From Akkermansia muciniphila (lineage in GTDB: Bacteria > Verrucomicrobiota > Verrucomicrobiia > Verrucomicrobiales > Akkermansiaceae): a stretch of DNA of 64,000 nt. The stretch lies in NCBI RefSeq assembly GCF_018709685.1, contig NZ_JABDHQ010000002.1, positions 62,001 through 126,000 of the forward strand, given 5' to 3'. The notes under the pieces are model-generated. The model was not told where the DNA came from. It was given only the letters and a program-made list of their open reading frames with translations, and made no database searches. This document shows, one piece after another, positions 1-64,000 of this stretch (position 1 is the stretch's first letter; each line of letters starts with the position of its first letter). The position numbers were made by a program, and so were the translations under genes.

Positions 1-1708
1 GGCTGGGCCGCGCCATCAGCCCGGAAACGTCGGAAGGCTTGAACTCCGTATGAAGGAAGGAAACCAGCGTGCCGGGCGTGGACGCATCCGGAGAGAAGGG
101 AACGAGCATGGAGTAGCCCCACGTCTGCACCCCCACAAAGAGGGACAGCCCCACGGACATGGACACCGCCGTTCCCACGGAACGGCTGAGGTTCCGGCTG
201 AGCTGCACCTTCAGGAAGGCGTGCGGCACGCGCAGCAGCAGTCCGGTAAGCCAGGCTCCGGCCCACTCCGTTACGCGCACAAAGGCGGGGGCCAGGAACA
301 GAGCCCCGGCCACCAGGCCGGGATACCCCAGCCAGAAAAAGATCCACTTGCGCGTTTCCACTTCCAGGCCCGGCAGAAGCAGGGCCGCCGGCTGTAGGCA
401 TACACATATCAGGCCCGCCACGACGGACCACACGGGAACGCGGCTGACCTTTCCCATGAATCCGGAGGAGGGAACGGCGGCCTCCAGCGGAGACTGGCGG
501 GAGGCACGCCACGCGGGAATGACGGAGGCCAGCAGCGCGCCGCCCACGGCGCATGCCGCGGCAATCAGCACCGTCGTCCAGGTCAGGGTGGGCATGGAAG
601 CAGCCCCTTCTTCCAAAAGGTACACCAGGCAAAAGCCCGCAGCCAGGCCGCCCAGCAGGGCGGGAACGCACAGGAACAGCCCCTCCCCCACAATCAGAAG
701 GGCAACCTGCATGCGGCTCATGCCCAGCGCGCGCATCAGGGCCAGCCTGCGGGCGCGTTCGCTGACGCCGATGCTCAGGGTCGTGAAAATGATGAAGACG
801 CAGGAAAAGAGAACCAGCCACACGGACATTTCCGCACTGTTCTTCTGCGAGCGAACGGAACGGTCGCTGGAAAGCCGCCGGATGATGGAATCCGTATCCG
901 CCACCACGGCGGAGGAGCGTTTCAGCTCCTCCCGGAAGCTGTCCGCAAATTCCTTTTTGTCCACCCCTTCCTTGAGCCGGACGTAAATCAAATTGGGGGA
1001 AAAAGCCTGACCGGTGATTTTTTCACACACCTTGACGGGCACAAACAGGGAGGAAAAGGCGGGTCCGGACATGCCGCCCGGCCCCATGATGACGCCGGGA
1101 GTGGCCTTCGCCTGCTTGACGATGCCCACGACTTTCACATCATACACACGCGTTCCCACGCGCACGTTCATGACGGTTCCCACGCCCGCGCGGAAGTATT
1201 TGGCGCTTCCGCTGCCCAGCACGCCCACCATGTCAGTGGAAGAAGCCATATCCGGCCAGACGCCCTCTTTCAGATCATACGGGCATTCCATGGCATGGTT
1301 CCCCACCATGATGGGGCTCTGGGGGGGTATCCCCATGCGGTCGCGCGTCTGCTCGTCAAAACTGCCGCGTTCATTCCCGCAGCCGATCTGCAGGCGGGGC
1401 ACCTGCCACGCGGCGTTGACGGATTCCACCAGGGGGGAGGCGGCCAGGCGGGAAGCCAGCTCCGGATCAGAGAACTGCGGGTACTTCCCGGGAGGGAGCG
1501 GCCCGCGCGGGGCCTCCGGCACCAGGCAAAGATCGTAGCTTCCCATGTAGGCCTCGGCGTCGTTGTCAAACTCCCTGACCAGCGTATCATAGCTCCCCAT
1601 CATCCAGACGATGAGGCTGACGGAGACGAGGATGGCAAACACGCTGACCGCCACCCGGCCGGGGTTGGAGCGCAGGTCCCTCCAAATCAGTTTGGGCAGC
1701 AGCGTCAT
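1..1708 (-). CDS. MacB/FtsX-type ABC transporter permease (3' end cut by window edge)
   Basis: The minus-strand frame stays open from an ATG at 1708 to the left edge, so the C-terminus is missing; about 569 residues are visible. It begins MTLLPKLIWRDLRSNPGRV, followed by a hydrophobic segment, as in MacB/LolC/FtsX-like permeases. A periplasmic domain follows. Near residues 280-330 come a membrane segment and the characteristic 'SERARRLALMRALGMSR' cytoplasmic stretch, then further membrane helices: the usual FtsX core. The start codon overlaps the stop of the ATPase gene as ATGA, so the two are co-translated and form one exporter. Such permeases usually drive lipoprotein trafficking, peptide export or mechanotransmission; the substrate cannot be told from sequence. 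It is not visible in simple ORF lists because it runs off the end. Confidence 0.85.
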   Translation of the reverse strand, partial: MTLLPKLIWRDLRSNPGRVAVSVFAILVSVSLIVWMMGSYDTLVREFDNDAEAYMGSYDLCLVPEAPRGPLPPGKYPQFSDPELASRLAASPLVESVNAAWQVPRLQIGCGNERGSFDEQTRDRMGIPPQSPIMVGNHAMECPYDLKEGVWPDMASSTDMVGVLGSGSAKYFRAGVGTVMNVRVGTRVYDVKVVGIVKQAKATPGVIMGPGGMSGPAFSSLFVPVKVCEKITGQAFSPNLIYVRLKEGVDKKEFADSFREELKRSSAVVADTDSIIRRLSSDRSVRSQKNSAEMSVWLVLFSCVFIIFTTLSIGVSERARRLALMRALGMSRMQVALLIVGEGLFLCVPALLGGLAAGFCLVYLLEEGAASMPTLTWTTVLIAAACAVGGALLASVIPAWRASRQSPLEAAVPSSGFMGKVSRVPVWSVVAGLICVCLQPAALLLPGLEVETRKWIFFWLGYPGLVAGALFLAPAFVRVTEWAGAWLTGLLLRVPHAFLKVQLSRNLSRSVGTAVSMSVGLSLFVGVQTWGYSMLVPFSPDASTPGTLVSFLHTEFKPSDVSGLMARPS

Positions 1709-2451
1709 ATGGCGTCATTCAGCGTGCGTTCATAGAAGGAGGACAATTCCGCAGGCCCGGCAAATTCCGCCGTGGGCCTGTCGTCCACAATGCGGCCGTC
1801 CTTGAGCACAATCACCCGGTCCGCCCACATCGCTACGTCCGGAGCATGCGTCACCAGCACAAAGGCGCAGCCCTGCGTGCGGTGCAGGTCCCGGAACAGG
1901 GTGCCCATAAGCCGCGTATTCTCGGAGTCCAGGTTCCCCGTGGGTTCATCTGCCAGCACCAGGGCCGGGCCGGAGACCAGCGCGCGGGCAATTGCCACGC
2001 GCTGCTGTTCCCCGCCGCTGAGCGTATCCGGCATGGCGTGGCGTCGGTGGAGCAGCCCCACTTTTTCAATCATGGCGTCCAGCGCGGAGGGAGCCACTTT
2101 CCTGCCTCCCGCCAGGGAGGGCAGCAGGATGTTTTCCTCCACATCCAGGGTTCCCACCAGATTGAACATCTGGAAAATGAATCCCACACGGTCCCGCCTG
2201 TACACCGTCAGGGCGGCGTCAGACATGGAACCGAGGTCCAGCCCGTCCACCGTTACCGTGCCCGCGTCCGGAGGCAGCAGGCCGCCCAGCACATTCAGCA
2301 GAGTGCTTTTTCCGGAGCCGCTCGCGCCCATGACGGCGACGAACTCTCCCCGGTCCACGGTGAGGCTGATGTCTTTCAGAACGGCTATGTCCTCGGAACC
2401 GGACTTGAAGCTGCGCTTGAGGCGGGTGACGGAAATGACGGGAGAACTCAT
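1705..2451 (-). CDS. ABC transporter ATP-binding protein (LolD/MacB family)
   Basis: A 248-residue ABC ATPase. Walker A is GASGSGKST near residue 42, the signature is LSGGEQQR near 145, Walker B is LVLADEPTGNLD near 166, and the switch histidine is in 'LVTHAPD'. The GNLD after Walker B and the 'FQMFNLVGTLDVEEN' Q-loop region are typical of the LolD/MacB group, which powers mechanotransmission-type exporters rather than classical importers. Its stop overlaps the start of the FtsX-like permease downstream (ATGA), so the two products form one transporter. The gene lies 15 nt downstream of the TonB receptor stop on the same strand and may be read with it. Siderophore or peptide export is possible from that context but is inference. 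Confidence 0.93.
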   Translation of the reverse strand: MSSPVISVTRLKRSFKSGSEDIAVLKDISLTVDRGEFVAVMGASGSGKSTLLNVLGGLLPPDAGTVTVDGLDLGSMSDAALTVYRRDRVGFIFQMFNLVGTLDVEENILLPSLAGGRKVAPSALDAMIEKVGLLHRRHAMPDTLSGGEQQRVAIARALVSGPALVLADEPTGNLDSENTRLMGTLFRDLHRTQGCAFVLVTHAPDVAMWADRVIVLKDGRIVDDRPTAEFAGPAELSSFYERTLNDAI

Positions 2452-2466
2452 GACTGGAGGGAATGG

Positions 2467-4686
2467 TTAAAAGGTGGTCTTCAGGCCTACTTCAAACGTG
2501 CGGGGCTCGCCCACCGTGCACTGCACGGCGTGGCGGGTGGACTGCACGTACTTCTTGTCAAAGATGTTGTACACGGCCAGCCTCAGGGTGGCGTCCTTCA
2601 GCCATTTCTCCGGCAGGGGGATTTCCACCGTGAAGTCAAACACGCTGTAGGAGGGGATGGTGTAATTGTCCGCAATCTTTGCGCCGCGGAACGTGGCGTA
2701 GTAGGAATCCTTGCAGCGGTAGCCCAGGCCCAGCACGGTGCCGTTCATCAGGCCGCCGTCAATGCGGTACTTCTGCCACAGGGCCAGCGCATTCGGAGCG
2801 ATGGTGGGATACACTTCCCCGGAGGTCCGGTTCTTGGTCCGCGTGTAGGTGTAGGAAAGGTAGGAACTCCAGTTCTTGGTGATTTCCCCGTTCAGGGAAA
2901 GTTCCACGCCCTCCGCCCTCTTGGAGCCGTCCGAATAGTACCGGTTGGTATATCCGTCTATGGCTACGGGCGTATTGTTCTGGATAATGTCAAACCAGGA
3001 CGCGGAGAACCATACCTTGTCCACCGGGCTGACCCGGAAGCCGAATTCCATCTGGTCCGTACGCCAGGAATCGGTCAGTTCCTTGCCGTTTTCATCCAGG
3101 TACCCGAAATTGGGGGCTGAAGTCCGGGCCGCATTGGCGAACAGCGCGACGCGTTCGCCGAACATTCTGGTAACTCCGAAGCGGGGGCTCCACGCAAACG
3201 CGTAATTATTGTCCAGGCTGAAATGGGCGTCACCGCGCACGCCGGCCAGGAAGCGCCACTGTCCATAACTAAGAACGTCCTGGAGCAGAAGGCCCGCCCG
3301 CTGAACCACGGTATCCGTCGCGTTGGCGCCGGAGTAATCGCGCCCTGCCGGGAAAAAGGGCGGAGGATTATACAGGGAGAAATAGCCGTTCGTATTCGCG
3401 GTGGCGTTCGTCACCAGGCTGGAACCGTCGCCATAGGTGCTGCTCCCCGTGTAGGAGACGCCCATCAGGGCTTCATGCCCCACCTGTCCGGTCTTGAACT
3501 CCGCCAGGGCGTTGGAATAGAAATTCCAGTTGATGTTCCACTCGTCGCTCCAGGCGGCTTCATACTTGGCCTTTCCGGAAGAGATCATCTCGTTGTAATA
3601 GTCCTCCGTGCTCATCCCCCGTCCGGCGGAGGAAGAAATGCCCCAGACATTGTAGTCCACATCACTGTATCCCATGCCGCCGCCGATGCGGATCGTCCAG
3701 ACCTTTTCCAGCTTGCGTTCAAAGTCCAGCATCGCCAGCAGGGATTTGGAATTGAGTCTTCCGCTCGGAGAGCCGTACCAGGCGTCATAAGGCCCCACAA
3801 AGTGGCCGCCCAGCACGGGGATACCCATGGTCGTCGGGGAATTCTGATACTGGAAACTGGTCGTCAGCACCGTCTTGGTGCGGGAATCATGCTGCCAGCG
3901 GAAAATGGGGGAAACCGTGTACTTCTGGCCCCCGTTGGCTCCGTTGCTCAGCCAGAACGGACGTTCATACTCGGCGGCTACCACCGTGCGCAGGGCAAAC
4001 CCCTCCGTTTCATCCCCCCTGTACCGGGTGTCGTCAATCGTTGCGCGGTACTTCTGCCCGTGGTGGGAAAGGCGGGCGTAAGCCGTCAATTCCGTCCGTT
4101 CCACGAAATCAGGCTCCTTCAGGATCAGGTTGATGGAACCTCCGGCGCCGTATGCCCCGAGCGTACTGGTCTGGCCGCCGGAAATGGAGCCGATGGGACC
4201 TTTGACAATTTCAATATTTTCAATCAGGGACGTATCCATGCCGTACCCCATGCCGCGGGGAAGAGGCATGTTGCCTATCTGCACGTCGCTGCCCGCAAAA
4301 CCGCGGATGGTGTACTGGTCCGCCGTGCGGGACAGCAGCATGTCCCCGCCCGTATTGACGGAGGAATCCATGCGCAGGGCCTCCACCAGGGAATCGGAAC
4401 CCTTGGAATCCATCAGGTCACGCGTAATGACGTTCACCGTCTGCGGCACCTCCTCCGTCTTCATGTTCGTGAGGGTGGCGGAACTGACCGTCTCCGCCCG
4501 CAGGGACTTGGAACGGATGGTCATCACGCGTTCCGGCATTTCCTGAACGCCCTCCTCTGCGGCGGCGGGTTTTGTCTCGGCATAGGCCGACTGGCCAAGG
4601 ACCAGCAGGCTCCCGATGGCGGCGGCGCGGTGCAGTCCACGCCCCTTGAGATGATGGCGGGGGGTATTCGTGTTGGATAAACGCAT
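2467..4686 (-). CDS. TonB-dependent outer-membrane receptor, siderophore type
   Basis: A 739-residue receptor starting at the ATG at 4686. The open frame extends to 4854, but that would run into the tyrA-like gene and lacks a signal sequence. From 4686 there is an N-terminal signal with 'GSLLVLGQSAYA' as a likely cleavage region. A plug domain follows, with 'VPQTVNVITRDLM' and 'IENIEIVKGPIGSISGGQ', then a long beta-barrel ending in phenylalanine ('FEVGLKTTF'), the usual C-terminal signal for barrel assembly. The 'YNIFDKKYV' near the end is the conserved last-strand motif of FhuA/FepA-type siderophore receptors. It would import a ferric chelate (or another large ligand) using TonB energy. The neighbouring MacB-like exporter is compatible with metal or siderophore handling. 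Regulation may involve the 12-bp palindrome just upstream. Confidence 0.92.
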   Translation of the reverse strand: MRLSNTNTPRHHLKGRGLHRAAAIGSLLVLGQSAYAETKPAAAEEGVQEMPERVMTIRSKSLRAETVSSATLTNMKTEEVPQTVNVITRDLMDSKGSDSLVEALRMDSSVNTGGDMLLSRTADQYTIRGFAGSDVQIGNMPLPRGMGYGMDTSLIENIEIVKGPIGSISGGQTSTLGAYGAGGSINLILKEPDFVERTELTAYARLSHHGQKYRATIDDTRYRGDETEGFALRTVVAAEYERPFWLSNGANGGQKYTVSPIFRWQHDSRTKTVLTTSFQYQNSPTTMGIPVLGGHFVGPYDAWYGSPSGRLNSKSLLAMLDFERKLEKVWTIRIGGGMGYSDVDYNVWGISSSAGRGMSTEDYYNEMISSGKAKYEAAWSDEWNINWNFYSNALAEFKTGQVGHEALMGVSYTGSSTYGDGSSLVTNATANTNGYFSLYNPPPFFPAGRDYSGANATDTVVQRAGLLLQDVLSYGQWRFLAGVRGDAHFSLDNNYAFAWSPRFGVTRMFGERVALFANAARTSAPNFGYLDENGKELTDSWRTDQMEFGFRVSPVDKVWFSASWFDIIQNNTPVAIDGYTNRYYSDGSKRAEGVELSLNGEITKNWSSYLSYTYTRTKNRTSGEVYPTIAPNALALWQKYRIDGGLMNGTVLGLGYRCKDSYYATFRGAKIADNYTIPSYSVFDFTVEIPLPEKWLKDATLRLAVYNIFDKKYVQSTRHAVQCTVGEPRTFEVGLKTTF

Positions 4687-4692
4687 GGGGCA

Positions 4693-4738
4693 AGTATAAA
4701 AAGGAACGGACCTCCGTCCATCCCGGATTGTTAACAAT
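4693..4738 (-). promoter_or_regulatory. Putative promoter and palindrome upstream of the TonB receptor
   Basis: Reading the minus strand, TATACT (4698-4693) preceded at 16 bp by TGGACG is a plausible -10/-35 pair ending about 7 nt from the receptor ATG, so the transcript would be nearly leaderless. Just upstream lies a perfect 12-bp palindrome ATTGTTAACAAT (4727-4738) that could bind a regulator. It is not a clear Fur box. Inference only. Confidence 0.35.
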
Positions 4739-4805
4739 TTGATAACAGGAAACCCTTCTCCCTTCCTGCCAAGGCACATCCATCCGCGGAAAATCCCGGC
4801 GCCCC

Positions 4806-5693
4806 TTACAGGCCAAGGGCGCGCGCGCGGCTCTCCGCCGCGGCTTTCAGCCACTCCCGGAGCGCCTCCTTGTCCCCGGAGGCCAGACGGTTCCGCACCT
4901 CACCCAGCTGGGACAGCGCGGCATCCAGCCGGTCCAGGACGGCAGGGGCATTTTCCGTCAGGATTTCCGCCCACATGGACGGTTCCCCCATGGAAACGCG
5001 GGTGGTGTCCCGGAACCCTCCGGCGGAAATCAGCCCCAGGCGCTCCACATCCCCCGCGTCCAGGGCGGCGTGGACGCACAGGGCGGACAACGCATGCGGA
5101 ATGTGGGAAATACGGGCTACGGAAGAATCATGGTCCGCCGCTTTCATCCGGATGCAATGGCAGCCCACGCGCTCCCAGAACCGCTGAAGCAGCAGCAGCA
5201 TGTCCTCATGCACGTGCTCGTCATTCGTCAGGATGCAGGTGGCGTCCCGGAAAAGTTCTCCGGTAGCATGCTCCATGCCCTGCTTTTCAGAGCCGGCCAT
5301 GGGATGGGAGCCGATGAACGCTACTCCGGCTTCCGTCAGGACGGAACCCACGGCCTGGTGAACGCAGCCTTTCACGGAACCCACGTCCGTCACCAGGGCG
5401 CCCGGCTTCAGCAGGGGAAGCAGGCCGGGAACCAGGAGCGCCATCACGCCTACCGGGGTAGCGAGTATGACCAGGTCCGCGCCTTCCACCACCTCCTCCA
5501 TCCGCGTGGAGGCGCGATGCGCCGCTCCGGAAGCCCGGGCGTATTCCAATGGCTCCTCCCTCCTGCCCCACAGGCGCACGTGGGCATGGGGCATCTGCGC
5601 CCTCACGGCCAGCGCCAGGGACCCGCCCAGAAGGCCGGGGCCGAGAATGGCGATGGAGGAAAAGGAAAGCTGTTTGCGGGAAGGCTCGCTCAT
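4806..5693 (-). CDS. tyrA: Prephenate/arogenate dehydrogenase family protein (TyrA-like)
   Basis: A 295-residue NAD(P)-dependent dehydrogenase of tyrosine biosynthesis. The Rossmann glycine motif is in 'AILGPGLLGGSLA' near the N-terminus. 'VILATPVGVM' and 'VTDVGSVKG' follow, and 'FIGSHPMAGSEKQG' matches the conserved substrate-binding block of prephenate dehydrogenases. 'RISHIPHALSA' carries the conserved histidine of the helical dimerisation domain. No chorismate mutase or ACT domain is attached. I start at the ATG at 5693, which begins just before the Rossmann strand. An in-frame ATG at 5777 overlaps the stop of the upstream lipoprotein gene by one base (TGATG) and would add 28 low-complexity residues, so coupled translation from there cannot be excluded. 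Confidence 0.9.
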   Translation of the reverse strand: MSEPSRKQLSFSSIAILGPGLLGGSLALAVRAQMPHAHVRLWGRREEPLEYARASGAAHRASTRMEEVVEGADLVILATPVGVMALLVPGLLPLLKPGALVTDVGSVKGCVHQAVGSVLTEAGVAFIGSHPMAGSEKQGMEHATGELFRDATCILTNDEHVHEDMLLLLQRFWERVGCHCIRMKAADHDSSVARISHIPHALSALCVHAALDAGDVERLGLISAGGFRDTTRVSMGEPSMWAEILTENAPAVLDRLDAALSQLGEVRNRLASGDKEALREWLKAAAESRARALGL

Positions 5694-5776
5694 GGTTTTC
5701 ACAGGCGGATACGTCAGCGCCCCGGAACATGCGGGATGCTCAGGGGCGCGGACATCATGGTTCTGCGGCGGCTGCA

Positions 5777-6334
5777 TCAGGGCACGCGGAACTTTTTGAC
5801 TTCATTCGGGAAGTTGGTGTCGCGCAACACGGTGCCGGAAGGATAGGGCTTGTTGGTGCTCCTGTTCAGAATCTTGATCTTCTTGGTGCGGTCATACGGG
5901 CTGACCACCACGGTGGGGTCCGCCGTAGGCCATGCCACGGGAATGGAAGAGGGAGCGGAAGGCTCCACGGGCCTGGGAGCGGCAATGCCGGAGCCGGAGG
6001 TGTCACCCACGGGATTGGGAATGACGGGCTTCGGGACGACAGGCGCGGGCGGCGTGATGTTATTGCTGCCGCCCACCAGATTGCCGATGGTTCCGGAATT
6101 GGTCTGGGCCGGATCCGGATTAAAGCCGGAATTCTGCCCCCCTGCCGGGTCCAGAGAATTTTCACGCTGAATCTCATTCAACAGGCTGCTGCCCTGGGAG
6201 CCAGAGCCGGACGGATAGACATTTTCCGTAGGATAAATGCCTATTGGGCGTTCATTCACGCGTTCCGTTTCACAGGAAGGCAGAAGAATTGCGCCTGCGG
6301 CCAGCAGCACGCCTATCGTCTGGGAAGTATTCAT
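5777..6334 (-). CDS. Proline-rich lipoprotein of unknown function
   Basis: A 185-residue lipoprotein. The ATG at 6334 gives 'MNTSQTIGVLLAAGAILLPSCETE' with a lipobox (LPSC), so the mature protein would be lipidated at Cys24 or thereabouts. The middle is low-complexity and rich in Pro, Gly, Ser and Asn. The C-terminus has a compact 'KKIKILN..TNKPYPSGTVLRDTNFPNEVKKFRVP' segment, suggesting a spacer plus a short folded tail; wall or peptidoglycan contact is possible but unproven. The frame runs open far upstream to 6733, but the upstream translation has no protein character. This start is supported by an AAGAGAG ribosome site and a good promoter. I do not recognise a named family. It may be co-translated with the tyrA-like gene through TGATG. 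Confidence 0.8.
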   Translation of the reverse strand: MNTSQTIGVLLAAGAILLPSCETERVNERPIGIYPTENVYPSGSGSQGSSLLNEIQRENSLDPAGGQNSGFNPDPAQTNSGTIGNLVGGSNNITPPAPVVPKPVIPNPVGDTSGSGIAAPRPVEPSAPSSIPVAWPTADPTVVVSPYDRTKKIKILNRSTNKPYPSGTVLRDTNFPNEVKKFRVP

Positions 6335-6368
6335 ATAATCTCTCTTCGGGTGATAGCTTTCTGCCAGC

Positions 6369-6396
6369 ATCCTACGGCCCCCCACCCTCATGTCAA
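6369..6396 (-). promoter_or_regulatory. Promoter for the 6334 lipoprotein
   Basis: On the minus strand: TTGACA (6396-6391), a 16-bp spacer, then TAGGAT (6374-6369). A start site near 6362 would give a leader of roughly 28 nt carrying AAGAGAG ahead of the ATG at 6334. The rest of the 6335-6731 interval shows no gene; it holds this promoter and, at 6718-6723, a TACAAT that may be the -10 box of the gene starting at 6732. Confidence 0.6.
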
Positions 6397-6731
6397 CCAT
6401 AAAGCCTGTTTGCCGAACCGCTTCATGACAAGGATTCTCCGGTCCCTGGCGGCGCATTTGCGCAAAGCCGCATGGGGCTTGCTGCCGGCGGAATGCCTTT
6501 TTCACCGGAAAAAGCGGGGAAATAACCCGTAATAGCCCGGTCCGGACAGGCGGAGGGAGCAGATGATGCCCCCCTGTCCTCTTGCTGTCCATCCTGTCCC
6601 CCATGGAAGCCGCCCTGTTCCCATCCCGTGGTTTCCCGGCCTCTCCAGCCCCATCAGGGCACGCTCCGGCCCCGCCCTGCGGAAACAGATTATCCTTCCC
6701 TACCCCCTGTGATCTGCTACAATCCGCCCAC

Positions 6732-9374
6732 ATGGATGACGTACAGACATCTAAGAAAAAAATGCCCTCAAAAAAAGAATGGAGGGGGTTTTATTCCCTG
6801 ATTCTCATTCAAGCCCAGAACGCCTTTAATGAAAAAGCCGCCCAGTTCCTGCTGATTCCCCTGGGCGTCTGGCTGGCCGCCAACAGCGCCGTGTACGGAC
6901 CGGATTCCTGGGTCAACTCCCTCCAGTACATTCTGGCCTGCATCTTCGTACTGCCCTATATCCTGTTCTCCCCCTTCGTCGGCTGGCTGGCGGACTGCTT
7001 CTGCAAGGCGCGCATCATCCAGTTCATGTCCTTCCTCCAGATCCTGGTGCTGGGGGCCATGTTCCTGTGTTACAAGTATGAGAATATTGAAATGGCCGTT
7101 TTCTGGTTCTGCGTCTTTTCCGTCCAGGCAACCATCCTGAGCCCGGCAAAAAAGGGGGTGGTCAAGGACATGGTGGGCTCCCGGCAATTGGGCTATGCCT
7201 CCGGCCTGATGGAAATGAGCCTGATCCTGTCCATGCTGGCGGCCCAGATCGGCATTTTCGTCTGGTTCGACATCCTGCAAGTCTCCTCCAATGACGGCTG
7301 GGAAGCGGCCGCCTTCCCCACGCTCATCCTCACCTGCATCGCCGTTCCGGTAGCCATCGCGGCCCTGTCCCTCCCCCGGTATCCGGCCAACCAGACCCGG
7401 AAATTCGAATGGAAGCTATTTTACGAGCACTTCGTGCAGCTCAAGTACCTGTGGAGCCAGCGCGACCTGCGGCTGAGTGAAATAGGCGTCTCCTACTTCT
7501 GGTTCCTGGCCGGGGCCCTGATGCTGATCTCCCTGCAAATCGCCCAGGAGCATCCGATTGACGGCACAGGCTTCAGCATGTCCGCGGCCATCCTCATGGC
7601 GTGGCTCAGCGGCGGCACCGTGGTAGGCGGCGTGATCGCCTCCATCATCTGCCGCAAGAAAATTGAACTGGGGCTCATCCCCCTGGGCGCCATCGGGTTC
7701 ACGATCGGCTGCATTTTCATGTCCTTCTTCGCTCCCGGCTCCCTGCCCAGCAACATCGGATTCGGCATCACGGGGGCCTTTGCCGCCGCATACCTGGTGC
7801 CGCTGAACGCCCACCTTCAGGACAATTGCGACCCATCCAACCGCAGCACGGTCATTGCCGCAGGCAACCTGATGGACTGCCTGATGGGCCTGGTGGCCGT
7901 CGGCGTCCAGCTCATGCTGAGGAACATCTTCTCCATCCAGAACCAGTTCTGGGTGCTGGCGGCCCTGGGCGCGGGCATCACGATTGTGGCGTTCCGCCTC
8001 ATTCCCCGTGAATTCATCCGCATGATGGGCCTGTGGATCATGCGCATCGTGTACCGCTCCCGCATCATCCACCAGGACCGCATCCCGGAGGACGGGGGAG
8101 CCATCATCGTTTCCAACCACGTCACTTACGGGGACGCGCTCTTCCTTTCCCTCATCTGCCCGCGCCCCATCCGCTTCATCGTGGCGGAGGAGTTCGTAGC
8201 CATCCGCTGGCTCGGCTGGATTCTGGAACTCTTCAACTGCCTCCCCATTTCCTCCCGGAACCCCCGTGAAGCGCTGTCCAAGGCCATCCAGGCCCTCAAG
8301 GCCGGGGAAGTGATCTGCATCTTCCCGGAAGGCCAGCTTACCCGCACGGGCACCCTCTGCGCGGCGCGCAAGGGCCTGGAAATGCTGGCCAAAAAATCAA
8401 GCTGCCCCATCGTCCCCATTTACATGGACGAGCTGTGGGGGAGCATCTTCTCCTACTCCGGCAACCGCTTTTTCTCCAAGGCCCCCCTCCGCATTCCCTA
8501 CCGCTTCACCGCGGCCATCGGAGAACCCATTGCGCCTGAAGCCGTCAACCCCCGCATCGTCATCAACACCCTGCGGGAACTTTCCTCCACCTGCCTGGAA
8601 ATTGCCGCCAGCATCGGCCGGGACACCATCCTGAACCACCTGGAACGCATCGCCCACAAGCCGCTGGTCATCGCTAAAAACGCACGGCTCACCGGGTATG
8701 AAATTGCGGAGTGCCTGATGAACGACACCGTGGACGCGGAACATCCGGAACTCAGGAAATGGCTGGCCAACCTGCTGGACAGCTCCCGCTCCCAGAGCCG
8801 CCTGTGCGATTTCTGGATGAACGCCCAGCAGCTGGAACGCGTGAACTCCCTCCAGCCCCGTGAACTGCTGCTGACCAGCGTGGGGCATGACGAGGTGCAT
8901 GAGACGGTGGCTTCCGTTCTGTGGCCCATCCTCACCAGCACCCCCGTATACCTCATTGGAGACACGGACCACAGCATGCCGGAAGGCATCAAGCAGGTGG
9001 CGGGCTCCGATTTCCTGCGCCGCAGGCTGTACGGCCTGGTGCCGGAAACGCGGACGCCGTTTTATGATTTCAGCGGCTCCGGGGACCTGGTGCTTCCCAA
9101 CATCGGGTGGCGTCCCTGCTTCGCCACGGACCGCGGCATCATCCTGGCCATGTCCATGAAGAGAAGCGTCTTCAAGCTGGATGACGGCACCGTGCAGCTC
9201 GGCATGAGGGCCAGAACCAGAGGACGCCTGCTGCCCGGCTTCTACCTGAAGCCCCCCCTGTCCAACGTCATCGCCGGGACAACGCTCCCCACCCCTTATT
9301 CCCTGCCGCCCAACCTGTATCTGGACGAATCCGGATTCCTGGCGGAACTCCAATCTTCCAACCATGAGCAATAG
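6732..9374 (+). CDS. MFS lysophospholipid transporter-like / PlsC acyltransferase fusion with a degenerate C-terminal domain
   Basis: An 880-residue fusion related to LplT-Aas proteins. Residues about 15-430 are a 12-helix MFS unit. Residues about 445-640 are a PlsC/GPAT acyltransferase: the HX4D motif is H463-D468 (in 'NHVTYGD') and the FPEG motif begins at 531 ('FPEGQLTRTG'). The likely role is to flip lysophospholipid across the inner membrane and re-acylate it. In full Aas-type fusions an AMP-dependent acyl-ACP synthetase follows. Here the last 240 residues lack the AMP-binding P-loop and adenylation motifs I would expect, yet keep pieces such as 'LPNIGWRPCF' and 'GRLLPGF', so this part may be a shrunken relative. 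The start at 6732 is chosen because the first TM helix begins soon after; TACAAT lies only 8 nt upstream. The 3' end overlaps the deaminase gene by 11 nt. Confidence 0.88.
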   Translation: MDDVQTSKKKMPSKKEWRGFYSLILIQAQNAFNEKAAQFLLIPLGVWLAANSAVYGPDSWVNSLQYILACIFVLPYILFSPFVGWLADCFCKARIIQFMSFLQILVLGAMFLCYKYENIEMAVFWFCVFSVQATILSPAKKGVVKDMVGSRQLGYASGLMEMSLILSMLAAQIGIFVWFDILQVSSNDGWEAAAFPTLILTCIAVPVAIAALSLPRYPANQTRKFEWKLFYEHFVQLKYLWSQRDLRLSEIGVSYFWFLAGALMLISLQIAQEHPIDGTGFSMSAAILMAWLSGGTVVGGVIASIICRKKIELGLIPLGAIGFTIGCIFMSFFAPGSLPSNIGFGITGAFAAAYLVPLNAHLQDNCDPSNRSTVIAAGNLMDCLMGLVAVGVQLMLRNIFSIQNQFWVLAALGAGITIVAFRLIPREFIRMMGLWIMRIVYRSRIIHQDRIPEDGGAIIVSNHVTYGDALFLSLICPRPIRFIVAEEFVAIRWLGWILELFNCLPISSRNPREALSKAIQALKAGEVICIFPEGQLTRTGTLCAARKGLEMLAKKSSCPIVPIYMDELWGSIFSYSGNRFFSKAPLRIPYRFTAAIGEPIAPEAVNPRIVINTLRELSSTCLEIAASIGRDTILNHLERIAHKPLVIAKNARLTGYEIAECLMNDTVDAEHPELRKWLANLLDSSRSQSRLCDFWMNAQQLERVNSLQPRELLLTSVGHDEVHETVASVLWPILTSTPVYLIGDTDHSMPEGIKQVAGSDFLRRRLYGLVPETRTPFYDFSGSGDLVLPNIGWRPCFATDRGIILAMSMKRSVFKLDDGTVQLGMRARTRGRLLPGFYLKPPLSNVIAGTTLPTPYSLPPNLYLDESGFLAELQSSNHEQ

Positions 9375-9831
9375 CACCTCTCCCTCCCGCCTCCCCATCC
9401 CGCAGTATGTAATGACGCTGGCGCATGCGGCCGCGCTGCGCTCGGAAGACCCGTACCGCAAGGTGGGGGCCGCCGCCCTGGACGCGGACAACCGCGTGAT
9501 CGGCACCGCCTACAACGGCCTGTATCCCGGATTCAAGGCGCAGGACACCTTCTGGGCCAGCCGGGATGAACGCCAGAAGTACATGCTGCACGCGGAAATC
9601 AACCTGTGCAGCCTGTTCCGGAGGGGGGAAGCCAGGGTGGTGGCATGCACCACGATGCCCTGCACCTCATGCATGCAGGCCCTGTGCGCCCACGGCGTGA
9701 AAACCATCTATTACTGCGAGCCGTATGAAAAATCAGAGGCTCCCGCCATTGCCAGCCTTTACGGCGTGGAACTGATCCAGGTCACGGATTACCCGCTCAG
9801 CCGCCACTTCCCCCTTGTTCTGGACTGTTGA
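9364..9831 (+). CDS. dCMP deaminase-like zinc deaminase
   Basis: A 155-residue cytidine/deoxycytidylate deaminase-fold protein. The zinc site is complete: H76-A-E78 ('LHAEINL', with the catalytic glutamate) and P99-C100-x-x-C103 ('MPCTSC'). 'DPYRKVGAAALDADNRVIGTAYNG' matches the N-terminal substrate region of ComEB/dCMP deaminases. It probably converts dCMP to dUMP for thymidylate synthesis, though other CDA-fold substrates are possible. Its ATG lies 11 nt inside the preceding transporter-acyltransferase gene, so translation is coupled although the functions appear unrelated. A short GC hairpin (near 9836-9848) separates it from the convergent lipoprotein gene. Confidence 0.9.
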   Translation: MSNSTSPSRLPIPQYVMTLAHAAALRSEDPYRKVGAAALDADNRVIGTAYNGLYPGFKAQDTFWASRDERQKYMLHAEINLCSLFRRGEARVVACTTMPCTSCMQALCAHGVKTIYYCEPYEKSEAPAIASLYGVELIQVTDYPLSRHFPLVLDC

Positions 9832-9843
9832 GCCTCCGGGAGG

Positions 9844-10305
9844 CTAATCCCGGTGCACGCGGCAGGTCCATCCGGCCATGGGGCGGGGAACGCCGTCAAT
9901 GGAGAAGTCCAGATCGGGCCCGGTTTCCGTGATGGTTCCTGAAACAACCACGCCCGCATCCCTTCCAGAATCGTCAAAGGAAATATTCACATCCCTCATG
10001 GAGCACGCGGCGACGCTGTTTGAAGCCGGGGAAATATTCAGAACGCCGGAATTGGCGCCTTCATTGAACCGGTACGTGTAAACTCCATCATACACGGTTC
10101 TCGTCTCCATCCTGATGACGTCCGCATCCTGCGCGCCGAACTGGAGCCTGTACAGCATGGTTCCGCCCTCAAACAGGCTCACCTGCTGCCCGCTCAGGGA
10201 AACATTCCCGTCATCTCCGGATTTTCCCGAACCTCCCCCGCATCCGGACAAGAGCCCAACCATCGGCACAGGAAGCAAAAACAGGACAGAAAAAAACTTC
10301 TTCAT
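9844..10305 (-). CDS. Small Cys-Gly-Gly lipoprotein, function unknown
   Basis: A 153-residue lipoprotein starting at 10305 (MKKFFSVLFLLPVPMVGL) with lipobox LLSGC followed by a GGGSGKSGDDG linker. The mature part looks all-beta, with alternating polar/hydrophobic strands ('YDGVYTYRFNEG', 'GVVVSGTITETGPDLDFSIDG'), and has two cysteines ('AACSM', 'WTCRV') that could pair. It resembles in plan three other lipoproteins in this window (27450, 30994 and 31795), each with SxCGG after the signal peptide and a short beta-rich body. No named domain is recognised. The gene is single and convergent with the deaminase gene. Confidence 0.75.
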   Translation of the reverse strand: MKKFFSVLFLLPVPMVGLLSGCGGGSGKSGDDGNVSLSGQQVSLFEGGTMLYRLQFGAQDADVIRMETRTVYDGVYTYRFNEGANSGVLNISPASNSVAACSMRDVNISFDDSGRDAGVVVSGTITETGPDLDFSIDGVPRPMAGWTCRVHRD

Positions 10306-10387
10306 GCCCGGGAAAATGCACAACAGAAAAACACAAGTCAAGTTTACTCAACTATTATCTCATTTTTCCAACATTTTTTCATCTTAT

Positions 10388-10414
10388 AAAAAAACCGCCT
10401 GTTTTCACAGGCGG
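10388..10414 (-). terminator. Rho-independent terminator of the osmC gene
   Basis: On the minus strand a 7-bp stem CCGCCTG/CAGGCGG with a TGAAAA loop is followed by seven Ts, 24 nt after the osmC stop. It isolates osmC from the lipoprotein gene further along the same strand. Confidence 0.85.
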
Positions 10415-10437
10415 CCTCAAGAAAACACGGATGGCCG

Positions 10438-10845
10438 TCAACCAACCCAGTTCCAGGTGATGGGGATTTCAATGTCGGGATGCAGGCTGTGCTTCACGGG
10501 GCAGCTCAGCGCGGCCTGCTCCAGCATCTTCCTGTCCGGATGATCCGCAGGAAGGGGCACGGTGATCACTACTTCCAGCTTTCCGATGCGGCGGGGTTCC
10601 GCGTTCATGTGCTTGCCCACTTCCACTGTCATGCCTTCCAGCTTAAGGCCCTTGCGCGCGGCCACGATGCCCATGATCGTGCTCATGCAGCCTGCCAGGG
10701 CCGCGCCCACAAGGTCCGTGGGGGAGAAGGATTCCCCCTTGCCATTGTTATCCACGGGGGCATCCGTGGAGAACGTGGCCCCGGAAGGTTCGTGAACCAT
10801 GGAGCAGCGGAGGCCGCCCTCGTACGTCGTTTTAGTTTTTACCAT
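10438..10845 (-). CDS. OsmC family peroxiredoxin-like protein
   Basis: A 135-residue OsmC/Ohr superfamily protein. The two cysteines of the family are present: one in 'AALAGCMSTIM' near residue 53 and one in 'AALSCPVKHSLHP' near 117, the latter followed by the conserved HP. These proteins reduce organic hydroperoxides using the paired cysteines. The family splits into Ohr, OsmC and YhfA-like groups; the short size and 'FSPTDLVGAALAGC' suggest the general OsmC/YhfA-like type. A TATAAA lies about 10 nt before the ATG, so the leader may be very short. It stands alone with its own terminator, suggesting a monocistronic stress gene. Confidence 0.9.
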   Translation of the reverse strand: MVKTKTTYEGGLRCSMVHEPSGATFSTDAPVDNNGKGESFSPTDLVGAALAGCMSTIMGIVAARKGLKLEGMTVEVGKHMNAEPRRIGKLEVVITVPLPADHPDRKMLEQAALSCPVKHSLHPDIEIPITWNWVG

Positions 10846-10925
10846 GACCGTATTTTATACAAGCCGCCGCACCATGCAACACACAAACATTGAATCCCCC
10901 CCTTGTTTATGGTTCTCTGCTTGTC

Positions 10926-13241
10926 ATGAGAACCTTTTTGAAAGCCGCAGCCGTTTCCCTGGGTATTTTTGCCGGGGTTTGCAGTACGGGAGCGGCACAG
11001 GACTTCGGGGCCATGGGCTTTGGCGGCGCGGGAGATTCCGGGTCCCCCCAGGCTTCCGGAACTTCCAAGGCTACCGTCACGTCCTATGGTGAAGCTCCCT
11101 TCGTCATCGTGGCGGAACTGGCGCTGCCGGACCACTGGCACGTTTATTACAGGAATCCGGGAACCGTAGGCCTTCCCATGGAAGCGGCGCTTAAACCTGT
11201 GCCCGGCTTCCGGGTGGAGGGCCCCTTCTGGCAAGTCCCGGAACTGGGAAAAGGGATCGTGGATTTTTACGGTTATAGCGGAACGGCAAAAATGGCCTTC
11301 CGCGTGACTCCGGAGAAGGACGCCCCTGCGGAGGCCACCTTCACCACCACCATGACGTGGCAAATGTGCGCGGAACAGTGCGCCGCTCCGGAAACAAAAG
11401 ACTTCAGCGTTACGCTGAAACGCGGAGACGGCCAGGCTGCCCCCGATGCGGACGGGCTGACGGGCGGCCTCGTGGGGCTTTCCACTCCCGCCTGGGCGGA
11501 AGGGCTGAAAGCCCGCATTTCCCAGGAGGGGAAGACCGTCACCCTGCACCTCAGGACAAACGGACAGCTGCTCCCGGAAGATTCCGTCTACTTTTTCTGC
11601 AACGAAGGGGAAATCAACCCCACCACGCCCCAGACCTTCAAGAAGCTGGACGGCTCCAATTACGAGTTGTCCATGCAGTACAATGACACCACGGACGGCC
11701 TGTACCCCAACAACCTGCCGGACGCAGGCAAGGGAAAGCCGCTGGCCGTCCTCTCCGGCATCCTGCGCGCCGGAAAGGAAGGCGTCAATATCACGGCGGA
11801 CACCCGCCCCTTTTCTGAGGGGGCACAGGCGGCAATGACAGGAATGGAAACGCCCGCCGCATCTCCCGGCCTCGTTCCCGCGCCGCCGCTGATGGGGCTG
11901 GGGGAAATCATGTTTTTCATGTTTATCGGCGGCATTATCCTGAACGTGATGCCGTGCGTCTTCCCGGTGATTGGCCTCAAGATCATGAGCTTCGTCCAGC
12001 TGGGCGGGGGCGAACGGAAGAAAGTGCTGGCCCACTCCCTGACCTTCGTCCTGGGCATCCTGATCTCCTTCTGGGTCATCACGGCCATCCTGATTGCCCT
12101 GAAAGCAAACATGTTTGACTGGAGCGCGCCCGCGGGACCCGGCATTTTCAGCAGTGACTTCTGGCTGGGCCACGGCGCGGAAGGCGTGGTCAACTGGGCC
12201 TTCTGGTTTGAAAACCCCTGGGTGAACTTCTGCCTGCTGGGCCTGATGCTCGCCATGGGGCTGAGCATGTTCGGCGTCTTTGAAATAGGCGTGAAGGCCA
12301 CCACCATGGGCAACGACCTCCAGCACCAGAAGGGCTATGCCGGCTCCTTCTGGTCCGGCGCCCTGGCTACGGTCATTTCCACCCCATGCAGCGCGCCGTT
12401 CCTGGGACAGGCCATCGGCGCGGCCATGCTCCAGCCGCCGCTGGGCATCGTGCTCTGCCTGACCATGATGGGCCTGGGGATGTCCCTGCCCTACATCATT
12501 CTGGGCGCCTTCCCCGTCCTGACCAAATACCTGCCCAAACCGGGAGCGTGGATGGAATCCTTCAAGCAGTCCATGTCCTTCCTGATGTTCGGCACCGCCG
12601 CCTATTTCCTGTGGATCTACATTGCGTTCTTTGACGCGGACAACCATCCGCAGGACATCCTGTTCCTGTTCTTCGGCCTGGTGCTGTTCTCCATGGCCTT
12701 CTGGGTGTACGGCAGATGGTGCCCCATGTACCGCAGCCGGAAATCCCGCATCACGGGGGGCGTCTTCTCCGTGATTTTCCTGCTGGCCGGCCTGTACTAC
12801 ATGCTTCCTCCGGAAGGGGCCGCCTGGTTCGGCCGCGGAGGGGAAGCCGGAGCGGCGGATTCCTCCGCAGCTACAGCTCCCGCCCATCAGGCGGAAGGGA
12901 GCGTGTGGACCCCGTGGAGCCCGGAAGCCATGCAGGCGGCCCTGAACGAAGGGAAGCCCGTTTATGTGGACTTCACGGCCCGGTGGTGCTCCACCTGCCA
13001 GGTGAACAAGGCGTCCTACACGGATGAAGTGCTGGCCGCCTTCAAGAAATACGGCATCGTCATGATGAAGGCGGACAAGACCCGAACAAACCCGGCCATT
13101 GACCAGGAGCTCAAAAACCTGGGCCGCACGGCGGTTCCCGTGAACGCCCTGTACCTGCCGGGCAAAAAGCCCATCGTCACCCGGGAGCTCCTGTCCCCGT
13201 CCTACCTGCTGGAATTCCTGGAAACGGAAATGAACCGCTGA
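10926..13241 (+). CDS. dsbD: Thiol:disulfide interchange protein, DsbD/ScsB type
   Basis: A 771-residue membrane reductase. An N-terminal signal (to about residue 24, 'STGAAQ') precedes a periplasmic DsbD-alpha-like domain of about 230 residues with a Cys pair in 'WQMCAEQCAAPE'. A block of about eight TM helices follows, carrying the conserved half-site cysteines in 'NVMPCVFPVIGLK' and 'ISTPCSAPFLGQ'. A C-terminal thioredoxin domain carries WCSTC. It passes electrons from cytoplasmic thioredoxin to periplasmic partners such as DsbC-, CcmG- or peroxiredoxin-like proteins. The long alpha domain is closer to ScsB than to E. coli DsbD. I start at 10926, where the signal peptide begins, rather than the ATG 36 nt upstream. 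Confidence 0.92.
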   Translation: MRTFLKAAAVSLGIFAGVCSTGAAQDFGAMGFGGAGDSGSPQASGTSKATVTSYGEAPFVIVAELALPDHWHVYYRNPGTVGLPMEAALKPVPGFRVEGPFWQVPELGKGIVDFYGYSGTAKMAFRVTPEKDAPAEATFTTTMTWQMCAEQCAAPETKDFSVTLKRGDGQAAPDADGLTGGLVGLSTPAWAEGLKARISQEGKTVTLHLRTNGQLLPEDSVYFFCNEGEINPTTPQTFKKLDGSNYELSMQYNDTTDGLYPNNLPDAGKGKPLAVLSGILRAGKEGVNITADTRPFSEGAQAAMTGMETPAASPGLVPAPPLMGLGEIMFFMFIGGIILNVMPCVFPVIGLKIMSFVQLGGGERKKVLAHSLTFVLGILISFWVITAILIALKANMFDWSAPAGPGIFSSDFWLGHGAEGVVNWAFWFENPWVNFCLLGLMLAMGLSMFGVFEIGVKATTMGNDLQHQKGYAGSFWSGALATVISTPCSAPFLGQAIGAAMLQPPLGIVLCLTMMGLGMSLPYIILGAFPVLTKYLPKPGAWMESFKQSMSFLMFGTAAYFLWIYIAFFDADNHPQDILFLFFGLVLFSMAFWVYGRWCPMYRSRKSRITGGVFSVIFLLAGLYYMLPPEGAAWFGRGGEAGAADSSAATAPAHQAEGSVWTPWSPEAMQAALNEGKPVYVDFTARWCSTCQVNKASYTDEVLAAFKKYGIVMMKADKTRTNPAIDQELKNLGRTAVPVNALYLPGKKPIVTRELLSPSYLLEFLETEMNR

Positions 13242-13283
13242 CCAGGGCCTCCCTCCGCAGGCAGATGCCGACCACGGAAAGGT

Positions 13284-14033
13284 TCAGCCTTTACGGTCCA
13301 GAAGAGGCAGCAGGGCTTCCGCCCAGACCTGGTAGCCTTTGGGCGTCAGATGGACCTTGTCCCGGAACATTCCTTCCCGGAACGTCCCGTCCGCATTCAG
13401 CAGGCGGCCATTGATGGAAAGAACGGTGGTCCGGGGCAGATTCAGACGGCGCAGGCGTTCATTGATTTCCTCCTGCCGCTTGCGCAGAGGGGCTGAAGGG
13501 TCGGGGCCGTAAGGCGTCACCTCCATCAGAACCAGACGGGTTTCCGGGAATTTCTTCAGCAGGCGCACGGCCACCTCCCGGATGCCCTTCACCGTTTCTT
13601 CCGCAGGCTGCTTTCCCTCCCACAGGCCGATGTTGTTCGTCCCGGCCAGCAGAACGCAGTAACGCGGAGGAGTCCTGACCGCCAGCCCCGTATCCTCCAT
13701 GCGCCACAGCATGCTTTCCGTCCTGTCTCCGCTGACGCCGAAGTTGACAGCCTTCATCGGCAGGAACAGCTTCTTCCAATATTCCGCACCTTCCCGTTCC
13801 CAGCCCTGCGTGATGGAATCCCCCACGAACAAGACGCCGCATTCCTTCCCCAGCAACTGCTCCCGGACCACCTTGTAACGGGCCGGGACCCAATGCTGCG
13901 TATTCATTTTGGGGACATCCGGGGGGTCCGGAACCACCTTTTCCGGGGACTTCTCCGCAAAAACGGAAGAAAGGAGCAGGAACAGGAGAGCGGCAAGAAA
14001 AACGGGAGCTTTCATCTTCCCTGTAATACGCAT
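13284..14033 (-). CDS. Secreted SGNH/GDSL-family hydrolase
   Basis: A 249-residue protein with a signal peptide ('APVFLAALLFLLLSSVFA'). SGNH block I is GDSITQGW (catalytic Ser), block II contains 'NFGVSGDRTE' (Gly), block III is 'AGTNNIG' (Asn), and block V is 'DKVHLTPKGY' (Asp-x-x-His). All four catalytic blocks are intact. Sequence style is closest to the PAF-acetylhydrolase beta/gamma-like esterases that are common among gut glycan degraders, so deacetylation of a sugar or ester substrate in the periplasm or outside the cell is plausible. A second in-frame ATG at 14015 would also give a signal peptide. It is transcribed toward the convergent dsbD gene with 42 nt between stops. Confidence 0.9.
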   Translation of the reverse strand: MRITGKMKAPVFLAALLFLLLSSVFAEKSPEKVVPDPPDVPKMNTQHWVPARYKVVREQLLGKECGVLFVGDSITQGWEREGAEYWKKLFLPMKAVNFGVSGDRTESMLWRMEDTGLAVRTPPRYCVLLAGTNNIGLWEGKQPAEETVKGIREVAVRLLKKFPETRLVLMEVTPYGPDPSAPLRKRQEEINERLRRLNLPRTTVLSINGRLLNADGTFREGMFRDKVHLTPKGYQVWAEALLPLLDRKG

Positions 14034-14069
14034 GGACGACGCACCAGCCTTTCCGGGAAAAATGGAAAA

Positions 14070-14663
14070 TTATTTCCCCACCGCCTTGCCCAGCACTTCC
14101 AGAGGCTGGGCGGACAGCTTCAGTTCCCGCACCAGGAACCGGACGACCAGCAGGCTGCCCAGCGCATCATACAGCGCGTCATGCCACCGGCGGCCGGGAA
14201 GCAGCGCATCCACGGAGGAGGTCAGCCCCAGGGCATCACACAGGGTGGAGAGGGAGTAATCCGGCAGGCCCGGCACGCACATCTTCCCCAGGGCCAGGGT
14301 ATCCAGCCACGGACCGAAGCCGTGCCCCGGAAAACGCCGCAGGAACTTGCGCTCCGTGGCGGGATTATGGCCCACCACCACGGCGCCCCCCAGCCGGGAA
14401 CGGATATCCGTCCAGAGGGACGGAAAGGACGGGGCATCCGCCAGCATCTCCGTGGTGATGCCGTGCACCTGGGAAGCGGACCACAGGACGGGCTTGTCCG
14501 TGGCAATGTAGGACGTCCACAATTCCGGCTTCCCTTCCAGGGATGCGCATGCGGCAATGCCTATCTGCACGGGCTGGTCAGTCTCTCCGCGGGCCGCCCC
14601 GGCGGATTCAAAATCAATGGCGGCAAAGCGCAGGCCGCCGATCATGTCTGCGGTCAGCGGCAT
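14070..14663 (-). CDS. DEDDh 3'-5' exonuclease (DnaQ/PolC epsilon-like)
   Basis: A 197-residue DnaQ-like exonuclease. Exo I is 'AAIDFESAG' (Asp and Glu), Exo II is around 'NPATERKF...WLDTLAL' (Asp), and Exo III is 'RRWHDALYDAL' with the catalytic His and Asp five residues apart, which makes it the DEDDh subtype. 'IATDKPVLWSASQVHGIT' is the conserved block seen in PolC/DnaQ-type proofreading exonucleases. It may act as a stand-alone repair or RNA/DNA trimming exonuclease. The ATG at 14663 begins just after the mutS stop (TGATATG), so it is read with mutS; a mismatch-repair exonuclease role fits this but is inference. The open frame continues upstream inside mutS and is not used. Confidence 0.88.
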   Translation of the reverse strand: MPLTADMIGGLRFAAIDFESAGAARGETDQPVQIGIAACASLEGKPELWTSYIATDKPVLWSASQVHGITTEMLADAPSFPSLWTDIRSRLGGAVVVGHNPATERKFLRRFPGHGFGPWLDTLALGKMCVPGLPDYSLSTLCDALGLTSSVDALLPGRRWHDALYDALGSLLVVRFLVRELKLSAQPLEVLGKAVGK

Positions 14664-14664
14664 A

Positions 14665-17166
14665 TCAGAACAACTCCAGCTGGGCGTATTCCCCCGTGGG
14701 CATGTCGTCATCCATGTCCGTATTCTTGGCTCTGGGTTCCGCCAGGCGCGCGCGCTCCTTCCTCCGGGGGCGCGTGGAATTCATCTCCAGATGGGACAGG
14801 ATGGTCTTGGCGCGGTCCACAATGACGGCCGGCATGCCCGCCAGGCGGGCCACCTGGATGCCGTAGGACTTGTCCGCTGCGCCCTCCACGATCTTGCGCA
14901 GGAACACGATCTCTTCCTTCCATTCCCGCACGGCCACGTTGTAATTCTGCACCCCGGCCCGGGAACGGGCCAGATCCGTCAGTTCATGGTAATGCGTGGC
15001 GAACAGGGTGCGGGACTTCAGCTCGTCATGCAGGTACTCCGCAACGGCCCACGCAATGGAAAGACCGTCAAAGGTGGCGGTTCCGCGCCCTATTTCATCC
15101 AGAATGATCAGGGAGCGTTCCGTGGCGTTATTCAGAATCAGGGAAGTTTCACTCATCTCCACCATGAAGGTGGATTGCCCGCGCGCCAGGTCGTCACTGG
15201 CCCCCACGCGGCAGAAAATACGGTCCACCAGGCCGATGTGAGCGGACTCCGCCGGAACATAGGCCCCGATCTGGGCCATCAGCGTAATCAGGGCCACCTG
15301 GCGGATATAGGTGCTCTTGCCCGCCATGTTGGGCCCGGTCAGCAGAATGAGGCGGCTTTCCTCCGGTTCCAGAAAGGCGTCATTGGGAACGAACGCGTCG
15401 CCGGAAACATTCTGTTCAATGACGGGATGGCGGCCGTTGACAATGCGCAGGGTCATGGAATTGTCCAGCACGGGACGGCAGTATTGATACTGCTGGGCTC
15501 CCTCCGCCAGCCCCAGCAGCACGTCCAGGTCAGCCATGGCGTCCGCCGTAATCTGGATGCCGTCAATGTGGCGCCCCACTTCCTCCCTCAGCAGGAGAAA
15601 CTGTTCATACTCCACCTGGCGGGAACGCTCGTCCGCCCCCAGGATGGTATTCTCCATCTGCTTGAGTTCCGGGGTGACGAAGCGCTCCGCGTTCACCAGC
15701 GTCTGCTTGCGCTGGTAATCCGGGGGTACCTTGTCGTAATGGCTCTTCGTCACCTCAATGTAGTAGCCGAAGACGTTGTTGAAGCGGATTTTCAGGGAAT
15801 CAATGCCCGTGCGCTTGCGCTCCTTCTCCTGAAGCCGGGCCAGCCAGTCCTTCCCGTCGCGGGAGGCCAGGCGCAGTTCATCCAGCCCGGCGTGATACCC
15901 TTCCCGGATGATGCCGCCCTCCTTGATCGTGACGGGCGGTTCATCCACCAGGGCGCGCTGGAGCAGGTCCACCAGCTCATCAAAGCAGCCCATGCGGGAA
16001 CGGATGCTTTCCAGCATCACCCCGCCTCCGGGCAGGGATTCCAGATCGTCCCTGAGCGCGGGAATGCGGCCCAGGGAGGAGGCCAGCGCCTGGAGGTCCC
16101 GGGCGTTCCCCGCGCCCTGGGAAATGCGGCCCGTCAGCCGCTCCATGTCCCGGACGTTTTTCAGGCTCTCACGGAGCTTGCTCATCAGGTACGGCTCCTC
16201 CAATAAAACGGCGATCATCTCCTGCCGCGCCTGGAGCTTTTCCAGATCGCACAGGGGGTGGAGCAGCCAGTCCCGGAGCTTGCGCGCGCCCATCGGCGTG
16301 CTCGTCCTGTCCAGGGTTCCCAGCAGGGAAAGCTTCACGCCGCCGCGGGAATCCACCAGGTCCAGGTTCCTCTGGCTGGCCTGGTCAATCAGCACGGCGT
16401 TCTCCGTGGCGCGCACGGAAATGCGGCGCAAATGATCCGTGGGACGCCGAAGCTGGTAGCCCAGATAATGAAGCACCGCGCCGGACGCGCCCAGGGCGGC
16501 GGTCATCTCCGCGCAGCCGAAGCCGTCGAGGGAATGAACCCGGAAATGGCCCAGCAGATTGGGAATGGCCGTGGAAGGAAGGAACGTGTACCCGTCGTAA
16601 TAAAGCGTGGGATGGGCGCCGGGAAAACACTCCGTCTGCTCGTCGCTGACCAGGAGTTCGGAAGGATTAATGCGGGACAGTTCATCCAGAAGCAGGTCCA
16701 TGTGCTCAAACTGGGCCACGGAGAATTCCCCCGTGGTGTGGTCCACGCACGCCAGGCCGAAGTGTTTTTTATCCTTGTACAGGGCCACGATGTAATTGTG
16801 GCGGGAGGAGTCCAGCAGGTTCATGTCCGCCAGGGTCCCGGCGGAAATCACGCGGGTGATCTCCCGCTCCACCAGTTTGCCCGGCTGAGGCAGGGTGGTC
16901 TGTTCCGCAATGGCTACGCGCTTGCCATCCTTCACCAGGCGCCCGATGTACCCTTCCGCGCTGTGATGGGGAACCCCGCACATCGGAATACCGTGCCGCT
17001 TGGTCAGCGTCAGGCCCAGCAGGGAGGACGCATCCTTGGCGTCCTCAAAGAACATCTCATAAAAGTCCCCCATCCGGAAAAACAGCAGGACGTCTTCCGG
17101 CAAACCCTTCTTCATGCGAAGGTACTGCTCCATCATCGGCGTTGCGGTAGGTCCGGAATTACTCAT
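14665..17166 (-). CDS. mutS: DNA mismatch repair protein MutS
   Basis: An 833-residue MutS1. The mismatch-wedge Phe-x-Glu is in 'GDFYEMFFEDA' at the N-terminus. The central clamp and lever domains follow, then the ABC-type ATPase: Walker A 'GPNMAGKSTYIRQ', Walker B/signature region 'IILDEIGRGTATFDGLSIAWAV', and 'FATHYHEL' with the switch histidine. Length and order match bacterial MutS (about 850 residues). It recognises mismatches and loops and recruits MutL. I start at 17166 (MSNSGPTATPMMEQYLRMKK). The frame is open to 17340 but that part overlaps a terminator and is not protein-like. It is followed immediately by the exonuclease gene. Confidence 0.97.
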   Translation of the reverse strand: MSNSGPTATPMMEQYLRMKKGLPEDVLLFFRMGDFYEMFFEDAKDASSLLGLTLTKRHGIPMCGVPHHSAEGYIGRLVKDGKRVAIAEQTTLPQPGKLVEREITRVISAGTLADMNLLDSSRHNYIVALYKDKKHFGLACVDHTTGEFSVAQFEHMDLLLDELSRINPSELLVSDEQTECFPGAHPTLYYDGYTFLPSTAIPNLLGHFRVHSLDGFGCAEMTAALGASGAVLHYLGYQLRRPTDHLRRISVRATENAVLIDQASQRNLDLVDSRGGVKLSLLGTLDRTSTPMGARKLRDWLLHPLCDLEKLQARQEMIAVLLEEPYLMSKLRESLKNVRDMERLTGRISQGAGNARDLQALASSLGRIPALRDDLESLPGGGVMLESIRSRMGCFDELVDLLQRALVDEPPVTIKEGGIIREGYHAGLDELRLASRDGKDWLARLQEKERKRTGIDSLKIRFNNVFGYYIEVTKSHYDKVPPDYQRKQTLVNAERFVTPELKQMENTILGADERSRQVEYEQFLLLREEVGRHIDGIQITADAMADLDVLLGLAEGAQQYQYCRPVLDNSMTLRIVNGRHPVIEQNVSGDAFVPNDAFLEPEESRLILLTGPNMAGKSTYIRQVALITLMAQIGAYVPAESAHIGLVDRIFCRVGASDDLARGQSTFMVEMSETSLILNNATERSLIILDEIGRGTATFDGLSIAWAVAEYLHDELKSRTLFATHYHELTDLARSRAGVQNYNVAVREWKEEIVFLRKIVEGAADKSYGIQVARLAGMPAVIVDRAKTILSHLEMNSTRPRRKERARLAEPRAKNTDMDDDMPTGEYAQLELF

Positions 17167-17251
17167 AAATGACGGTGAAAGAGTAATCCGGTTCCGTCCC
17201 CAAGGCAAGATTGGAATCTTGTTAGAACCAATCCAGGAGCGGCCGGAAAAC

Positions 17252-17286
17252 AAAAAAGCCGCGCCGCTGGCAGGCAGCGGCGCGGC
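17252..17286 (-). terminator. Rho-independent terminator after rsfS
   Basis: On the minus strand a perfect 12-bp GC-rich stem (17286-17275 with 17269-17258) and a 5-nt loop are followed by six Ts. It lies 23 nt past the rsfS stop and ends the ftsH-rsfS operon before mutS. Confidence 0.9.
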
Positions 17287-17309
17287 GGGAAAAACCGGAT
17301 CACAATGGA

Positions 17310-17675
17310 TTAATATTCCACCACGGGGGCATCCTTCCACAGGGTGTCCATTCCATAAAACTCACGCGTCTCCTGCCCCATGATGTGGACCATCACGTCA
17401 ATGTAGTCCACCACGGACCACAGCGCCACGGGCGTGTCTTCCACATAGGTGGGAAGGACTCCCGTTTTTTCCTGAACGTCTTCCTCCACGCCCCGGATGA
17501 CGGCGCGCAGGTGGGGGACGGACAAGCCCGTGCACACCACCATGAAATCCGTCAGGGAAGACATGCCGCGCAGGTCGTACACCTTCACATGTTCAGCCTT
17601 GGCTTCATCCGCGGCGCGGGCGCACATCCTGGCCAATTCCATCGCATCGTTGGCTACCATATTGATTTTTTCCAT
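17310..17675 (-). CDS. rsfS: Ribosome silencing factor RsfS (Iojap/YbeB)
   Basis: A 121-residue RsfS protein, full family length. 'DAKAEHVKVYDLRGMSSLTDFMVVCTG' style strands and 'TPVALWSVVDYIDVMVHIMGQETREFYGMDTLW' are the diagnostic Iojap sequences. It binds ribosomal protein L14 and blocks joining of the 50S and 30S subunits in starvation or stationary phase. It begins 6 nt after the ftsH stop and shares its transcript; an AAGAAG stretch precedes the ATG. In other bacteria rsfS is usually next to nadD, so coupling to ftsH is a local arrangement that would tie ribosome hibernation to membrane proteolysis. Confidence 0.95.
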   Translation of the reverse strand: MEKINMVANDAMELARMCARAADEAKAEHVKVYDLRGMSSLTDFMVVCTGLSVPHLRAVIRGVEEDVQEKTGVLPTYVEDTPVALWSVVDYIDVMVHIMGQETREFYGMDTLWKDAPVVEY

Positions 17676-17681
17676 GTTAAA

Positions 17682-20105
<2,424 letters not shown>

Positions 20106-20271
20106 AATGTGGTTAGCACACAGAAGTTAATGAATCGGGCGGCATGATACGCGAGTCCTTGTAAAATAAAACTTTTTTCCGAGACATGCCATACAGCCGG
20201 CGCAGGAAGGCGCCAGACGGTTCCGGGCGCAGAAGGGCCTTCCGGCAATGAGGCAATAGACAGCGCGGGAG

Positions 20272-21069
20272 TCAGTCCCGTTTCCTTTTTCTGCGTCGTC
20301 CCTCGTGATTGGCGGTTTCCCCGTTCATGCGCTGCTGGAGGCGCAGTTTCCACTGGGGCACCTTCCCCTCCGCCTTGGCCGCGTGAAAGCCCTTCCCCTC
20401 CCGGCCTTTTTCCCTCCACGCGTGTTCTTCCTGGGCTTCCAGCCTTTCCCGGCGCCGCTGTTCCTGAATCTCCGCCAATTTCCTGGCCCGGCGGATTTCC
20501 ACCCGCTTGCTTACCTCCCCATGGGCTGACGTCACGCGCCAGGGGCCGATGCGGTGGGGATACGTGATGGGCGCGCAGATCAGCTCCGCGTCCAGAAAAC
20601 GCATGGAGGCCACCAGCAGATTCTTGACGTTCGCCAGCAAGCCGCCGTCCGTCCAGACGCCGCCCATGCCCATTTCCAGGAGAAAAGCCAGGTGAAGCGT
20701 TTCCGCCTCCGAGGCCAGGATGGAAAAATCCCTCAGGGAGACTCCCTCCGCCGGCTCTTCATCCGGAGCGGCTACGGAAGCGGCCCGGAGCAGGAACAGC
20801 GTATCCCTGACCTTGCGGCTCAGGGCGCAGACCAGTTCCCCCACCTTGGGCCGGGCGTCAAAGCGGTAATCCTTCACCTCCACCAGCCACAGGTCCCGGC
20901 GGCCCGGATGGTACAGCAGGAAGTCCATCTCCTTGCATCCTCCGCAGAAATTCTGCGCCTGCCGGGAATAATAGTCCGAGCACTCAATGCGGCACACGAT
21001 GTAGCCTTCATCGATCCAGAAACGGTGGACTCCCTCCACGTAATGAGCTTCTGACGGCTTATGACTCAT
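20272..21069 (-). CDS. PD-(D/E)XK nuclease-like protein, paired with an AAA ATPase
   Basis: A 265-residue protein I do not recognise as a named family, but residues 47-67 show a PD-(D/E)XK nuclease core: E47-x-D49 at the end of one strand and E64-V-K66 in the next ('WLVEVKDY'), with an upstream helix bearing acidic residues. Tandem cysteines (C42, C45) just before the core could hold a metal. From about residue 185 the protein is strongly basic and probably helical (many Arg/Lys/Glu), ending in RRRKRKRD, which would suit nucleic-acid binding. The ATG lies 11 nt inside the upstream ATPase gene, so the two are co-translated and probably act together. A restriction or abortive-infection nuclease is plausible; a housekeeping repair role cannot be excluded. 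Confidence 0.72.
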   Translation of the reverse strand: MSHKPSEAHYVEGVHRFWIDEGYIVCRIECSDYYSRQAQNFCGGCKEMDFLLYHPGRRDLWLVEVKDYRFDARPKVGELVCALSRKVRDTLFLLRAASVAAPDEEPAEGVSLRDFSILASEAETLHLAFLLEMGMGGVWTDGGLLANVKNLLVASMRFLDAELICAPITYPHRIGPWRVTSAHGEVSKRVEIRRARKLAEIQEQRRRERLEAQEEHAWREKGREGKGFHAAKAEGKVPQWKLRLQQRMNGETANHEGRRRKRKRD

Positions 21070-22135
21070 AGCTCAGCTTCAAGTACCTGTCCGCCTGCTC
21101 GATTTCCGCTTCAAGAGACTCGATAGGCCCCACATCCTCCAGGGATTCCCCCCAGGACACCCTTACCCCGGAGCGGTCTCCCCGCGGAACGCTCATCCCG
21201 AAAAACTTCCTCTGCACCATCGCGTTGCGCGGCTCGGACAACTGAATCATCAGCTCCCGCAGCAGGAACAGGCTGTGGGAGGACAGAATCACCTGCACCC
21301 CCGTTTTGGCAAGCCCCGTCAGGGTTTTCACCAGCACGGGCAGATGGGAGGCGTTCAGGTTCATTTCCGGCTCATCCCAGAACAGCACGGAGCCTCTCTT
21401 CACGGACCCGTTACGGATCAGGTAGCTCAGCGTGCCCAGCCTTTTGAAGCCTTCCGCCACCAGGCTCATCTCAATGGGCTCCTGGCCGGGGCGCTGAAGG
21501 AAAAACCGCCCATCACGCTTCACCACCTGCCCGCCGATGATCTTTTCCAGCCTGGCGACCACGCGCCCGGCGTCCGTGCTGATGGGCTGCGCCGCCGCAT
21601 CCGCATCCAGGTAGCGGCAGAGGTCCCAGCTTCCGCCGTCCAGAAACTCGGGAAACCTGCTTCCCACCTGCACGAAACTGGGATAAATGGTCAGCACCTC
21701 CCGCGCCGCCAGGAACACCACCGGCACGTTCAGGAAGCGCAGGGGCATCTCCTGAATGGTCAGCCCCTCCTCCTCATGCCCGGCCTTGAAATCAAACACC
21801 AGGTTCCCCATGCCCTCCGGCACGCCTTCCCCTTCCATGGAGGCCTCCACATGGGCGTGGGCGTTGCCGCGGTTCCGGGCGGTCAGTCCGGCCAGGCCGC
21901 GGGACGCAAACACCCGCATCAGGTCCTTCCGGAGCCTCTGCTCCTCCGCCCACTTCTCCGGCAGGGACTTCCTGCCCCCGTCCGCGCTCCATTTGGCCAC
22001 GGTATAGCACAGCTTCAGCAGATGGCTCTTGCCGGAATCATTGCCGCCCACCACCACATTGATTCCCGGAACAAACTCAAAATGTTCGCTCCCGGGAAAC
22101 ACCGTCACGCCGCTCACCAGTAGGTCATGTATCAT
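21059..22135 (-). CDS. AAA (ABC-like, AAA_15/AAA_21 type) ATPase, paired with nuclease
   Basis: A 358-residue SMC/RecF-like P-loop ATPase. Walker A is G30-GNDS-G35-K36-S37, a signature-like helix is 'SLVAEGFKRLGTL' near 222-234, and Walker B is 'VLFWDEPEMNLN' with D252-E253. The switch region is 'ILSSHSLFLL' with H285. This single-domain ABC-ATPase plan, without a long coiled coil, is that of the AAA_15/AAA_21 and OLD-like proteins found in Septu, PARIS, Gabija and retron defence modules. The ATG at 22135 sits directly before the first strand; the frame is open to 22495 but overlaps the divergent menB region without coding character. Base composition matches its neighbours. Partner: the overlapping nuclease-like gene. 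Confidence 0.82.
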   Translation of the reverse strand: MIHDLLVSGVTVFPGSEHFEFVPGINVVVGGNDSGKSHLLKLCYTVAKWSADGGRKSLPEKWAEEQRLRKDLMRVFASRGLAGLTARNRGNAHAHVEASMEGEGVPEGMGNLVFDFKAGHEEEGLTIQEMPLRFLNVPVVFLAAREVLTIYPSFVQVGSRFPEFLDGGSWDLCRYLDADAAAQPISTDAGRVVARLEKIIGGQVVKRDGRFFLQRPGQEPIEMSLVAEGFKRLGTLSYLIRNGSVKRGSVLFWDEPEMNLNASHLPVLVKTLTGLAKTGVQVILSSHSLFLLRELMIQLSEPRNAMVQRKFFGMSVPRGDRSGVRVSWGESLEDVGPIESLEAEIEQADRYLKLSYES

Positions 22136-22343
22136 ACCGTTCCCAATGTAGCACAGAAGCGCATGCCGTAAATTACAAATGCCGCCAGTTTCCGTCACAA
22201 AAAAAACGCCGCCCGCCATGCGCTTCTCCCGGAAGACGCGGCAAAAAAGCATTCGCCTCCCATTCCCTGCATTTCCCCGTTCAGACCCGGACACGGCACA
22301 CTTTAAGCTTCCCATTGACGGGCGCCTTATTAAAGTAGTCCAC

Positions 22344-23168
22344 ATGAGCGCATCATGGACCACCGCCAGGGAATATACGGATATCAAGTATGAGACAACG
22401 GACGACGGCAGCATCGCGAAAATCACGATCAACCGCCCCCATGTCCGCAACGCTTTCCGCCCCCAGACCGTGCATGAAATGCTCAATGCCCTCAACGCCG
22501 CTCATGAAGACCCCAAGGTGGGCGTGGTCATCCTGACCGGGGAAGGCCCGGACGCCTTCTGTTCCGGGGGGGACCAGAAGGTGCGCGGAAACGCCGGCTA
22601 CATCGGTGAAGACGGCGTACCCCGCCTGAACATCCTGGACGTGCAACGCACCATCCGCACCATGCCCAAGCCCGTCGTCGCCATGGTGGCAGGCTATGCC
22701 ATCGGCGGAGGCCATGTGCTCCACGTCGTCTGTGACCTCACCATCGCCGCGGACAACGCCAAATTCGGCCAGACCGGGCCCAAGGTGGGCTCCTTTGACG
22801 GAGGGCTCGGCTCCTCCTACCTGGCGCGCATCGTGGGGCAGAAAAAAGCGCGGGAAATCTGGTACCTGTGCCGCCAGTACGATGCGCAGCAGGCGCTGGA
22901 CATGGGCCTGGTCAACACCGTGGTTCCGCTGGAAAAGCTGGAAGAGGAAACCCTCTCCTGGTGCCGCCAGATGCTCCAGCACAGCCCCCTGGCGCTCCGT
23001 TGCCTGAAGGCCTCCCTGAACGCGGACTGCGACGGGCAAATGGGCCTGCTGGACCTGGCCGGCAACGCCACCCTGCTCTATTACATGAGCGAGGAAGCCA
23101 AGGAAGGCAAAAACGCCTTCGTGGAAAAGCGCGCCCCGGATTTCTCCAAATTCCCCAGGCTCCCGTAA
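22344..23168 (+). CDS. menB: 1,4-dihydroxy-2-naphthoyl-CoA synthase
   Basis: A 274-residue crotonase-fold enzyme matching MenB. '[16 protein letters not shown]' is the MenB N-terminal block. '[11 protein letters not shown]' is the oxyanion and substrate loop, and '[19 protein letters not shown]' and '[21 protein letters not shown]' are the diagnostic blocks. It cyclises o-succinylbenzoyl-CoA to DHNA-CoA in menaquinone synthesis, so the organism makes menaquinone. 'QTGPKVGSF' identifies it as MenB and not a generic enoyl-CoA hydratase. I start at the ATG at 22344; the frame upstream is open but not protein-like. No other men gene is adjacent. It is followed 13 nt later by a membrane protein gene. 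Confidence 0.95.
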
Positions 23169-23181
23169 CCCCCTCTGCACC

Positions 23182-24012
23182 ATGCCCACCCCCTCCGACA
23201 ACGAAGGCGCCCCCAGGAACGACTCCGCCAGCAGGGAACCCCTGCACGACCTGCCGGACCATGAGAACATCGTGGAACATTTCTACGATCCGGAGGAACA
23301 GGCCAGGGAAGAAAAACCCGTCCGTGAAAAAACACCCTTCTCCCTGATCGGCAATCTTATCTTCCTTTTCACCATAGCTATTCTGGCGGCTATTTCCTGG
23401 CTGGTTTACTCCTCCTGGCGTCCGCAGAATACGGCGGAGCTCCCCGGCTTCCGCCAGAAGGAGAATGCCCCGGACATTCCCAAAATCCTGAAACAGGCCA
23501 TCAGCCGGGACGCCTCCGTCTCCTTCTCGGAAGAAGACATCAACCGCTACCTCGCCTCCTCCGTCCACCCCCAGCAGCACGGGGCCCTGGCCATCTTCGC
23601 CACCAATCCTGCCGTAGGCATCCGGCTTCACGGCGGCAAGGAGCAGCCGGACGGCACGATTGGGGAAGGCTGCATGGAAATCATCATAGAACGTTACACG
23701 GGCATCGACTCCCGCCAGACAATTTCCCTGTTCCTGACGCCCTTCCAGTCCATGGACCCGCACAACTACATGGCAGTGCAGACGCGTTTTGAATTCTACA
23801 ATGACGAAACCCTGCCGGGCGGCATCCATGTGGGGGGAACCATCGGCAGGCTTTCCGTTCCCCAGGGGTACATGATCTTTCTCCTTCCCGCGTTTGAAAA
23901 CCTGCTCCAGGCCTACTTGCCGCTCATCCACATGATTGAGGAAAGCGGCATGGGCATCCACATCAGCGAAGGAAGGCTGGACCTGACTCCCCCGCAAAAG
24001 CGCACGCTGTGA
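23182..24012 (+). CDS. Single-pass membrane protein of unknown function
   Basis: A 276-residue protein with a charged, acidic cytoplasmic N-terminus (1-52), one strong TM helix (about 53-75, 'LIGNLIFLFTIAILAAISWLVY') and a 200-residue extracytoplasmic domain of mixed alpha/beta character. I recognise no family. The domain contains 'DASVSFSEEDINRYLASSV' and ends in a helix-rich part. The plan resembles Verrucomicrobial membrane-anchored proteins of unknown role, and nothing indicates an enzyme. It starts 13 nt after menB and is probably in the same transcript, though no menaquinone-related residues are apparent. Confidence 0.75.
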   Translation: MPTPSDNEGAPRNDSASREPLHDLPDHENIVEHFYDPEEQAREEKPVREKTPFSLIGNLIFLFTIAILAAISWLVYSSWRPQNTAELPGFRQKENAPDIPKILKQAISRDASVSFSEEDINRYLASSVHPQQHGALAIFATNPAVGIRLHGGKEQPDGTIGEGCMEIIIERYTGIDSRQTISLFLTPFQSMDPHNYMAVQTRFEFYNDETLPGGIHVGGTIGRLSVPQGYMIFLLPAFENLLQAYLPLIHMIEESGMGIHISEGRLDLTPPQKRTL

Positions 24013-24079
24013 ATGCGGAGGCATGCATCAAGTTCAAAGATAATATTAAGCCGTTATTCCACCCCGAACCATTTATCAG

Positions 24080-24658
24080 GTGAAAAAGACGCCACAATGC
24101 CATATCGTCGCAGGTCCGAATGGAGCAGGAAAAACTACGTTTGCCTTGGATTACCTGATGCATGAAACAAATTGCCGGGCATTTATCAACGCGGACATGA
24201 TCGCCCAGGGCCTTTCGCCTCTTGCTCCGCAATCGGTCCAGGTCAAGGCAGGGAAATTGTTTTTGGAAGAATTGAAAAGGCATCTGAAACAAAAAGAGAG
24301 CTTCTGTTTTGAAACTACTCTTTCGGGCTCTTCCTATCTGCAAAAAATCAACCAGTGGAGAAAAGACGGCTGGCATGTGATTCTTCATTATCTCTGGATA
24401 CCGAATGCACAATTTTCCGCTTTACGCGTGCAGGAACGTGTAGCTCAGGGAGGGCATGACATTCCTCATAAGGCCATTTTAAGACGCTATGATAAAAGCC
24501 TGCGCAATTTATTCAATTATCTCCCCATATGCAATGAAGTAATGTGCTACGATAATTCAGACGTAAATCATCCCCTCATTTTCACCATGGCAAGAGGAAA
24601 GATTGAAGTCATCAATGCACCCCTGTATAAAAGCATTCAACAGAAAACCTGTCCATGA
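24080..24658 (+). CDS. Zeta-toxin-like P-loop kinase (COG4185 type)
   Basis: A 192-residue kinase of the zeta-toxin superfamily, starting at GTG 24080. Walker A is 'GPNGAGKTT' (G12-K18-T19). The substrate loop is 'FINADMIAQGLSP' with D39. 'CFETTLSG' carries E78. The family's basic block 'RVQERVAQGGHDIP' (117-129) and 'RRYDKSLRNLF' is intact. Zeta toxins phosphorylate UDP-N-acetylglucosamine; whether this subfamily does the same is not known from sequence. The region is clearly more AT-rich than its neighbours, suggesting transfer. Its stop overlaps the start of a 74-residue gene (ATGA), the order being toxin then partner, the reverse of classical epsilon-zeta. Confidence 0.85.
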   Translation: MKKTPQCHIVAGPNGAGKTTFALDYLMHETNCRAFINADMIAQGLSPLAPQSVQVKAGKLFLEELKRHLKQKESFCFETTLSGSSYLQKINQWRKDGWHVILHYLWIPNAQFSALRVQERVAQGGHDIPHKAILRRYDKSLRNLFNYLPICNEVMCYDNSDVNHPLIFTMARGKIEVINAPLYKSIQQKTCP

Positions 24659-24879
24659 ACCATCATCCACATCTGTCAGAAACGGCAAAACGAGGGTTGC
24701 GGGCTCTTCACAGGGCGGTAAAAAAAGAGATGGAGAAAAAAAGCAGGTTGGGACAATACGTCATTGTCTTTCGCAACGGAAAAACGGTGCGGATGCTCGC
24801 ATCAGAAGCCTTGCAAGCTTCCACTCCTGCTCAAAACCCGGGAGAAACTGCCCCCCCTGATAGCGCCTGCCACCGGTAA
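24655..24879 (+). CDS. Putative antitoxin/partner of the zeta-like kinase
   Basis: A 74-residue protein: an N-terminal basic helix ('SETAKRGLRALHRAVKKEMEKKSRLG') followed by a short beta hairpin 'QYVIVFRNGKTVRML' and a polar tail. Its ATG overlaps the kinase stop as ATGA. Small proteins with 'lGqy-vv-r-Gk-v' next to COG4185 kinases are a recurring arrangement, consistent with an antitoxin, but I know no test of this one. There is no DNA-binding motif that I can see, so autoregulation is uncertain. It ends 5 nt before the left arm of an inverted repeat. Confidence 0.65.
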   Translation: MNHHPHLSETAKRGLRALHRAVKKEMEKKSRLGQYVIVFRNGKTVRMLASEALQASTPAQNPGETAPPDSACHR

Positions 24880-24883
24880 CCTA

Positions 24884-24953
24884 ATACTCTGAAGGCGTCC
24901 GGTCTTTCAAATCTCAGTCTTGCGCCTCAAGTACTTTCCTCCTTCAGAGGTAT
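24884..24953. repeat. Imperfect inverted repeat after the toxin-like module
   Basis: Arms ATACTCTGAAGG (24884-24895) and CCTTCAGAGGTAT (24941-24953) are complementary over 12 bp with a single inserted G. They enclose 45 nt. The element sits exactly between the toxin pair and the convergent membrane-protein gene. It may be a long-loop terminator for both strands or a remnant of the event that inserted the AT-rich module. Confidence 0.55.
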
Positions 24954-24966
24954 ATTACAGAAAAGA

Positions 24967-25920
24967 CTATTTCTCCATATCCCTGACCATCAGGGTCATG
25001 TATTCTTCCGGCCAGGAATGGATAATCTGCCCGGCGTCATTGAAGACGGCCACCAGGCGGATGGAGTCCCGCCCATCTGAAAGCACCATTACGGTTTCAT
25101 CCTTTTCAAAATCATACCGCGGCTTGCCCAGCTTGAAAGCGGCATTCCTGCGGTCCGTTTTCAACCAGGCGCGCGCCTGCTCCATCGTCAGTCCCCGCAG
25201 GGCGCGGTCATCCCTGAACACGCGCCTTGCCGCATTCATGGCCGCGGGGCTGGAAACCACCATGCTATTCCGGAACGGACGCGTTTCCCACATGCGGTCA
25301 ATGTCCCGTTCCAGCGCGCCGCCCATCCCCCCGGAAAGGAAGAATACGGCCACAGGCCAGACCAGCAGGACAACCACTACCCACGCCGTCAGCCGCCTGC
25401 GGCTTTTGGAAAGCGCCGCGATGCCCTGGGCTATTTTCCCCCATTTCTCCACAAGTTCCTCATCCGCATGCCCGAACAGAAAGTTCACCTGCCTGTGTTC
25501 AATGCCGTTCCGGAGTTCCGCCACCGTTTTTCCCTTTTCCGGGGCCAGGTCCTCCAGCGTAGGGCCTCCCTTGACAAAATGGCGCACGATTTTAGGCCAC
25601 AGCACGGGAACCACGGCAAAACGGACCGTGAGCAGAACCAGGCTGCCCACCAGGCAGCCGCTGATCAGCAGGACATCAAACGGACGGCTGAAGAAATAGT
25701 CCGGATTCCACATCCAGATGAAAGGCGCGGCCAGGTAAATCCCCAGTGCAAACAGGCACCACGACCAGACAACGGCGGAAAAACGGCTGACCGCCACGGC
25801 CACCCCCAGCAGGAACAACAGGGAGCCCAGGACCATTCCCCACGGGAACGTCCCGTAAATGGCGGCCAGAAAAGCCAGAATCATCAACGCCATGCCCACA
25901 GGCTGCCGAACTTTTTGCAT
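24967..25920 (-). CDS. Polytopic membrane protein of unknown function
   Basis: A 317-residue protein from the ATG at 25920 (MQKVRQPVGMALMILAFL). About five N-terminal TM helices lie before residue 120, then a cytoplasmic segment with 'GPTLEDLAPEKGKTVAELR', another TM helix near 205-225, and a soluble C-terminal domain of about 90 residues. That domain ends with strands ('KPRYDFEKDETVMVLSDGRDSIRLV') that would suit a small beta-sheet. No family is recognised. An upstream ATG at 25977 is possible but adds residues ahead of the first helix. It is a single gene, convergent with the toxin module and downstream of the TolC-like gene on the same strand. Confidence 0.75.
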   Translation of the reverse strand: MQKVRQPVGMALMILAFLAAIYGTFPWGMVLGSLLFLLGVAVAVSRFSAVVWSWCLFALGIYLAAPFIWMWNPDYFFSRPFDVLLISGCLVGSLVLLTVRFAVVPVLWPKIVRHFVKGGPTLEDLAPEKGKTVAELRNGIEHRQVNFLFGHADEELVEKWGKIAQGIAALSKSRRRLTAWVVVVLLVWPVAVFFLSGGMGGALERDIDRMWETRPFRNSMVVSSPAAMNAARRVFRDDRALRGLTMEQARAWLKTDRRNAAFKLGKPRYDFEKDETVMVLSDGRDSIRLVAVFNDAGQIIHSWPEEYMTLMVRDMEK

Positions 25921-26008
25921 ATCCGGACCGTAACACAAGCCTTTGAAGGCATCAAGAAAGGAAGCCCCCGCAGTCACACAGGACCGCGCCGCCGCACCGC
26001 CTTTCCCC

Positions 26009-27298
26009 TTATTTCAGCCAGCCGTACTCCATGATGAGCGCGGCTTCCACTTCCGCATTCTTGGCGGCCTCGGAATCAAGATCATGGTAAATCGTCTGAA
26101 GATCCTTGCGCTGCTGCAGGTATTCCTCCCCGGAAAGCGCCAGGCGCTTTTTCAGGAACGCGGCCTTCTTCCGGTAATAGGACTGCCAGCTTTCAAATTC
26201 ATCACGGCTCTTGATCAGCGCCTCCACCTTTTCCCGGCGCTCCACCAGGCGCAGGCGCATCTTCTTCTCCAGAATCTTATGGTTCTCCCGCGCATTCCGG
26301 TACTGGTTCCAGATGTCCAGGCGCGTATCCAGCTGTTCCTTCAGGCTCATGTTCACCTGCATGTCGCCTGATCCGGCAAAGAAACCGGAATAAGTGCCGC
26401 CCGATCCGGAGAAGAGGGAGGGGCTGTAAAAATTGATGTCCATGGACGGGAAGAAGCGCATCTTGACATTCAGCACGCTCAGGCGGGAGGCTTCCAGCTC
26501 CATCGCCATGATGGAGACCACCAGGAAATCCAGCTTGCGGCTGGCCTTGCGGTAAGCGGCCCAACTGATGCGCGGCATGGAGGAGGGGGCCACAAACCAC
26601 CGGGCGCTCATGTCCCCGAACAGCGCGACAAACGCCTTGGAGATGTCCCTTCTGGTATTTTCCCATTCCCGGTCCACCTTGGCGCGCTGGGTTCCGTCAT
26701 CGTCAAAGGGGATGCTGTCCAGGGCATTCTGGCGGGAACGCAGGGCGTTATCATATAAAAGCACCTGGCGGTAAAGCTGGGAAACCAGCTCCCTTTTTTT
26801 CATTTCCAGCATGTTCCTGGAGGCATAAACGGATGCCTTGGCGGAATAATAGTCAAAGGGGACCTGGGTGAGGGACGGCATGTTGAACAGAATATTGGTA
26901 TGGTATTCCAGATCCCGTGCGCTCATGCTGGACAACCCGCTGATGTCCCGGGTCATCATCAGATCCAGGTTAACGCCGGGAATAATCTGCGTAAACACCC
27001 TCTTCACGGACCATTCCGCCTGCTGGAGGTTAAGCTGGGCTTCCCTCAGCTCCAGATTATTGTCCATCATCATCTTCATGGCGGCACTCCAGGAGATGGT
27101 GCGTTCCGGCAACTGGTTCCAATGGGGTTCCGCATCAATCTGCTTCATCATCTCCCTTGTCTTCTCCTCCATGTGGCGGTTCACGGAACATGATGCCGTG
27201 AGCAGCAGGAGAAAGCACAGGAAACTTACGCTCAGCCACTGCCGGACGGCAGTCATCGGCAGCGGAACCGCACCGGCCGGGTGTAATGGAGAAGCCAT
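26009..27298 (-). CDS. TolC-family outer-membrane efflux lipoprotein
   Basis: A 429-residue protein with long coiled-coil helices typical of TolC/CusC proteins: 'AMKMMMDNNLELREAQLNLQQAEWSVKR' is the repeat signature, and further helical pairs follow near 290-420. The lipobox 'LLTASC' lies near residue 36 from this start. The ATG at 27298 is supported by GGAAG five nt upstream and a promoter; the ATG at 27256 would shorten the n-region but has no ribosome site. It should form the outer-membrane exit duct for the divergent adaptor-ABC genes at 28059-30917. The barrel portion looks short for a TolC. It probably partners with the adaptor to expel a substrate across both membranes. Confidence 0.82.
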   Translation of the reverse strand: MASPLHPAGAVPLPMTAVRQWLSVSFLCFLLLLTASCSVNRHMEEKTREMMKQIDAEPHWNQLPERTISWSAAMKMMMDNNLELREAQLNLQQAEWSVKRVFTQIIPGVNLDLMMTRDISGLSSMSARDLEYHTNILFNMPSLTQVPFDYYSAKASVYASRNMLEMKKRELVSQLYRQVLLYDNALRSRQNALDSIPFDDDGTQRAKVDREWENTRRDISKAFVALFGDMSARWFVAPSSMPRISWAAYRKASRKLDFLVVSIMAMELEASRLSVLNVKMRFFPSMDINFYSPSLFSGSGGTYSGFFAGSGDMQVNMSLKEQLDTRLDIWNQYRNARENHKILEKKMRLRLVERREKVEALIKSRDEFESWQSYYRKKAAFLKKRLALSGEEYLQQRKDLQTIYHDLDSEAAKNAEVEAALIMEYGWLK

Positions 27299-27312
27299 AA
27301 ATCTTCCGGGGA

Positions 27313-27339
27313 TTTTTACGGCGCCCTTCCAAAAGTCAA
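27313..27339 (-). promoter_or_regulatory. Promoter of the TolC-like gene
   Basis: Minus strand TTGACT (27339-27334), 15-bp spacer, TAAAAA (27318-27313), with GGAAG upstream of the ATG at 27298. It is back to back with the promoter at 27400-27428, 60 bp away, so the duct and the adaptor-ABC genes could share control. Confidence 0.5.
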
Positions 27340-27399
27340 GCCATAAAGCATGCCGGGAACTTCACCGCACAGCCTCAGGAGGCCGAAAGAATTTCATGA

Positions 27400-27428
27400 T
27401 TGACGGGTACGGCAAAAACAGATAGCTT
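27400..27428 (+). promoter_or_regulatory. Promoter of the lipoprotein-adaptor-ABC operon
   Basis: TTGACG (27400-27405), 17-bp spacer, TAGCTT (27423-27428), giving a leader of about 15 nt before the ATG at 27450. The TAGNNT -10 form recurs upstream of other lipoprotein genes in the window. Confidence 0.55.
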
Positions 27429-27449
27429 GTTTCAAAGTTCAATATTCTT

Positions 27450-28055
27450 ATGACCACTTCGTCCCGCAACCGTACCATTGCTTTTCTCTCCCTTACTGCT
27501 GTAGCCATTGGTTTCATTTCCTGCGGCGGCAGTTCAACCGACGGGTCCGCCCAGCTGGGCGTGGGTCAGGTTCTTGTGCTTTCCTCCAATCCGGAATATG
27601 AAACCTCCCCCGATGCCGATCCCCTGCATCACGCTTTCTCCCTTTTCGCCACCGGAACCGGCACGGATACCATGCCGCTCCTGTTCAACAATACGACCAC
27701 CAGCATTCCCACCTCCGGAGGCGGTTCGGGGAACGGCAATCCCACGGTAGTCATCTTCCGCAGAAACGGCACTTCAGGCTCCCTCTCCACCAGCGCCACT
27801 CTTTCCACCAACGTCATCACGCTCCCCGGCCCGATTCAGAGCTACGGCATCGTGCAGATGTCCATCAGCAGCAACCTGACCTTTGACACGGCAGACGATC
27901 CCTACAACAAAATCGTCACCGGCTCCGCCAAATACCGCCTCAGGCTCCAAGGCAATGACAACTCTTCCAATCCCGGCGTATTCGATACGGGAGAAACCCT
28001 GCTGGACGGAGGCAAGGTGACCATTTATCCGTCTGCGGATTTCGTCGGCAAATAA
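27450..28055 (+). CDS. Cys-Gly-Gly lipoprotein at the head of an ABC efflux operon
   Basis: A 201-residue lipoprotein with signal peptide and lipobox 'GFISC' followed by GGSSTDGS. The mature protein is Ser/Thr/Gly-rich and predicted beta ('PTVVIFRRNGTSGSL', 'YGIVQMSISSNLTFDTADDPYN', 'KYRLRLQGNDNSSN'). No named domain is seen. The gene is 4 nt upstream of the adaptor gene and is read from a promoter close to its ATG, so it is the first gene of the adaptor-ATPase-permease operon and probably either a cargo or an accessory part of that transporter. It resembles the lipoproteins at 30994, 31795 and 9844 in its N-terminal plan. Confidence 0.8.
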   Translation: MTTSSRNRTIAFLSLTAVAIGFISCGGSSTDGSAQLGVGQVLVLSSNPEYETSPDADPLHHAFSLFATGTGTDTMPLLFNNTTTSIPTSGGGSGNGNPTVVIFRRNGTSGSLSTSATLSTNVITLPGPIQSYGIVQMSISSNLTFDTADDPYNKIVTGSAKYRLRLQGNDNSSNPGVFDTGETLLDGGKVTIYPSADFVGK

Positions 28056-28058
28056 CCC

Positions 28059-29183
28059 GTGAGATTGAAAATCCACCGTTCAACGGGCCGCGTTCCTTCC
28101 GGATTCTCCGCCTTGGCAGGATGGATCGCGGGGACAGCGGCCTTTTTTTGCTTTTCAGCCTTCGTCCAGGCTGAAGAACCTGTTGCGGCCCCTGCCCCGG
28201 CTCCCGCCCAGGAGGCGCCGGAACCGGAGACCGTGCCGGATGTCCGCGTCTTCATCATGCAGATGCAGGCCCAGATCACGCCTGAACGCATCAGGACCTT
28301 CGTCATGCCCGCTGTCGGCCATGTCAACAACTGGCTGCCGGACCGGGACCGGGAACAGAAAGGGGCCATCATCGCCACCGTGAACGAGGAGGATATGGAA
28401 CTCAAGCGGAGGGAGCTTGAAATCCAGATATTGAAGGACAAGACGGCCAAGAGGGATGAAATCGTGGCCCTCCGGAAACAACTGGAGGAAATCAATTTTT
28501 ATGCGGGACTGACGCCGGAGGAAAAACGCTGGCACGACAAGAAAAACCCCTCGGACAAGGAAGCCATCCAATCCCTCAAGGAAAAAATCTCCCTGGCGGA
28601 GAAGGAACTGGAGCTCATCGACATCAAGCCCCGCCGGGACTTTGAAAAGGAGGAGGAAAATTACGTGCTCCGCATGCCCTTTGACGGCAGGCTGCAATAC
28701 CAGTTCACCCTGCCCGCGGACGAGGCGCAGGCCGTCTATCTGGAACCTTCCACCCCCATCGCCACCGTCTGCGACGATTCCGCCTACTATATTACCGTTT
28801 CCATCTCCAATCCGGACCTGACACGCCTGGACCCGGCTACCCTGCGCGTGGATATCCCCCTGGCCAGCGGAGGCTCCATGTCCGGAGTTTTTTCCCACAA
28901 GAGGGTGGAGAAAAACCCGTCCACCGGAGGCAACATCCTGGCGTATTTCTTCAAACTCCCGCCCGCGCAGCATGATGCCGCCCACGGCATGATCGGTTCC
29001 AACTGCACCGCCCGGCTGTACTACGTCCCCAACACGCCGGTTATCCTCCTGGACAAGATGGCCCTGGCTTCCTCTCCGGCGGCCAAAACCAGCGCTTCCT
29101 GGCAGGAACTTCTGGAAGCGGTCCATCCGGAGTATGAACTGATCCTGGAAGGGGAAAGCCAACTGATCGCCCGCAAAAAATGA
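28059..29183 (+). CDS. Periplasmic adaptor (membrane fusion) protein of ABC efflux
   Basis: A 374-residue protein starting at GTG 28059, with signal 'GTAAFFCFSAFVQA' and a Pro/Ala-rich linker. A coiled-coil hairpin spans about 105-205 ('VNEEDMELKRRELEIQILKDK', then 'SLKEKISLAEKELELIDIKPRRD'). Flanking half-motifs of a lipoyl-like fold are 'KGAIIATVNEED' and 'VLRMPFDGRLQYQF', followed by a beta-barrel domain. This order (half-lipoyl, hairpin, half-lipoyl, barrel) is that of HlyD/MacA-type adaptors that bridge the inner-membrane pump to a TolC duct. Its 3' end overlaps the ATPase gene as ATGA. Confidence 0.82.
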   Translation: MRLKIHRSTGRVPSGFSALAGWIAGTAAFFCFSAFVQAEEPVAAPAPAPAQEAPEPETVPDVRVFIMQMQAQITPERIRTFVMPAVGHVNNWLPDRDREQKGAIIATVNEEDMELKRRELEIQILKDKTAKRDEIVALRKQLEEINFYAGLTPEEKRWHDKKNPSDKEAIQSLKEKISLAEKELELIDIKPRRDFEKEEENYVLRMPFDGRLQYQFTLPADEAQAVYLEPSTPIATVCDDSAYYITVSISNPDLTRLDPATLRVDIPLASGGSMSGVFSHKRVEKNPSTGGNILAYFFKLPPAQHDAAHGMIGSNCTARLYYVPNTPVILLDKMALASSPAAKTSASWQELLEAVHPEYELILEGESQLIARKK

Positions 29184-29812
29184 AACTGGTTTGTGAGGCT
29201 GTCTGTTTCGGCTACGCGAAAGGAAGCCTGATTTTTGACAATTATTCCCACACCTTCCGTTCCGGCATCACCATCCTGAAGGGATATTCCGGCTGCGGGA
29301 AAACCACGCTGCTCAAAATCCTGGCCGGTTATCTCCGCATCCGTTCGGGGCACATCATCACTCCGCACGGCGTTCCCCTCTCCAATACCAAGTACCGCAG
29401 GAAGGAAGTCAGCTACATGTTCCAGGGAATCAACCTGCTGCCCCTGGCCAGCGTGGAGCGCAATCTCCAGCTATGCGCGGAAATGGCCATGCTCCCTAAA
29501 AGGGAATGGAAGGACCGGGCCTCCCGGCTGATTGAACAGCTTGGCCTGGACAGCCTGCGCCACAAGAAGGCGGGCACGCTCTCCGGGGGGCAGGCCCAGC
29601 GCGCGGCCCTGGCCAGAACCCTGATGAAAGACTCCTCCATCCTCCTGCTGGATGAACCCACTTCAGGACTTGACGATACCAACACCGGCATCATCAAGGA
29701 CCTCATTGCCACCCAAACGGCTGATAAAATCTGCATTGTCAGCACGCACGACTCCCGGCTGCTGGATATAGCCCATGAAATCATTGATTTTAACGCTCCT
29801 GTATCTCTTTAA
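29180..29812 (+). CDS. ABC transporter ATPase (MacB/LolD-type) of the efflux operon
   Basis: A 210-residue ABC ATPase. Walker A is 'GYSGCGKTT' near residue 35, the Q-loop region is 'SYMFQGINLLPLASVERN', the signature is LSGGQAQR near 135, Walker B is 'ILLLDEPTSGLD' near 154, and the switch is 'VSTHDSRLL'. It energises the permease encoded next. It starts inside the adaptor gene (ATGA), and its own 3' end overlaps the permease gene by 38 nt, so adaptor, ATPase and permease are translated as one set. Substrate is unknown; the embedded lipoproteins suggest a peptide or lipoprotein route. Confidence 0.92.
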   Translation: MKLVCEAVCFGYAKGSLIFDNYSHTFRSGITILKGYSGCGKTTLLKILAGYLRIRSGHIITPHGVPLSNTKYRRKEVSYMFQGINLLPLASVERNLQLCAEMAMLPKREWKDRASRLIEQLGLDSLRHKKAGTLSGGQAQRAALARTLMKDSSILLLDEPTSGLDDTNTGIIKDLIATQTADKICIVSTHDSRLLDIAHEIIDFNAPVSL

Positions 29813-30917
29813 GGATACGCTGCACCGCTGGAAGGAACGGCCGGCCAGTCCGCTTTCCCGCGTTCTGGTTTCTTTTTTCCTTTCCCTGTGCGCCCTGTCC
29901 TTCCTGGCCAATTACGTGCTTTCCACCAAGCTGCTCCAGGATGAAATACGGCAAAGCGGGGGCGACCTCATCATCGCCTACGACGTGAACCCCGACGGCA
30001 AGCCTCCCCTGGAAACCCTCATCCAGCAGCGCCTCCCCCTGCTCCATCCCTGCAATGTGCTGGCCTTGAAACAGGTGGCCTCCGCCACGATGGGAAAAAG
30101 CAATTACCAGATTGTGGAATATGACATCGCCGCGTATGCGCAACTGAAGGGCCTGCCCATTGACCGCCATCCCCGGCTGCTGCTTTTCGGGCTCAAGCAG
30201 GAGCTGGAACAGGAAGGGCCGCGCACCATTCAGATGAACCAGTTCTCCTTTCCCATCCATGCCTGCCATCTGCCGGAACACCATGTTCTGGGAAAGGTCT
30301 TTCCGCAGGGGCTGATCATCGTTCCGGCGGGGACGTTTTCCTCACAGGGGCTCCGCGCCGGGAGCGGAACCACCATTTACATCATCCAGGCCACGGAAAT
30401 GACCTCGGTCCTGATCTCCGGCATTGAAACCACCCTGGGCAACCTGGTCCGCCTGGACCAGCGCTTTACTTCCATCCGCAGCACCGCCCCCATCCTGCGC
30501 AGGCTGGATATCCTGATGGGCAACCAGGCGGAATGCCGCGCCGCCTTTTCCATCGGCATCGCCGTGATCGTGGGGATTCTGCTCACGGCCCTGGCCTCCA
30601 TGGAATTCCAGCAGAACGAATACGTGTACACCCTGATGAAAAGCTTCGGCGTGCGCCCGGTGTTCCTGGTCCTCAACTTCATTATGGAAAACATCTTCCT
30701 GGTGGGAGGCGCTTTCATCGCAGCCGTTTTCTGCTTCATGAAAACGCAGAAAATCGTGCTGGGGGAATTCTTCAAGCTTCAGAACACCTCACTCTCCCTC
30801 CAGGACATCATGCCGGACCTTACCCTCCTGGGCATTTCCCTCTTCATCTGCGTACTGGTTTCCTCCATCCCCATTATCGTTTCCGCCAACCGGCAGATCG
30901 GCAAGGTGCTCAAATAG
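29775..30917 (+). CDS. ABC transporter permease (MacB/FtsX-like) of the efflux operon
   Basis: A 380-residue permease with one N-terminal TM helix (about 27-46, 'VLVSFFLSLCALSFLANYVL'), a 200-residue periplasmic domain and three C-terminal helices (about 255-275, 300-320 and 345-365). This 1+3 topology is that of MacB/FtsX/LolC permeases. The conserved stretch 'MEFQQNEYVYTLMKSFGVRP' corresponds to the cytoplasmic coupling region between helices. With the upstream ATPase and adaptor and the divergent TolC-like lipoprotein it forms a MacAB-TolC-type pump. The ATG lies inside the ATPase gene. Confidence 0.85.
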   Translation: MKSLILTLLYLFKDTLHRWKERPASPLSRVLVSFFLSLCALSFLANYVLSTKLLQDEIRQSGGDLIIAYDVNPDGKPPLETLIQQRLPLLHPCNVLALKQVASATMGKSNYQIVEYDIAAYAQLKGLPIDRHPRLLLFGLKQELEQEGPRTIQMNQFSFPIHACHLPEHHVLGKVFPQGLIIVPAGTFSSQGLRAGSGTTIYIIQATEMTSVLISGIETTLGNLVRLDQRFTSIRSTAPILRRLDILMGNQAECRAAFSIGIAVIVGILLTALASMEFQQNEYVYTLMKSFGVRPVFLVLNFIMENIFLVGGAFIAAVFCFMKTQKIVLGEFFKLQNTSLSLQDIMPDLTLLGISLFICVLVSSIPIIVSANRQIGKVLK

Positions 30918-30946
30918 CAAAAAACCGCGGACGGGGAGGTTTCCTG

Positions 30947-30974
30947 TTGACGACCGTAAGGAATCTGCTAGCAT
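30947..30974 (+). promoter_or_regulatory. Promoter of the 30994 lipoprotein
   Basis: TTGACG (30947-30952), 16-bp spacer, TAGCAT (30969-30974). Leader of about 13 nt. It separates the lipoprotein from the ABC operon just upstream, although readthrough is possible because no terminator is seen between them. Confidence 0.55.
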
Positions 30975-30993
30975 TTGTCATAATCATTCTTCT

Positions 30994-31575
30994 ATGGAAC
31001 CCAAATCTTTTCCCATTCTCCGCGCTTCCGTTTTTTCCATGCTCATCGGTGCAGGGCTCTCCTCCTGCGGCGGCAGCAGCAGCGGCAACGGACAGACAGG
31101 AGAATCCCTGGTCGGCAAAGTCTACAACGTCATTATTCAAACGGGCAATTTGCCTGAAGCGGCCCAGACGGCGCTGGCGGAAACCGGCGTAGGCGGCTTT
31201 GTGATGAATCCCTCCTCCGTGATGACGGGCACCCTGACAAGTTCTACGGGAAACATCAGCAATGGCGGCTATACGTCCTATTTTTATCAGAAAACGGGAG
31301 AAGACACGGCATCCCTGAAAATTTACTATACGGTTAAAAAACGCACGGACCTTCTGGGCAACGGGGGTCTCGTCCTGAACTCCTACAACATTCACCTGAC
31401 CTGGAACGAACTGAAATACGGCAACAAGGGAACACATGCGGAAGGAGACTGCATCATCAATATTCCCCAGGCAGCCGCCGAGTTCGTCGCTGCTCCCAAC
31501 CCCTTTGCCAACAATGCAGCCGTGGCGCCCTCCACGATCACGATTACGGACGCCAATTCCGTCACTGCAAACTAG
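30994..31575 (+). CDS. Cys-Gly-Gly lipoprotein downstream of the ABC efflux operon
   Basis: A 193-residue lipoprotein, lipobox 'GLSSC' then GGSSSGNGQ. The body is beta-rich: 'GYTSYFYQKTGEDTASLKIYYTV' and 'LNSYNIHLTWNELKYG' give long alternating strands, comparable in plan with 'YQVYGYNAESKTIQSLTLIW' in the lipoprotein at 31795, so the two may be distant paralogues. One further Cys lies in 'GDCIINI'. No enzyme motif is visible. It follows the permease gene by 76 nt and has its own promoter and terminator. Confidence 0.78.
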   Translation: MEPKSFPILRASVFSMLIGAGLSSCGGSSSGNGQTGESLVGKVYNVIIQTGNLPEAAQTALAETGVGGFVMNPSSVMTGTLTSSTGNISNGGYTSYFYQKTGEDTASLKIYYTVKKRTDLLGNGGLVLNSYNIHLTWNELKYGNKGTHAEGDCIINIPQAAAEFVAAPNPFANNAAVAPSTITITDANSVTAN

Positions 31576-31606
31576 GAGATACCCTTTCCAAATTAGCTTA
31601 ACACTG

Positions 31607-31646
31607 AAAGGAGCTGTCCCGTATCATCCGGAACAGCTCCTTTTTT
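31607..31646 (+). terminator. Rho-independent terminator after the 30994 lipoprotein
   Basis: Stem GGAGCTGT/ACAGCTCC (31610-31617 with 31633-31640), extendable by AAA/TTT, followed by six Ts; 31 nt past the stop. Confidence 0.85.
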
Positions 31647-31717
31647 ATCGGCCTGAGACTCCGCGGCCTCTGCATCCTTCCGCCAAAAATATTCCTACTC
31701 GAAGTCCGCGCCGGACA

Positions 31718-31751
31718 TAAAAGAACGGGGGCATCATAAGATGCTCCCGTT
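31718..31751 (-). terminator. Terminator of the 31795 lipoprotein
   Basis: On the minus strand an 11-bp stem (31751-31741 with 31734-31724, one mismatch) is followed by CTTTTA. It faces the terminator of the opposite gene. Confidence 0.65.
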
Positions 31752-31794
31752 ACGATCAGTCTGCGTCTACAGACCAGGAATTGAATATTTTTAC

Positions 31795-32319
31795 TCAGTT
31801 GGCGTACGTCACCACCCCGGAAGCTCCGCTCACGGCAGACATATTACCATCTCCTGCGCCCCAGTTATACATGGAGCCGTTCCAGGGGCCAACCGTTCCC
31901 TGGCCCTTTCCTCCCGTCGGAAGCTTGATTTCAGTCATCGTCAGGTTGTTTTCGTATTTGTAACCGGTATTCGGAATGACTTCCTTCCAGATCAGCGTAA
32001 GGCTCTGGATGGTTTTAGATTCGGCATTATACCCGTACACCTGGTACTGGCTGGTCAGATTTGCGGCAGTGTCGTCATTGCCTGTACCACTGTCTTCCCG
32101 CCATCCGTTATCATAAATGGTGCAGAAAAAGTTGTTGGAAAAATCATTCACCTTGAAAACCAGGTCGCGCGTTCCCGTCAGGGAAAAAGCCATATCAAGA
32201 TCGGAAGGCAGCGTCACCATGGTTTCGGAACTGCCTCCACCACCACAGCCGGACAACGCCAGGGAGAGAGCAGCGCCAAGAACAGAAACACTGGAAAAGA
32301 GAAGATGTTTGGTGTCCAT
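31795..32319 (-). CDS. Cys-Gly-Gly lipoprotein, function unknown
   Basis: A 174-residue lipoprotein from the ATG at 32319 (MDTKHLLFSSVSVLGAALSL), lipobox 'ALSGC' then GGGGSSETM. The frame extends upstream to 32538 but that part overlaps the giant ABC gene and has no signal peptide. The body is beta-rich with aromatic strands ('YQVYGYNAESKTIQSLTLIW') and a glycine-rich end ('PWNGSMYNWGAGDGNMSAV'). It is convergent with the 30994 lipoprotein, which has a comparable strand plan. A TTGACG (32366-32361) lies upstream with a weak -10 (TTAAAC). No function can be assigned. Confidence 0.75.
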   Translation of the reverse strand: MDTKHLLFSSVSVLGAALSLALSGCGGGGSSETMVTLPSDLDMAFSLTGTRDLVFKVNDFSNNFFCTIYDNGWREDSGTGNDDTAANLTSQYQVYGYNAESKTIQSLTLIWKEVIPNTGYKYENNLTMTEIKLPTGGKGQGTVGPWNGSMYNWGAGDGNMSAVSGASGVVTYAN

Positions 32320-32444
32320 AAAAAGAAGTATTGGGCAGAGTTTAACAGTGCCATAGCTACCGTCAACAAAAATCCTCCCAAAAGATTCCGCCCTTAAAAC
32401 ACACACGCCCAGCCATGGAACCAGGCCCGGACAGGCGCACCTTT

Positions 32445-35400
32445 TTACCTGGCTTTTTCCAGGCGCCGCTTGAGCACGCGCCCCGTAATGAAGAGGGGAA
32501 CAACCCCCATCAGGAACAGGATCAGGGAATCCTTCCAAGGGGTGGGCACCGTGCCTTCATCCGCGCTGTAACCGGGGTCGTCCGGAGCCTTTCCGGTATT
32601 GCCCCACGGCAGGGGCTGCCGGCGCGCCAGGAAAATTTCCGGACGGTCCAGCGTATCCCGGCTGACGCGCTGGATTTCCGCGGATTCATCCAGCATCACA
32701 ATGCGGTCATTGACGTAAAAGGATTTGACGGAGGGCTTGCCCTTCCCCTGCTGTTCCAGTCCGGCAATCACCTGCCTGTAGTTCTTCTCATAGCCGTTGA
32801 CCGCCGCTCTCCGGACCTGGCGGACCGCGGCCTTGGCCTGTTCCGGATCATCCGCGCCAATGGCGGCAATGTGGAGGAGCGCCATCTTGAGCAGCTTGAA
32901 TTCCTCAAACTCCCGGTTATTGAGATGGGGCTGCGCCTTGAGCTCGTCCACCTTTTCCTGAATGGTTTCACGTTCCCGTTCCCAGACGTTTTTGGAGGCC
33001 TGGTCCACCACCATCATTTCAAAGGAGTAGCGCAGGGGGCAGAATTCCGCCACCAGCGGAACGCGGCCCGGCTTGAGGCGCCCGTGTTCATCCGTACGGT
33101 GGGCGGACCACGGAATGAACTGGTTCATTTCATCAAAGCGGACAATGGCCCCGGCCATCAGAATCTGGGGAATGAGCAACAGCGGCACCATGTTGAGCGC
33201 CGCCCGCTCCGTCTTGGCGAAGACGGAGACCAGCAGGGACAGGCTCACGCCGATGAAGGCCGTCAGGGTCATGGTTCCCAGATAGATCAGGAACATTTCA
33301 TGGATTTCCAGGATAGCGTTCCCCACCCACAGGAAGAGGGCGGACTGCACGGCGGAAAGCCCCGTAAGCACCAGCGCCTTGGCAAGCACATACCCGGTCA
33401 CGAATACCTTGGCGTTCCCCTCGCGCTTGAGCAGGGCGCGGTCCTTGAGCACTTCGCTGGCCGCCCCCGTGAGGCCGAAGAACATCGCCACGATGATCGC
33501 CAGGAACAGGTAGGAGGGAATGTGGAGGGCGGTGGCGAAGGTGTATTCCGGGCTGGAGGAGGCGCGCAGGGTCAGGGAAATCAGCAGGGCCAGCACCGGG
33601 CCTTCCAGCAGCATGGTGTACAGCCCCATGCGGCTCCGCACCCGGCCCAGGAAGGTGCGCACGGCCCAGATGCGGAACAGGCGCCACAACTGCATCACGC
33701 TGCGCCTGGGGGCAGGCGGAAATTCCAGCGTGCCTTCATATAGGGTCCTGGGGGCGCCCCCCTCATGGTGGTGCCCCATCACGTTGCGGAACCGGTAGCC
33801 TTCAAAGCGTTCCTGCCACAGACGCGGATGCTGCCGCCTGCGGCGGTCATGCCAGGAAAGGGGCGCCTCCAGCACTTCAAACACGTAATCCGCGCCGCCG
33901 GCGGTCCGCGCCTCCTCGGAAACGTCAATGGCCATGTCCACGGCCGCCTTCCGGAAATACCGCATCATGCCCGGCACGTCCCCCCAGTAGGCCATCTGGC
34001 CGCCGTGGTCCAGCACCAGCACCTTCTGGAACTGGTTCAGGATGGCCGTGCTGGGCCGGTGCATGGTGGCTATCACCATCTTGTCGCGGCTCATGTTCTG
34101 CATGGTCTGCATGACCAGCTTGGCGTCGGAGGTGGAAAGGCCGCTGATGGGTTCGTCCAGCAGGAAAACGTCCGCAATGCCCGCCAGGTCCAGTCCCAGG
34201 TTCAGGCGCGTGCGCTCCCCGTCGGAGATGGTGCGCGCATTCATCTCACCCACGCGGCGGGAGGCGATGTGCGTCAGCCCCAGGAATTTCAGGATGGCGT
34301 TCACGCGGCGGACGCGTTCCGACCGCGTGAGGCGGGGCCGGCGGATGATGGTAGCCTGCGCGATGTGCTCGGAAACGCTCATGGCCGCATCCAGAATGTC
34401 CTCCCGCGGAATAAAGGCGATGTAGGGCCGGATCAGGTCCGGAGCGCTGTACAGAAGCTGGTTGTTGTAGCGGATGCAGCCCCGCGTGGGCGGCAGGTGC
34501 CCGGCCAGCATGGACAGCAGGGTGCTTTTCCCGGACCCGCTGGGGCCCAGGATGCACACCATCTCCCCGCGCTTCACGGTCAGGTCAATGTTGTCCAGCA
34601 CGCGCCCGGAGCGCATGAACTCCTTGGTCACGCCCTCCACGCTGAGGGTTCTGATGGCGTGGTATTCTTCATCCAGCACCCCGGCGGAAAAACGGCAGCG
34701 CAGCGCGTGGTACGCGTTCAGGTGAACCACGTCCCCGTCACGCAGGGATACCCTCCCCCTCACCGGCCTTCCATTAAGCAGCAGCGGCATGGAGGCCTCC
34801 ACCACTTCCAGCCAGCCGGAATTGGTAGCGCTGGAAAAGGACACTTCCAGCACCACGCCGGAGGCCAGTCCCGGCGTCAGCAGCATGTCCCCCTTGCGCG
34901 CCTTTTCCGGCAGGTTGGTCACGCGCAGCTTGCGGGTTCCGGGGTCCAGGCGGAAGCGCCGCCCGATGTCCGACATGGAATTCTGCACCTCTCCCATGGA
35001 GAAAGGCCCCTCCCCGTCCAGCGTGAAGGAGGAATAATAGGCCATGCGCACATTTTCACCGGGGTACAGCCGCCTCCCGTCCACCATGAATTCCACTTCC
35101 GGCCTCAGCACCTCCACCTCGCACGCCAGCCCCATGTTCACGCGCACCTCACTGGCCCGTGAGCGTACCCGGCTGATTTGCAGCGCCCCGTTGTCCAGGG
35201 AAATGTAACAAACCTCCTGCTTGCCGGAGCGCTTGCAGTCCAGGAAAAACGCAAAGTCCTCAAAGCTCAGGGGGCCGGACGGCAGAAGAACCACCTGCCC
35301 GTTGGTCAGGGGCATCACCCCGCCGGGAGCCAGATGGCGCCCGCGCACCACAATCGGTTTGGAGCCGTCATTCACCACCAGCACCAGGCGGGAGCACCGG

Positions 35401-35981
35401 ATCAGGCGGAAGGAGATGCCCTTGTCCTGCTCCGGCAGGGAAACCTCCGCGCCAATGCCCGCGGAAAAACCGACGCTGTAAGCCGGTTCCTGCGCCTCCA
35501 CGTCCGGCGTCATCAGAAGCTGCCTCAAGAGGTTCGCCGTGCCCGGCAGTTCCAGGCCGTACGTCACCTGGTCAAACAGCTCCCCGATCATCCGTGGATC
35601 TCCCGTATTGATGAGCAGGGAGAGCACTTCCAGCGCAATCGCCATGCGCTCCGTTTCATCCCTGCCGGAGGCGGCGGAAGCCAGCACGTCCGCCACCGTC
35701 AGATTGGCCCGCATGGACCGTTCAAAACGGTTGGAAAGCCAGCGGTGCTCCACTTCCGGAAAGGTATAGCGCAGAATGTCCAGCGCGGCGTCCGCGTCGC
35801 GGGCGCTCAAATGGCGGCGTCCGCTCAGAATGGTGGCAAACAGGTCCACCAGCGTCCCGGCGTGAACCTTCATGGAGCCGTCGTCCCGGCGCAGCCACGG
35901 CACATAGGCGCCCAGCGTCCTGACCAGGTTCAGCCTCCAGTGAATCAGCTTGGAGGGTATGTCGAAAAACCATCGGATCAT
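32445..35981 (-). CDS. Giant ABC-2 (ABCG-like) transporter with TerB-like and FHA-like N-terminal regions
   Basis: A 1178-residue fused transporter from the ATG at 35981; a TTG at 36065 would add 28 residues. Order: a helical TerB/DjlA-like region (about 35-115, 'TLVDLFATILSGRRHLSARDADAALDILR'), beta-rich regions that look like tandem FHA-type sandwiches (about 200-470, ending 'LRDGDVVHLNAYHALRCRF'), an ABC ATPase (about 490-700) with Walker A 'GPSGSGKST', Walker B 'VFLLDEPISGLS' and signature ISDGERTR, where ABCG proteins usually have SGGE, then an ABC-2 membrane domain (about 780-1000), a soluble insert, and one C-terminal TM helix. Related FHA-ABC proteins occur in cyanobacteria and Bacteroidota. 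Substrate is unknown. Phosphoprotein control through the FHA-like part is inference. Confidence 0.82.
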   Translation of the reverse strand: MIRWFFDIPSKLIHWRLNLVRTLGAYVPWLRRDDGSMKVHAGTLVDLFATILSGRRHLSARDADAALDILRYTFPEVEHRWLSNRFERSMRANLTVADVLASAASGRDETERMAIALEVLSLLINTGDPRMIGELFDQVTYGLELPGTANLLRQLLMTPDVEAQEPAYSVGFSAGIGAEVSLPEQDKGISFRLIRCSRLVLVVNDGSKPIVVRGRHLAPGGVMPLTNGQVVLLPSGPLSFEDFAFFLDCKRSGKQEVCYISLDNGALQISRVRSRASEVRVNMGLACEVEVLRPEVEFMVDGRRLYPGENVRMAYYSSFTLDGEGPFSMGEVQNSMSDIGRRFRLDPGTRKLRVTNLPEKARKGDMLLTPGLASGVVLEVSFSSATNSGWLEVVEASMPLLLNGRPVRGRVSLRDGDVVHLNAYHALRCRFSAGVLDEEYHAIRTLSVEGVTKEFMRSGRVLDNIDLTVKRGEMVCILGPSGSGKSTLLSMLAGHLPPTRGCIRYNNQLLYSAPDLIRPYIAFIPREDILDAAMSVSEHIAQATIIRRPRLTRSERVRRVNAILKFLGLTHIASRRVGEMNARTISDGERTRLNLGLDLAGIADVFLLDEPISGLSTSDAKLVMQTMQNMSRDKMVIATMHRPSTAILNQFQKVLVLDHGGQMAYWGDVPGMMRYFRKAAVDMAIDVSEEARTAGGADYVFEVLEAPLSWHDRRRRQHPRLWQERFEGYRFRNVMGHHHEGGAPRTLYEGTLEFPPAPRRSVMQLWRLFRIWAVRTFLGRVRSRMGLYTMLLEGPVLALLISLTLRASSSPEYTFATALHIPSYLFLAIIVAMFFGLTGAASEVLKDRALLKREGNAKVFVTGYVLAKALVLTGLSAVQSALFLWVGNAILEIHEMFLIYLGTMTLTAFIGVSLSLLVSVFAKTERAALNMVPLLLIPQILMAGAIVRFDEMNQFIPWSAHRTDEHGRLKPGRVPLVAEFCPLRYSFEMMVVDQASKNVWERERETIQEKVDELKAQPHLNNREFEEFKLLKMALLHIAAIGADDPEQAKAAVRQVRRAAVNGYEKNYRQVIAGLEQQGKGKPSVKSFYVNDRIVMLDESAEIQRVSRDTLDRPEIFLARRQPLPWGNTGKAPDDPGYSADEGTVPTPWKDSLILFLMGVVPLFITGRVLKRRLEKAR

Positions 35982-36171
35982 GCCAGGGAACGCGTTGCAG
36001 GAACAGTAGTACAGGGATTCCGGGCCCACCTCAAGCGCAACCGGAATTTCACGGAGAAATGACAATATTTTCTACACCTTTATCTTGCAATAGGTCGGGA
36101 GGAAGTATAGTTCTGTCCAATGTTCATGCTTTCCATGAGAAAGCGAGCCAAATACATAACATTATCACAAC

Positions 36172-36594
36172 ATGGATATCTTAGTTTCTACTCTTTGTGA
36201 CTTCGCCGCCGACTATCAGGGCAAGCTTTGCATCCAGGGCGGTTTTGACTCCCTGGTCGCCCGTCAGTTCCCGGTCGTCCACCCCGTCTGCGCCGTGGCC
36301 CTCCGCATCTGCCTCACCCCTGAAGACGAAGGCACCCACGAACTGGGCCTGAGCATCGTTGACGCCGACGGCACGCCGCTGGACAAGGAACGCATGCCCA
36401 TCAAGATCAATTTCCCGGTGCCCGCTTTCCCGGAAGGCGCTTCCTTCTTCACCCGCAACCTGATCATGAACTTCCAGGGCCTGCGTTTTGAAAAGCCGGG
36501 CAACTACTCCATCGACCTCACGGTTGACGGCGAACTGGCCTCCCGCGTGCCTTTCCGCGTGGTGCAGGTGCAGGAAGAAGCTCCCCAGGCTTAA
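36172..36594 (+). CDS. DUF6941-like small beta protein
   Basis: A 140-residue cytoplasmic protein without signal peptide. 'VSTLCDFAADYQGKLCIQGGFDSLVARQFP' and 'ALRICLTPEDEGTHELGLSIVDADG', then 'FPEGASFFTRNLIMNFQGLRFEKPGNYSIDLTVDG' follow the pattern of the DUF6941 family, an Ig-like beta-sandwich of unknown role found widely in bacteria. It is a well-translated looking gene (strong C-ending codons) with its own terminator. It is divergent from the giant ABC transporter with about 190 nt between starts. A TTGCAA-N15-TATAGT pair (36085-36111) may be its promoter. Confidence 0.78.
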   Translation: MDILVSTLCDFAADYQGKLCIQGGFDSLVARQFPVVHPVCAVALRICLTPEDEGTHELGLSIVDADGTPLDKERMPIKINFPVPAFPEGASFFTRNLIMNFQGLRFEKPGNYSIDLTVDGELASRVPFRVVQVQEEAPQA

Positions 36595-36611
36595 GTCCAT
36601 TCCTTTTCATC

Positions 36612-36646
36612 AAACCGCCTTCCGGATTCCGGCAGGCGGTTTTTTA
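36612..36646 (+). terminator. Rho-independent terminator after the DUF6941-like gene
   Basis: Stem AACCGCCT/AGGCGGTT with an inner CCGG pairing, followed by a T run; 18 nt past the stop. From here to 36897 (about 250 nt) no gene is visible; a TTGACC near 36868 could be the -35 of the next gene. Confidence 0.85.
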
Positions 36647-36897
36647 TTGGGGTAATGGGGGAGAAAAAGCAGCTTCCCAAACGGGGGGAGGCCGCTTCAC
36701 CCCGCCGCTAATACCTCATTCCCTCCTCCCTCCTGATGGCCACGCTGCCGGGAACAAGGGGATGGTCCACCCTTCACGCGCACCCACCCTCCGGGTTCCA
36801 TGCCGTGCATTCCGTCCCTCTTTTTACGTTCCGCAACGCCCTTTTTCATTGCGGTCTCCCGGGGGATTGACCATGATACGGACAGCTCCGACAAACC

Positions 36898-37743
36898 ATG
36901 CAAACCCCACGCTTCCAGTACGACAGGATTATCATCACGGGCGCCTCGTCCGGCTTCGGGGAGGCCTTTGCCGGAACACTGGCTCCTCATGCGGGGGAAC
37001 TGGTGCTCATCGCCCGCAGGGAAGACGCCTTGCGCCGGCTTGCCGCTGCCCTGGAAGAACGCCATCCCGGCCTGCGCGCCTCCGTACTGCCGTGCGACCT
37101 GGCGGATGAAGCTTCCCTGGACACGCTCGTTTCCCGTCTGGAGGGCCTGCCGCCCGGCAGAACCCTGCTGATCAACAACGCGGGAGCCGGGGATTACGGG
37201 GAGTTTGCAGACGGGCGCTGGGAAAAAATACGCGCCCTGCTCCGCCTGAACGTGGAGAGCCTTACCCGCCTGTGCCATGCCCTGATTCCCGGCATGAAAC
37301 AGAACGGCGGGGACATCATCAATATCAGCTCCCTGGGGGCCCTGCTGCCTATTCCGGATTTTGCCGTTTACGCGGCCACCAAGGCCTACGTGTCCAGCCT
37401 GTCGGAAGCGCTGCGCCTGGAACTGCGCGAGCACGGCATCCGCGTGCTGGCCGTGTGCCCCGGCCCGGTTTCCACGGGTTTTGGAAAAGCGGCGCGCCGC
37501 CCCGGCTTTACGGGAAACATGATGCCGGGCCGGAACGCCTTTGACACGTCCGTTGAAACCGTTGTGAAAGACAGTCTGCGCGCCCTGTCCCGCGGGCGCG
37601 CCCGCGTATTCCCCGGCATGAAAATACGGCTGGCCGCCCTGCTGCTGGGGAGCGCCCCGCTGGCGCTGATCCGCTTTTTCATGGGCAGGCGTCCCCGGAA
37701 AGTCCTGCCTTCCCCCAATAACCACCCCTCTTCAGCATCATGA
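36898..37743 (+). CDS. Short-chain dehydrogenase/reductase (SDR)
   Basis: A 281-residue classical SDR. The cofactor motif is TGASSGFG (residues 15-22), 'NNAGAGDYG' follows near 91, and the catalytic Ser is in 'NISSLGALLP' with Tyr-x-x-x-Lys in 'YAATKAY'. 'CPGPVSTGF' is the usual post-catalytic block. The arginine in 'VLIARREDALRRL' after beta-2 favours NADP(H). The C-terminus is hydrophobic ('LAALLLGSAPLALIRFFMGRR'), suggesting membrane contact, as in ketoreductases and DltE-like SDRs. Substrate is unknown. Its stop overlaps the start of the GH75-like gene (ATGA), so the two are co-expressed. Confidence 0.92.
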   Translation: MQTPRFQYDRIIITGASSGFGEAFAGTLAPHAGELVLIARREDALRRLAAALEERHPGLRASVLPCDLADEASLDTLVSRLEGLPPGRTLLINNAGAGDYGEFADGRWEKIRALLRLNVESLTRLCHALIPGMKQNGGDIINISSLGALLPIPDFAVYAATKAYVSSLSEALRLELREHGIRVLAVCPGPVSTGFGKAARRPGFTGNMMPGRNAFDTSVETVVKDSLRALSRGRARVFPGMKIRLAALLLGSAPLALIRFFMGRRPRKVLPSPNNHPSSAS

Positions 37744-39323
37744 AAGCCCACCGCCGCGGAATTCCCCGCCTCACTTGGTTCAAGCTTGCAGTCTGCATCT
37801 GCCTGGCCGCCATGGCGGCCTCCCTGTTCACGCCGTACCCGGCCCAGATCATCCGCGCCCTGAACGGAGAACCGGAACGGGAAACGGGCTCTGACGCCTA
37901 CCCGCCGCATGAATCGCGCCCTGCGGAACAACCGGGCCAGGAAGAACCCGCCCCTTCCGTCCCCCCCGCCTCCGCCAGGGATCAGGAGGATTCACGGCTG
38001 GCCACCCCCTGGGAGCCGGAGCGCACCATCGCCCTGCCTCCGGTGCAGTACCCCCCCTTCCCGCCCGTCCTCCCCACCAGGCCCGCGGAAGGAGCCATGA
38101 CGAATATTTACGAGCTGGCGCGCGGGCTGAACCTGAAAACGCAGGTCAATTTCCAGCCCGGAACCCTGGCCTCCAAAGACAGGGAGACCAAGAGCAATTA
38201 CCAAATGACCCTTACCCTGAACGTCAAACAGCCCAAGGCCCTGACGAGGAAGGAGGACATCCTGAAGATCAACCCCAAGCTGGAAGCCATGCTTCCCGGT
38301 CTCCCCATCCTGTTCAACCAGGCGCGCGTCTCCCCCTATTACGGGCAGATTTACGTGCGCAAGCAGACGGAAATCCGCAAGAACCTGGCCTCCCTGCTCA
38401 AACTGCTGGACCGCCATAATTATTACGATACGGAAACAATCCTGGAAACCACCCATCCGGACACGGGCAGAAAGCTTCTCTGGCTCCAGAGTGAAATGGA
38501 CGTAGTTTCAGACGGCTCGGACGGGGACCGCCTGTCCTCCATGCCGGATAAAATCCTGAAGAGCTCCTTCTACCAGCCCAGCACCTCCTACCGCTGGAAG
38601 AAACGCACGGACAAGCCCAATCCCCTCCTCAAGCCCTGGCAGCAGCGGCTGGCCGGCTACAAGAAGACGCTGGAAAAAGCCCCCGCGGCGGAAAAGGCGG
38701 CCCTGCGCCGCAAGATAGACCATGCGGAACGGGTCATTGAGGAATTGAAGCGGTACAGCTTCCTGATCTCGGAATACGATCCGTTCATCGTGGTGCCGCT
38801 GGGCGTGGTCAACCAATCCTCCTCCTTCTCCCCGCAATTCGGGGATTACGCCGTCGTCATCGTGGGGGACAAACTGTACCCGGCCCTGGTGGGAGACGCC
38901 GGACCGCGCTACAAGACGGGGGAAGGCTCCCTGCGCCTGAGCAAGGAGATCAATCCCAAGGCAGGCCCGTACAGCCGCCCCGTCTCCGACCTGGTGGTCA
39001 GCTACCTGATCTTCCCCGGCTCCGCGGAGCCGGAGGCCGGTCCGCCCGACTACGCCAAACTTACGGCCAAATGCCAGGAGCTGCTCAATGACATCGGCGG
39101 CACGGGAAAAGGCTTCAAGCTCCACCAGTGGGAAGACCTGCTCGCCCCCAAGCCTCCGCCTGCTCCCCCCGCGCCCAAACCCGGAACCGGCAATGCTGCG
39201 GAAACGCCCGCGAAGGATCAGGAGAAGACGGATGACCCGGCGGACAAGCCCGCGGAAAATCCGGCTCCGGCCCCTCTTAAGGAAACGCCCCCCTCCGCAG
39301 CTCCTTCCAAAACCGGCCCGTAG
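37740..39323 (+). CDS. Secreted GH75 (fungal-type chitosanase)-like protein
   Basis: A 527-residue protein with an N-terminal membrane anchor or signal (about 13-32), a Pro/Glu linker to about 115, a central domain, and a long Pro/Lys/Ala tail from about 475. In the central domain 'EMDVVSDGSDGDR' (near 250), 'PFIVVPLGVV' (near 350) and 'DYAVVIVGDKLYPALVGDAGPRYKTGEGSL' (near 370-400) follow the order of GH75 chitosanases, whose catalytic Asp and Glu lie in the first and third of these. The glutamate in 'TGEGSL' is present. An insertion with 'KPWQQRLAGYKKTLEK' separates the first two. Chitosan or another aminoglycan would be the natural substrate; activity is not assured. It is coupled to the SDR gene by ATGA. 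Confidence 0.65.
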   Translation: MKAHRRGIPRLTWFKLAVCICLAAMAASLFTPYPAQIIRALNGEPERETGSDAYPPHESRPAEQPGQEEPAPSVPPASARDQEDSRLATPWEPERTIALPPVQYPPFPPVLPTRPAEGAMTNIYELARGLNLKTQVNFQPGTLASKDRETKSNYQMTLTLNVKQPKALTRKEDILKINPKLEAMLPGLPILFNQARVSPYYGQIYVRKQTEIRKNLASLLKLLDRHNYYDTETILETTHPDTGRKLLWLQSEMDVVSDGSDGDRLSSMPDKILKSSFYQPSTSYRWKKRTDKPNPLLKPWQQRLAGYKKTLEKAPAAEKAALRRKIDHAERVIEELKRYSFLISEYDPFIVVPLGVVNQSSSFSPQFGDYAVVIVGDKLYPALVGDAGPRYKTGEGSLRLSKEINPKAGPYSRPVSDLVVSYLIFPGSAEPEAGPPDYAKLTAKCQELLNDIGGTGKGFKLHQWEDLLAPKPPPAPPAPKPGTGNAAETPAKDQEKTDDPADKPAENPAPAPLKETPPSAAPSKTGP

Positions 39324-39324
39324 C

Positions 39325-40218
39325 CTACAGGGCTTCCTTCCAGGAAAAGAGGAAGGCCTTCCACATACGGGAATAAACGGCGCCGCGCGTGATCTTCACC
39401 TTTCCGGCCCCGGGCTGTTGCGGGCGCCGGAGCAGTTCCAGCGTATCCAGCCCCAGCCATGCGGGAAGCACGGTGGAAAAACGCAGCCGCCCGTTCCGCA
39501 GGGATTCCGCATAAAACACGCCTTCCTTCAGCCAGCGTTCCGCGCGGTCCAGCCATGGGCCCGCATCGGCGGCAGGCAGGTAGCTCCTTCCGCGGGAAAG
39601 GTCCTCCTCCCGGTCACGGAGGATGTTCACAAGCTGAAGCCCCATGCCGTAGTGCGCGCCCCAGCGCAGGAGCTGGTCTTCCGGCTGCGTGCTGAACCCC
39701 GCGCCCAGCACCAGCAGGCCCAGCCTGGTCCAGAATTCCCCCACGCAGCCGGCCACCATGTAGGCATAATGTTCAAGCTGTTCCGGGCAGGAGACGGAAG
39801 AGTTCCCTTCAAAATATTCCAAATCCCACGCCTGCCCCTCCACGATGGTGCACAGCACCTGCCGCACCAGCATCTGTTCACGCGGAGAAAGGGCCTCCAG
39901 CAGCGCCAGGCATTCCGGGAAACGGGCCAGAAGTTCCGCCTCCCCCCGGTGCGCCTGCACGGTGGAAAGAACGCCCAACTGGCCAAAGCAGGTGGAGGCA
40001 GTCTCCCGGGAGGCGTCCCCGGCCACCGTCTCCCCCATCATCTTCAGCAGGGCCAGGCGCTCTCCGGAATCCATGTCCACGGTATCAGCCACCGTATCCG
40101 TAGCGCGCGCCAGCAGATAGCCCACGGCCACGCCGGGGCGCATTTCCCGCGGCAGAAAGCGCATGCTCAGGTAAAAGGACCGGGAAACGGCGGACAGAAG
40201 CTGATGGAGGCCTTTCAT
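39325..40218 (-). CDS. Squalene/phytoene synthase family protein
   Basis: A 297-residue trans-isoprenyl head-to-head synthase. The first Asp-rich motif is 'ARATDTVADT' (DTVAD) near residue 40, and the second is 'QLVNILRDREED' near 195; both magnesium sites are intact. 'SFYLSMRFLP' near the N-terminus is typical. It condenses two prenyl diphosphates (FPP to presqualene/hydroxysqualene diphosphate, or GGPP to phytoene). The product cannot be told apart here, although no carotenoid genes are adjacent. Unusually it is the second gene after a sigma-54 activator whose 3' end overlaps its ATG (ATGA). It is convergent with the GH75-like gene, one nucleotide between the stops. Confidence 0.9.
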   Translation of the reverse strand: MKGLHQLLSAVSRSFYLSMRFLPREMRPGVAVGYLLARATDTVADTVDMDSGERLALLKMMGETVAGDASRETASTCFGQLGVLSTVQAHRGEAELLARFPECLALLEALSPREQMLVRQVLCTIVEGQAWDLEYFEGNSSVSCPEQLEHYAYMVAGCVGEFWTRLGLLVLGAGFSTQPEDQLLRWGAHYGMGLQLVNILRDREEDLSRGRSYLPAADAGPWLDRAERWLKEGVFYAESLRNGRLRFSTVLPAWLGLDTLELLRRPQQPGAGKVKITRGAVYSRMWKAFLFSWKEAL

Positions 40219-41741
40219 GGTTTTTGAATTCCCAGCCTGTGCATCTTATAATGGAGCACCCGGGGGGAGACGCCCAGTTCCCGCGCCGCCGCAGACATGT
40301 TGCCCGGCGAGCGTTTCAGCGCGGCGACGATCAGCTCCCGCTCAAAGGAGTCCACCATGGTGGGCAAATCCGCATGGTCCTCCCCGTCACGGGCATGCGG
40401 GGCTTCATTGCTGGGCATTTGCAGGGAGGCGGGCAGGTTGTAGCCGTAAATGCAGTCCTCCTGCGCCGTGATGACGGCACGCTCCATGCAGTTTTCCAGC
40501 TCCCGCACATTGCCGGGCCAGTGGTAGGCCATGAGCATGTTGATGGCGGGGGTGGACAGCCGCTTGATGTCCTTCCCGTATTTCAGGTTGAACTTGGAAA
40601 GGAAGTGCTCCGCCAGCAGCATGATGTCTCCCTTGCGCTTGGCAAGGTCCGGCATGACGATGGGGAAGATGTTCAGGCGGTAGTACAGGTCTTCCCGGAA
40701 TTTGTTCTCCGCCATTAGCTCTTCCAGATTGCGGCTGGTGGCGGCAATGAAACGCACGTCGGAATGAAGCTCCCGGTTGCTCCCCACGCGGGAAAACGTT
40801 TTTTCCTGGAGGAAGCGCAGCAGCTTCACCTGCATTTGAAGGCTCAAGTCCCCGATTTCATCCAGAAACAGGGTTCCTCCGTCCGCCGCCTCCGCCCGGC
40901 CGATGCGGCGTGCAGTCGCTCCGGTGAAAGAGCCCTTTTCATGGCCGAACAGCTCGCTCTCCAGCAGGTTCTCCGGCATGGCCGCACAGTTCAGCGTGAC
41001 CAGGGGCTTGTCCTTCCTGCCGCTCAGGTTCACCACGGCACGGGCCACCAGCTCCTTCCCCGTTCCGGAACTTCCCCGGATCAGCACTGTGGCGTCGCTG
41101 GGCGCCACCTGGCGGATCTGTTCATACACCTGGAGCATGGGGCGGCAGTTGCCGATCAGCTCTCCCGGATTGGTGGTTAAAAGCTGGCGCAGTTTCTCGT
41201 TTTCCGCCATCAGGGCCGCCCGTTCCTCACGCGCCTGAAGGCTGGCCGCCAGCGCGTCCCCCACAATGTTGCCCACAATTTCCAGCAGCTTCTGGTCCCG
41301 CTCCAGATCCGTGTTCCGGTCCACGGGGCGGTCAATGCTCAGGGTGCCGATCACCTGCTGCAAATGAATAATGGGCACGCAGATGAACGCCACTTTTTCC
41401 CCGCTCTTGCGCGTGCGGGTACGGTTCAGGAATCTGGAATCCTGTGAAATATCTTCAATCACATGGGGAAGCCCCGTTTCAGCCACATGGCCCGTAATCC
41501 CCTCCCCTACGCGGTAATGGCCGCGTTTCATCTCCTGCTCGTCCAGCCCGTGGGACGCTTCAATCATCAGATCATTCCCGCGGCGGATGGTGAAGGTGCC
41601 GCGCAGCATCTTCATGCGGCGGTAAAGAACGTCCAGGATATGCTGCAGCAGAGCCGTGCCATTGCGTTCATTGACGATGGCGGAGCTGATTTCCCGCAGC
41701 ACGACCATTTCCAAATCAGGGGACTTGTTTATTCCATTCAT
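40215..41741 (-). CDS. GAF-domain sigma-54-dependent transcriptional activator (NifA-like)
   Basis: A 508-residue activator from the ATG at 41741. GAF sensor (about 20-165); AAA+ domain (about 195-430) with Walker A 'GSSGTGKE' (223-230), the sigma-54 loop GSFTGA (270-275; the consensus is GAFTGA), Walker B 'LFLDE' (291-295), and 'NVRELEN' sensor II; Fis-type helix-turn-helix at the C-terminus ('GNMSAAARELGVSPRVLHYKMHRLG'). NifA has this same plan. It should bind enhancer sites and open sigma-54 promoters, such as those of gltB and glnN at 60.2-60.6 kb. The GAF ligand is unknown (2-oxoglutarate in NifA). It is translationally coupled to the squalene/phytoene synthase gene. Confidence 0.93.
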   Translation of the reverse strand: MNGINKSPDLEMVVLREISSAIVNERNGTALLQHILDVLYRRMKMLRGTFTIRRGNDLMIEASHGLDEQEMKRGHYRVGEGITGHVAETGLPHVIEDISQDSRFLNRTRTRKSGEKVAFICVPIIHLQQVIGTLSIDRPVDRNTDLERDQKLLEIVGNIVGDALAASLQAREERAALMAENEKLRQLLTTNPGELIGNCRPMLQVYEQIRQVAPSDATVLIRGSSGTGKELVARAVVNLSGRKDKPLVTLNCAAMPENLLESELFGHEKGSFTGATARRIGRAEAADGGTLFLDEIGDLSLQMQVKLLRFLQEKTFSRVGSNRELHSDVRFIAATSRNLEELMAENKFREDLYYRLNIFPIVMPDLAKRKGDIMLLAEHFLSKFNLKYGKDIKRLSTPAINMLMAYHWPGNVRELENCMERAVITAQEDCIYGYNLPASLQMPSNEAPHARDGEDHADLPTMVDSFERELIVAALKRSPGNMSAAARELGVSPRVLHYKMHRLGIQKP

Positions 41742-41899
41742 GCAGTCAGGGGCTGGGCGAATAGTAACCGTACGGCCTTGCCAGACCAACTACTTTTTCC
41801 TGCACCGGGACGACGGGGCACGGAAGGAAGGCAAGGAAAATGCGGATAACATTTTAGCAATGAAGGATGATGTTGTTATGAATGAAGTTGAAAAGAGGG

Positions 41900-41913
41900 T
41901 TACAAAATTGTAA
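41900..41913. promoter_or_regulatory. TTAC-N6-GTAA inverted repeat upstream of the sigma-54 activator
   Basis: TTACAAAATTGTAA: TTACAA and TTGTAA arms around AA. It matches the TTAC-N6-GTAA plan of the two sites between gltB and glnN, and lies about 160 bp before the activator's ATG and 25 bp past the ClC gene. It could be an autoregulatory site; as a hairpin it is weak and lacks a T run. I see no clear -24/-12 element between it and the gene. Confidence 0.4.
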
Positions 41914-41937
41914 TGCACGGGCCTTCACCGTCCTGTT

Positions 41938-43728
41938 TCACATGTCCACGCCTCCGCCGGACTCCCTTTTCATCATTTCCGTAATGACCTGGAACAGCGC
42001 ATTGCGGTACAGCACGCCGTCCAGCTTCCCGGTATTTTTCCAGACCACGGGAAAGGCCTCCAGATGGGTCTGCTCAAACAACTTGAGGGCGTCCGTCAAA
42101 TGAGTGGCCGCGTCCAGAACCGGAGATCCGGGACGGACCAGCTCCCCGGCGGTGGGAGGCGGCCCCTTCCCCTTTTCCTCCATCTTCCGGCGGACAGCCA
42201 GGAAATCATCCGGATAAATGGCGCCTTCATACGTTCCGTCCTTCTTCACCACAAAAATCAGGTCTCCCGGATTCCGCAGCATCAGGGCGGAAACATCGTC
42301 CAGGGGGGCGTCCGGCGCCACCTGGGGCACCACATGGCGCGCCAGGTCATGCACATCCACCTGGGCCATGGGCAGGCTGACCACGGAAGCCGGGCTGCCG
42401 GACAGGCTGGCGGCGTACATGGACCGCGCGCGAATCAGCCGCCCCGTGCCGTAGGCGCTCACCACGCCAATCAGCAGGGGATAAATCATTTCCCCGCTCA
42501 TGGAAAACTCCACCACCATCACCAGGGCCGTCAGGGGGGCCTGGGCCGCCACGGCAAAAAAGGCGGCCATCCCCACCATGGCATACGCCACGGTATGGTT
42601 CCCCTCCATGCCGAATGCCGTCAGAACGGTACTGAAAATAAACCCGACCATGCTCCCTACGTACAAGGTGGGCGTCATGGCGCCCCCTACCGTTCCGCAG
42701 CCGAACACCACCGCCACGGCGGCCACCTTCACCAGAAGCAGAATGAACGCCTGCTGCGTGCTGTAATCCTCATTCACCAGCCCGGTAATCAGGGCCTGCC
42801 CGTTGCCCACCACCTCCGGATAAAAAACCGCAAACACGCCTACCACCAGTCCGGCGCCCATCAGGCGCAGCGGCAGGAAAGCCTGGCGCCCGTTCAGGTA
42901 CCTGGTGGCCACATCCAGCAGGCTCACCCATCCTCTGGCCGCTATGGCGGCCACCACCCCCAGCCCAATGCACCAGAGGGACTCTGAAAATACGGCAAAG
43001 CTTTCAAACGATGAACTGTACAGCGGGGAGGGGTCCCCCAGCATGTGAAGCATCACGAACCCGGTGCAGGAGGCAATCAGGAGAGGCGCCAGAATGTCCA
43101 TGCTCACGGTGCCGATGATAATTTCACTCACAAACAGGCAGCCGGCAAAGGGGGCGTGGAACGCCGTCGTGAACCCGGCGGCCGCGCCGCAGCCCACCAG
43201 CAGCCTGAGCCGCGGGATGGACACATGCAACCGCTGGCCCACCGCGGACGCAATCAGGGCGGAGGACTGGATAATGGGCCCTTCCTTGCCGATGGCCGCG
43301 CCGGATGCGATGCTCCATGCCGCGGAAAACACCCTCAGGGCGGAGGCCCGGAATTTGATCAGCCCGTTTCCGATGGACATGGCCTCCATGTATTCCGTAG
43401 CCTGCCCCGGCATCCTCTTTTTCAGGAACAGCAAAATGCAGCCGGCCACCAGGCCGCCCACCACCGGAACAAACATGCGCCATTCCGGTTCCACCTGGGA
43501 AAAGGTGCCCACGCGGGAGTCCGACCAGATGCCCGTGAGAATCCATTGGATAACCTCCACCGTCCATTCAAAAAACAGGGACATGCTGGCGCCAACGATT
43601 CCTACGATGACGGCCCAAACATAGGTAACCTGCCTTTCTCCCACCTTCCAGTGATGAAACAGCTTTAGAATCCACCCGTACCAGACGGAATCGGACGGCT
43701 TCTGAGGCGCGGGAGATGGAGAATTCAT
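41938..43728 (-). CDS. ClC family chloride channel/transporter with CBS domains
   Basis: A 596-residue ClC protein; the ATG at 43728 is preferred over a TTG two codons upstream. The membrane domain runs to about 430 with GKEGPI (the gating glutamate present), 'FHAPFAGCLFVSEI' and 'GGAMTPTLYVGS'. A pair of CBS-type segments follows (about 455-595). The equivalent of the inner proton-pathway glutamate (E203 in E. coli ClC) is isoleucine, as in proton-uncoupled members, so it may be a channel or a proton-independent carrier. The usual GSGIP block is not recognisable. Transcription runs toward the sigma-54 activator with about 200 nt between. Confidence 0.9.
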   Translation of the reverse strand: MNSPSPAPQKPSDSVWYGWILKLFHHWKVGERQVTYVWAVIVGIVGASMSLFFEWTVEVIQWILTGIWSDSRVGTFSQVEPEWRMFVPVVGGLVAGCILLFLKKRMPGQATEYMEAMSIGNGLIKFRASALRVFSAAWSIASGAAIGKEGPIIQSSALIASAVGQRLHVSIPRLRLLVGCGAAAGFTTAFHAPFAGCLFVSEIIIGTVSMDILAPLLIASCTGFVMLHMLGDPSPLYSSSFESFAVFSESLWCIGLGVVAAIAARGWVSLLDVATRYLNGRQAFLPLRLMGAGLVVGVFAVFYPEVVGNGQALITGLVNEDYSTQQAFILLLVKVAAVAVVFGCGTVGGAMTPTLYVGSMVGFIFSTVLTAFGMEGNHTVAYAMVGMAAFFAVAAQAPLTALVMVVEFSMSGEMIYPLLIGVVSAYGTGRLIRARSMYAASLSGSPASVVSLPMAQVDVHDLARHVVPQVAPDAPLDDVSALMLRNPGDLIFVVKKDGTYEGAIYPDDFLAVRRKMEEKGKGPPPTAGELVRPGSPVLDAATHLTDALKLFEQTHLEAFPVVWKNTGKLDGVLYRNALFQVITEMMKRESGGGVDM

Positions 43729-43914
43729 GGGCAAAGCGGCAATATTATTTCATTGTGACAAAAAAACGCCTCCGGATGTTCGATGCCGCAGAAAATACCT
43801 GCCCGCCCCCGTCATTCCGCCAGCAAAAACTGCGCCGGAAATTCTCCCGCACTTTCAAAGGGCTTGCACCGTGCCTGAAACCTGCTACACCGGAAGTTCC
43901 CCCGCCCCGCACCC

Positions 43915-44514
43915 ATGTCCACCTGCACACAGCGCCCCGCACGCCGGGTATCTCCGCGCCTCCGGGCGCTCACGCTCCTGCTGGCTGCCTGCGTTATCCT
44001 GGGCAGCCAGATGCATGGCGGCAGGCATGCGGCCTCCGGCTGGCCCACGGAACGTGAAGTGCTCTCCGGCGATTCCATCTTCGGGCAGCCGGGAGATACC
44101 GGGTCCCTGGTCACTATTACCCTGCCCTATCCCCTGCGGCCCTCCTGGTCTCCGGATACGGAACTCACTTCCATCACCTGCCACCGTTTGATAGCCGCTC
44201 CCCTCACCAGGATTTTCCAGCGGACGCTGGAGCACTACGGCCTGGACCGCATCCGGGAACTGCGGCTGGATATTTACGGCGGCTGCTTCAACAACCGCCC
44301 CATCCGCGGAGGCAGCCGCCCGTCCCTGCACGCCTGGGGCATAGCCGTGGACCTGGACCCGGAGCGCAACACCCTGTACATGAGCGCGCCGGAAGCCGCT
44401 TTTTCAGGACCGGAATATGACGCCTTCTGGTCCATCGTGGAGAAAGAAGGGGCTTTTTCCCTGGGCAGGGAACGCAATTACGACTGGATGCACTTCCAGT
44501 TCGCCCGTCCGTGA
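43915..44514 (+). CDS. Secreted M15-type (VanY/DacD-like) peptidase
   Basis: A 199-residue protein with a signal or anchor ('LRALTLLLAACVILGSQ'). The metal motif is 'SLHAWGIAVDLDP' (His-x6-Asp) and a downstream 'YDWMHFQFA' (Trp-x-His), as in the peptidase_M15_4 / D-alanyl-D-alanine carboxypeptidase family. 'FNNRPIRGGSRPSLH' supplies the conserved Arg and Ser. Cutting of peptidoglycan stem peptides in the periplasm is the family's usual role. The length is complete for the M15C/M15_4 type. It is divergent from clcA-like and convergent with the beta-barrel gene. Confidence 0.85.
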   Translation: MSTCTQRPARRVSPRLRALTLLLAACVILGSQMHGGRHAASGWPTEREVLSGDSIFGQPGDTGSLVTITLPYPLRPSWSPDTELTSITCHRLIAAPLTRIFQRTLEHYGLDRIRELRLDIYGGCFNNRPIRGGSRPSLHAWGIAVDLDPERNTLYMSAPEAAFSGPEYDAFWSIVEKEGAFSLGRERNYDWMHFQFARP

Positions 44515-44541
44515 CCGGCCTGCGCCGAAGCACACGGTACC

Positions 44542-45330
44542 CTAGAACGTATATTTCAAGTTGATTCCGTAATAAAAATCGTTCCCCAGACCGCTCTGTT
44601 TCACCACGGTCAGCGCCTGGCTGTAATTGGTGAAGAGCTCCACGGTCAGCCGGGAAGTGGCGCGGAAGGTAAAGCTCAGGTTGTAATCCAGGGCGTTGGA
44701 CCCGTGATGCACCACCGGTCCCACGTACCCCCCGTTGTAACCGTACCTCACCACCGCGTCCACCCGCACGCAATCCGCTATCTCCTCATGCATGCCCGCA
44801 AATACGGCGTAATAACCGCGGAACGTATGATTGTTGTACTGCCAGTACAGGTCCGTACCGCCAAACCAGCGGCTGGAAAAATGGTAGGTGCTCTTCAGGC
44901 CGGGGCGCGGAATGCCCTTGTCCCCCGGAAAAACAAAGCTGTGCTCATACCACGGCATGATCGTCCAGTTCCCGATTTCCTTGATGTAATCCAGCCTGTA
45001 CTTCAATTCCGCATGGTTCTGGTGGTCCGTGGAAACGCCGTACCATATCTTCCCCACCCACTCCTTGTATTGTATTTCGGGAACAAAGGAGCAGAGGGAA
45101 CCGTCCCACAGGTCAATGCCTTCGCACTCATACTTGCTGGCCCACCCCGTCTGGAAGCGCAGATAAACCCGGTCATCCGTGGGACCGGCCAGGGAAAGGG
45201 GGTGCGGGCACGCCGTCTTCAGGTAGTAGGACTGGTCCCGGCAGCCCCCGTCAGAGCCCCGGGCGCCGGAGCATGACAGCACGCCCGTGCAGGCCGCCAG
45301 CAATAGTTGCGTTACGGTTTTCGTGTTCAT
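44542..45330 (-). CDS. Outer-membrane beta-barrel protein
   Basis: A 262-residue exported protein. The N-terminal signal 'VTQLLLAACTGVLSC' might be a lipobox. 'YYLKTACPHPLSL' and other Cys follow. The rest is alternating aromatic/polar strands ('VYLRFQTGWASKYECEGIDLW', 'KIWYGVSTDHQNHAELKYRLDYI', 'DFYYGINLKYTF'), ending in Tyr-x-Phe, which is a barrel-assembly signal. The plan resembles small TIGR02001-like proteins in which 'GWASKYxxxG' opens the barrel. A porin or structural role is likely. It is a single gene on the minus strand, with no recognisable partner. Confidence 0.75.
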   Translation of the reverse strand: MNTKTVTQLLLAACTGVLSCSGARGSDGGCRDQSYYLKTACPHPLSLAGPTDDRVYLRFQTGWASKYECEGIDLWDGSLCSFVPEIQYKEWVGKIWYGVSTDHQNHAELKYRLDYIKEIGNWTIMPWYEHSFVFPGDKGIPRPGLKSTYHFSSRWFGGTDLYWQYNNHTFRGYYAVFAGMHEEIADCVRVDAVVRYGYNGGYVGPVVHHGSNALDYNLSFTFRATSRLTVELFTNYSQALTVVKQSGLGNDFYYGINLKYTF

Positions 45331-45764
45331 ATGATTACATGGTTGGACAGGCGATTCCTGAAACAGTGCATCCTTTTACACAGTGCCTCATTCCGTTTTT
45401 AACTGCAAGCGGCCATTCGCCCGCATCCGGATAAAATGCCTTCCAAGGTAAGACCAATATTGGAAAAACAACATTCAGTACCGAGTGCCAAAAAAACAAA
45501 TTCCCCGGAAAGATTGTGTCAGTAGCTTCCGCAACTATTATTCCGCGCATGAAGCCGCCCATTTCCGTCCACATCTTATCCGCCCGACGGGCGAATGCGT
45601 CTTTTCCCGGCGCCGCGTCAAACCGGTTTTCCCCCGTCCAAAAAGACGCCGGAGGCCGTTACCGGGCCCCCGGCGCCTGAATGACCGGAATCAATCCGCC
45701 GGCGTTTCCTTCCACCGCGCCTGCGCCATATCTTCACAACCGCGGGGAAGGAACCAGGCGCGGA
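45331..45764. other. Intergenic region with a palindrome and a dispersed inverted repeat
   Basis: About 430 nt between the beta-barrel gene and the small secreted protein; no ORF is convincing. It contains the 13-bp palindrome CGCCCGACGGGCG (45581-45593) and a separated 10-bp inverted repeat CATTCGCCCG (45414-45423) / CGGGCGAATG (45588-45597), whose right arm overlaps the palindrome. It also contains the terminator at 45640-45678. I see no clear -35/-10 pair for the barrel gene. Confidence 0.4.
45640..45678 (-). terminator. Strong terminator of the propeller-protein operon
   Basis: On the minus strand a GC-rich stem of about 14 bp with one bulged C and a GTAA tetraloop ends in TCTTTTT. It lies about 87 nt past the stop of the 45765 gene. 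Confidence 0.7.
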
Positions 45765-46292
45765 TTACATTTCAGCCATCATCTTTTCCACGTACTGGAA
45801 GAAGATGCTGCCATCCTCTCCGCTGACGCCGTAGTCCTTTGTATCCTCAATATTCGCATTCTTGATGCGGGTGACGATATAAACCCTGGAAAAAATAATT
45901 CCCCATTGTCCATATTTGCTGGCATCAAACCAGACGTGGTGATTATAGGGGGACTGGAAATAGATGGTCCCCCCGTCGTCCGGATCGGAAATGTCCCCGC
46001 AGTATTTGACCACAATGCGGTCGATGCCTTTGTAGCACCATTCCCGTCCGCATTTCGGATCCTTGGTGAGCCTGGTGGACATGGTGATGGTGGCATCCGT
46101 AATATTGAAGGACAATCTATCCTCATCGTGGTACATGACCCCTTTTTGAGGCAGGGTCACCTCATTCTTGATGGAAACCCCGTCATAAATAAGGCGGCCT
46201 CCTTTCCATTCCGTTTCCGGCGGCGCTATTTCCCCCTTCAGGAAGCAGGTCCCTGAGAGAGAAACCATGATGGCACAGATAATTTTGTTCAT
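45765..46292 (-). CDS. Small secreted protein, partner of the propeller protein
   Basis: A 175-residue protein with signal peptide 'MNKIICAIMVSLSGTCFLKG'. The body is beta-rich ('GGRLIYDGVSIKNEVTLPQKG', 'DRLSFNITDATITMST', 'GTIYFQSPYNHHVWFDA') with two cysteine pairs ('DPKCGREWCYKG', 'VKYCGD'). I recognise no family; the pattern of short strands ending 'FARVYIVTRIKN'-like suggests a jelly-roll or Ig-type sandwich. Its ATG overlaps the stop of the 859-residue propeller protein (ATGA), so the two are made together and may form an extracellular complex. It is the last gene of that operon. Confidence 0.7.
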   Translation of the reverse strand: MNKIICAIMVSLSGTCFLKGEIAPPETEWKGGRLIYDGVSIKNEVTLPQKGVMYHDEDRLSFNITDATITMSTRLTKDPKCGREWCYKGIDRIVVKYCGDISDPDDGGTIYFQSPYNHHVWFDASKYGQWGIIFSRVYIVTRIKNANIEDTKDYGVSGEDGSIFFQYVEKMMAEM

Positions 46293-48868
46293 CGTTGTTT
46301 ATTGGTTTGTTGTTTCAATAATTCCTTTTTAAGGAATTCCTTCATTTCCTGAACGGATTTTTCAGGAGGGGTCTTCGCATCGTCCCGGTACTGCCGCCAG
46401 TCGATGTGCAGCTTGGCCATGAGGCGCAGTTCCCTGAGCGAGAAAGGAACGGTGCCCGGGGCATGCGGCATGAAGTCACGGGACCGGTTGCCGATGTAAT
46501 AAATCTGGCTCTGGTCCCAGGAGCGCTTCATGGTTTCATCAAAGGAGGCCTGCACGCGCTCGTCAGTGACTCTGGCTTCCCACTGGAGGATATCCGCCAG
46601 GCAGCCGTCTTGCGCCCGTTTTTCCCACCCCTGGCGCCACAGGGCCAGAATGTACCGGTTCTGGAGGCTGCACGCCGCCGGCGTCAGGTACTTCCTGGTA
46701 TATTGCAGCTCGTACAGGGGCTTGCATACGGCTTTTTCCTTTTCTCCCAGGGTGGACGCCCCCACCCTCTCCGGGGTGGGAATGATGCCCGCCATCTGGC
46801 CGTCCACGTAATAGGGCAACTCCTCCGGAAGACGGATTTCCCACGGGATTTTTTCATTCACGAACACGCCGTTTAAAATGGTATTGAAGGAGCCGTTCCT
46901 GCAAACATGGAACAGGTAGATGCCTCCTTTCCTGCACATGAACCTCTTGTAAACCCCGGACCCCGCAAACCTGGAAACGCGGGTCCGGGCTTCCACCGGA
47001 AGCGCCTGCCACTGCTCCATGGCGGCGGCAAGGGCGTTCCCGTTTTTGGTTTTCTCCCCTATCTCAAGGTCCCCCTGGTTATTGAACTGGAGCACCAGGG
47101 AGGAGGTGGAGGGATGCCTTCTGGCCTCCACGATGTAATCCCGCCTGGATTCATTCTGAAGATATCCGTTGGGATTGTAGAAATACAGGGCTATTTCATG
47201 AACCCCTTCCGGCACTTCCACAATGACCCAGATGCCGGGACCGTCCACAAAAGAGGGGTACACCTCGCCATGGTCGTCCCACTCCGCCTCCGTCCGTATG
47301 GAGTCCGTAGGATCGAAAAGGACATTCCGGTTGCCCTCCACCTTGATGCTCTCCACCCACCAGCGCAGGGCGTCCCCCTTGTTGCGGTTGAGCCCCATCA
47401 CTCCCTGGATCCAGTAAGAAGATAAAGCCCCCTGGTATCCGGGCATTCCCGGAACGGAAGAAAGAGTGCGGTAAGACACGGTCTTTGCTTCAAACTCGGA
47501 ATTGCCCATAGGGGCATTCGTGGCGCACAACGTGGCGCGCGTGACGCCGTACTTTCCGCACCAGTCCCCCTTGGTGGACCAGTCTTCCCCGCGGAACACG
47601 ATGCTCTTCCCGGCATGCGCATCCGCGCCAAGCTTTTCCAGCCTTTTCAGGACTGCGGCAGGGTCTTCCATCCGCGCCGGGGACGGGAACGCGATCTCAT
47701 CATCCTGCTGCTTCCTGTCCAGCTTACAGGACAGGGCACCTTTTTTCAGGCTGACAAAGCCGCGCCCATACGTTCCGGCCCAGGCGCTTCCATCCCCCAG
47801 GACCAGCAGGGAAGACACATCCACGTTTTCCAGCCCCTTCCTGATTCTCTGCCGCACGGTCATCGTTCCCGCATCCAGCACATCCACTCCCGCCGTCCGG
47901 TAGCCCACGTAAATATCCGTTCCGTTCCGGAGGACGGAAGAAACGAAGTCTTCCGACAGCATTTTGGAATTCCCATCTCCCGGAACAGCGGTTTTCCGCG
48001 CCGAGGAGCCATAAATGCCCATGTTCTTCCGCGCATAATCCTTCCCCCTCATATAACGCCAGGAACTGATGCCATTGCTGTACGCCAGGCCGGAACACGT
48101 TCCCAGCAGCACCTGGTCCTTTTCCGTGCAGGCCAGAATGTTGCAGGCGTTAGAGGGCAGACCGTCCCCATACGGCAGGTACGGCTGGCGCGCAAACTGC
48201 CTGGTATCCCAATACCACGGAGCCTGCACGTTCTTCCACTGCATGTACCCCGATTTGCGCGGCGAGTACGAGATGCCGCCAACGGCATAGGCCAGCCACA
48301 GATTCCCTTTGGAATCAAAAGCCGCGGAAGCCGCCTGGTCCTCCACCAGACCCGTGGACCGGTCCAGCGTCTTCCAGGAATCGTTTCCCGGATCATAGAT
48401 GGAGACGCCGCCGGACGTGGCCACCGCAACTTCACCGGAAACGGGGGAGGCGGCCACCGCATAAACATGTTCCCCGTTCAGGGCGTTGCTGCGGTCATAC
48501 ATCTTCCATTCCCTTCCGTTGAAGACGGCCACGCCGCTGTCGTCCGTCCCCACCCAGATGCGGCCGGCCTTGTCCTCCGCGATGCAGGTGAAATTCTTTC
48601 CTTTGGGAAAGCCGGAATAATAATCCATATTGAGCCAGGATTTTTCATAGGCCCGGTCCCCGACCTGGAGACGGTAAACGCTCTCCTTCTCCCCCACGGC
48701 CCAGACAGCTCCGTCCTGCGCCACCAGGGTACCCCGGATGAAACGGACAGGGCACTCAGGCAGTTGTTCCGGCACCTGGATGGAAACTACTTCCCCTGCA
48801 GACCATGAACCCAGCAATGGGAGGGCCAACATGACCGTTCTTATGAAATGTTTGAATTTAATTAACAT
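46289..48868 (-). CDS. Large secreted beta-propeller protein without signalling output
   Basis: An 859-residue protein from the ATG at 48868. A TTG two codons upstream has AGGA five nt before it and may be used. It has a signal peptide ('TVMLALPLLGSWSAG'), then residues about 20-390 with repeated 'AGRIWVGTDDSGVAVFNG..W' and 'KGNLWLAYAVGGISY'-type blades of the two-component regulator propeller repeat. A second half without recognisable domain includes 'GPGIWVIVEVPEGVHEIALYFYNPNGY', which looks like a ligand-binding beta-sandwich. The C-terminus is helical. Such propellers usually sense polysaccharide in hybrid two-component proteins, but here no TM helix, kinase or HTH follows, so a stand-alone extracellular binding role is more likely. 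Confidence 0.78.
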   Translation of the reverse strand: MLIKFKHFIRTVMLALPLLGSWSAGEVVSIQVPEQLPECPVRFIRGTLVAQDGAVWAVGEKESVYRLQVGDRAYEKSWLNMDYYSGFPKGKNFTCIAEDKAGRIWVGTDDSGVAVFNGREWKMYDRSNALNGEHVYAVAASPVSGEVAVATSGGVSIYDPGNDSWKTLDRSTGLVEDQAASAAFDSKGNLWLAYAVGGISYSPRKSGYMQWKNVQAPWYWDTRQFARQPYLPYGDGLPSNACNILACTEKDQVLLGTCSGLAYSNGISSWRYMRGKDYARKNMGIYGSSARKTAVPGDGNSKMLSEDFVSSVLRNGTDIYVGYRTAGVDVLDAGTMTVRQRIRKGLENVDVSSLLVLGDGSAWAGTYGRGFVSLKKGALSCKLDRKQQDDEIAFPSPARMEDPAAVLKRLEKLGADAHAGKSIVFRGEDWSTKGDWCGKYGVTRATLCATNAPMGNSEFEAKTVSYRTLSSVPGMPGYQGALSSYWIQGVMGLNRNKGDALRWWVESIKVEGNRNVLFDPTDSIRTEAEWDDHGEVYPSFVDGPGIWVIVEVPEGVHEIALYFYNPNGYLQNESRRDYIVEARRHPSTSSLVLQFNNQGDLEIGEKTKNGNALAAAMEQWQALPVEARTRVSRFAGSGVYKRFMCRKGGIYLFHVCRNGSFNTILNGVFVNEKIPWEIRLPEELPYYVDGQMAGIIPTPERVGASTLGEKEKAVCKPLYELQYTRKYLTPAACSLQNRYILALWRQGWEKRAQDGCLADILQWEARVTDERVQASFDETMKRSWDQSQIYYIGNRSRDFMPHAPGTVPFSLRELRLMAKLHIDWRQYRDDAKTPPEKSVQEMKEFLKKELLKQQTNKQR

Positions 48869-48895
48869 AACCAATTATTTCCTGATTATTATGTG

Positions 48896-48924
48896 AGAAT
48901 ATTATCGCATTTTACCGACGTCAA
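48896..48924 (-). promoter_or_regulatory. Promoter of the propeller-protein operon
   Basis: On the minus strand TTGACG (48924-48919), 17-bp spacer, TATTCT (48901-48896). A short AT-rich leader carries AGGA ahead of the start. Confidence 0.55.
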
Positions 48925-49167
48925 CCCATTTTCAATTTATTCGCAATTTTATCCAATGAGAAATAGACACAATCCGCTTAGAGTAAGATACATAAATCAT
49001 TTAATATATGTTAGTTATATAGATTATTTGGGTTTTGGGAAAAACCCCGAATAGTCCCTGTCATACCCGGACAGAAAAAATGAGGGCGCCCAGTTTAAAA
49101 GCGTCGGCCAAACGCTTTTCCCCCAATGCAAATCCTGTTTAAATCTTTCCTCTACTCTCGTAAGCAT

Positions 49168-49182
49168 CGGATTCCGAATCCG
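49168..49182. promoter_or_regulatory. Palindrome CGGATTC-C-GAATCCG (distal operator candidate)
   Basis: Perfect 7-bp inverted repeat with one-base spacer, identical in its arms to the site at 49323-49337, 155 bp away centre to centre (close to a whole number of helical turns). Confidence 0.6.
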
Positions 49183-49315
49183 TTGCAGGGTATCCGGCGC
49201 ATAAAAATAAAGACGTTCAAATAGTTATGATTCAAATTATTTTACCGTTGATCTCCCTTCATCCAAATTTTCCAAATCCAAATTCCGATAACACGTTTTA
49301 ACCCAAACTTTCCTG

Positions 49316-49344
49316 TTGACTTCGGATTCGGAATCCGATAAGAA
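49316..49344 (+). promoter_or_regulatory. Promoter of the PEP-CTERM gene with an operator in its spacer
   Basis: TTGACT (49316-49321), 17-bp spacer, TAAGAA (49339-49344). The spacer is almost exactly the palindrome CGGATTC-G-GAATCCG (49323-49337, extended by one T/A pair). A protein bound there would block RNA polymerase. GATAAG (49337-49342) is an alternative -10. Confidence 0.55.
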
Positions 49345-49413
49345 CCGGGTACCACAGGAGGTCTCCCCCCTTGGATTTGGTTTAAATAATTAACCTGCAA
49401 CAGCATCAATTTC

Positions 49414-51918
49414 ATGCACCCTCATTTGCCTCATCAATTAACAGCATGGCTTGTGGCCGCAGCCTTCTTCGGGACACTCGCTTCCCAGTCCCAGGCTGCC
49501 GGAGAAAGCATCAGCATCAATTTTGGCACCAACGAATCAAACGGCACTATCACGGATTCCTCCACTGCGGGGCTTGACCCGGTCCTTGGATCCAACTGGA
49601 ACCAATTCAGCGGAGCTTCCCAGTCTACGGCCCAGGACCTGAAAAACAACAACGGAGACGCCACCGGAGCAACCGTCACGTGGTCCAGCAAAAACACATG
49701 GACCGGGGGGGGCACCCCCAGCACCGGGGACGCCCAGATGCTGAAGGGCTACCTGGACGACGGCAACGGCATCACCATCAACGTCAGCGGCGTGGATTTC
49801 CTGACCTACGGCGTTTACATTTACTGCAATACGGACACAGCCAACGCAAATTTCTCCGCCAAAACCGTCAACGGCGTTTCCTATACGTGGAACGGCACCT
49901 CCACCGTGCCCGGCTCCGGGGCATGGGGGGCAACGGGAACCTTGGGACAAGCGGTGGAAGGAACCAACACCCTGTACGTGGATGGCCAGACTTCCTCCAA
50001 CCTGAGCATCACTTCTCCAACCAATACCAGCGGGACAGGAACCCGCGGCTGCATTGCAGGCATCCAGATCGTCAATACTTATGACGGCGTTAAGATCACC
50101 GCCACCCTGGATGGAACCGCTTCCTCCGAGTGGACGGCATCCCAGCTGGGAAACGCCGCATGGACGGACGCCGCTGAAGGAGCAGGAACCTATGCTTCCA
50201 TCAACGTCACCAACGGCCCGGCCGCACTGACGATTGCGGATGACCAGACCCGCAGTACGGACGCCATCCTCCTGGACGGGGGCAACCTGTCCATTTCCGG
50301 CGGAAGCCTGAACCTGTCCGGCCCCGGCATTCTCCGCGCGGCGGAAGGAACCACGCTGACCGTGTCTTCCAACATCTCCGGAAACGCCACCCTTGACGGA
50401 GCCGGCTCCGTCATCATGAACGGGACCAACAGCCTGACGGGCCTTTCCGGTTCCGGCAACCTGACCCTGGGGGACAATGCCTCCATCTCCATCACGGGAG
50501 ACGGCACTTCCGTCTATACGGGTTCCCTGACGCTGGGGGAAAACGCCTCCATCACGGCCTCCAATCCCAACTGGACCTTCACAGGCGCCCTGACCATAGC
50601 GGCGGCCAGCTATAATGCCAATGACTCCTGGGCGCACAAAGCCTCCTCCCTCACCCTGACGGGTGCCGGAGACGTGGAATACACCTTTGAAAGCGGAACG
50701 CTGATTCCCATCACCCATGCGGACAGCTCCCTGACGGTCCGCAAGGTGACGGACGGCACCGGCACCATCAATGCCGACCATGCCTCCGACATCGCGCACC
50801 TGATCGTTGACGCTGGTACGGTCAATCTGGCTGCCAGTGACACCACCTATACGTTTGAATCCATCACCATCGGGCAGAACGCCAAGCTGAGCTTGAACGC
50901 GGTAGGCGCCGTTCTGGGCGGTACGCCGGACATGCTGATGAAATCCGGTTCCACGTTTGAAATGCTCAATTGCAAAGCCTACGGCGCAGACACCCCCGTC
51001 AACGCCAACATTACCGTTGACGCCGCAGGAGGCGGGGTAACCATCTCCGGTTCCCTTTACGGCAACGCCGTCAACCTTGGCGGAACCATCACCGGTGAAG
51101 GGGAACTGCTGGTTACCAACGGTTCCACCGGGAGCAACAACTTCACTATTTCCTCCGTTATTTCCGACAAGGACGCTTCCCACCAGATAAGCGTGAAGGT
51201 TAACAAGAACAGCTCCACAGTTGTCTTCTCCGGCAATAACACTTACACGGGAGGCACCTCCATCGTTCAGGGAACGCTCCAGACCAACTCCGCAACCGCC
51301 CTCGGCCAGGGTTCCGTGCTGGTGCAGGGAGGAACGCTCAATGCCAACAGCCAGGCCCTTGCCAACGCCATCACGCTCCAGACGGGAACCGTCCAGAACC
51401 TGGGCAGCGTTTCCGCTCCCAAGGACCTCACCGTCGGCCTGACGGGGAATGCCGCCATCAACAACTCAACGGTAGTTCTGGGGAACGCCCCCGGCGCTTC
51501 CATGATCTCCACGGGCCAGGTGCTGACGCTTTCCGGCTCCACCTCCGCCACGCTGAACAACGCCACGCTGAACATCTCCAGCTTCAACACGGCGCTGATT
51601 AACATGCAGGGAACATCCACCCTCAACGTGACCGGCGGCCTGACGCTTAACCTGAGCAGCGACCTGGTGCTGGACCTCACTTCCCCCCTGACGATTGACC
51701 TGATCACGCTGGGAGAAGGCACTTCCCTGGCCGGCGACATTGACTGGGATGCACTGCTCACGCTCACGCAGAACGGCCAGAACCTGCTCTGGGACGGCGT
51801 CACCTACAATAACGGCAGCCTGACCTTCACCGGCCTGGCCGTACCGGAACCCGGCACGGCCACCCTGAGCCTGCTGGGCCTCACGGCCCTACTGATGCGC
51901 CGGAAACGCCGTTCCTGA
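49414..51918 (+). CDS. PEP-CTERM surface protein with autotransporter-associated beta-strand repeats
   Basis: An 834-residue exported protein: signal peptide ('AWLVAAAFFGTLASQSQA'), an N-terminal 'SINFGTNESNGTITDSSTAGLDPVLGSNWN' domain seen in Verrucomicrobial surface proteins, then a long Gly/Ser/Thr/Asn-rich beta-helix with 'SGNNTYTGGTSIVQGTLQTNSATALGQG', the autotransporter-associated beta-strand repeat. The C-terminus is VPEPG, a hydrophobic helix and RRKRRS, the PEP-CTERM sorting signal cleaved by exosortase. There is no autotransporter barrel. It is probably displayed at the cell surface or released into extracellular polymer. A strong terminator follows, and the control region has two operator-like palindromes. 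Confidence 0.88.
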   Translation: MHPHLPHQLTAWLVAAAFFGTLASQSQAAGESISINFGTNESNGTITDSSTAGLDPVLGSNWNQFSGASQSTAQDLKNNNGDATGATVTWSSKNTWTGGGTPSTGDAQMLKGYLDDGNGITINVSGVDFLTYGVYIYCNTDTANANFSAKTVNGVSYTWNGTSTVPGSGAWGATGTLGQAVEGTNTLYVDGQTSSNLSITSPTNTSGTGTRGCIAGIQIVNTYDGVKITATLDGTASSEWTASQLGNAAWTDAAEGAGTYASINVTNGPAALTIADDQTRSTDAILLDGGNLSISGGSLNLSGPGILRAAEGTTLTVSSNISGNATLDGAGSVIMNGTNSLTGLSGSGNLTLGDNASISITGDGTSVYTGSLTLGENASITASNPNWTFTGALTIAAASYNANDSWAHKASSLTLTGAGDVEYTFESGTLIPITHADSSLTVRKVTDGTGTINADHASDIAHLIVDAGTVNLAASDTTYTFESITIGQNAKLSLNAVGAVLGGTPDMLMKSGSTFEMLNCKAYGADTPVNANITVDAAGGGVTISGSLYGNAVNLGGTITGEGELLVTNGSTGSNNFTISSVISDKDASHQISVKVNKNSSTVVFSGNNTYTGGTSIVQGTLQTNSATALGQGSVLVQGGTLNANSQALANAITLQTGTVQNLGSVSAPKDLTVGLTGNAAINNSTVVLGNAPGASMISTGQVLTLSGSTSATLNNATLNISSFNTALINMQGTSTLNVTGGLTLNLSSDLVLDLTSPLTIDLITLGEGTSLAGDIDWDALLTLTQNGQNLLWDGVTYNNGSLTFTGLAVPEPGTATLSLLGLTALLMRRKRRS

Positions 51919-51942
51919 CCAACTAAGGCAAGAGCCTTTTTC

Positions 51943-51980
51943 AAAATGCATTCCCCTTCACCGGGGAATGCATTTTTTTT
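51943..51980 (+). terminator. Strong terminator of the PEP-CTERM gene
   Basis: A perfect 14-bp stem (51943-51956 with 51963-51976) with a six-base loop ends in eight Ts. From 51981 to 52178 nothing else is seen; composition turns AT-rich. Confidence 0.9.
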
Positions 51981-52178
51981 GAAAAAAGGCCTGTTTCACG
52001 ATTCAATCTATCCTCACAAAGGCAAACCACTGAAAAATGAACCACTTGCATTACATCATAACTAACTGAACCTATGATATCCATAAGATCCGCGCCCCGG
52101 CATTTCCACTGGTAAAGGGAATTCCATTAGGAAACGGAGAAAAACGGACTATTAAATATCTAAGGAATTTAAAATATA

Positions 52179-52208
52179 TTGACATTTTTGAAATATTGTT
52201 CATAGTAT
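52179..52208 (+). promoter_or_regulatory. Promoter of the three-gene exported cluster
   Basis: TTGACA (52179-52184), 18-bp spacer, TAGTAT (52203-52208), only 10 nt before the ATG at 52219, so the transcript would be nearly leaderless. Confidence 0.6.
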
Positions 52209-52218
52209 CATATACCTT

Positions 52219-53043
52219 ATGAAGTTTTGCTCATTTCCAATTTTTTCTATATTTCTTATCACTCTGTTTTCTTTTTCAGTGGATATGGGATTCACGGCAA
52301 CATCCCCTTCGGAAGGTACTGCCGTCACCCCCGTGACATTGCTTGATGATTTGAAAAATGGAACAAAAACACGAACCCAACTTAAAAAGGCCCTACTGGG
52401 ATACATGAAGAAGGAAGCATGTAAAACCGAGGACAATATCACCAGATACACTCCGGAAGCCCGGCGCAACAAGAATATTGTAAACTATGTAGGCTTTGAA
52501 AAAGAATGGGCTGTCATCAACAAACGTTCCCTAGCCGTTCTCAAGGAAACCATTCCAAAACTCCAAAGCAAGGATTCCTCCACTCGCCTGGAAGGCCTTG
52601 ATGATCTCACCAATCTGATGCTGGCTTTTGAAGTCACCTCTACACCGGAGAAAAAACAAAACCGGGCGTTAAGGCTCCTGATTGGCTATTTCTATTTTTT
52701 CCCCAGTCTTTATTTCAAGGAAACCAGCATCAAGCCTTATCTTCCGGAACGCATGCTGCGTATCGGCTCTTTCCATGCCGCCGACTTTTTTGATATGGGA
52801 AAGGATTTCTATCCTCTTGGGATAGAGGCATACAAACATCTTTTAAAAGCCTACGGGACGACTCCGGCAGACCAGAGCCAGTACGTTTACTGGATTTCAT
52901 GGGGATATCTCCAATTGAAACAATATGATGAAGCCGCTACATGGGCAAAAAAAATGCCTCCATGCATCGGAATGACGGATGCACCAGCACGGTTGCAAAA
53001 ATGGGCCAAACAAGGGAAGGCCAAACAGAGAAAAAAGAAATGA
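52219..53043 (+). CDS. Exported helical protein, first gene of an AT-rich cluster
   Basis: A 274-residue protein with signal peptide 'IFSIFLITLFSFSVDMGFTA'. The mature part is Lys-rich and helical, with 'LKNGTKTRTQLKKALLGYMKKEACK' and a TPR-like C-terminal stretch ('YWISWGYLQLKQYDEAATWAKKMPP'). No named domain is seen. It is AT-rich relative to the rest of the window and ends in a basic tail. Its stop overlaps the start of the next gene (ATGA). It could be a partner or immunity protein of the putative hydrolase encoded next, but that is inference. Confidence 0.75.
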   Translation: MKFCSFPIFSIFLITLFSFSVDMGFTATSPSEGTAVTPVTLLDDLKNGTKTRTQLKKALLGYMKKEACKTEDNITRYTPEARRNKNIVNYVGFEKEWAVINKRSLAVLKETIPKLQSKDSSTRLEGLDDLTNLMLAFEVTSTPEKKQNRALRLLIGYFYFFPSLYFKETSIKPYLPERMLRIGSFHAADFFDMGKDFYPLGIEAYKHLLKAYGTTPADQSQYVYWISWGYLQLKQYDEAATWAKKMPPCIGMTDAPARLQKWAKQGKAKQRKKK

Positions 53044-54584
53044 TCCATATTCCTGCCATGATTCCCCTATCCAAAATATTCACCTTAATTCTCACTGCGG
53101 CATTAGCGTCAGCATTTCCGGATGTTCTCGCGAACAACGATGTCAACATTGAGGATATCTTCTCCAAACAGGATCAAAACGGAATTGTCCACGTTATTGA
53201 CCATCCCTCGGATCAAGTTGCAGAACCTCTTATTAAAAGGGCTCTTCAGGGGTATGTTAAAAAACCTAACTCGACCATTGTCACTGATCCTAAAAAACCT
53301 CACAAGGAAAATTACCCTGTATCCTTCACATTCAAGGAAGCTCCTGTACCTCAAGTACGCATACGTCCTTCCTATGATGATGATAAAAATGACGATTTTG
53401 CAGGCCAACCCTGTGGGATCGGTTTTGTGACTCTGGTTTCAGATGATGGGTGCACCATCTCTATTACAGATGATAAGGGACAAAAAAATGAATGGCTCAA
53501 GGAGAGTGGAAAAGGGCATGATATCTCAAAAGGAAGAAGAGATTATCCAAAAGTTCTGATGCCTGGTACGCATTCCTTTGACATCGAATATTCCCAGACC
53601 TACTACAATCCTCGCCCGGGGAAAAAGGATATGGATGGAATTACCTTGTTCGTCACTCCAGTTGTTGTTGATATTTCCGTACGCAAACAGAATGCTCCCA
53701 CGGAAAACTTCCGGGTATTGCTCATCAAAGGAGAATCCATAGAAATGGCCCTGAACAAGGATCTTCTGGGAGAAGAAAGTAAATTCAAAGATCAAATTAC
53801 CTGGGAAATATGCCGATTGAAATGTGATACGGGTGGCTGCAAGTACGAAACTGGATGGAACAAAGTAGGAAATGGAACGACCTGCGTCTATCGTTGCGAT
53901 ACACCAGGAATATATCGATTGCGTGCTAAAATTAACGGTAAAATTTTTACGTATACTCGTAGAGAAGATGCCTATGGCGGAAAAAAATCACCTTTCCTGT
54001 GCAGGGGAGACCCAGATTGCATAGGAGTAGTCCACAGCCAGAATGAGAAAAATCTCATTAACAGTGCCATAGAATATATGATGAAAACACATTATGCCAA
54101 AGCAACTCCTTGGTATGATCCTGAAGAATTGGACTCTATTTTTAAAAATTCCATCCCTCCGATGACTCCCAAGCAAAAACAATTTGCGCAAGAATGCTCC
54201 CTTCTGAGAAGACAAATAAAAATTTATGGGCACCATGATTTTGCCAACGATCTTAAAGAGTCCAGCAAATGTAATTTATTCATCTATTATCAGGCCCATT
54301 CATGCGGTCTGGATATTCCGGCATTCACCTACGGAACATTGACTCCTCCTTTTGGAAAGTCCTGCGCTCCATTAGTTAAAGAATGGATAAACCCTGAAAA
54401 GAAAATAGGCTCATGGAGATGGATGAATCCCGCTAACACTCTGCCAGAACCCGGATGGTTTGAATTCGACAAAGTTCATGCCGCCATTATTGATTATGAC
54501 GGCGCCGGCATTAGTGGTGGCACTACCGACGTCAATAAGTTACTCTATCTTACCTTCCCCTCTTCCTTTAGAAAATATGAATAA
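53040..54584 (+). CDS. Exported protein with a possible NlpC/P60-like C-terminal domain
   Basis: A 514-residue protein from the ATG at 53040 (overlapping the previous stop, ATGA), with signal 'FTLILTAALASAFPDVLA'. Residues about 100-310 are beta-rich with disulfide-prone cysteines (C259/C262/C267, then C282/C286). The last 120 residues resemble NlpC/P60 papain-fold peptidases: C411 in 'SSKCNLFIYYQAHSCGLDIP' sits where the catalytic Cys would be, and H480 in 'DKVHAAIIDYDG' where the His of 'GHVGIV' would be. The match is by eye, and the third residue is unsure. A secreted peptidoglycan or amide hydrolase is the best guess. The upstream 52941 start is in the previous gene and unlikely. Confidence 0.7.
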   Translation: MIHIPAMIPLSKIFTLILTAALASAFPDVLANNDVNIEDIFSKQDQNGIVHVIDHPSDQVAEPLIKRALQGYVKKPNSTIVTDPKKPHKENYPVSFTFKEAPVPQVRIRPSYDDDKNDDFAGQPCGIGFVTLVSDDGCTISITDDKGQKNEWLKESGKGHDISKGRRDYPKVLMPGTHSFDIEYSQTYYNPRPGKKDMDGITLFVTPVVVDISVRKQNAPTENFRVLLIKGESIEMALNKDLLGEESKFKDQITWEICRLKCDTGGCKYETGWNKVGNGTTCVYRCDTPGIYRLRAKINGKIFTYTRREDAYGGKKSPFLCRGDPDCIGVVHSQNEKNLINSAIEYMMKTHYAKATPWYDPEELDSIFKNSIPPMTPKQKQFAQECSLLRRQIKIYGHHDFANDLKESSKCNLFIYYQAHSCGLDIPAFTYGTLTPPFGKSCAPLVKEWINPEKKIGSWRWMNPANTLPEPGWFEFDKVHAAIIDYDGAGISGGTTDVNKLLYLTFPSSFRKYE

Positions 54585-55641
54585 TTCCTTCCTCTGCCTT
54601 TCTTTGATGGCATGTATTTCTTCCGGGCATGCCACGGAATCATTTGATTTTCAGCATCTTCGCGAATATCAAAAGCTTGCTCACCAATATTCACAGGAAG
54701 GAAACTCATTAAAAGCAGCAGAAACAGACGCGCAACTGCGCCGACTCCTCCCCAAGATTATTCCGAATATCATCAAGGACTTGCCCAGCATTTCCCAACA
54801 TAGGCAGAATTTGCTCTCCATCTATCTTCGCAAACTCCCCGATGAAGATTATTTGAACGTAGCGCAGTGCCTTGTCCAGCATGTTAATTTTAACAATAGC
54901 GAGCAGGTTCAATTTCTGGAAAATATTCTGTTCGAACCTTTTGAGAGCCCCAGAGATAATTTCTTTGCCATGAACTGGCGCAATGCGAAAGTGAGGCAAT
55001 TATGTAAACAGCTGCAAGGACGCATTGATCCCAAAAATCCTATTCATAGGAAAATGACTGCCATCCTCAACGGGGAAGAATTCAGAAACATGATGCGAGA
55101 GGCTCTGAGGGGCGATTTCCGCATTCCTGTGCGTCTGCCGCACCGAGACGACGAACCACAATTCCAAAAATGGGGGGCATCCGAAAAGGACCAGATGACA
55201 GCCATCAAGAATTTGCGCGGGGAATGGGATAAGGCATGCAAGGCCCTTCTTGACATGAAAGGAAAAGAAGATGTGGACCAGGTAGCGCAGGCCTGGAAAA
55301 AAGCCACAGGGGCGGCGGAAAAAGTCATGAACATGTTACCTCCCCCCGCAGAAAATGCCAGACATCGTGTGGGGCTGTATTTTTATGAGAATTTTTTCAA
55401 GGAATGTAGAGATTTGGCTCAGGCAGGACAAGAACCTGATTCCACGTATCAAAAAGTGCTACACAAGTTCTTAAAATTTGATGAGAACGACAAGGAACTT
55501 TGGGATAAATTAATGCCTTTTGGAGAGTTTTACAAGACCATCTCCAACACAGATTCCTATCTTAATGAAGAGGCCGTTTATTTACATACGGAAGGCAACC
55601 GGCAGGATGAGAGAAGCAAACGCCTTTCAAGAGGACGGTAA
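54577..55641 (+). CDS. Exported protein, third gene of the AT-rich cluster
   Basis: A 354-residue protein from the ATG at 54577, overlapping the previous stop by 8 nt. A short signal 'FLCLSLMACISSGHA' precedes a largely helical body with 'LREYQKLAHQYSQEGNSLKAAETDAQLRRLLPKII'-type segments that look like TPR-style pairs, and later 'KNLRGEWDKACKALLDMKGKEDVDQ'. No catalytic motif is seen. The open frame upstream of 54577 lies inside the previous gene. With the first gene it flanks the hydrolase-like protein; both could be accessory or immunity factors. No terminator is evident on the plus strand before the gltB terminator. Confidence 0.72.
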   Translation: MNNSFLCLSLMACISSGHATESFDFQHLREYQKLAHQYSQEGNSLKAAETDAQLRRLLPKIIPNIIKDLPSISQHRQNLLSIYLRKLPDEDYLNVAQCLVQHVNFNNSEQVQFLENILFEPFESPRDNFFAMNWRNAKVRQLCKQLQGRIDPKNPIHRKMTAILNGEEFRNMMREALRGDFRIPVRLPHRDDEPQFQKWGASEKDQMTAIKNLRGEWDKACKALLDMKGKEDVDQVAQAWKKATGAAEKVMNMLPPPAENARHRVGLYFYENFFKECRDLAQAGQEPDSTYQKVLHKFLKFDENDKELWDKLMPFGEFYKTISNTDSYLNEEAVYLHTEGNRQDERSKRLSRGR

Positions 55642-55683
55642 GAAGAAGCCGCCTGCTTGATTAATTAAACTATCCTCACTTCA

Positions 55684-55720
55684 GAAAAAACGAAAAGGGC
55701 CCCCGCTTACGCGGAGGCCC
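55684..55720 (-). terminator. Terminator of gltB
   Basis: On the minus strand a 10-bp stem with one mismatch and a GTAA loop is followed by CTTTTCGTTTTTT, about 40 nt past the gltB stop. Confidence 0.75.
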
Positions 55721-55761
55721 CCAGCTTACCCCAAACAACAGAAAAACAAGGAGCGGTTCCT

Positions 55762-58700
55762 TCAGGAATGCATGGACAGGGCGTGACGGTATTCCACCGG
55801 GAAGACCTTGATGAACCTGCCGCGTTCCTCCGGCCAGTTGTTCAGCAGGTCGTAGGCACGGCGGCTCTTCGTAGCCATGTAGTGTTCATAAATGAGCTGG
55901 AGCAGTTCCGCCTCATCGGCTGAATGGGGCAGGACCGTTTCCAGGTCCACGCTGCCCAGGTTGCACTTCCGGTCAAAGTCATTGTCCGCATCGTACACGT
56001 AGGCCAGGCCTCCGGTCATCCCCGCGGCGAAGTTGACGCCCACCTTGCCGAGCACCGCCACACGGCCTCCGGTCATGTATTCGCAGCCGTGGTCGCCGAT
56101 ACCCTCCACCACCATCGTGGCGCCGCTGTTGCGGATGGCGAAGCGTTCCCCAGCCTGCCCGTGCAGGAAGATTTTTCCGGACGTGGCCCCGTAGCCGATG
56201 ACGTTGCCCGCAATGACGTTGTCCGACGGAGCATAGGAGATGTTTTCCGGAGGCCGCACGACGATCTTGCCTCCGGAGAGCCCCTTGCCTACAAAGTCGT
56301 TCGCCTCTCCCGCCAGTTCAAACGTGATGCCGGGCGCCAGAAAGGCGCCGAAGCTCTGCCCGGCGCATCCCGTGAAGCGCACCGCCAGGGTGTCGTCCGC
56401 CAGGCCGCGCGGGCCGAATTTCATCACCAGTTCCCCGGAGAGTTCCGTGCCCGCCGTCCGGTCCACGTTGCGGATTTCCCGGAAGAGTTCGGCAGAGACT
56501 CCCTTTTCCAGCAGGGGCCGCAGGTCCGGCAGCAGATGGCGGCGGTCATAGTTGTCCAGAGGTTCCTTTTCTAGGGAGGGGTCAAACCGCCGTCCGTCTC
56601 CTTCCGCCGCGTGCAGGATGGAGGAGAAGTCCAGATGCCGCGCCTTGTAGAAGTCAATGGCCCTGTTCATGGAGAGCAGGTCCGTGCGCCCTACCGCCTC
56701 ATCCAGGGAACGGAGTCCCAGGGAAGCCAGGATTTCACGCGTTTCCTGCGCTACGAAGCGGAGGTAGTTGATGACGTATTCCGGCTTGCCGCTGAATTTG
56801 GCCCTCAGGGCCGGGTCCTGCGTGGCGACACCCACCGGGCACGTGTTTTCATGGCATTTGCGGAGCATCGCGCAGCCCAGGGAAACCAGAACGGCGGTAC
56901 CGAAGCCGAATTCCTCCGCTCCCAGCAGGGCCGCCATGACCACGTCCCTCCCGGTGCGGAGCTGTCCGTCCACCTGGAGCCTGACGCGGGAGCGGAGCTT
57001 GTTGAGCACCAGGGTCTGCTGCGTTTCCGCCAGCCCCAGTTCCCACGGCAGCCCGGCGTGCTTCACGCTGGTGAGCGGGGAGGCTCCCGTGCCGCCGTCA
57101 TGCCCGCTGACCACCACCACGTCCGCATGGGCCTTCACCACTCCGGCGGCTACGGCGCCAATGCCCACTTCCGAGACGAGCTTGACGGAGACGCGGGCTT
57201 CCGGGTTGGAGTTCCGCAGATCGTAGATCAACTGGGCCAGGTCCTCAATGGAGTAGATGTCATGGTGCGGAGGCGGGGAGATGAGGCTGACATTCGGCAT
57301 GGAGTGGCGCAGCCGCGCAATGTACGGGTCCACCTTATGGGCCGGAAGCTGGCCGCCCTCCCCGGGCTTGGCGCCCTGGGCCATCTTGATCTGTAATTCG
57401 GACGCGTGCCGCAGGTAGTTGATGGTTACGCCAAAGCGGCCGCTGGCTATCTGCTTGACCGCGCTGGAACGGATTTCTCCCCGGGCGTTGGGTTCGTAGC
57501 GCGCCTCATCCTCCCCCCCTTCCCCGGAATTGCTTTTCGCGCCGATTTTGTTCATCGCGATGGCAATGGCTTCATGGGCTTCCGGGCTGAGGGACCCCAG
57601 GGACATGGCTCCGGAGACGAAGCGGCGCAGGATGGAGTCCTCACTTTCCACTTCCCCCAGAGGAACGGCGTCCGCCGGGCTGAACTCAAACAGCCCGCGC
57701 AGGGTGCAGAGGTGCTGCGCCTGATGGTTGCTGTATTCCGCGAATTCGCGGTACTTTTCCGCGTTGTTTTCCCGTACGGCGGCGCGGAAGGCCTGGAGCG
57801 TCTGCGGATTCCAGAGGTGGTTTTCCCCGCCCTTTTTGTACTTGTACTGGCCGCCCGCATCCAGGGCGTCCTGCTGTGCCGGGGCGCCTGCGGCGCGCTG
57901 GCCGCATTCCATGGCAATTTCCTCCAGCCCGATGCCGCCGATGCGGCTAACGGTGCCGGGAAAGTATTCGTCAATCAATTCCCGGTTCAGGCCCACGGCC
58001 TCGAACAACTGGGAGGAACGGTAGCTGCGCAGGGTGGAAATGCCCATCTTGGACATGATTTTGAGCAGCCCCTTGTCAATGGCGTTGATGTAATTGCTGG
58101 CCGCTTTCACCACGTCCAGCGGGCAGTCCTGCGGCGCGGCCAGGGAGGTGACCGTAGCCAGGGCCAGATACGGGTTCACCGCCGTGGCGCCGAAGCCCAG
58201 CAGCAGGGCAAAGTGCATGGTTTCCCGCGCTTCCCCCGTTTCCAGAATCAGCCCGGCTTCCGATCTCAGCCCCGCCTCCGCCAGCGCGCGATGCACCACG
58301 GAACAGGCCAGCAGGCTGGGGATGGGCAGATAACCGGGGCTGATGCTGCGGTCCGTCAGCACCAGGATGCGCACGCCGGATTTGACCAGCCCCACGGCGG
58401 ATTCCGCCAGGCTGTCCAGCGTCTCCCGCAGGTCTTTTCCGTTCCCTCCTTCCGGGAACTGCATGGAAAGCCTGGCGGAGGGGAACCCCGCCTCCCGGAT
58501 GCCGCAGAGGCGGTTGAGTTCTTCATCCGTAATGACGGGGCGCGCCATCTTGACCAGCCGGGCGTGTTCCGGCGTTTCTTCCAGAATGTTGGGATGGTTG
58601 CCTATGTACGTGGTCAGGCTCATGACCAGCTCTTCCCGGATGGGGTCAATGGGCGGGTTGGTCACCTGCGCGAACAATTGCTTGAAGTAGTTGAACAGGA

Positions 58701-60201
58701 GCGGGGCCTTCCCGGAGAGGACGGCGAGGGGCGCATCGTTCCCCATGGAGCCGATGGGTTCCGCACCTTTCATCATCATGGGCCGGATGATCAGGTCTAT
58801 GTCCTCCTGCGTGAACCCGAACCGCCGCTGGCGCGCGGTGAGGTCCGGCATTTCCGCGGAAGCGGAGATAGAATCAAACAGGGAGCGGACGGAAATCTTG
58901 TTTTCCTCCACCCAGCGGCGGTACGGCCTGCGCCGGGCCATTTCATTCTTGGTTTCCGCATCGGACACCAGCCGGTGGTTCACCAGGTCGCAATAGATCA
59001 TTTCACCGGGACGCAGACGGCCGCGGCGTGCGACTTTTTCCGCGGGTATGTCCACCACGCCCGTTTCCGAGGCCAGAATGAATATGTCATCCGTGGTCAG
59101 CGTGTAGCGGGCCGGGCGCAGTCCGTTGCGGTCCAGCATGGCCCCGGCGTTGATCCCGTCGGAAAAGACCACGGCGGTGGGACCGTCCCAGGGTTCCATC
59201 AGGGCGGAATGGTATTCAAAGAATCCGCGCACATCCGGCCCCAGATGGTAGTTGGCGCCCCAGGCCTGCGGCATGAGCATGAGCATGGCGTGGCGCAGGT
59301 CGCGCCCGCCGGCCACCAGCAGCTCCACCATGTTGTCCAGGCAGGCGGAATCACTCTGGCCCGGAGGAATCAGGGGCAGGAGTTTCTGCATGTCGTCCCC
59401 CAGCAGGGGGGTGGCCAGATGCGGTTCCCGCACCTTCAGGTGGTTCAGGTTTCCTCGCAGGGTGTTGATTTCCCCGTTGTGGGCCAGGTAGCGGAAGGGA
59501 TGGGCCAGGCTCCAGGTGGGAAAGGTGTTGGTGCTGTAGCGCTGGTGCACCAGGGCCAGGGGTGATTTGAAATGCCCGCTGGCCAGGTCTTCATAAAATC
59601 CTTCAATCTGCGTGCCCAGGAACAGCCCCTTGTACACAATGCTGCGGCTGGAACAGCTGCATACGTAGCAGCTTTCCACGCGCCGTTCCATGTCACGGCG
59701 CATCACGAAGAGCTTGCGCTCCAGTTCCGCCTGGTCCGTAAAGCCGCTGCCGTCAATGAACAATTGCCGGATCAGGGGACAGGTGCGCCGGGCGTTGGCG
59801 CCAATGCCGTCCGGGTTCACGGGAACCTGCCTCCAGGCAATGACCCTGCCTCCATTTTCCGTAACGGCGGCTTCCAATTCCTTTTCATGGCCGCTGCCGC
59901 CGAATATCATGGCGACTCCGTATTTCCCCCGCGCGGGAAGCTGGTTGGGAAGAGCCAGGCGGAAGAATTCATCCGGCAGGGCCAGCATGATGCCCGCGCC
60001 ATCCCCGGTTTCAGGATCGCTCCCCACCGCGCCGCGGTGCATGAGCCTTTTGAGAACGGTGATCCCCATTTCAATGATCTTGTGGCTCGGTTCGTTTTTC
60101 AGGTCCGCCACCAGGCCCACGCCGCAGGCGTCCCTCTCCTGTTCAAAGTCATACAATCCCTGCGGCGCGGGGATGCCTGTCTCAAATTGATCACTATTCA
60201 T
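55762..60201 (-). CDS. gltB: Glutamate synthase large subunit
   Basis: A 1479-residue GltB. The N-terminal glutamine amidotransferase has its nucleophile C26 in 'ERDACGVGL' after a short propeptide. Then come 'MHRGAVGSDPETGDGAG', the central domain, the FMN-binding synthase region ('GYGAT', 'HLPAHKVDPYI'-like), the 3Fe-4S cluster 'CAMLRKCHENTCPVG', and the C-terminal GXGXG helix domain ('GDHGCEYMTGGRV'). It makes glutamate from 2-oxoglutarate and glutamine. The small subunit gltD is not adjacent. It is divergent from glnN and has a sigma-54 promoter 40 nt upstream, so the GS-GOGAT pair is switched together. The transcript ends at a terminator beyond the gene. Confidence 0.97.
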   Translation of the reverse strand: MNSDQFETGIPAPQGLYDFEQERDACGVGLVADLKNEPSHKIIEMGITVLKRLMHRGAVGSDPETGDGAGIMLALPDEFFRLALPNQLPARGKYGVAMIFGGSGHEKELEAAVTENGGRVIAWRQVPVNPDGIGANARRTCPLIRQLFIDGSGFTDQAELERKLFVMRRDMERRVESCYVCSCSSRSIVYKGLFLGTQIEGFYEDLASGHFKSPLALVHQRYSTNTFPTWSLAHPFRYLAHNGEINTLRGNLNHLKVREPHLATPLLGDDMQKLLPLIPPGQSDSACLDNMVELLVAGGRDLRHAMLMLMPQAWGANYHLGPDVRGFFEYHSALMEPWDGPTAVVFSDGINAGAMLDRNGLRPARYTLTTDDIFILASETGVVDIPAEKVARRGRLRPGEMIYCDLVNHRLVSDAETKNEMARRRPYRRWVEENKISVRSLFDSISASAEMPDLTARQRRFGFTQEDIDLIIRPMMMKGAEPIGSMGNDAPLAVLSGKAPLLFNYFKQLFAQVTNPPIDPIREELVMSLTTYIGNHPNILEETPEHARLVKMARPVITDEELNRLCGIREAGFPSARLSMQFPEGGNGKDLRETLDSLAESAVGLVKSGVRILVLTDRSISPGYLPIPSLLACSVVHRALAEAGLRSEAGLILETGEARETMHFALLLGFGATAVNPYLALATVTSLAAPQDCPLDVVKAASNYINAIDKGLLKIMSKMGISTLRSYRSSQLFEAVGLNRELIDEYFPGTVSRIGGIGLEEIAMECGQRAAGAPAQQDALDAGGQYKYKKGGENHLWNPQTLQAFRAAVRENNAEKYREFAEYSNHQAQHLCTLRGLFEFSPADAVPLGEVESEDSILRRFVSGAMSLGSLSPEAHEAIAIAMNKIGAKSNSGEGGEDEARYEPNARGEIRSSAVKQIASGRFGVTINYLRHASELQIKMAQGAKPGEGGQLPAHKVDPYIARLRHSMPNVSLISPPPHHDIYSIEDLAQLIYDLRNSNPEARVSVKLVSEVGIGAVAAGVVKAHADVVVVSGHDGGTGASPLTSVKHAGLPWELGLAETQQTLVLNKLRSRVRLQVDGQLRTGRDVVMAALLGAEEFGFGTAVLVSLGCAMLRKCHENTCPVGVATQDPALRAKFSGKPEYVINYLRFVAQETREILASLGLRSLDEAVGRTDLLSMNRAIDFYKARHLDFSSILHAAEGDGRRFDPSLEKEPLDNYDRRHLLPDLRPLLEKGVSAELFREIRNVDRTAGTELSGELVMKFGPRGLADDTLAVRFTGCAGQSFGAFLAPGITFELAGEANDFVGKGLSGGKIVVRPPENISYAPSDNVIAGNVIGYGATSGKIFLHGQAGERFAIRNSGATMVVEGIGDHGCEYMTGGRVAVLGKVGVNFAAGMTGGLAYVYDADNDFDRKCNLGSVDLETVLPHSADEAELLQLIYEHYMATKSRRAYDLLNNWPEERGRFIKVFPVEYRHALSMHS

Positions 60202-60241
60202 CGGTTGCTGTTTCTTGTTTGGGTTAAGCTGCCTTCATTAC

Positions 60242-60257
60242 AGCAAAAAGCGTGCCA
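60242..60257 (-). promoter_or_regulatory. Sigma-54 (-24/-12) promoter of gltB
   Basis: On the minus strand TGGCAC-GCTTT-TTGCT: GG and GC are 10 nt apart as required. It differs from the glnN element by one base. It lies about 40 nt upstream of the gltB ATG. Confidence 0.85.
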
Positions 60258-60387
60258 ACTTTTCTTTCAGGTCCCGCCGAACACCGGAACGGACCTTGAC
60301 CGCCCGGTTTTACAGGCTTTTTCCCGTGGACTCCTTCCGCTGTCCGTGAGCAAGGAAACGTACGGCATGCTTCGGGAACCCTCGTTT

Positions 60388-60436
60388 TTTACATTTCCGT
60401 AAACACCCTTTCCGTCTGATTTTACATTTTCGTAAT
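60388..60436. promoter_or_regulatory. Two enhancer-like inverted repeats between gltB and glnN
   Basis: TTTACATTTCCGTAAA (60388-60403) and TTTACATTTTCGTAAT (60421-60436), both TTAC-N6-GTAA. Their centres are 33 bp apart (three helical turns), about 130-190 bp upstream of each of the divergent sigma-54 promoters, the usual position for activator binding. The remainder of 60202-60601 contains no gene. Confidence 0.65.
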
Positions 60437-60558
60437 GAAATCCCGGCTTCCCATAGCGGCCTTCCCGGGGAACTTTCTTCCGGAATGCACCAAAAGACAT
60501 TGATTACCATAACTTTAATATTCATTCACATCACCCGCGCCAGGCGAGTCAAAAAAGC

Positions 60559-60574
60559 TGGCACGCTTCTTGCT
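60559..60574 (+). promoter_or_regulatory. Sigma-54 (-24/-12) promoter of glnN
   Basis: TGGCAC-GCTTC-TTGCT, a near-perfect consensus with GG at -24 and GC at -12. A start near 60585 gives a leader of about 17 nt. No Shine-Dalgarno is seen before the ATG. Confidence 0.88.
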
Positions 60575-60601
60575 GCATAAAAGATGTAACAGTTAACCAT
60601 A

Positions 60602-62734
60602 ATGAGTGACTCTACCAGAACACAAGCCATCAGCGCCATCGCCTCCCTGCCCGTGAGCGGGGTGAGCGAGAGCGCCCCTGTCAGCATTGATTATTACGGC
60701 GCCGACGTTTTCAGCACGGAGGTGATGAAGCAGTACCTGCCCAAGGATACGGCCAAGGCCCTTCTGGCTACCATCCAGGACGGCCTGCCTCTGAACGCGG
60801 ACATCGCCGCGGATGTGGCCCATGCCATGAAGCAGTGGGCCCTGGAACGGGGGGCCACCCATTACACCCACTGGTTCCAGCCCATGACGGGCTCCACGGC
60901 GGAAAAGCATGATTCCTTCCTGGACCCCCGGGGCATGGAGGCCATCATGAGCTTTTCAGGCAAGAACCTGATCGTGAGCGAGCCGGACGCGTCCAGCTTC
61001 CCTTCCGGTGGCCTGCGCTGCACGTTTGAGGCCCGCGGCTATACCGCATGGGACCCCACCAGCCCCGCGTTCATCAAGCGCCACGGCAACGGAGCCACCC
61101 TGTGCATCCCCACCGCCTATTGTTCCTACACGGGAGACGCCCTGGACAAGAAGACCCCCCTGCTCCGTTCCCGGCAGGCGCTGAGCAACGCCGCCAGAAG
61201 GCTGATGAAGTGCTTCAACCTGCCGGATTCCCGCGTGACCATCACGCTAGGAGCGGAACAGGAGTATTTCCTGATTGACAAGAATTTTTACCTGAACCGC
61301 CCGGACCTGGTCCAGACGGGACGCACCCTGTTCGGCGCGCCGCCCGCCAAGCACCAGCAGCTGGAAGACCACTACTTCGGCTCCATCAAGCCCCGCATCC
61401 TGAATTTCATGAATGATGTGGAAACGGAACTCTGGCGGCTGGGCATTCCTGCCAAGACGCGCCACAATGAGGTGGCTCCGGCCCAGTTTGAGCTGGCCCC
61501 CCTGTTTGAGGACGTGAACCTGGCGATTGACCACAATATGCTGGTGATGGAAATCCTGCGCCAGCAGGCCAGCAGGCACGGCCTGGTATGCCTGCTCCAT
61601 GAAAAGCCCTTTGTGGGCGTCAACGGCTCCGGCAAGCATAATAACTGGTCCATCTCCTACGGGGACAAGAACCTGCTGGACCCCGGCACGGACCCGCAGC
61701 AGAATGCCATTTTCCTGACGGTGCTGACCGCCATTATTGAAGCCGTGGACAAGCACAGCGACCTGCTCCGGACTTCCGTAGCCAGCGCCGGGAATGACCA
61801 CCGCCTGGGCGCGAACGAGGCGCCACCCGCCATTGTTTCCATTTTCCTGGGCGACCAGCTCAATGAGGTGATTGAGAATATCATCAACGGGGAAGCCGGA
61901 TGCGGCCGGCGGAATGACACGCTCAAGATCGGCGTGGATACGCTGCCCGTCCTGCCCAGGGACGCCACGGACCGCAACCGCACCAGCCCGTTCGCCTTCA
62001 CCGGGAACAAGTTCGAGTTCCGCGCGCCCGGTTCCGCCCAGTCCTGCGCCGGGCCCATGATTACCCTGAACACCATCGTGGCGGAGGCCTTCGATTCCCT
62101 GGCGGAAGAACTTTCCTCCTTCGCACCGGAGACTTTCCTGGCCCAGCTTCAGGAAACGCTCAAGCGCCGGATATCCGAACACAGGAGGATCATTTTCAAC
62201 GGAGACAATTATTCCGGGGAATGGGTGAAGGAGGCGGAACGCCGCGGCCTGCCCAACCTGAAGAATACGATGAGTGCCCTCCATACTCTGGTTAATGAAA
62301 AGAACGTGGCCCTGTTTGAGAAGTACGGCGTGTTTTCCAGAAGGGAGCTGGAATCCCGGTTTGAGATTTTCCTGGAGGAATACCACAGGCGCATCCGCAT
62401 TGAAGGGCGCCTGTCCTGGGAAATGGCCGCCACCATTATCCTCCCGGCCTTGCGCAATGAATACAAGCAAACCGTTTCCGCGCTTTCCAGGGCGCTGGAC
62501 GCCAAGCAGACCACCGGCACCGTCTCCCTGCGGAAGCTGGCGGACAAGCTGGGCGACGCCCTGGATTCCATCGTGTCCGACCTGGATACGCTGGAAACGG
62601 CGCTCACGAGCTGCCATGAGGACATCCTTGCCGGGATGTCCCGATTGAGAACCAGCGTCGACGCAGCAGAAGCCCTGGTGAACGACCGGTCCTGGCCTCT
62701 CCCCAAGTACCGGGAAATGCTGTTCATCTATTAG
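60602..62734 (+). CDS. glnN: Glutamine synthetase type III
   Basis: A 710-residue GSIII (type I is about 470). The N-terminal GSIII domain, 'GATHYTHWFQPMTGSTAEKHDSF', is diagnostic, as are 'GAEQEYFLID' (catalytic Glu), 'RHNEVAPAQFELAPLFEDVN', 'GSGKHNNWSISYG' and 'APPAIVSIFLGDQL'. The C-terminal domain is helical. It makes glutamine from glutamate and ammonia. The sigma-54 promoter and shared upstream sites indicate nitrogen-limitation control together with gltB. This is the type found in Bacteroidota and Verrucomicrobiota. Confidence 0.96.
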   Translation: MSDSTRTQAISAIASLPVSGVSESAPVSIDYYGADVFSTEVMKQYLPKDTAKALLATIQDGLPLNADIAADVAHAMKQWALERGATHYTHWFQPMTGSTAEKHDSFLDPRGMEAIMSFSGKNLIVSEPDASSFPSGGLRCTFEARGYTAWDPTSPAFIKRHGNGATLCIPTAYCSYTGDALDKKTPLLRSRQALSNAARRLMKCFNLPDSRVTITLGAEQEYFLIDKNFYLNRPDLVQTGRTLFGAPPAKHQQLEDHYFGSIKPRILNFMNDVETELWRLGIPAKTRHNEVAPAQFELAPLFEDVNLAIDHNMLVMEILRQQASRHGLVCLLHEKPFVGVNGSGKHNNWSISYGDKNLLDPGTDPQQNAIFLTVLTAIIEAVDKHSDLLRTSVASAGNDHRLGANEAPPAIVSIFLGDQLNEVIENIINGEAGCGRRNDTLKIGVDTLPVLPRDATDRNRTSPFAFTGNKFEFRAPGSAQSCAGPMITLNTIVAEAFDSLAEELSSFAPETFLAQLQETLKRRISEHRRIIFNGDNYSGEWVKEAERRGLPNLKNTMSALHTLVNEKNVALFEKYGVFSRRELESRFEIFLEEYHRRIRIEGRLSWEMAATIILPALRNEYKQTVSALSRALDAKQTTGTVSLRKLADKLGDALDSIVSDLDTLETALTSCHEDILAGMSRLRTSVDAAEALVNDRSWPLPKYREMLFIY

Positions 62735-62764
62735 GGTGCGGACGCCGCTCCGGAGCCGCTCCGC

Positions 62765-62796
62765 CCTCCTGCGGGAAATCTTCTCCCCGCAGGAGG
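62765..62796. other. Strong hairpin between glnN and carB
   Basis: A perfect 11-bp inverted repeat CCTCCTGCGGG/CCCGCAGGAGG (62765-62775 with 62786-62796) and 10-nt loop, without a T run. It may slow transcription, protect the glnN 3' end, or be an attenuator for carB. No other element or gene is seen in 62735-62988. Confidence 0.5.
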
Positions 62797-62988
62797 TCCG
62801 GCAGGGCTCCGGAGCCTTGGCGCGCCCCGGTCCGCCCCGCATTTTTCCCGCCGTTTTCCGCCTCGCCCCAACCCCTGAAAAATCCGCGTCATTGGCCGTA
62901 AAAAAACTTTCCTCAGGAGCCCTGCGGGCACTTAATTCCCCCGGCGGAAATCTACGGCCCGAACCCGCAAGATTCTTCCATCGCCATT

Positions 62989-64000
62989 ATGCCTAAAGAC
63001 ACCTCCATCAAAAAAATTCTCGTGATCGGCTCCGGCCCGATCGTCATCGGCCAGGGTTGCGAATTCGACTACTCCGGCACCCAGGCCTGCAAAGCCCTCC
63101 GGGAAGAGGGTTATGAAGTGGTGCTGGTCAATTCCAATCCCGCCACGATCATGACGGATCCGGAGACCGCCCCCCGCACCTACATTGAACCGATCACTCC
63201 GGAGTTTGTGGAGAAGATTATCATCCGGGAGAAGCCGGACGCCCTTCTTCCCACCCTGGGCGGCCAGACAGCCCTGAACTGTGCCATGGAACTCTTCCGC
63301 AGCGGCGTGCTGGAACGGGAGAACGTGCGCATGATCGGTGCCAACGCGGACGCCATTGACCGCGGGGAGGACCGCAGCCTGTTCAAGGAGGCCATGATCC
63401 GCATCGGCCTGGACGTGCCGTGCTCCGGCATTGCCCACACAATGGAGGAGGCCCGGCAGGTGGCCCGGGACATCGGCACCTTCCCCCTCATCATACGCCC
63501 CGCCTTCACGCTGGGGGGCATGGGCGGCGGCGTGGCGTACAACAAGACGGAGTTTGAGGAAATCTGCGCCCGCGGGCTGGACCTCTCCCCCGTTTCGGAA
63601 ATCCTGATTGAAGAATCCCTGATCGGCTGGAAGGAGTTTGAAATGGAAGTCATGCGAGACCGCGCGGACAATTGCGTGGTGATCTGCTCCATTGAGAATA
63701 TCGACCCCATGGGCGTTCATACCGGAGATTCCATTACCGTGGCCCCCATCCAGACCCTGACGGACCGGGAATACCAGGTCATGCGGGACGCCTCCTTCGC
63801 CGTGATCCGGGAGATCGGCGTGGAGACGGGCGGCTCCAACATCCAGTTTGCCATTAATCCGACCAACGGGCGCATGATCGTCATTGAGATGAATCCCCGC
63901 GTTTCCCGTTCCTCCGCCCTGGCCTCCAAGGCCACCGGCTTCCCCATCGCGAAACTGGCCGCCAAGCTGGCCGTGGGCTACACGCTGGATGAATTGCGCA
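62989..64000 (+). CDS. carB: Carbamoyl-phosphate synthase large subunit (5' part)
   Basis: The first 337 residues are visible; the gene runs off the right edge (full CarB is about 1070). It starts [22 protein letters not shown], followed by '[20 protein letters not shown]' and '[10 protein letters not shown]', the pre-ATP-grasp block, then the first ATP-grasp domain with '[12 protein letters not shown]' and '[19 protein letters not shown]', where Glu and Asn hold magnesium-ATP. It makes carbamoyl phosphate from glutamine-derived ammonia for pyrimidines and arginine. It lies downstream of glutamine synthetase on the same strand, so readthrough could link it to nitrogen supply. No carA is in the window. 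Confidence 0.96.

Follow-up and report, generated by a model that had tools for sequence, protein, structure and literature searches.

Akkermansia species almost without exception carry a fixed, lineage-specific version of a two-gene kit that is normally patchy in its distribution, consisting of an ATPase gene and a nuclease gene to whose product a basic tail has been added. The pair was analysed in a window of 64,000 nucleotides of Akkermansia muciniphila DNA (positions 62,001 to 126,000 of contig NZ_JABDHQ010000002.1). By their matches to sequence models, both proteins belong to the candidate system HEC-02 of PADLOC-DB v2.0.0. With a probability of roughly 55%, the Akkermansia pair is a chromosomally fixed variant of HEC-02 with a role in defence, in which the ATPase would sense abnormal DNA and license the nuclease.

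The gene pair and its family

Both genes lie on the reverse strand of the window, the gene of the ABC/OLD-type HEC-02 ATPase (358 aa; 21059..22135) first and that of the predicted PD-(D/E)XK-class HEC-02 nuclease (265 aa; 20272..21069) second, and their reading frames overlap by 11 nt (21059..21069, reverse strand), exactly as the first-pass annotation had placed them. That annotation had considered the module undescribed, which must be revised because both genes match HEC-02 models and dyads of ABC-ATPases and PD-(D/E)XK nucleases are on record (PMC12839542). HEC denotes Hma-embedded candidate (doi 10.1101/2024.01.29.577857, as cited in PMC12988326), and some HEC candidates show antiviral activity (PMC12988326). 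According to a 2026 survey of BREX, OLD-ABC ATPases and PD-(D/E)XK-REases form pairs that serve BREX loci as backup effectors (PMC12839542). No published test of HEC-02 function or mechanism was found in the literature searched, which makes the single-copy, stand-alone version of Akkermansia convenient for study.

At least 494 relatives came up when a large genome collection was searched with an ATPase alignment, and the best 80 were checked for pairing. A nuclease gene lies directly 3' of the ATPase gene in 77 of these best 80, in the same order as in the window and mostly with a 4-nt overlap, and the spread, judged by record titles, takes in at least ten phyla; such pairing marks an established, widespread gene dyad. 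HEC-02 is patchy in an unrelated family of the same phylum (3 of 29 genomes), and relatives occur in two unannotated faecal phage records and in a few viral contigs. The HEC-02 ATPase gene of the Sulfuricystis plasmid pSTJ2 has no annotated nuclease gene behind it, the next gene being an N-6 DNA methylase on the other strand.

Strong purifying selection acts on both genes of the Akkermansia pair, with dN/dS ratios between related genomes of approximately 0.01-0.11 for the nuclease core and 0.03-0.22 for the ATPase. These low ratios, and the retention of the pair in tens of related genomes, show that the arrangement is not due to chance. The ATPase and the nuclease are an obligate pair with intact active-site residues, kept by selection. 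A scan for promoters and terminators at the pair gave nothing informative.

Distribution and inheritance in Akkermansia

The ATPase model matches 72 of 76 Akkermansia genomes, and the genus-type ATPase is present in approximately 69 of the 76, a count that omits the weak matches in genomes G029 and G445 as well as G035, whose only HEC-02 is of a different, tailless type. Among near-complete genomes the genus-type pair is found in 53 of 55, the exceptions being G028 (98% complete) and G031 (93%). The nuclease, followed separately, is present as a single copy in 32 of 36 Akkermansia genomes; it was not seen in the order-level relatives compared alongside them, nor in the listed genomes from other genera of the same family. 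Tailless HEC-02 occurs in only three of the 76 Akkermansia genomes and in one further record (L194). These tailless copies (L211/L301 in G035, L300 in G461, and those of G453 and L194) are unrelated to the genus-type clade and fall outside it.

All sampled genus-type ATPases form one clade, joined to other HEC-02 by a long stem of approximately 1.2 substitutions per site. The tree of the pair has 15 of 21 splits in common with that of FtsH and MutS combined, with no well-supported conflict, and the separate trees of FtsH and MutS likewise have 15 of 21 splits in common. Nuclease distances, taken pair by pair, track those of FtsH (correlation 0.925) and MutS (0.929), and the mean p-distance of the nuclease core is 0.257 versus 0.246 for MutS; the ATPase evolves faster than either FtsH or MutS. 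The single clade on its long stem and the agreement with FtsH and MutS suggest that the pair was acquired once, long ago, and has since been passed on vertically and occasionally lost.

Near-fixation and vertical inheritance give serious weight to a rival explanation, namely that a former HEC-02 defence pair was domesticated and is now a genome-maintenance enzyme of Akkermansia, acting on DNA ends or on branched or damaged DNA. Such a role would account for the near-core status of the pair, its vertical descent and its new tail, and it is consistent with the frequency of the pair in all and in near-complete genomes, the agreement of its tree with FtsH and MutS, a nuclease core about as slow as MutS, and the contrasting rarity of tailless HEC-02. 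However, the absence of the pair from the near-complete genomes G028 and G031 indicates that it is dispensable, and the faster evolution of the ATPase also tells against this explanation, which is possible but on balance rather improbable.

The ATPase

The ATPase matches the PADLOC models PDLC04146 (HEC-02B; 2.8e-69, residues 1-354 against positions 1-342 of 344) and PDLC04213 (HEC-02A; 5.9e-60), the Pfam family AAA_21 (3.1e-16) and, among weaker PADLOC matches, AriA (2.5e-16) and other sensor ATPases. The features expected of an ABC/OLD-type ATPase are present: a Walker A motif, GGNDSGKS (residues 30-37; 22025..22048, reverse strand), in which G35 and K36 are invariant; a Walker B motif, FWDE (residues 252-255; 21371..21382, reverse strand), in which D254 and E255 are invariant; a switch histidine, H287 (21275..21277, reverse strand), invariant in 38 family members and present in 27 of 28 Akkermansia proteins; and the head fold. 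The first-pass annotation had located Walker A correctly and had numbered the other two sites two residues too low, as D252-E253 and H285. Its description of a single-domain ABC ATPase agrees with the predicted model (pLDDT 89), for which Foldseek returned an SMC head (5h68, 3.7e-14), PtuA of Septu (8eea, 2.8e-13), retron PtuA and Rad50. Three other HEC-02 ATPases (L129, L130 and L203) bear an extra 110-130 residues, approximately, at the N-terminus.

The nuclease core

The PADLOC model PDLC04145 (HEC-02A) matches the nuclease (1.2e-15, residues 11-105 against positions 6-98 of 170) and 58 of the 59 members of the nuclease family. The putative catalytic residues are D49 (20923..20925, reverse strand), invariant in 58 of 58 distant relatives, and E64 and K66 within E64-V65-K66 (20872..20880, reverse strand), conserved in 58 and 57 of the 58, respectively. 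All three had been proposed beforehand; E47, proposed with them, is conserved within Akkermansia only and is replaced by alanine in 44 of 58 distant relatives, so it is not a position of the catalytic core. The second acidic position that the family conserves is E29, where 55 of 58 relatives have D.

In the predicted model (pLDDT 86), a (helix-)strand-strand-helix core carries D49, E64 and K66 and is followed by long tail helices. Foldseek found no significant match in the PDB for the full nuclease model, the weak ones including Mus81, McrBC and MunI; possibly the helical tail is the cause. Members of the family match the Pfam families NERD (13 of 59, best 1e-5) and pPIWI_RE_REase (four, best 1.8e-4). 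Taken with the motif and the predicted fold, these matches support, though they do not prove, the PD-(D/E)XK class to which the protein had been assigned from the start.

The nuclease itself matched no Pfam family in a Pfam search, as might be expected if the two genes were overlapping reading frames with no joint function, or a degenerate remnant. This idea is refuted by conservation and retains hardly any probability: the pair recurs in nearly all of the distant loci checked and in most Akkermansia genomes, its catalytic residues are intact, and its dN/dS ratios are low.

A genus-specific tail and a candidate metal site

Beyond W177, the window nuclease extends for 88 residues, compared with 3-16 in 58 relatives. 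This C-terminal tail (residues 178-265; 20275..20538, reverse strand), approximately 85 aa long and conserved across Akkermansia copies, is predicted to be helical and is specific to the genus. The strongly basic character noted at first sight is real: the last 82 residues of the window nuclease contain 26 K/R versus 14 D/E, and Akkermansia tails in general approximately 21-27 K/R versus 8-16 D/E. The columns P-x-W-K-x-R-x3-R near the end of the tail are conserved in Akkermansia proteins, and dN/dS ratios of 0.05-0.17, where they could be computed, place the tail under constraint. No homologues of the tail were found in its own genome, and no significant match among solved structures in the PDB. 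In gaining it, the nuclease probably acquired a means of binding nucleic acid or a partner.

Four cysteines, C26, C30, C42 and C45 (C-x3-C-x11-C-x2-C; 20935..20994, reverse strand), are present in 27 of 27 Akkermansia proteins, and the corresponding positions hold cysteine in 2, 0, 10 and 2 of 58 relatives, respectively. They constitute a possible metal site, which the Akkermansia nuclease may have gained along with its tail. In two further genomes from the phylum (L132:8865-9488 and L133:8426-9139), the HEC-02 nuclease has a cysteine-rich insert directly before the catalytic D, near the site of the four Akkermansia cysteines.

A basic tail might also bind RNA or ribosomes, as part of a suicidal or RNA-directed effector in which a PARIS-like sensor ATPase would restrain the nuclease and a phage trigger would release it to attack host DNA or RNA. 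Such an effector would be in keeping with the lower-scoring matches of the ATPase to AriA and other sensor ATPases, and with the report that stand-alone nucleases linked to OLD-ABC are likely suicidal backups (PMC12839542). Yet the PD-(D/E)XK/NERD-like core suggests DNA as the target, the tail matches no solved structure significantly, and fixation of a lethal effector across a genus would be unusual, all of which make this explanation doubtful. A defence nuclease directed at DNA by its ATPase is preferred.

Genomic neighbourhood

In three close species, and in no others of those compared, the pair is flanked by ftsH and an enoyl-CoA hydratase/menB-like gene. A stable operon link with ftsH was considered and rejected, because the pair adjoins ftsH in only three compared genomes although ftsH and rsfS are linked in 30 of 30. 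The position of the pair shifts between Akkermansia species, and its neighbours are housekeeping genes. Among 88 neighbours of Akkermansia copies, PADLOC and Pfam scans detected no enrichment in defence genes; at a threshold of 1e-20 only a few match PADLOC, some of them generically, and an explanation of these copies as parts of defence islands is unsupported. The housekeeping neighbours would suit domestication as a genome-maintenance enzyme, but the shifting position of the pair, set beside so constant a linkage as ftsH-rsfS, would not.

Elsewhere in the family, roughly 7 of 93 immediate neighbours of distant HEC-02 match defence models, a number of distinct proteins estimated from the family list in an underpowered set of two genes per side with crude gene calls by longest ORF. 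The strongest link to defence is on the Methylomonas plasmid pLM6, where a HEC-02 pair is located inside a BREX operon, between brxC and pglX, although the nuclease of this pair belongs to another HEC-02 subtype. Further HEC-02 copies on plasmids are near methylase or type ISP restriction-modification genes. The first-pass annotation had set against its own proposal the prospect of a pair fixed in its relatives with no link to defence islands. Such is the situation within Akkermansia, where the pair is near-fixed among housekeeping genes, but not in the HEC-02 family, which is patchy, present on plasmids and in one instance embedded in BREX.

Two other observations were made in the vicinity. 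A Zeta-toxin-like kinase gene (24080-24658 of the window, forward strand; Pfam Zeta_toxin, 1.1e-6) is absent from the same place in G017, a close relative, and seems to be broken into two parts in G004; it is therefore accessory. The ftsH gene of G004 (L063) has an apparent frame-shift near its 3' end, which could be a sequencing error.

Probable function

Judged by its family, defence is the leading candidate for the role of the pair. It is favoured by the HEC-02 matches, the BREX-embedded and plasmid-borne pairs, the patchiness of the family elsewhere and the PtuA-like fold of the ATPase. It is weakened by the lack of defence enrichment beside Akkermansia copies, by an association with defence genes that is only weak in the distant sample, and by the different nuclease subtype of the BREX-embedded pair. 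Near-fixation in a genus, which is atypical of defence systems, also counts against it; modules for defence tend to come and go rapidly.

The module was probably gained once by the common ancestor of Akkermansia and is now a near-core chromosomal pair, inherited vertically. By analogy with related families, the ATPase would dimerise on ATP; the dimer may sense or clamp nucleic acid in an abnormal state, for instance incoming or damaged DNA, and would then position or license the nuclease for cleavage of DNA. Protection against phages or other mobile DNA would be the most likely purpose. It may tentatively be suggested instead that a mobile HEC-02 was domesticated once to become a near-core complex for genome maintenance or the control of DNA uptake, retargeted by its new tail and metal site. 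A module of a defence class that is near-universal, vertically inherited and structurally elaborated in Akkermansia offers a natural test of domestication versus stably kept immunity.

Comparison with known systems

The ATPase fold resembles PtuA of Septu, but Septu was rejected as an identification: the partner has no HNH match and is a HEC-02 nuclease, apparently of PD-(D/E)XK type, rather than PtuB. PARIS likewise combines an ABC-type sensor ATPase (AriA) with a nuclease, but was rejected because the partner has no TOPRIM match, as AriB would, and the HEC-02 models score far higher than AriA on the ATPase. Gabija, with its ATPase-TOPRIM fusion and the helicase GajB, was also rejected, the window ATPase being single-domain and its partner not a helicase. 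The head fold is shared with Rad50 and SMC proteins, from which the window ATPase differs in having neither a long coiled coil nor an Mre11-type phosphoesterase as partner.

By description, the OLD-ABC/PD-(D/E)XK-REase dyads of BREX loci (PMC12839542) are the same kind of gene pair, and one HEC-02 pair is itself embedded in BREX, whereas the copy in the window stands alone, with neither BREX nor restriction-modification genes as neighbours. HEC-02 has the same two-gene operon of an ATPase and a small nuclease, and its models match both proteins. From other members of HEC-02, most of which lack these features, the window nuclease is distinguished by its long basic tail and its four cysteines, and the Akkermansia copies are distinguished by being genus-fixed and vertically inherited in a family that is otherwise patchy.
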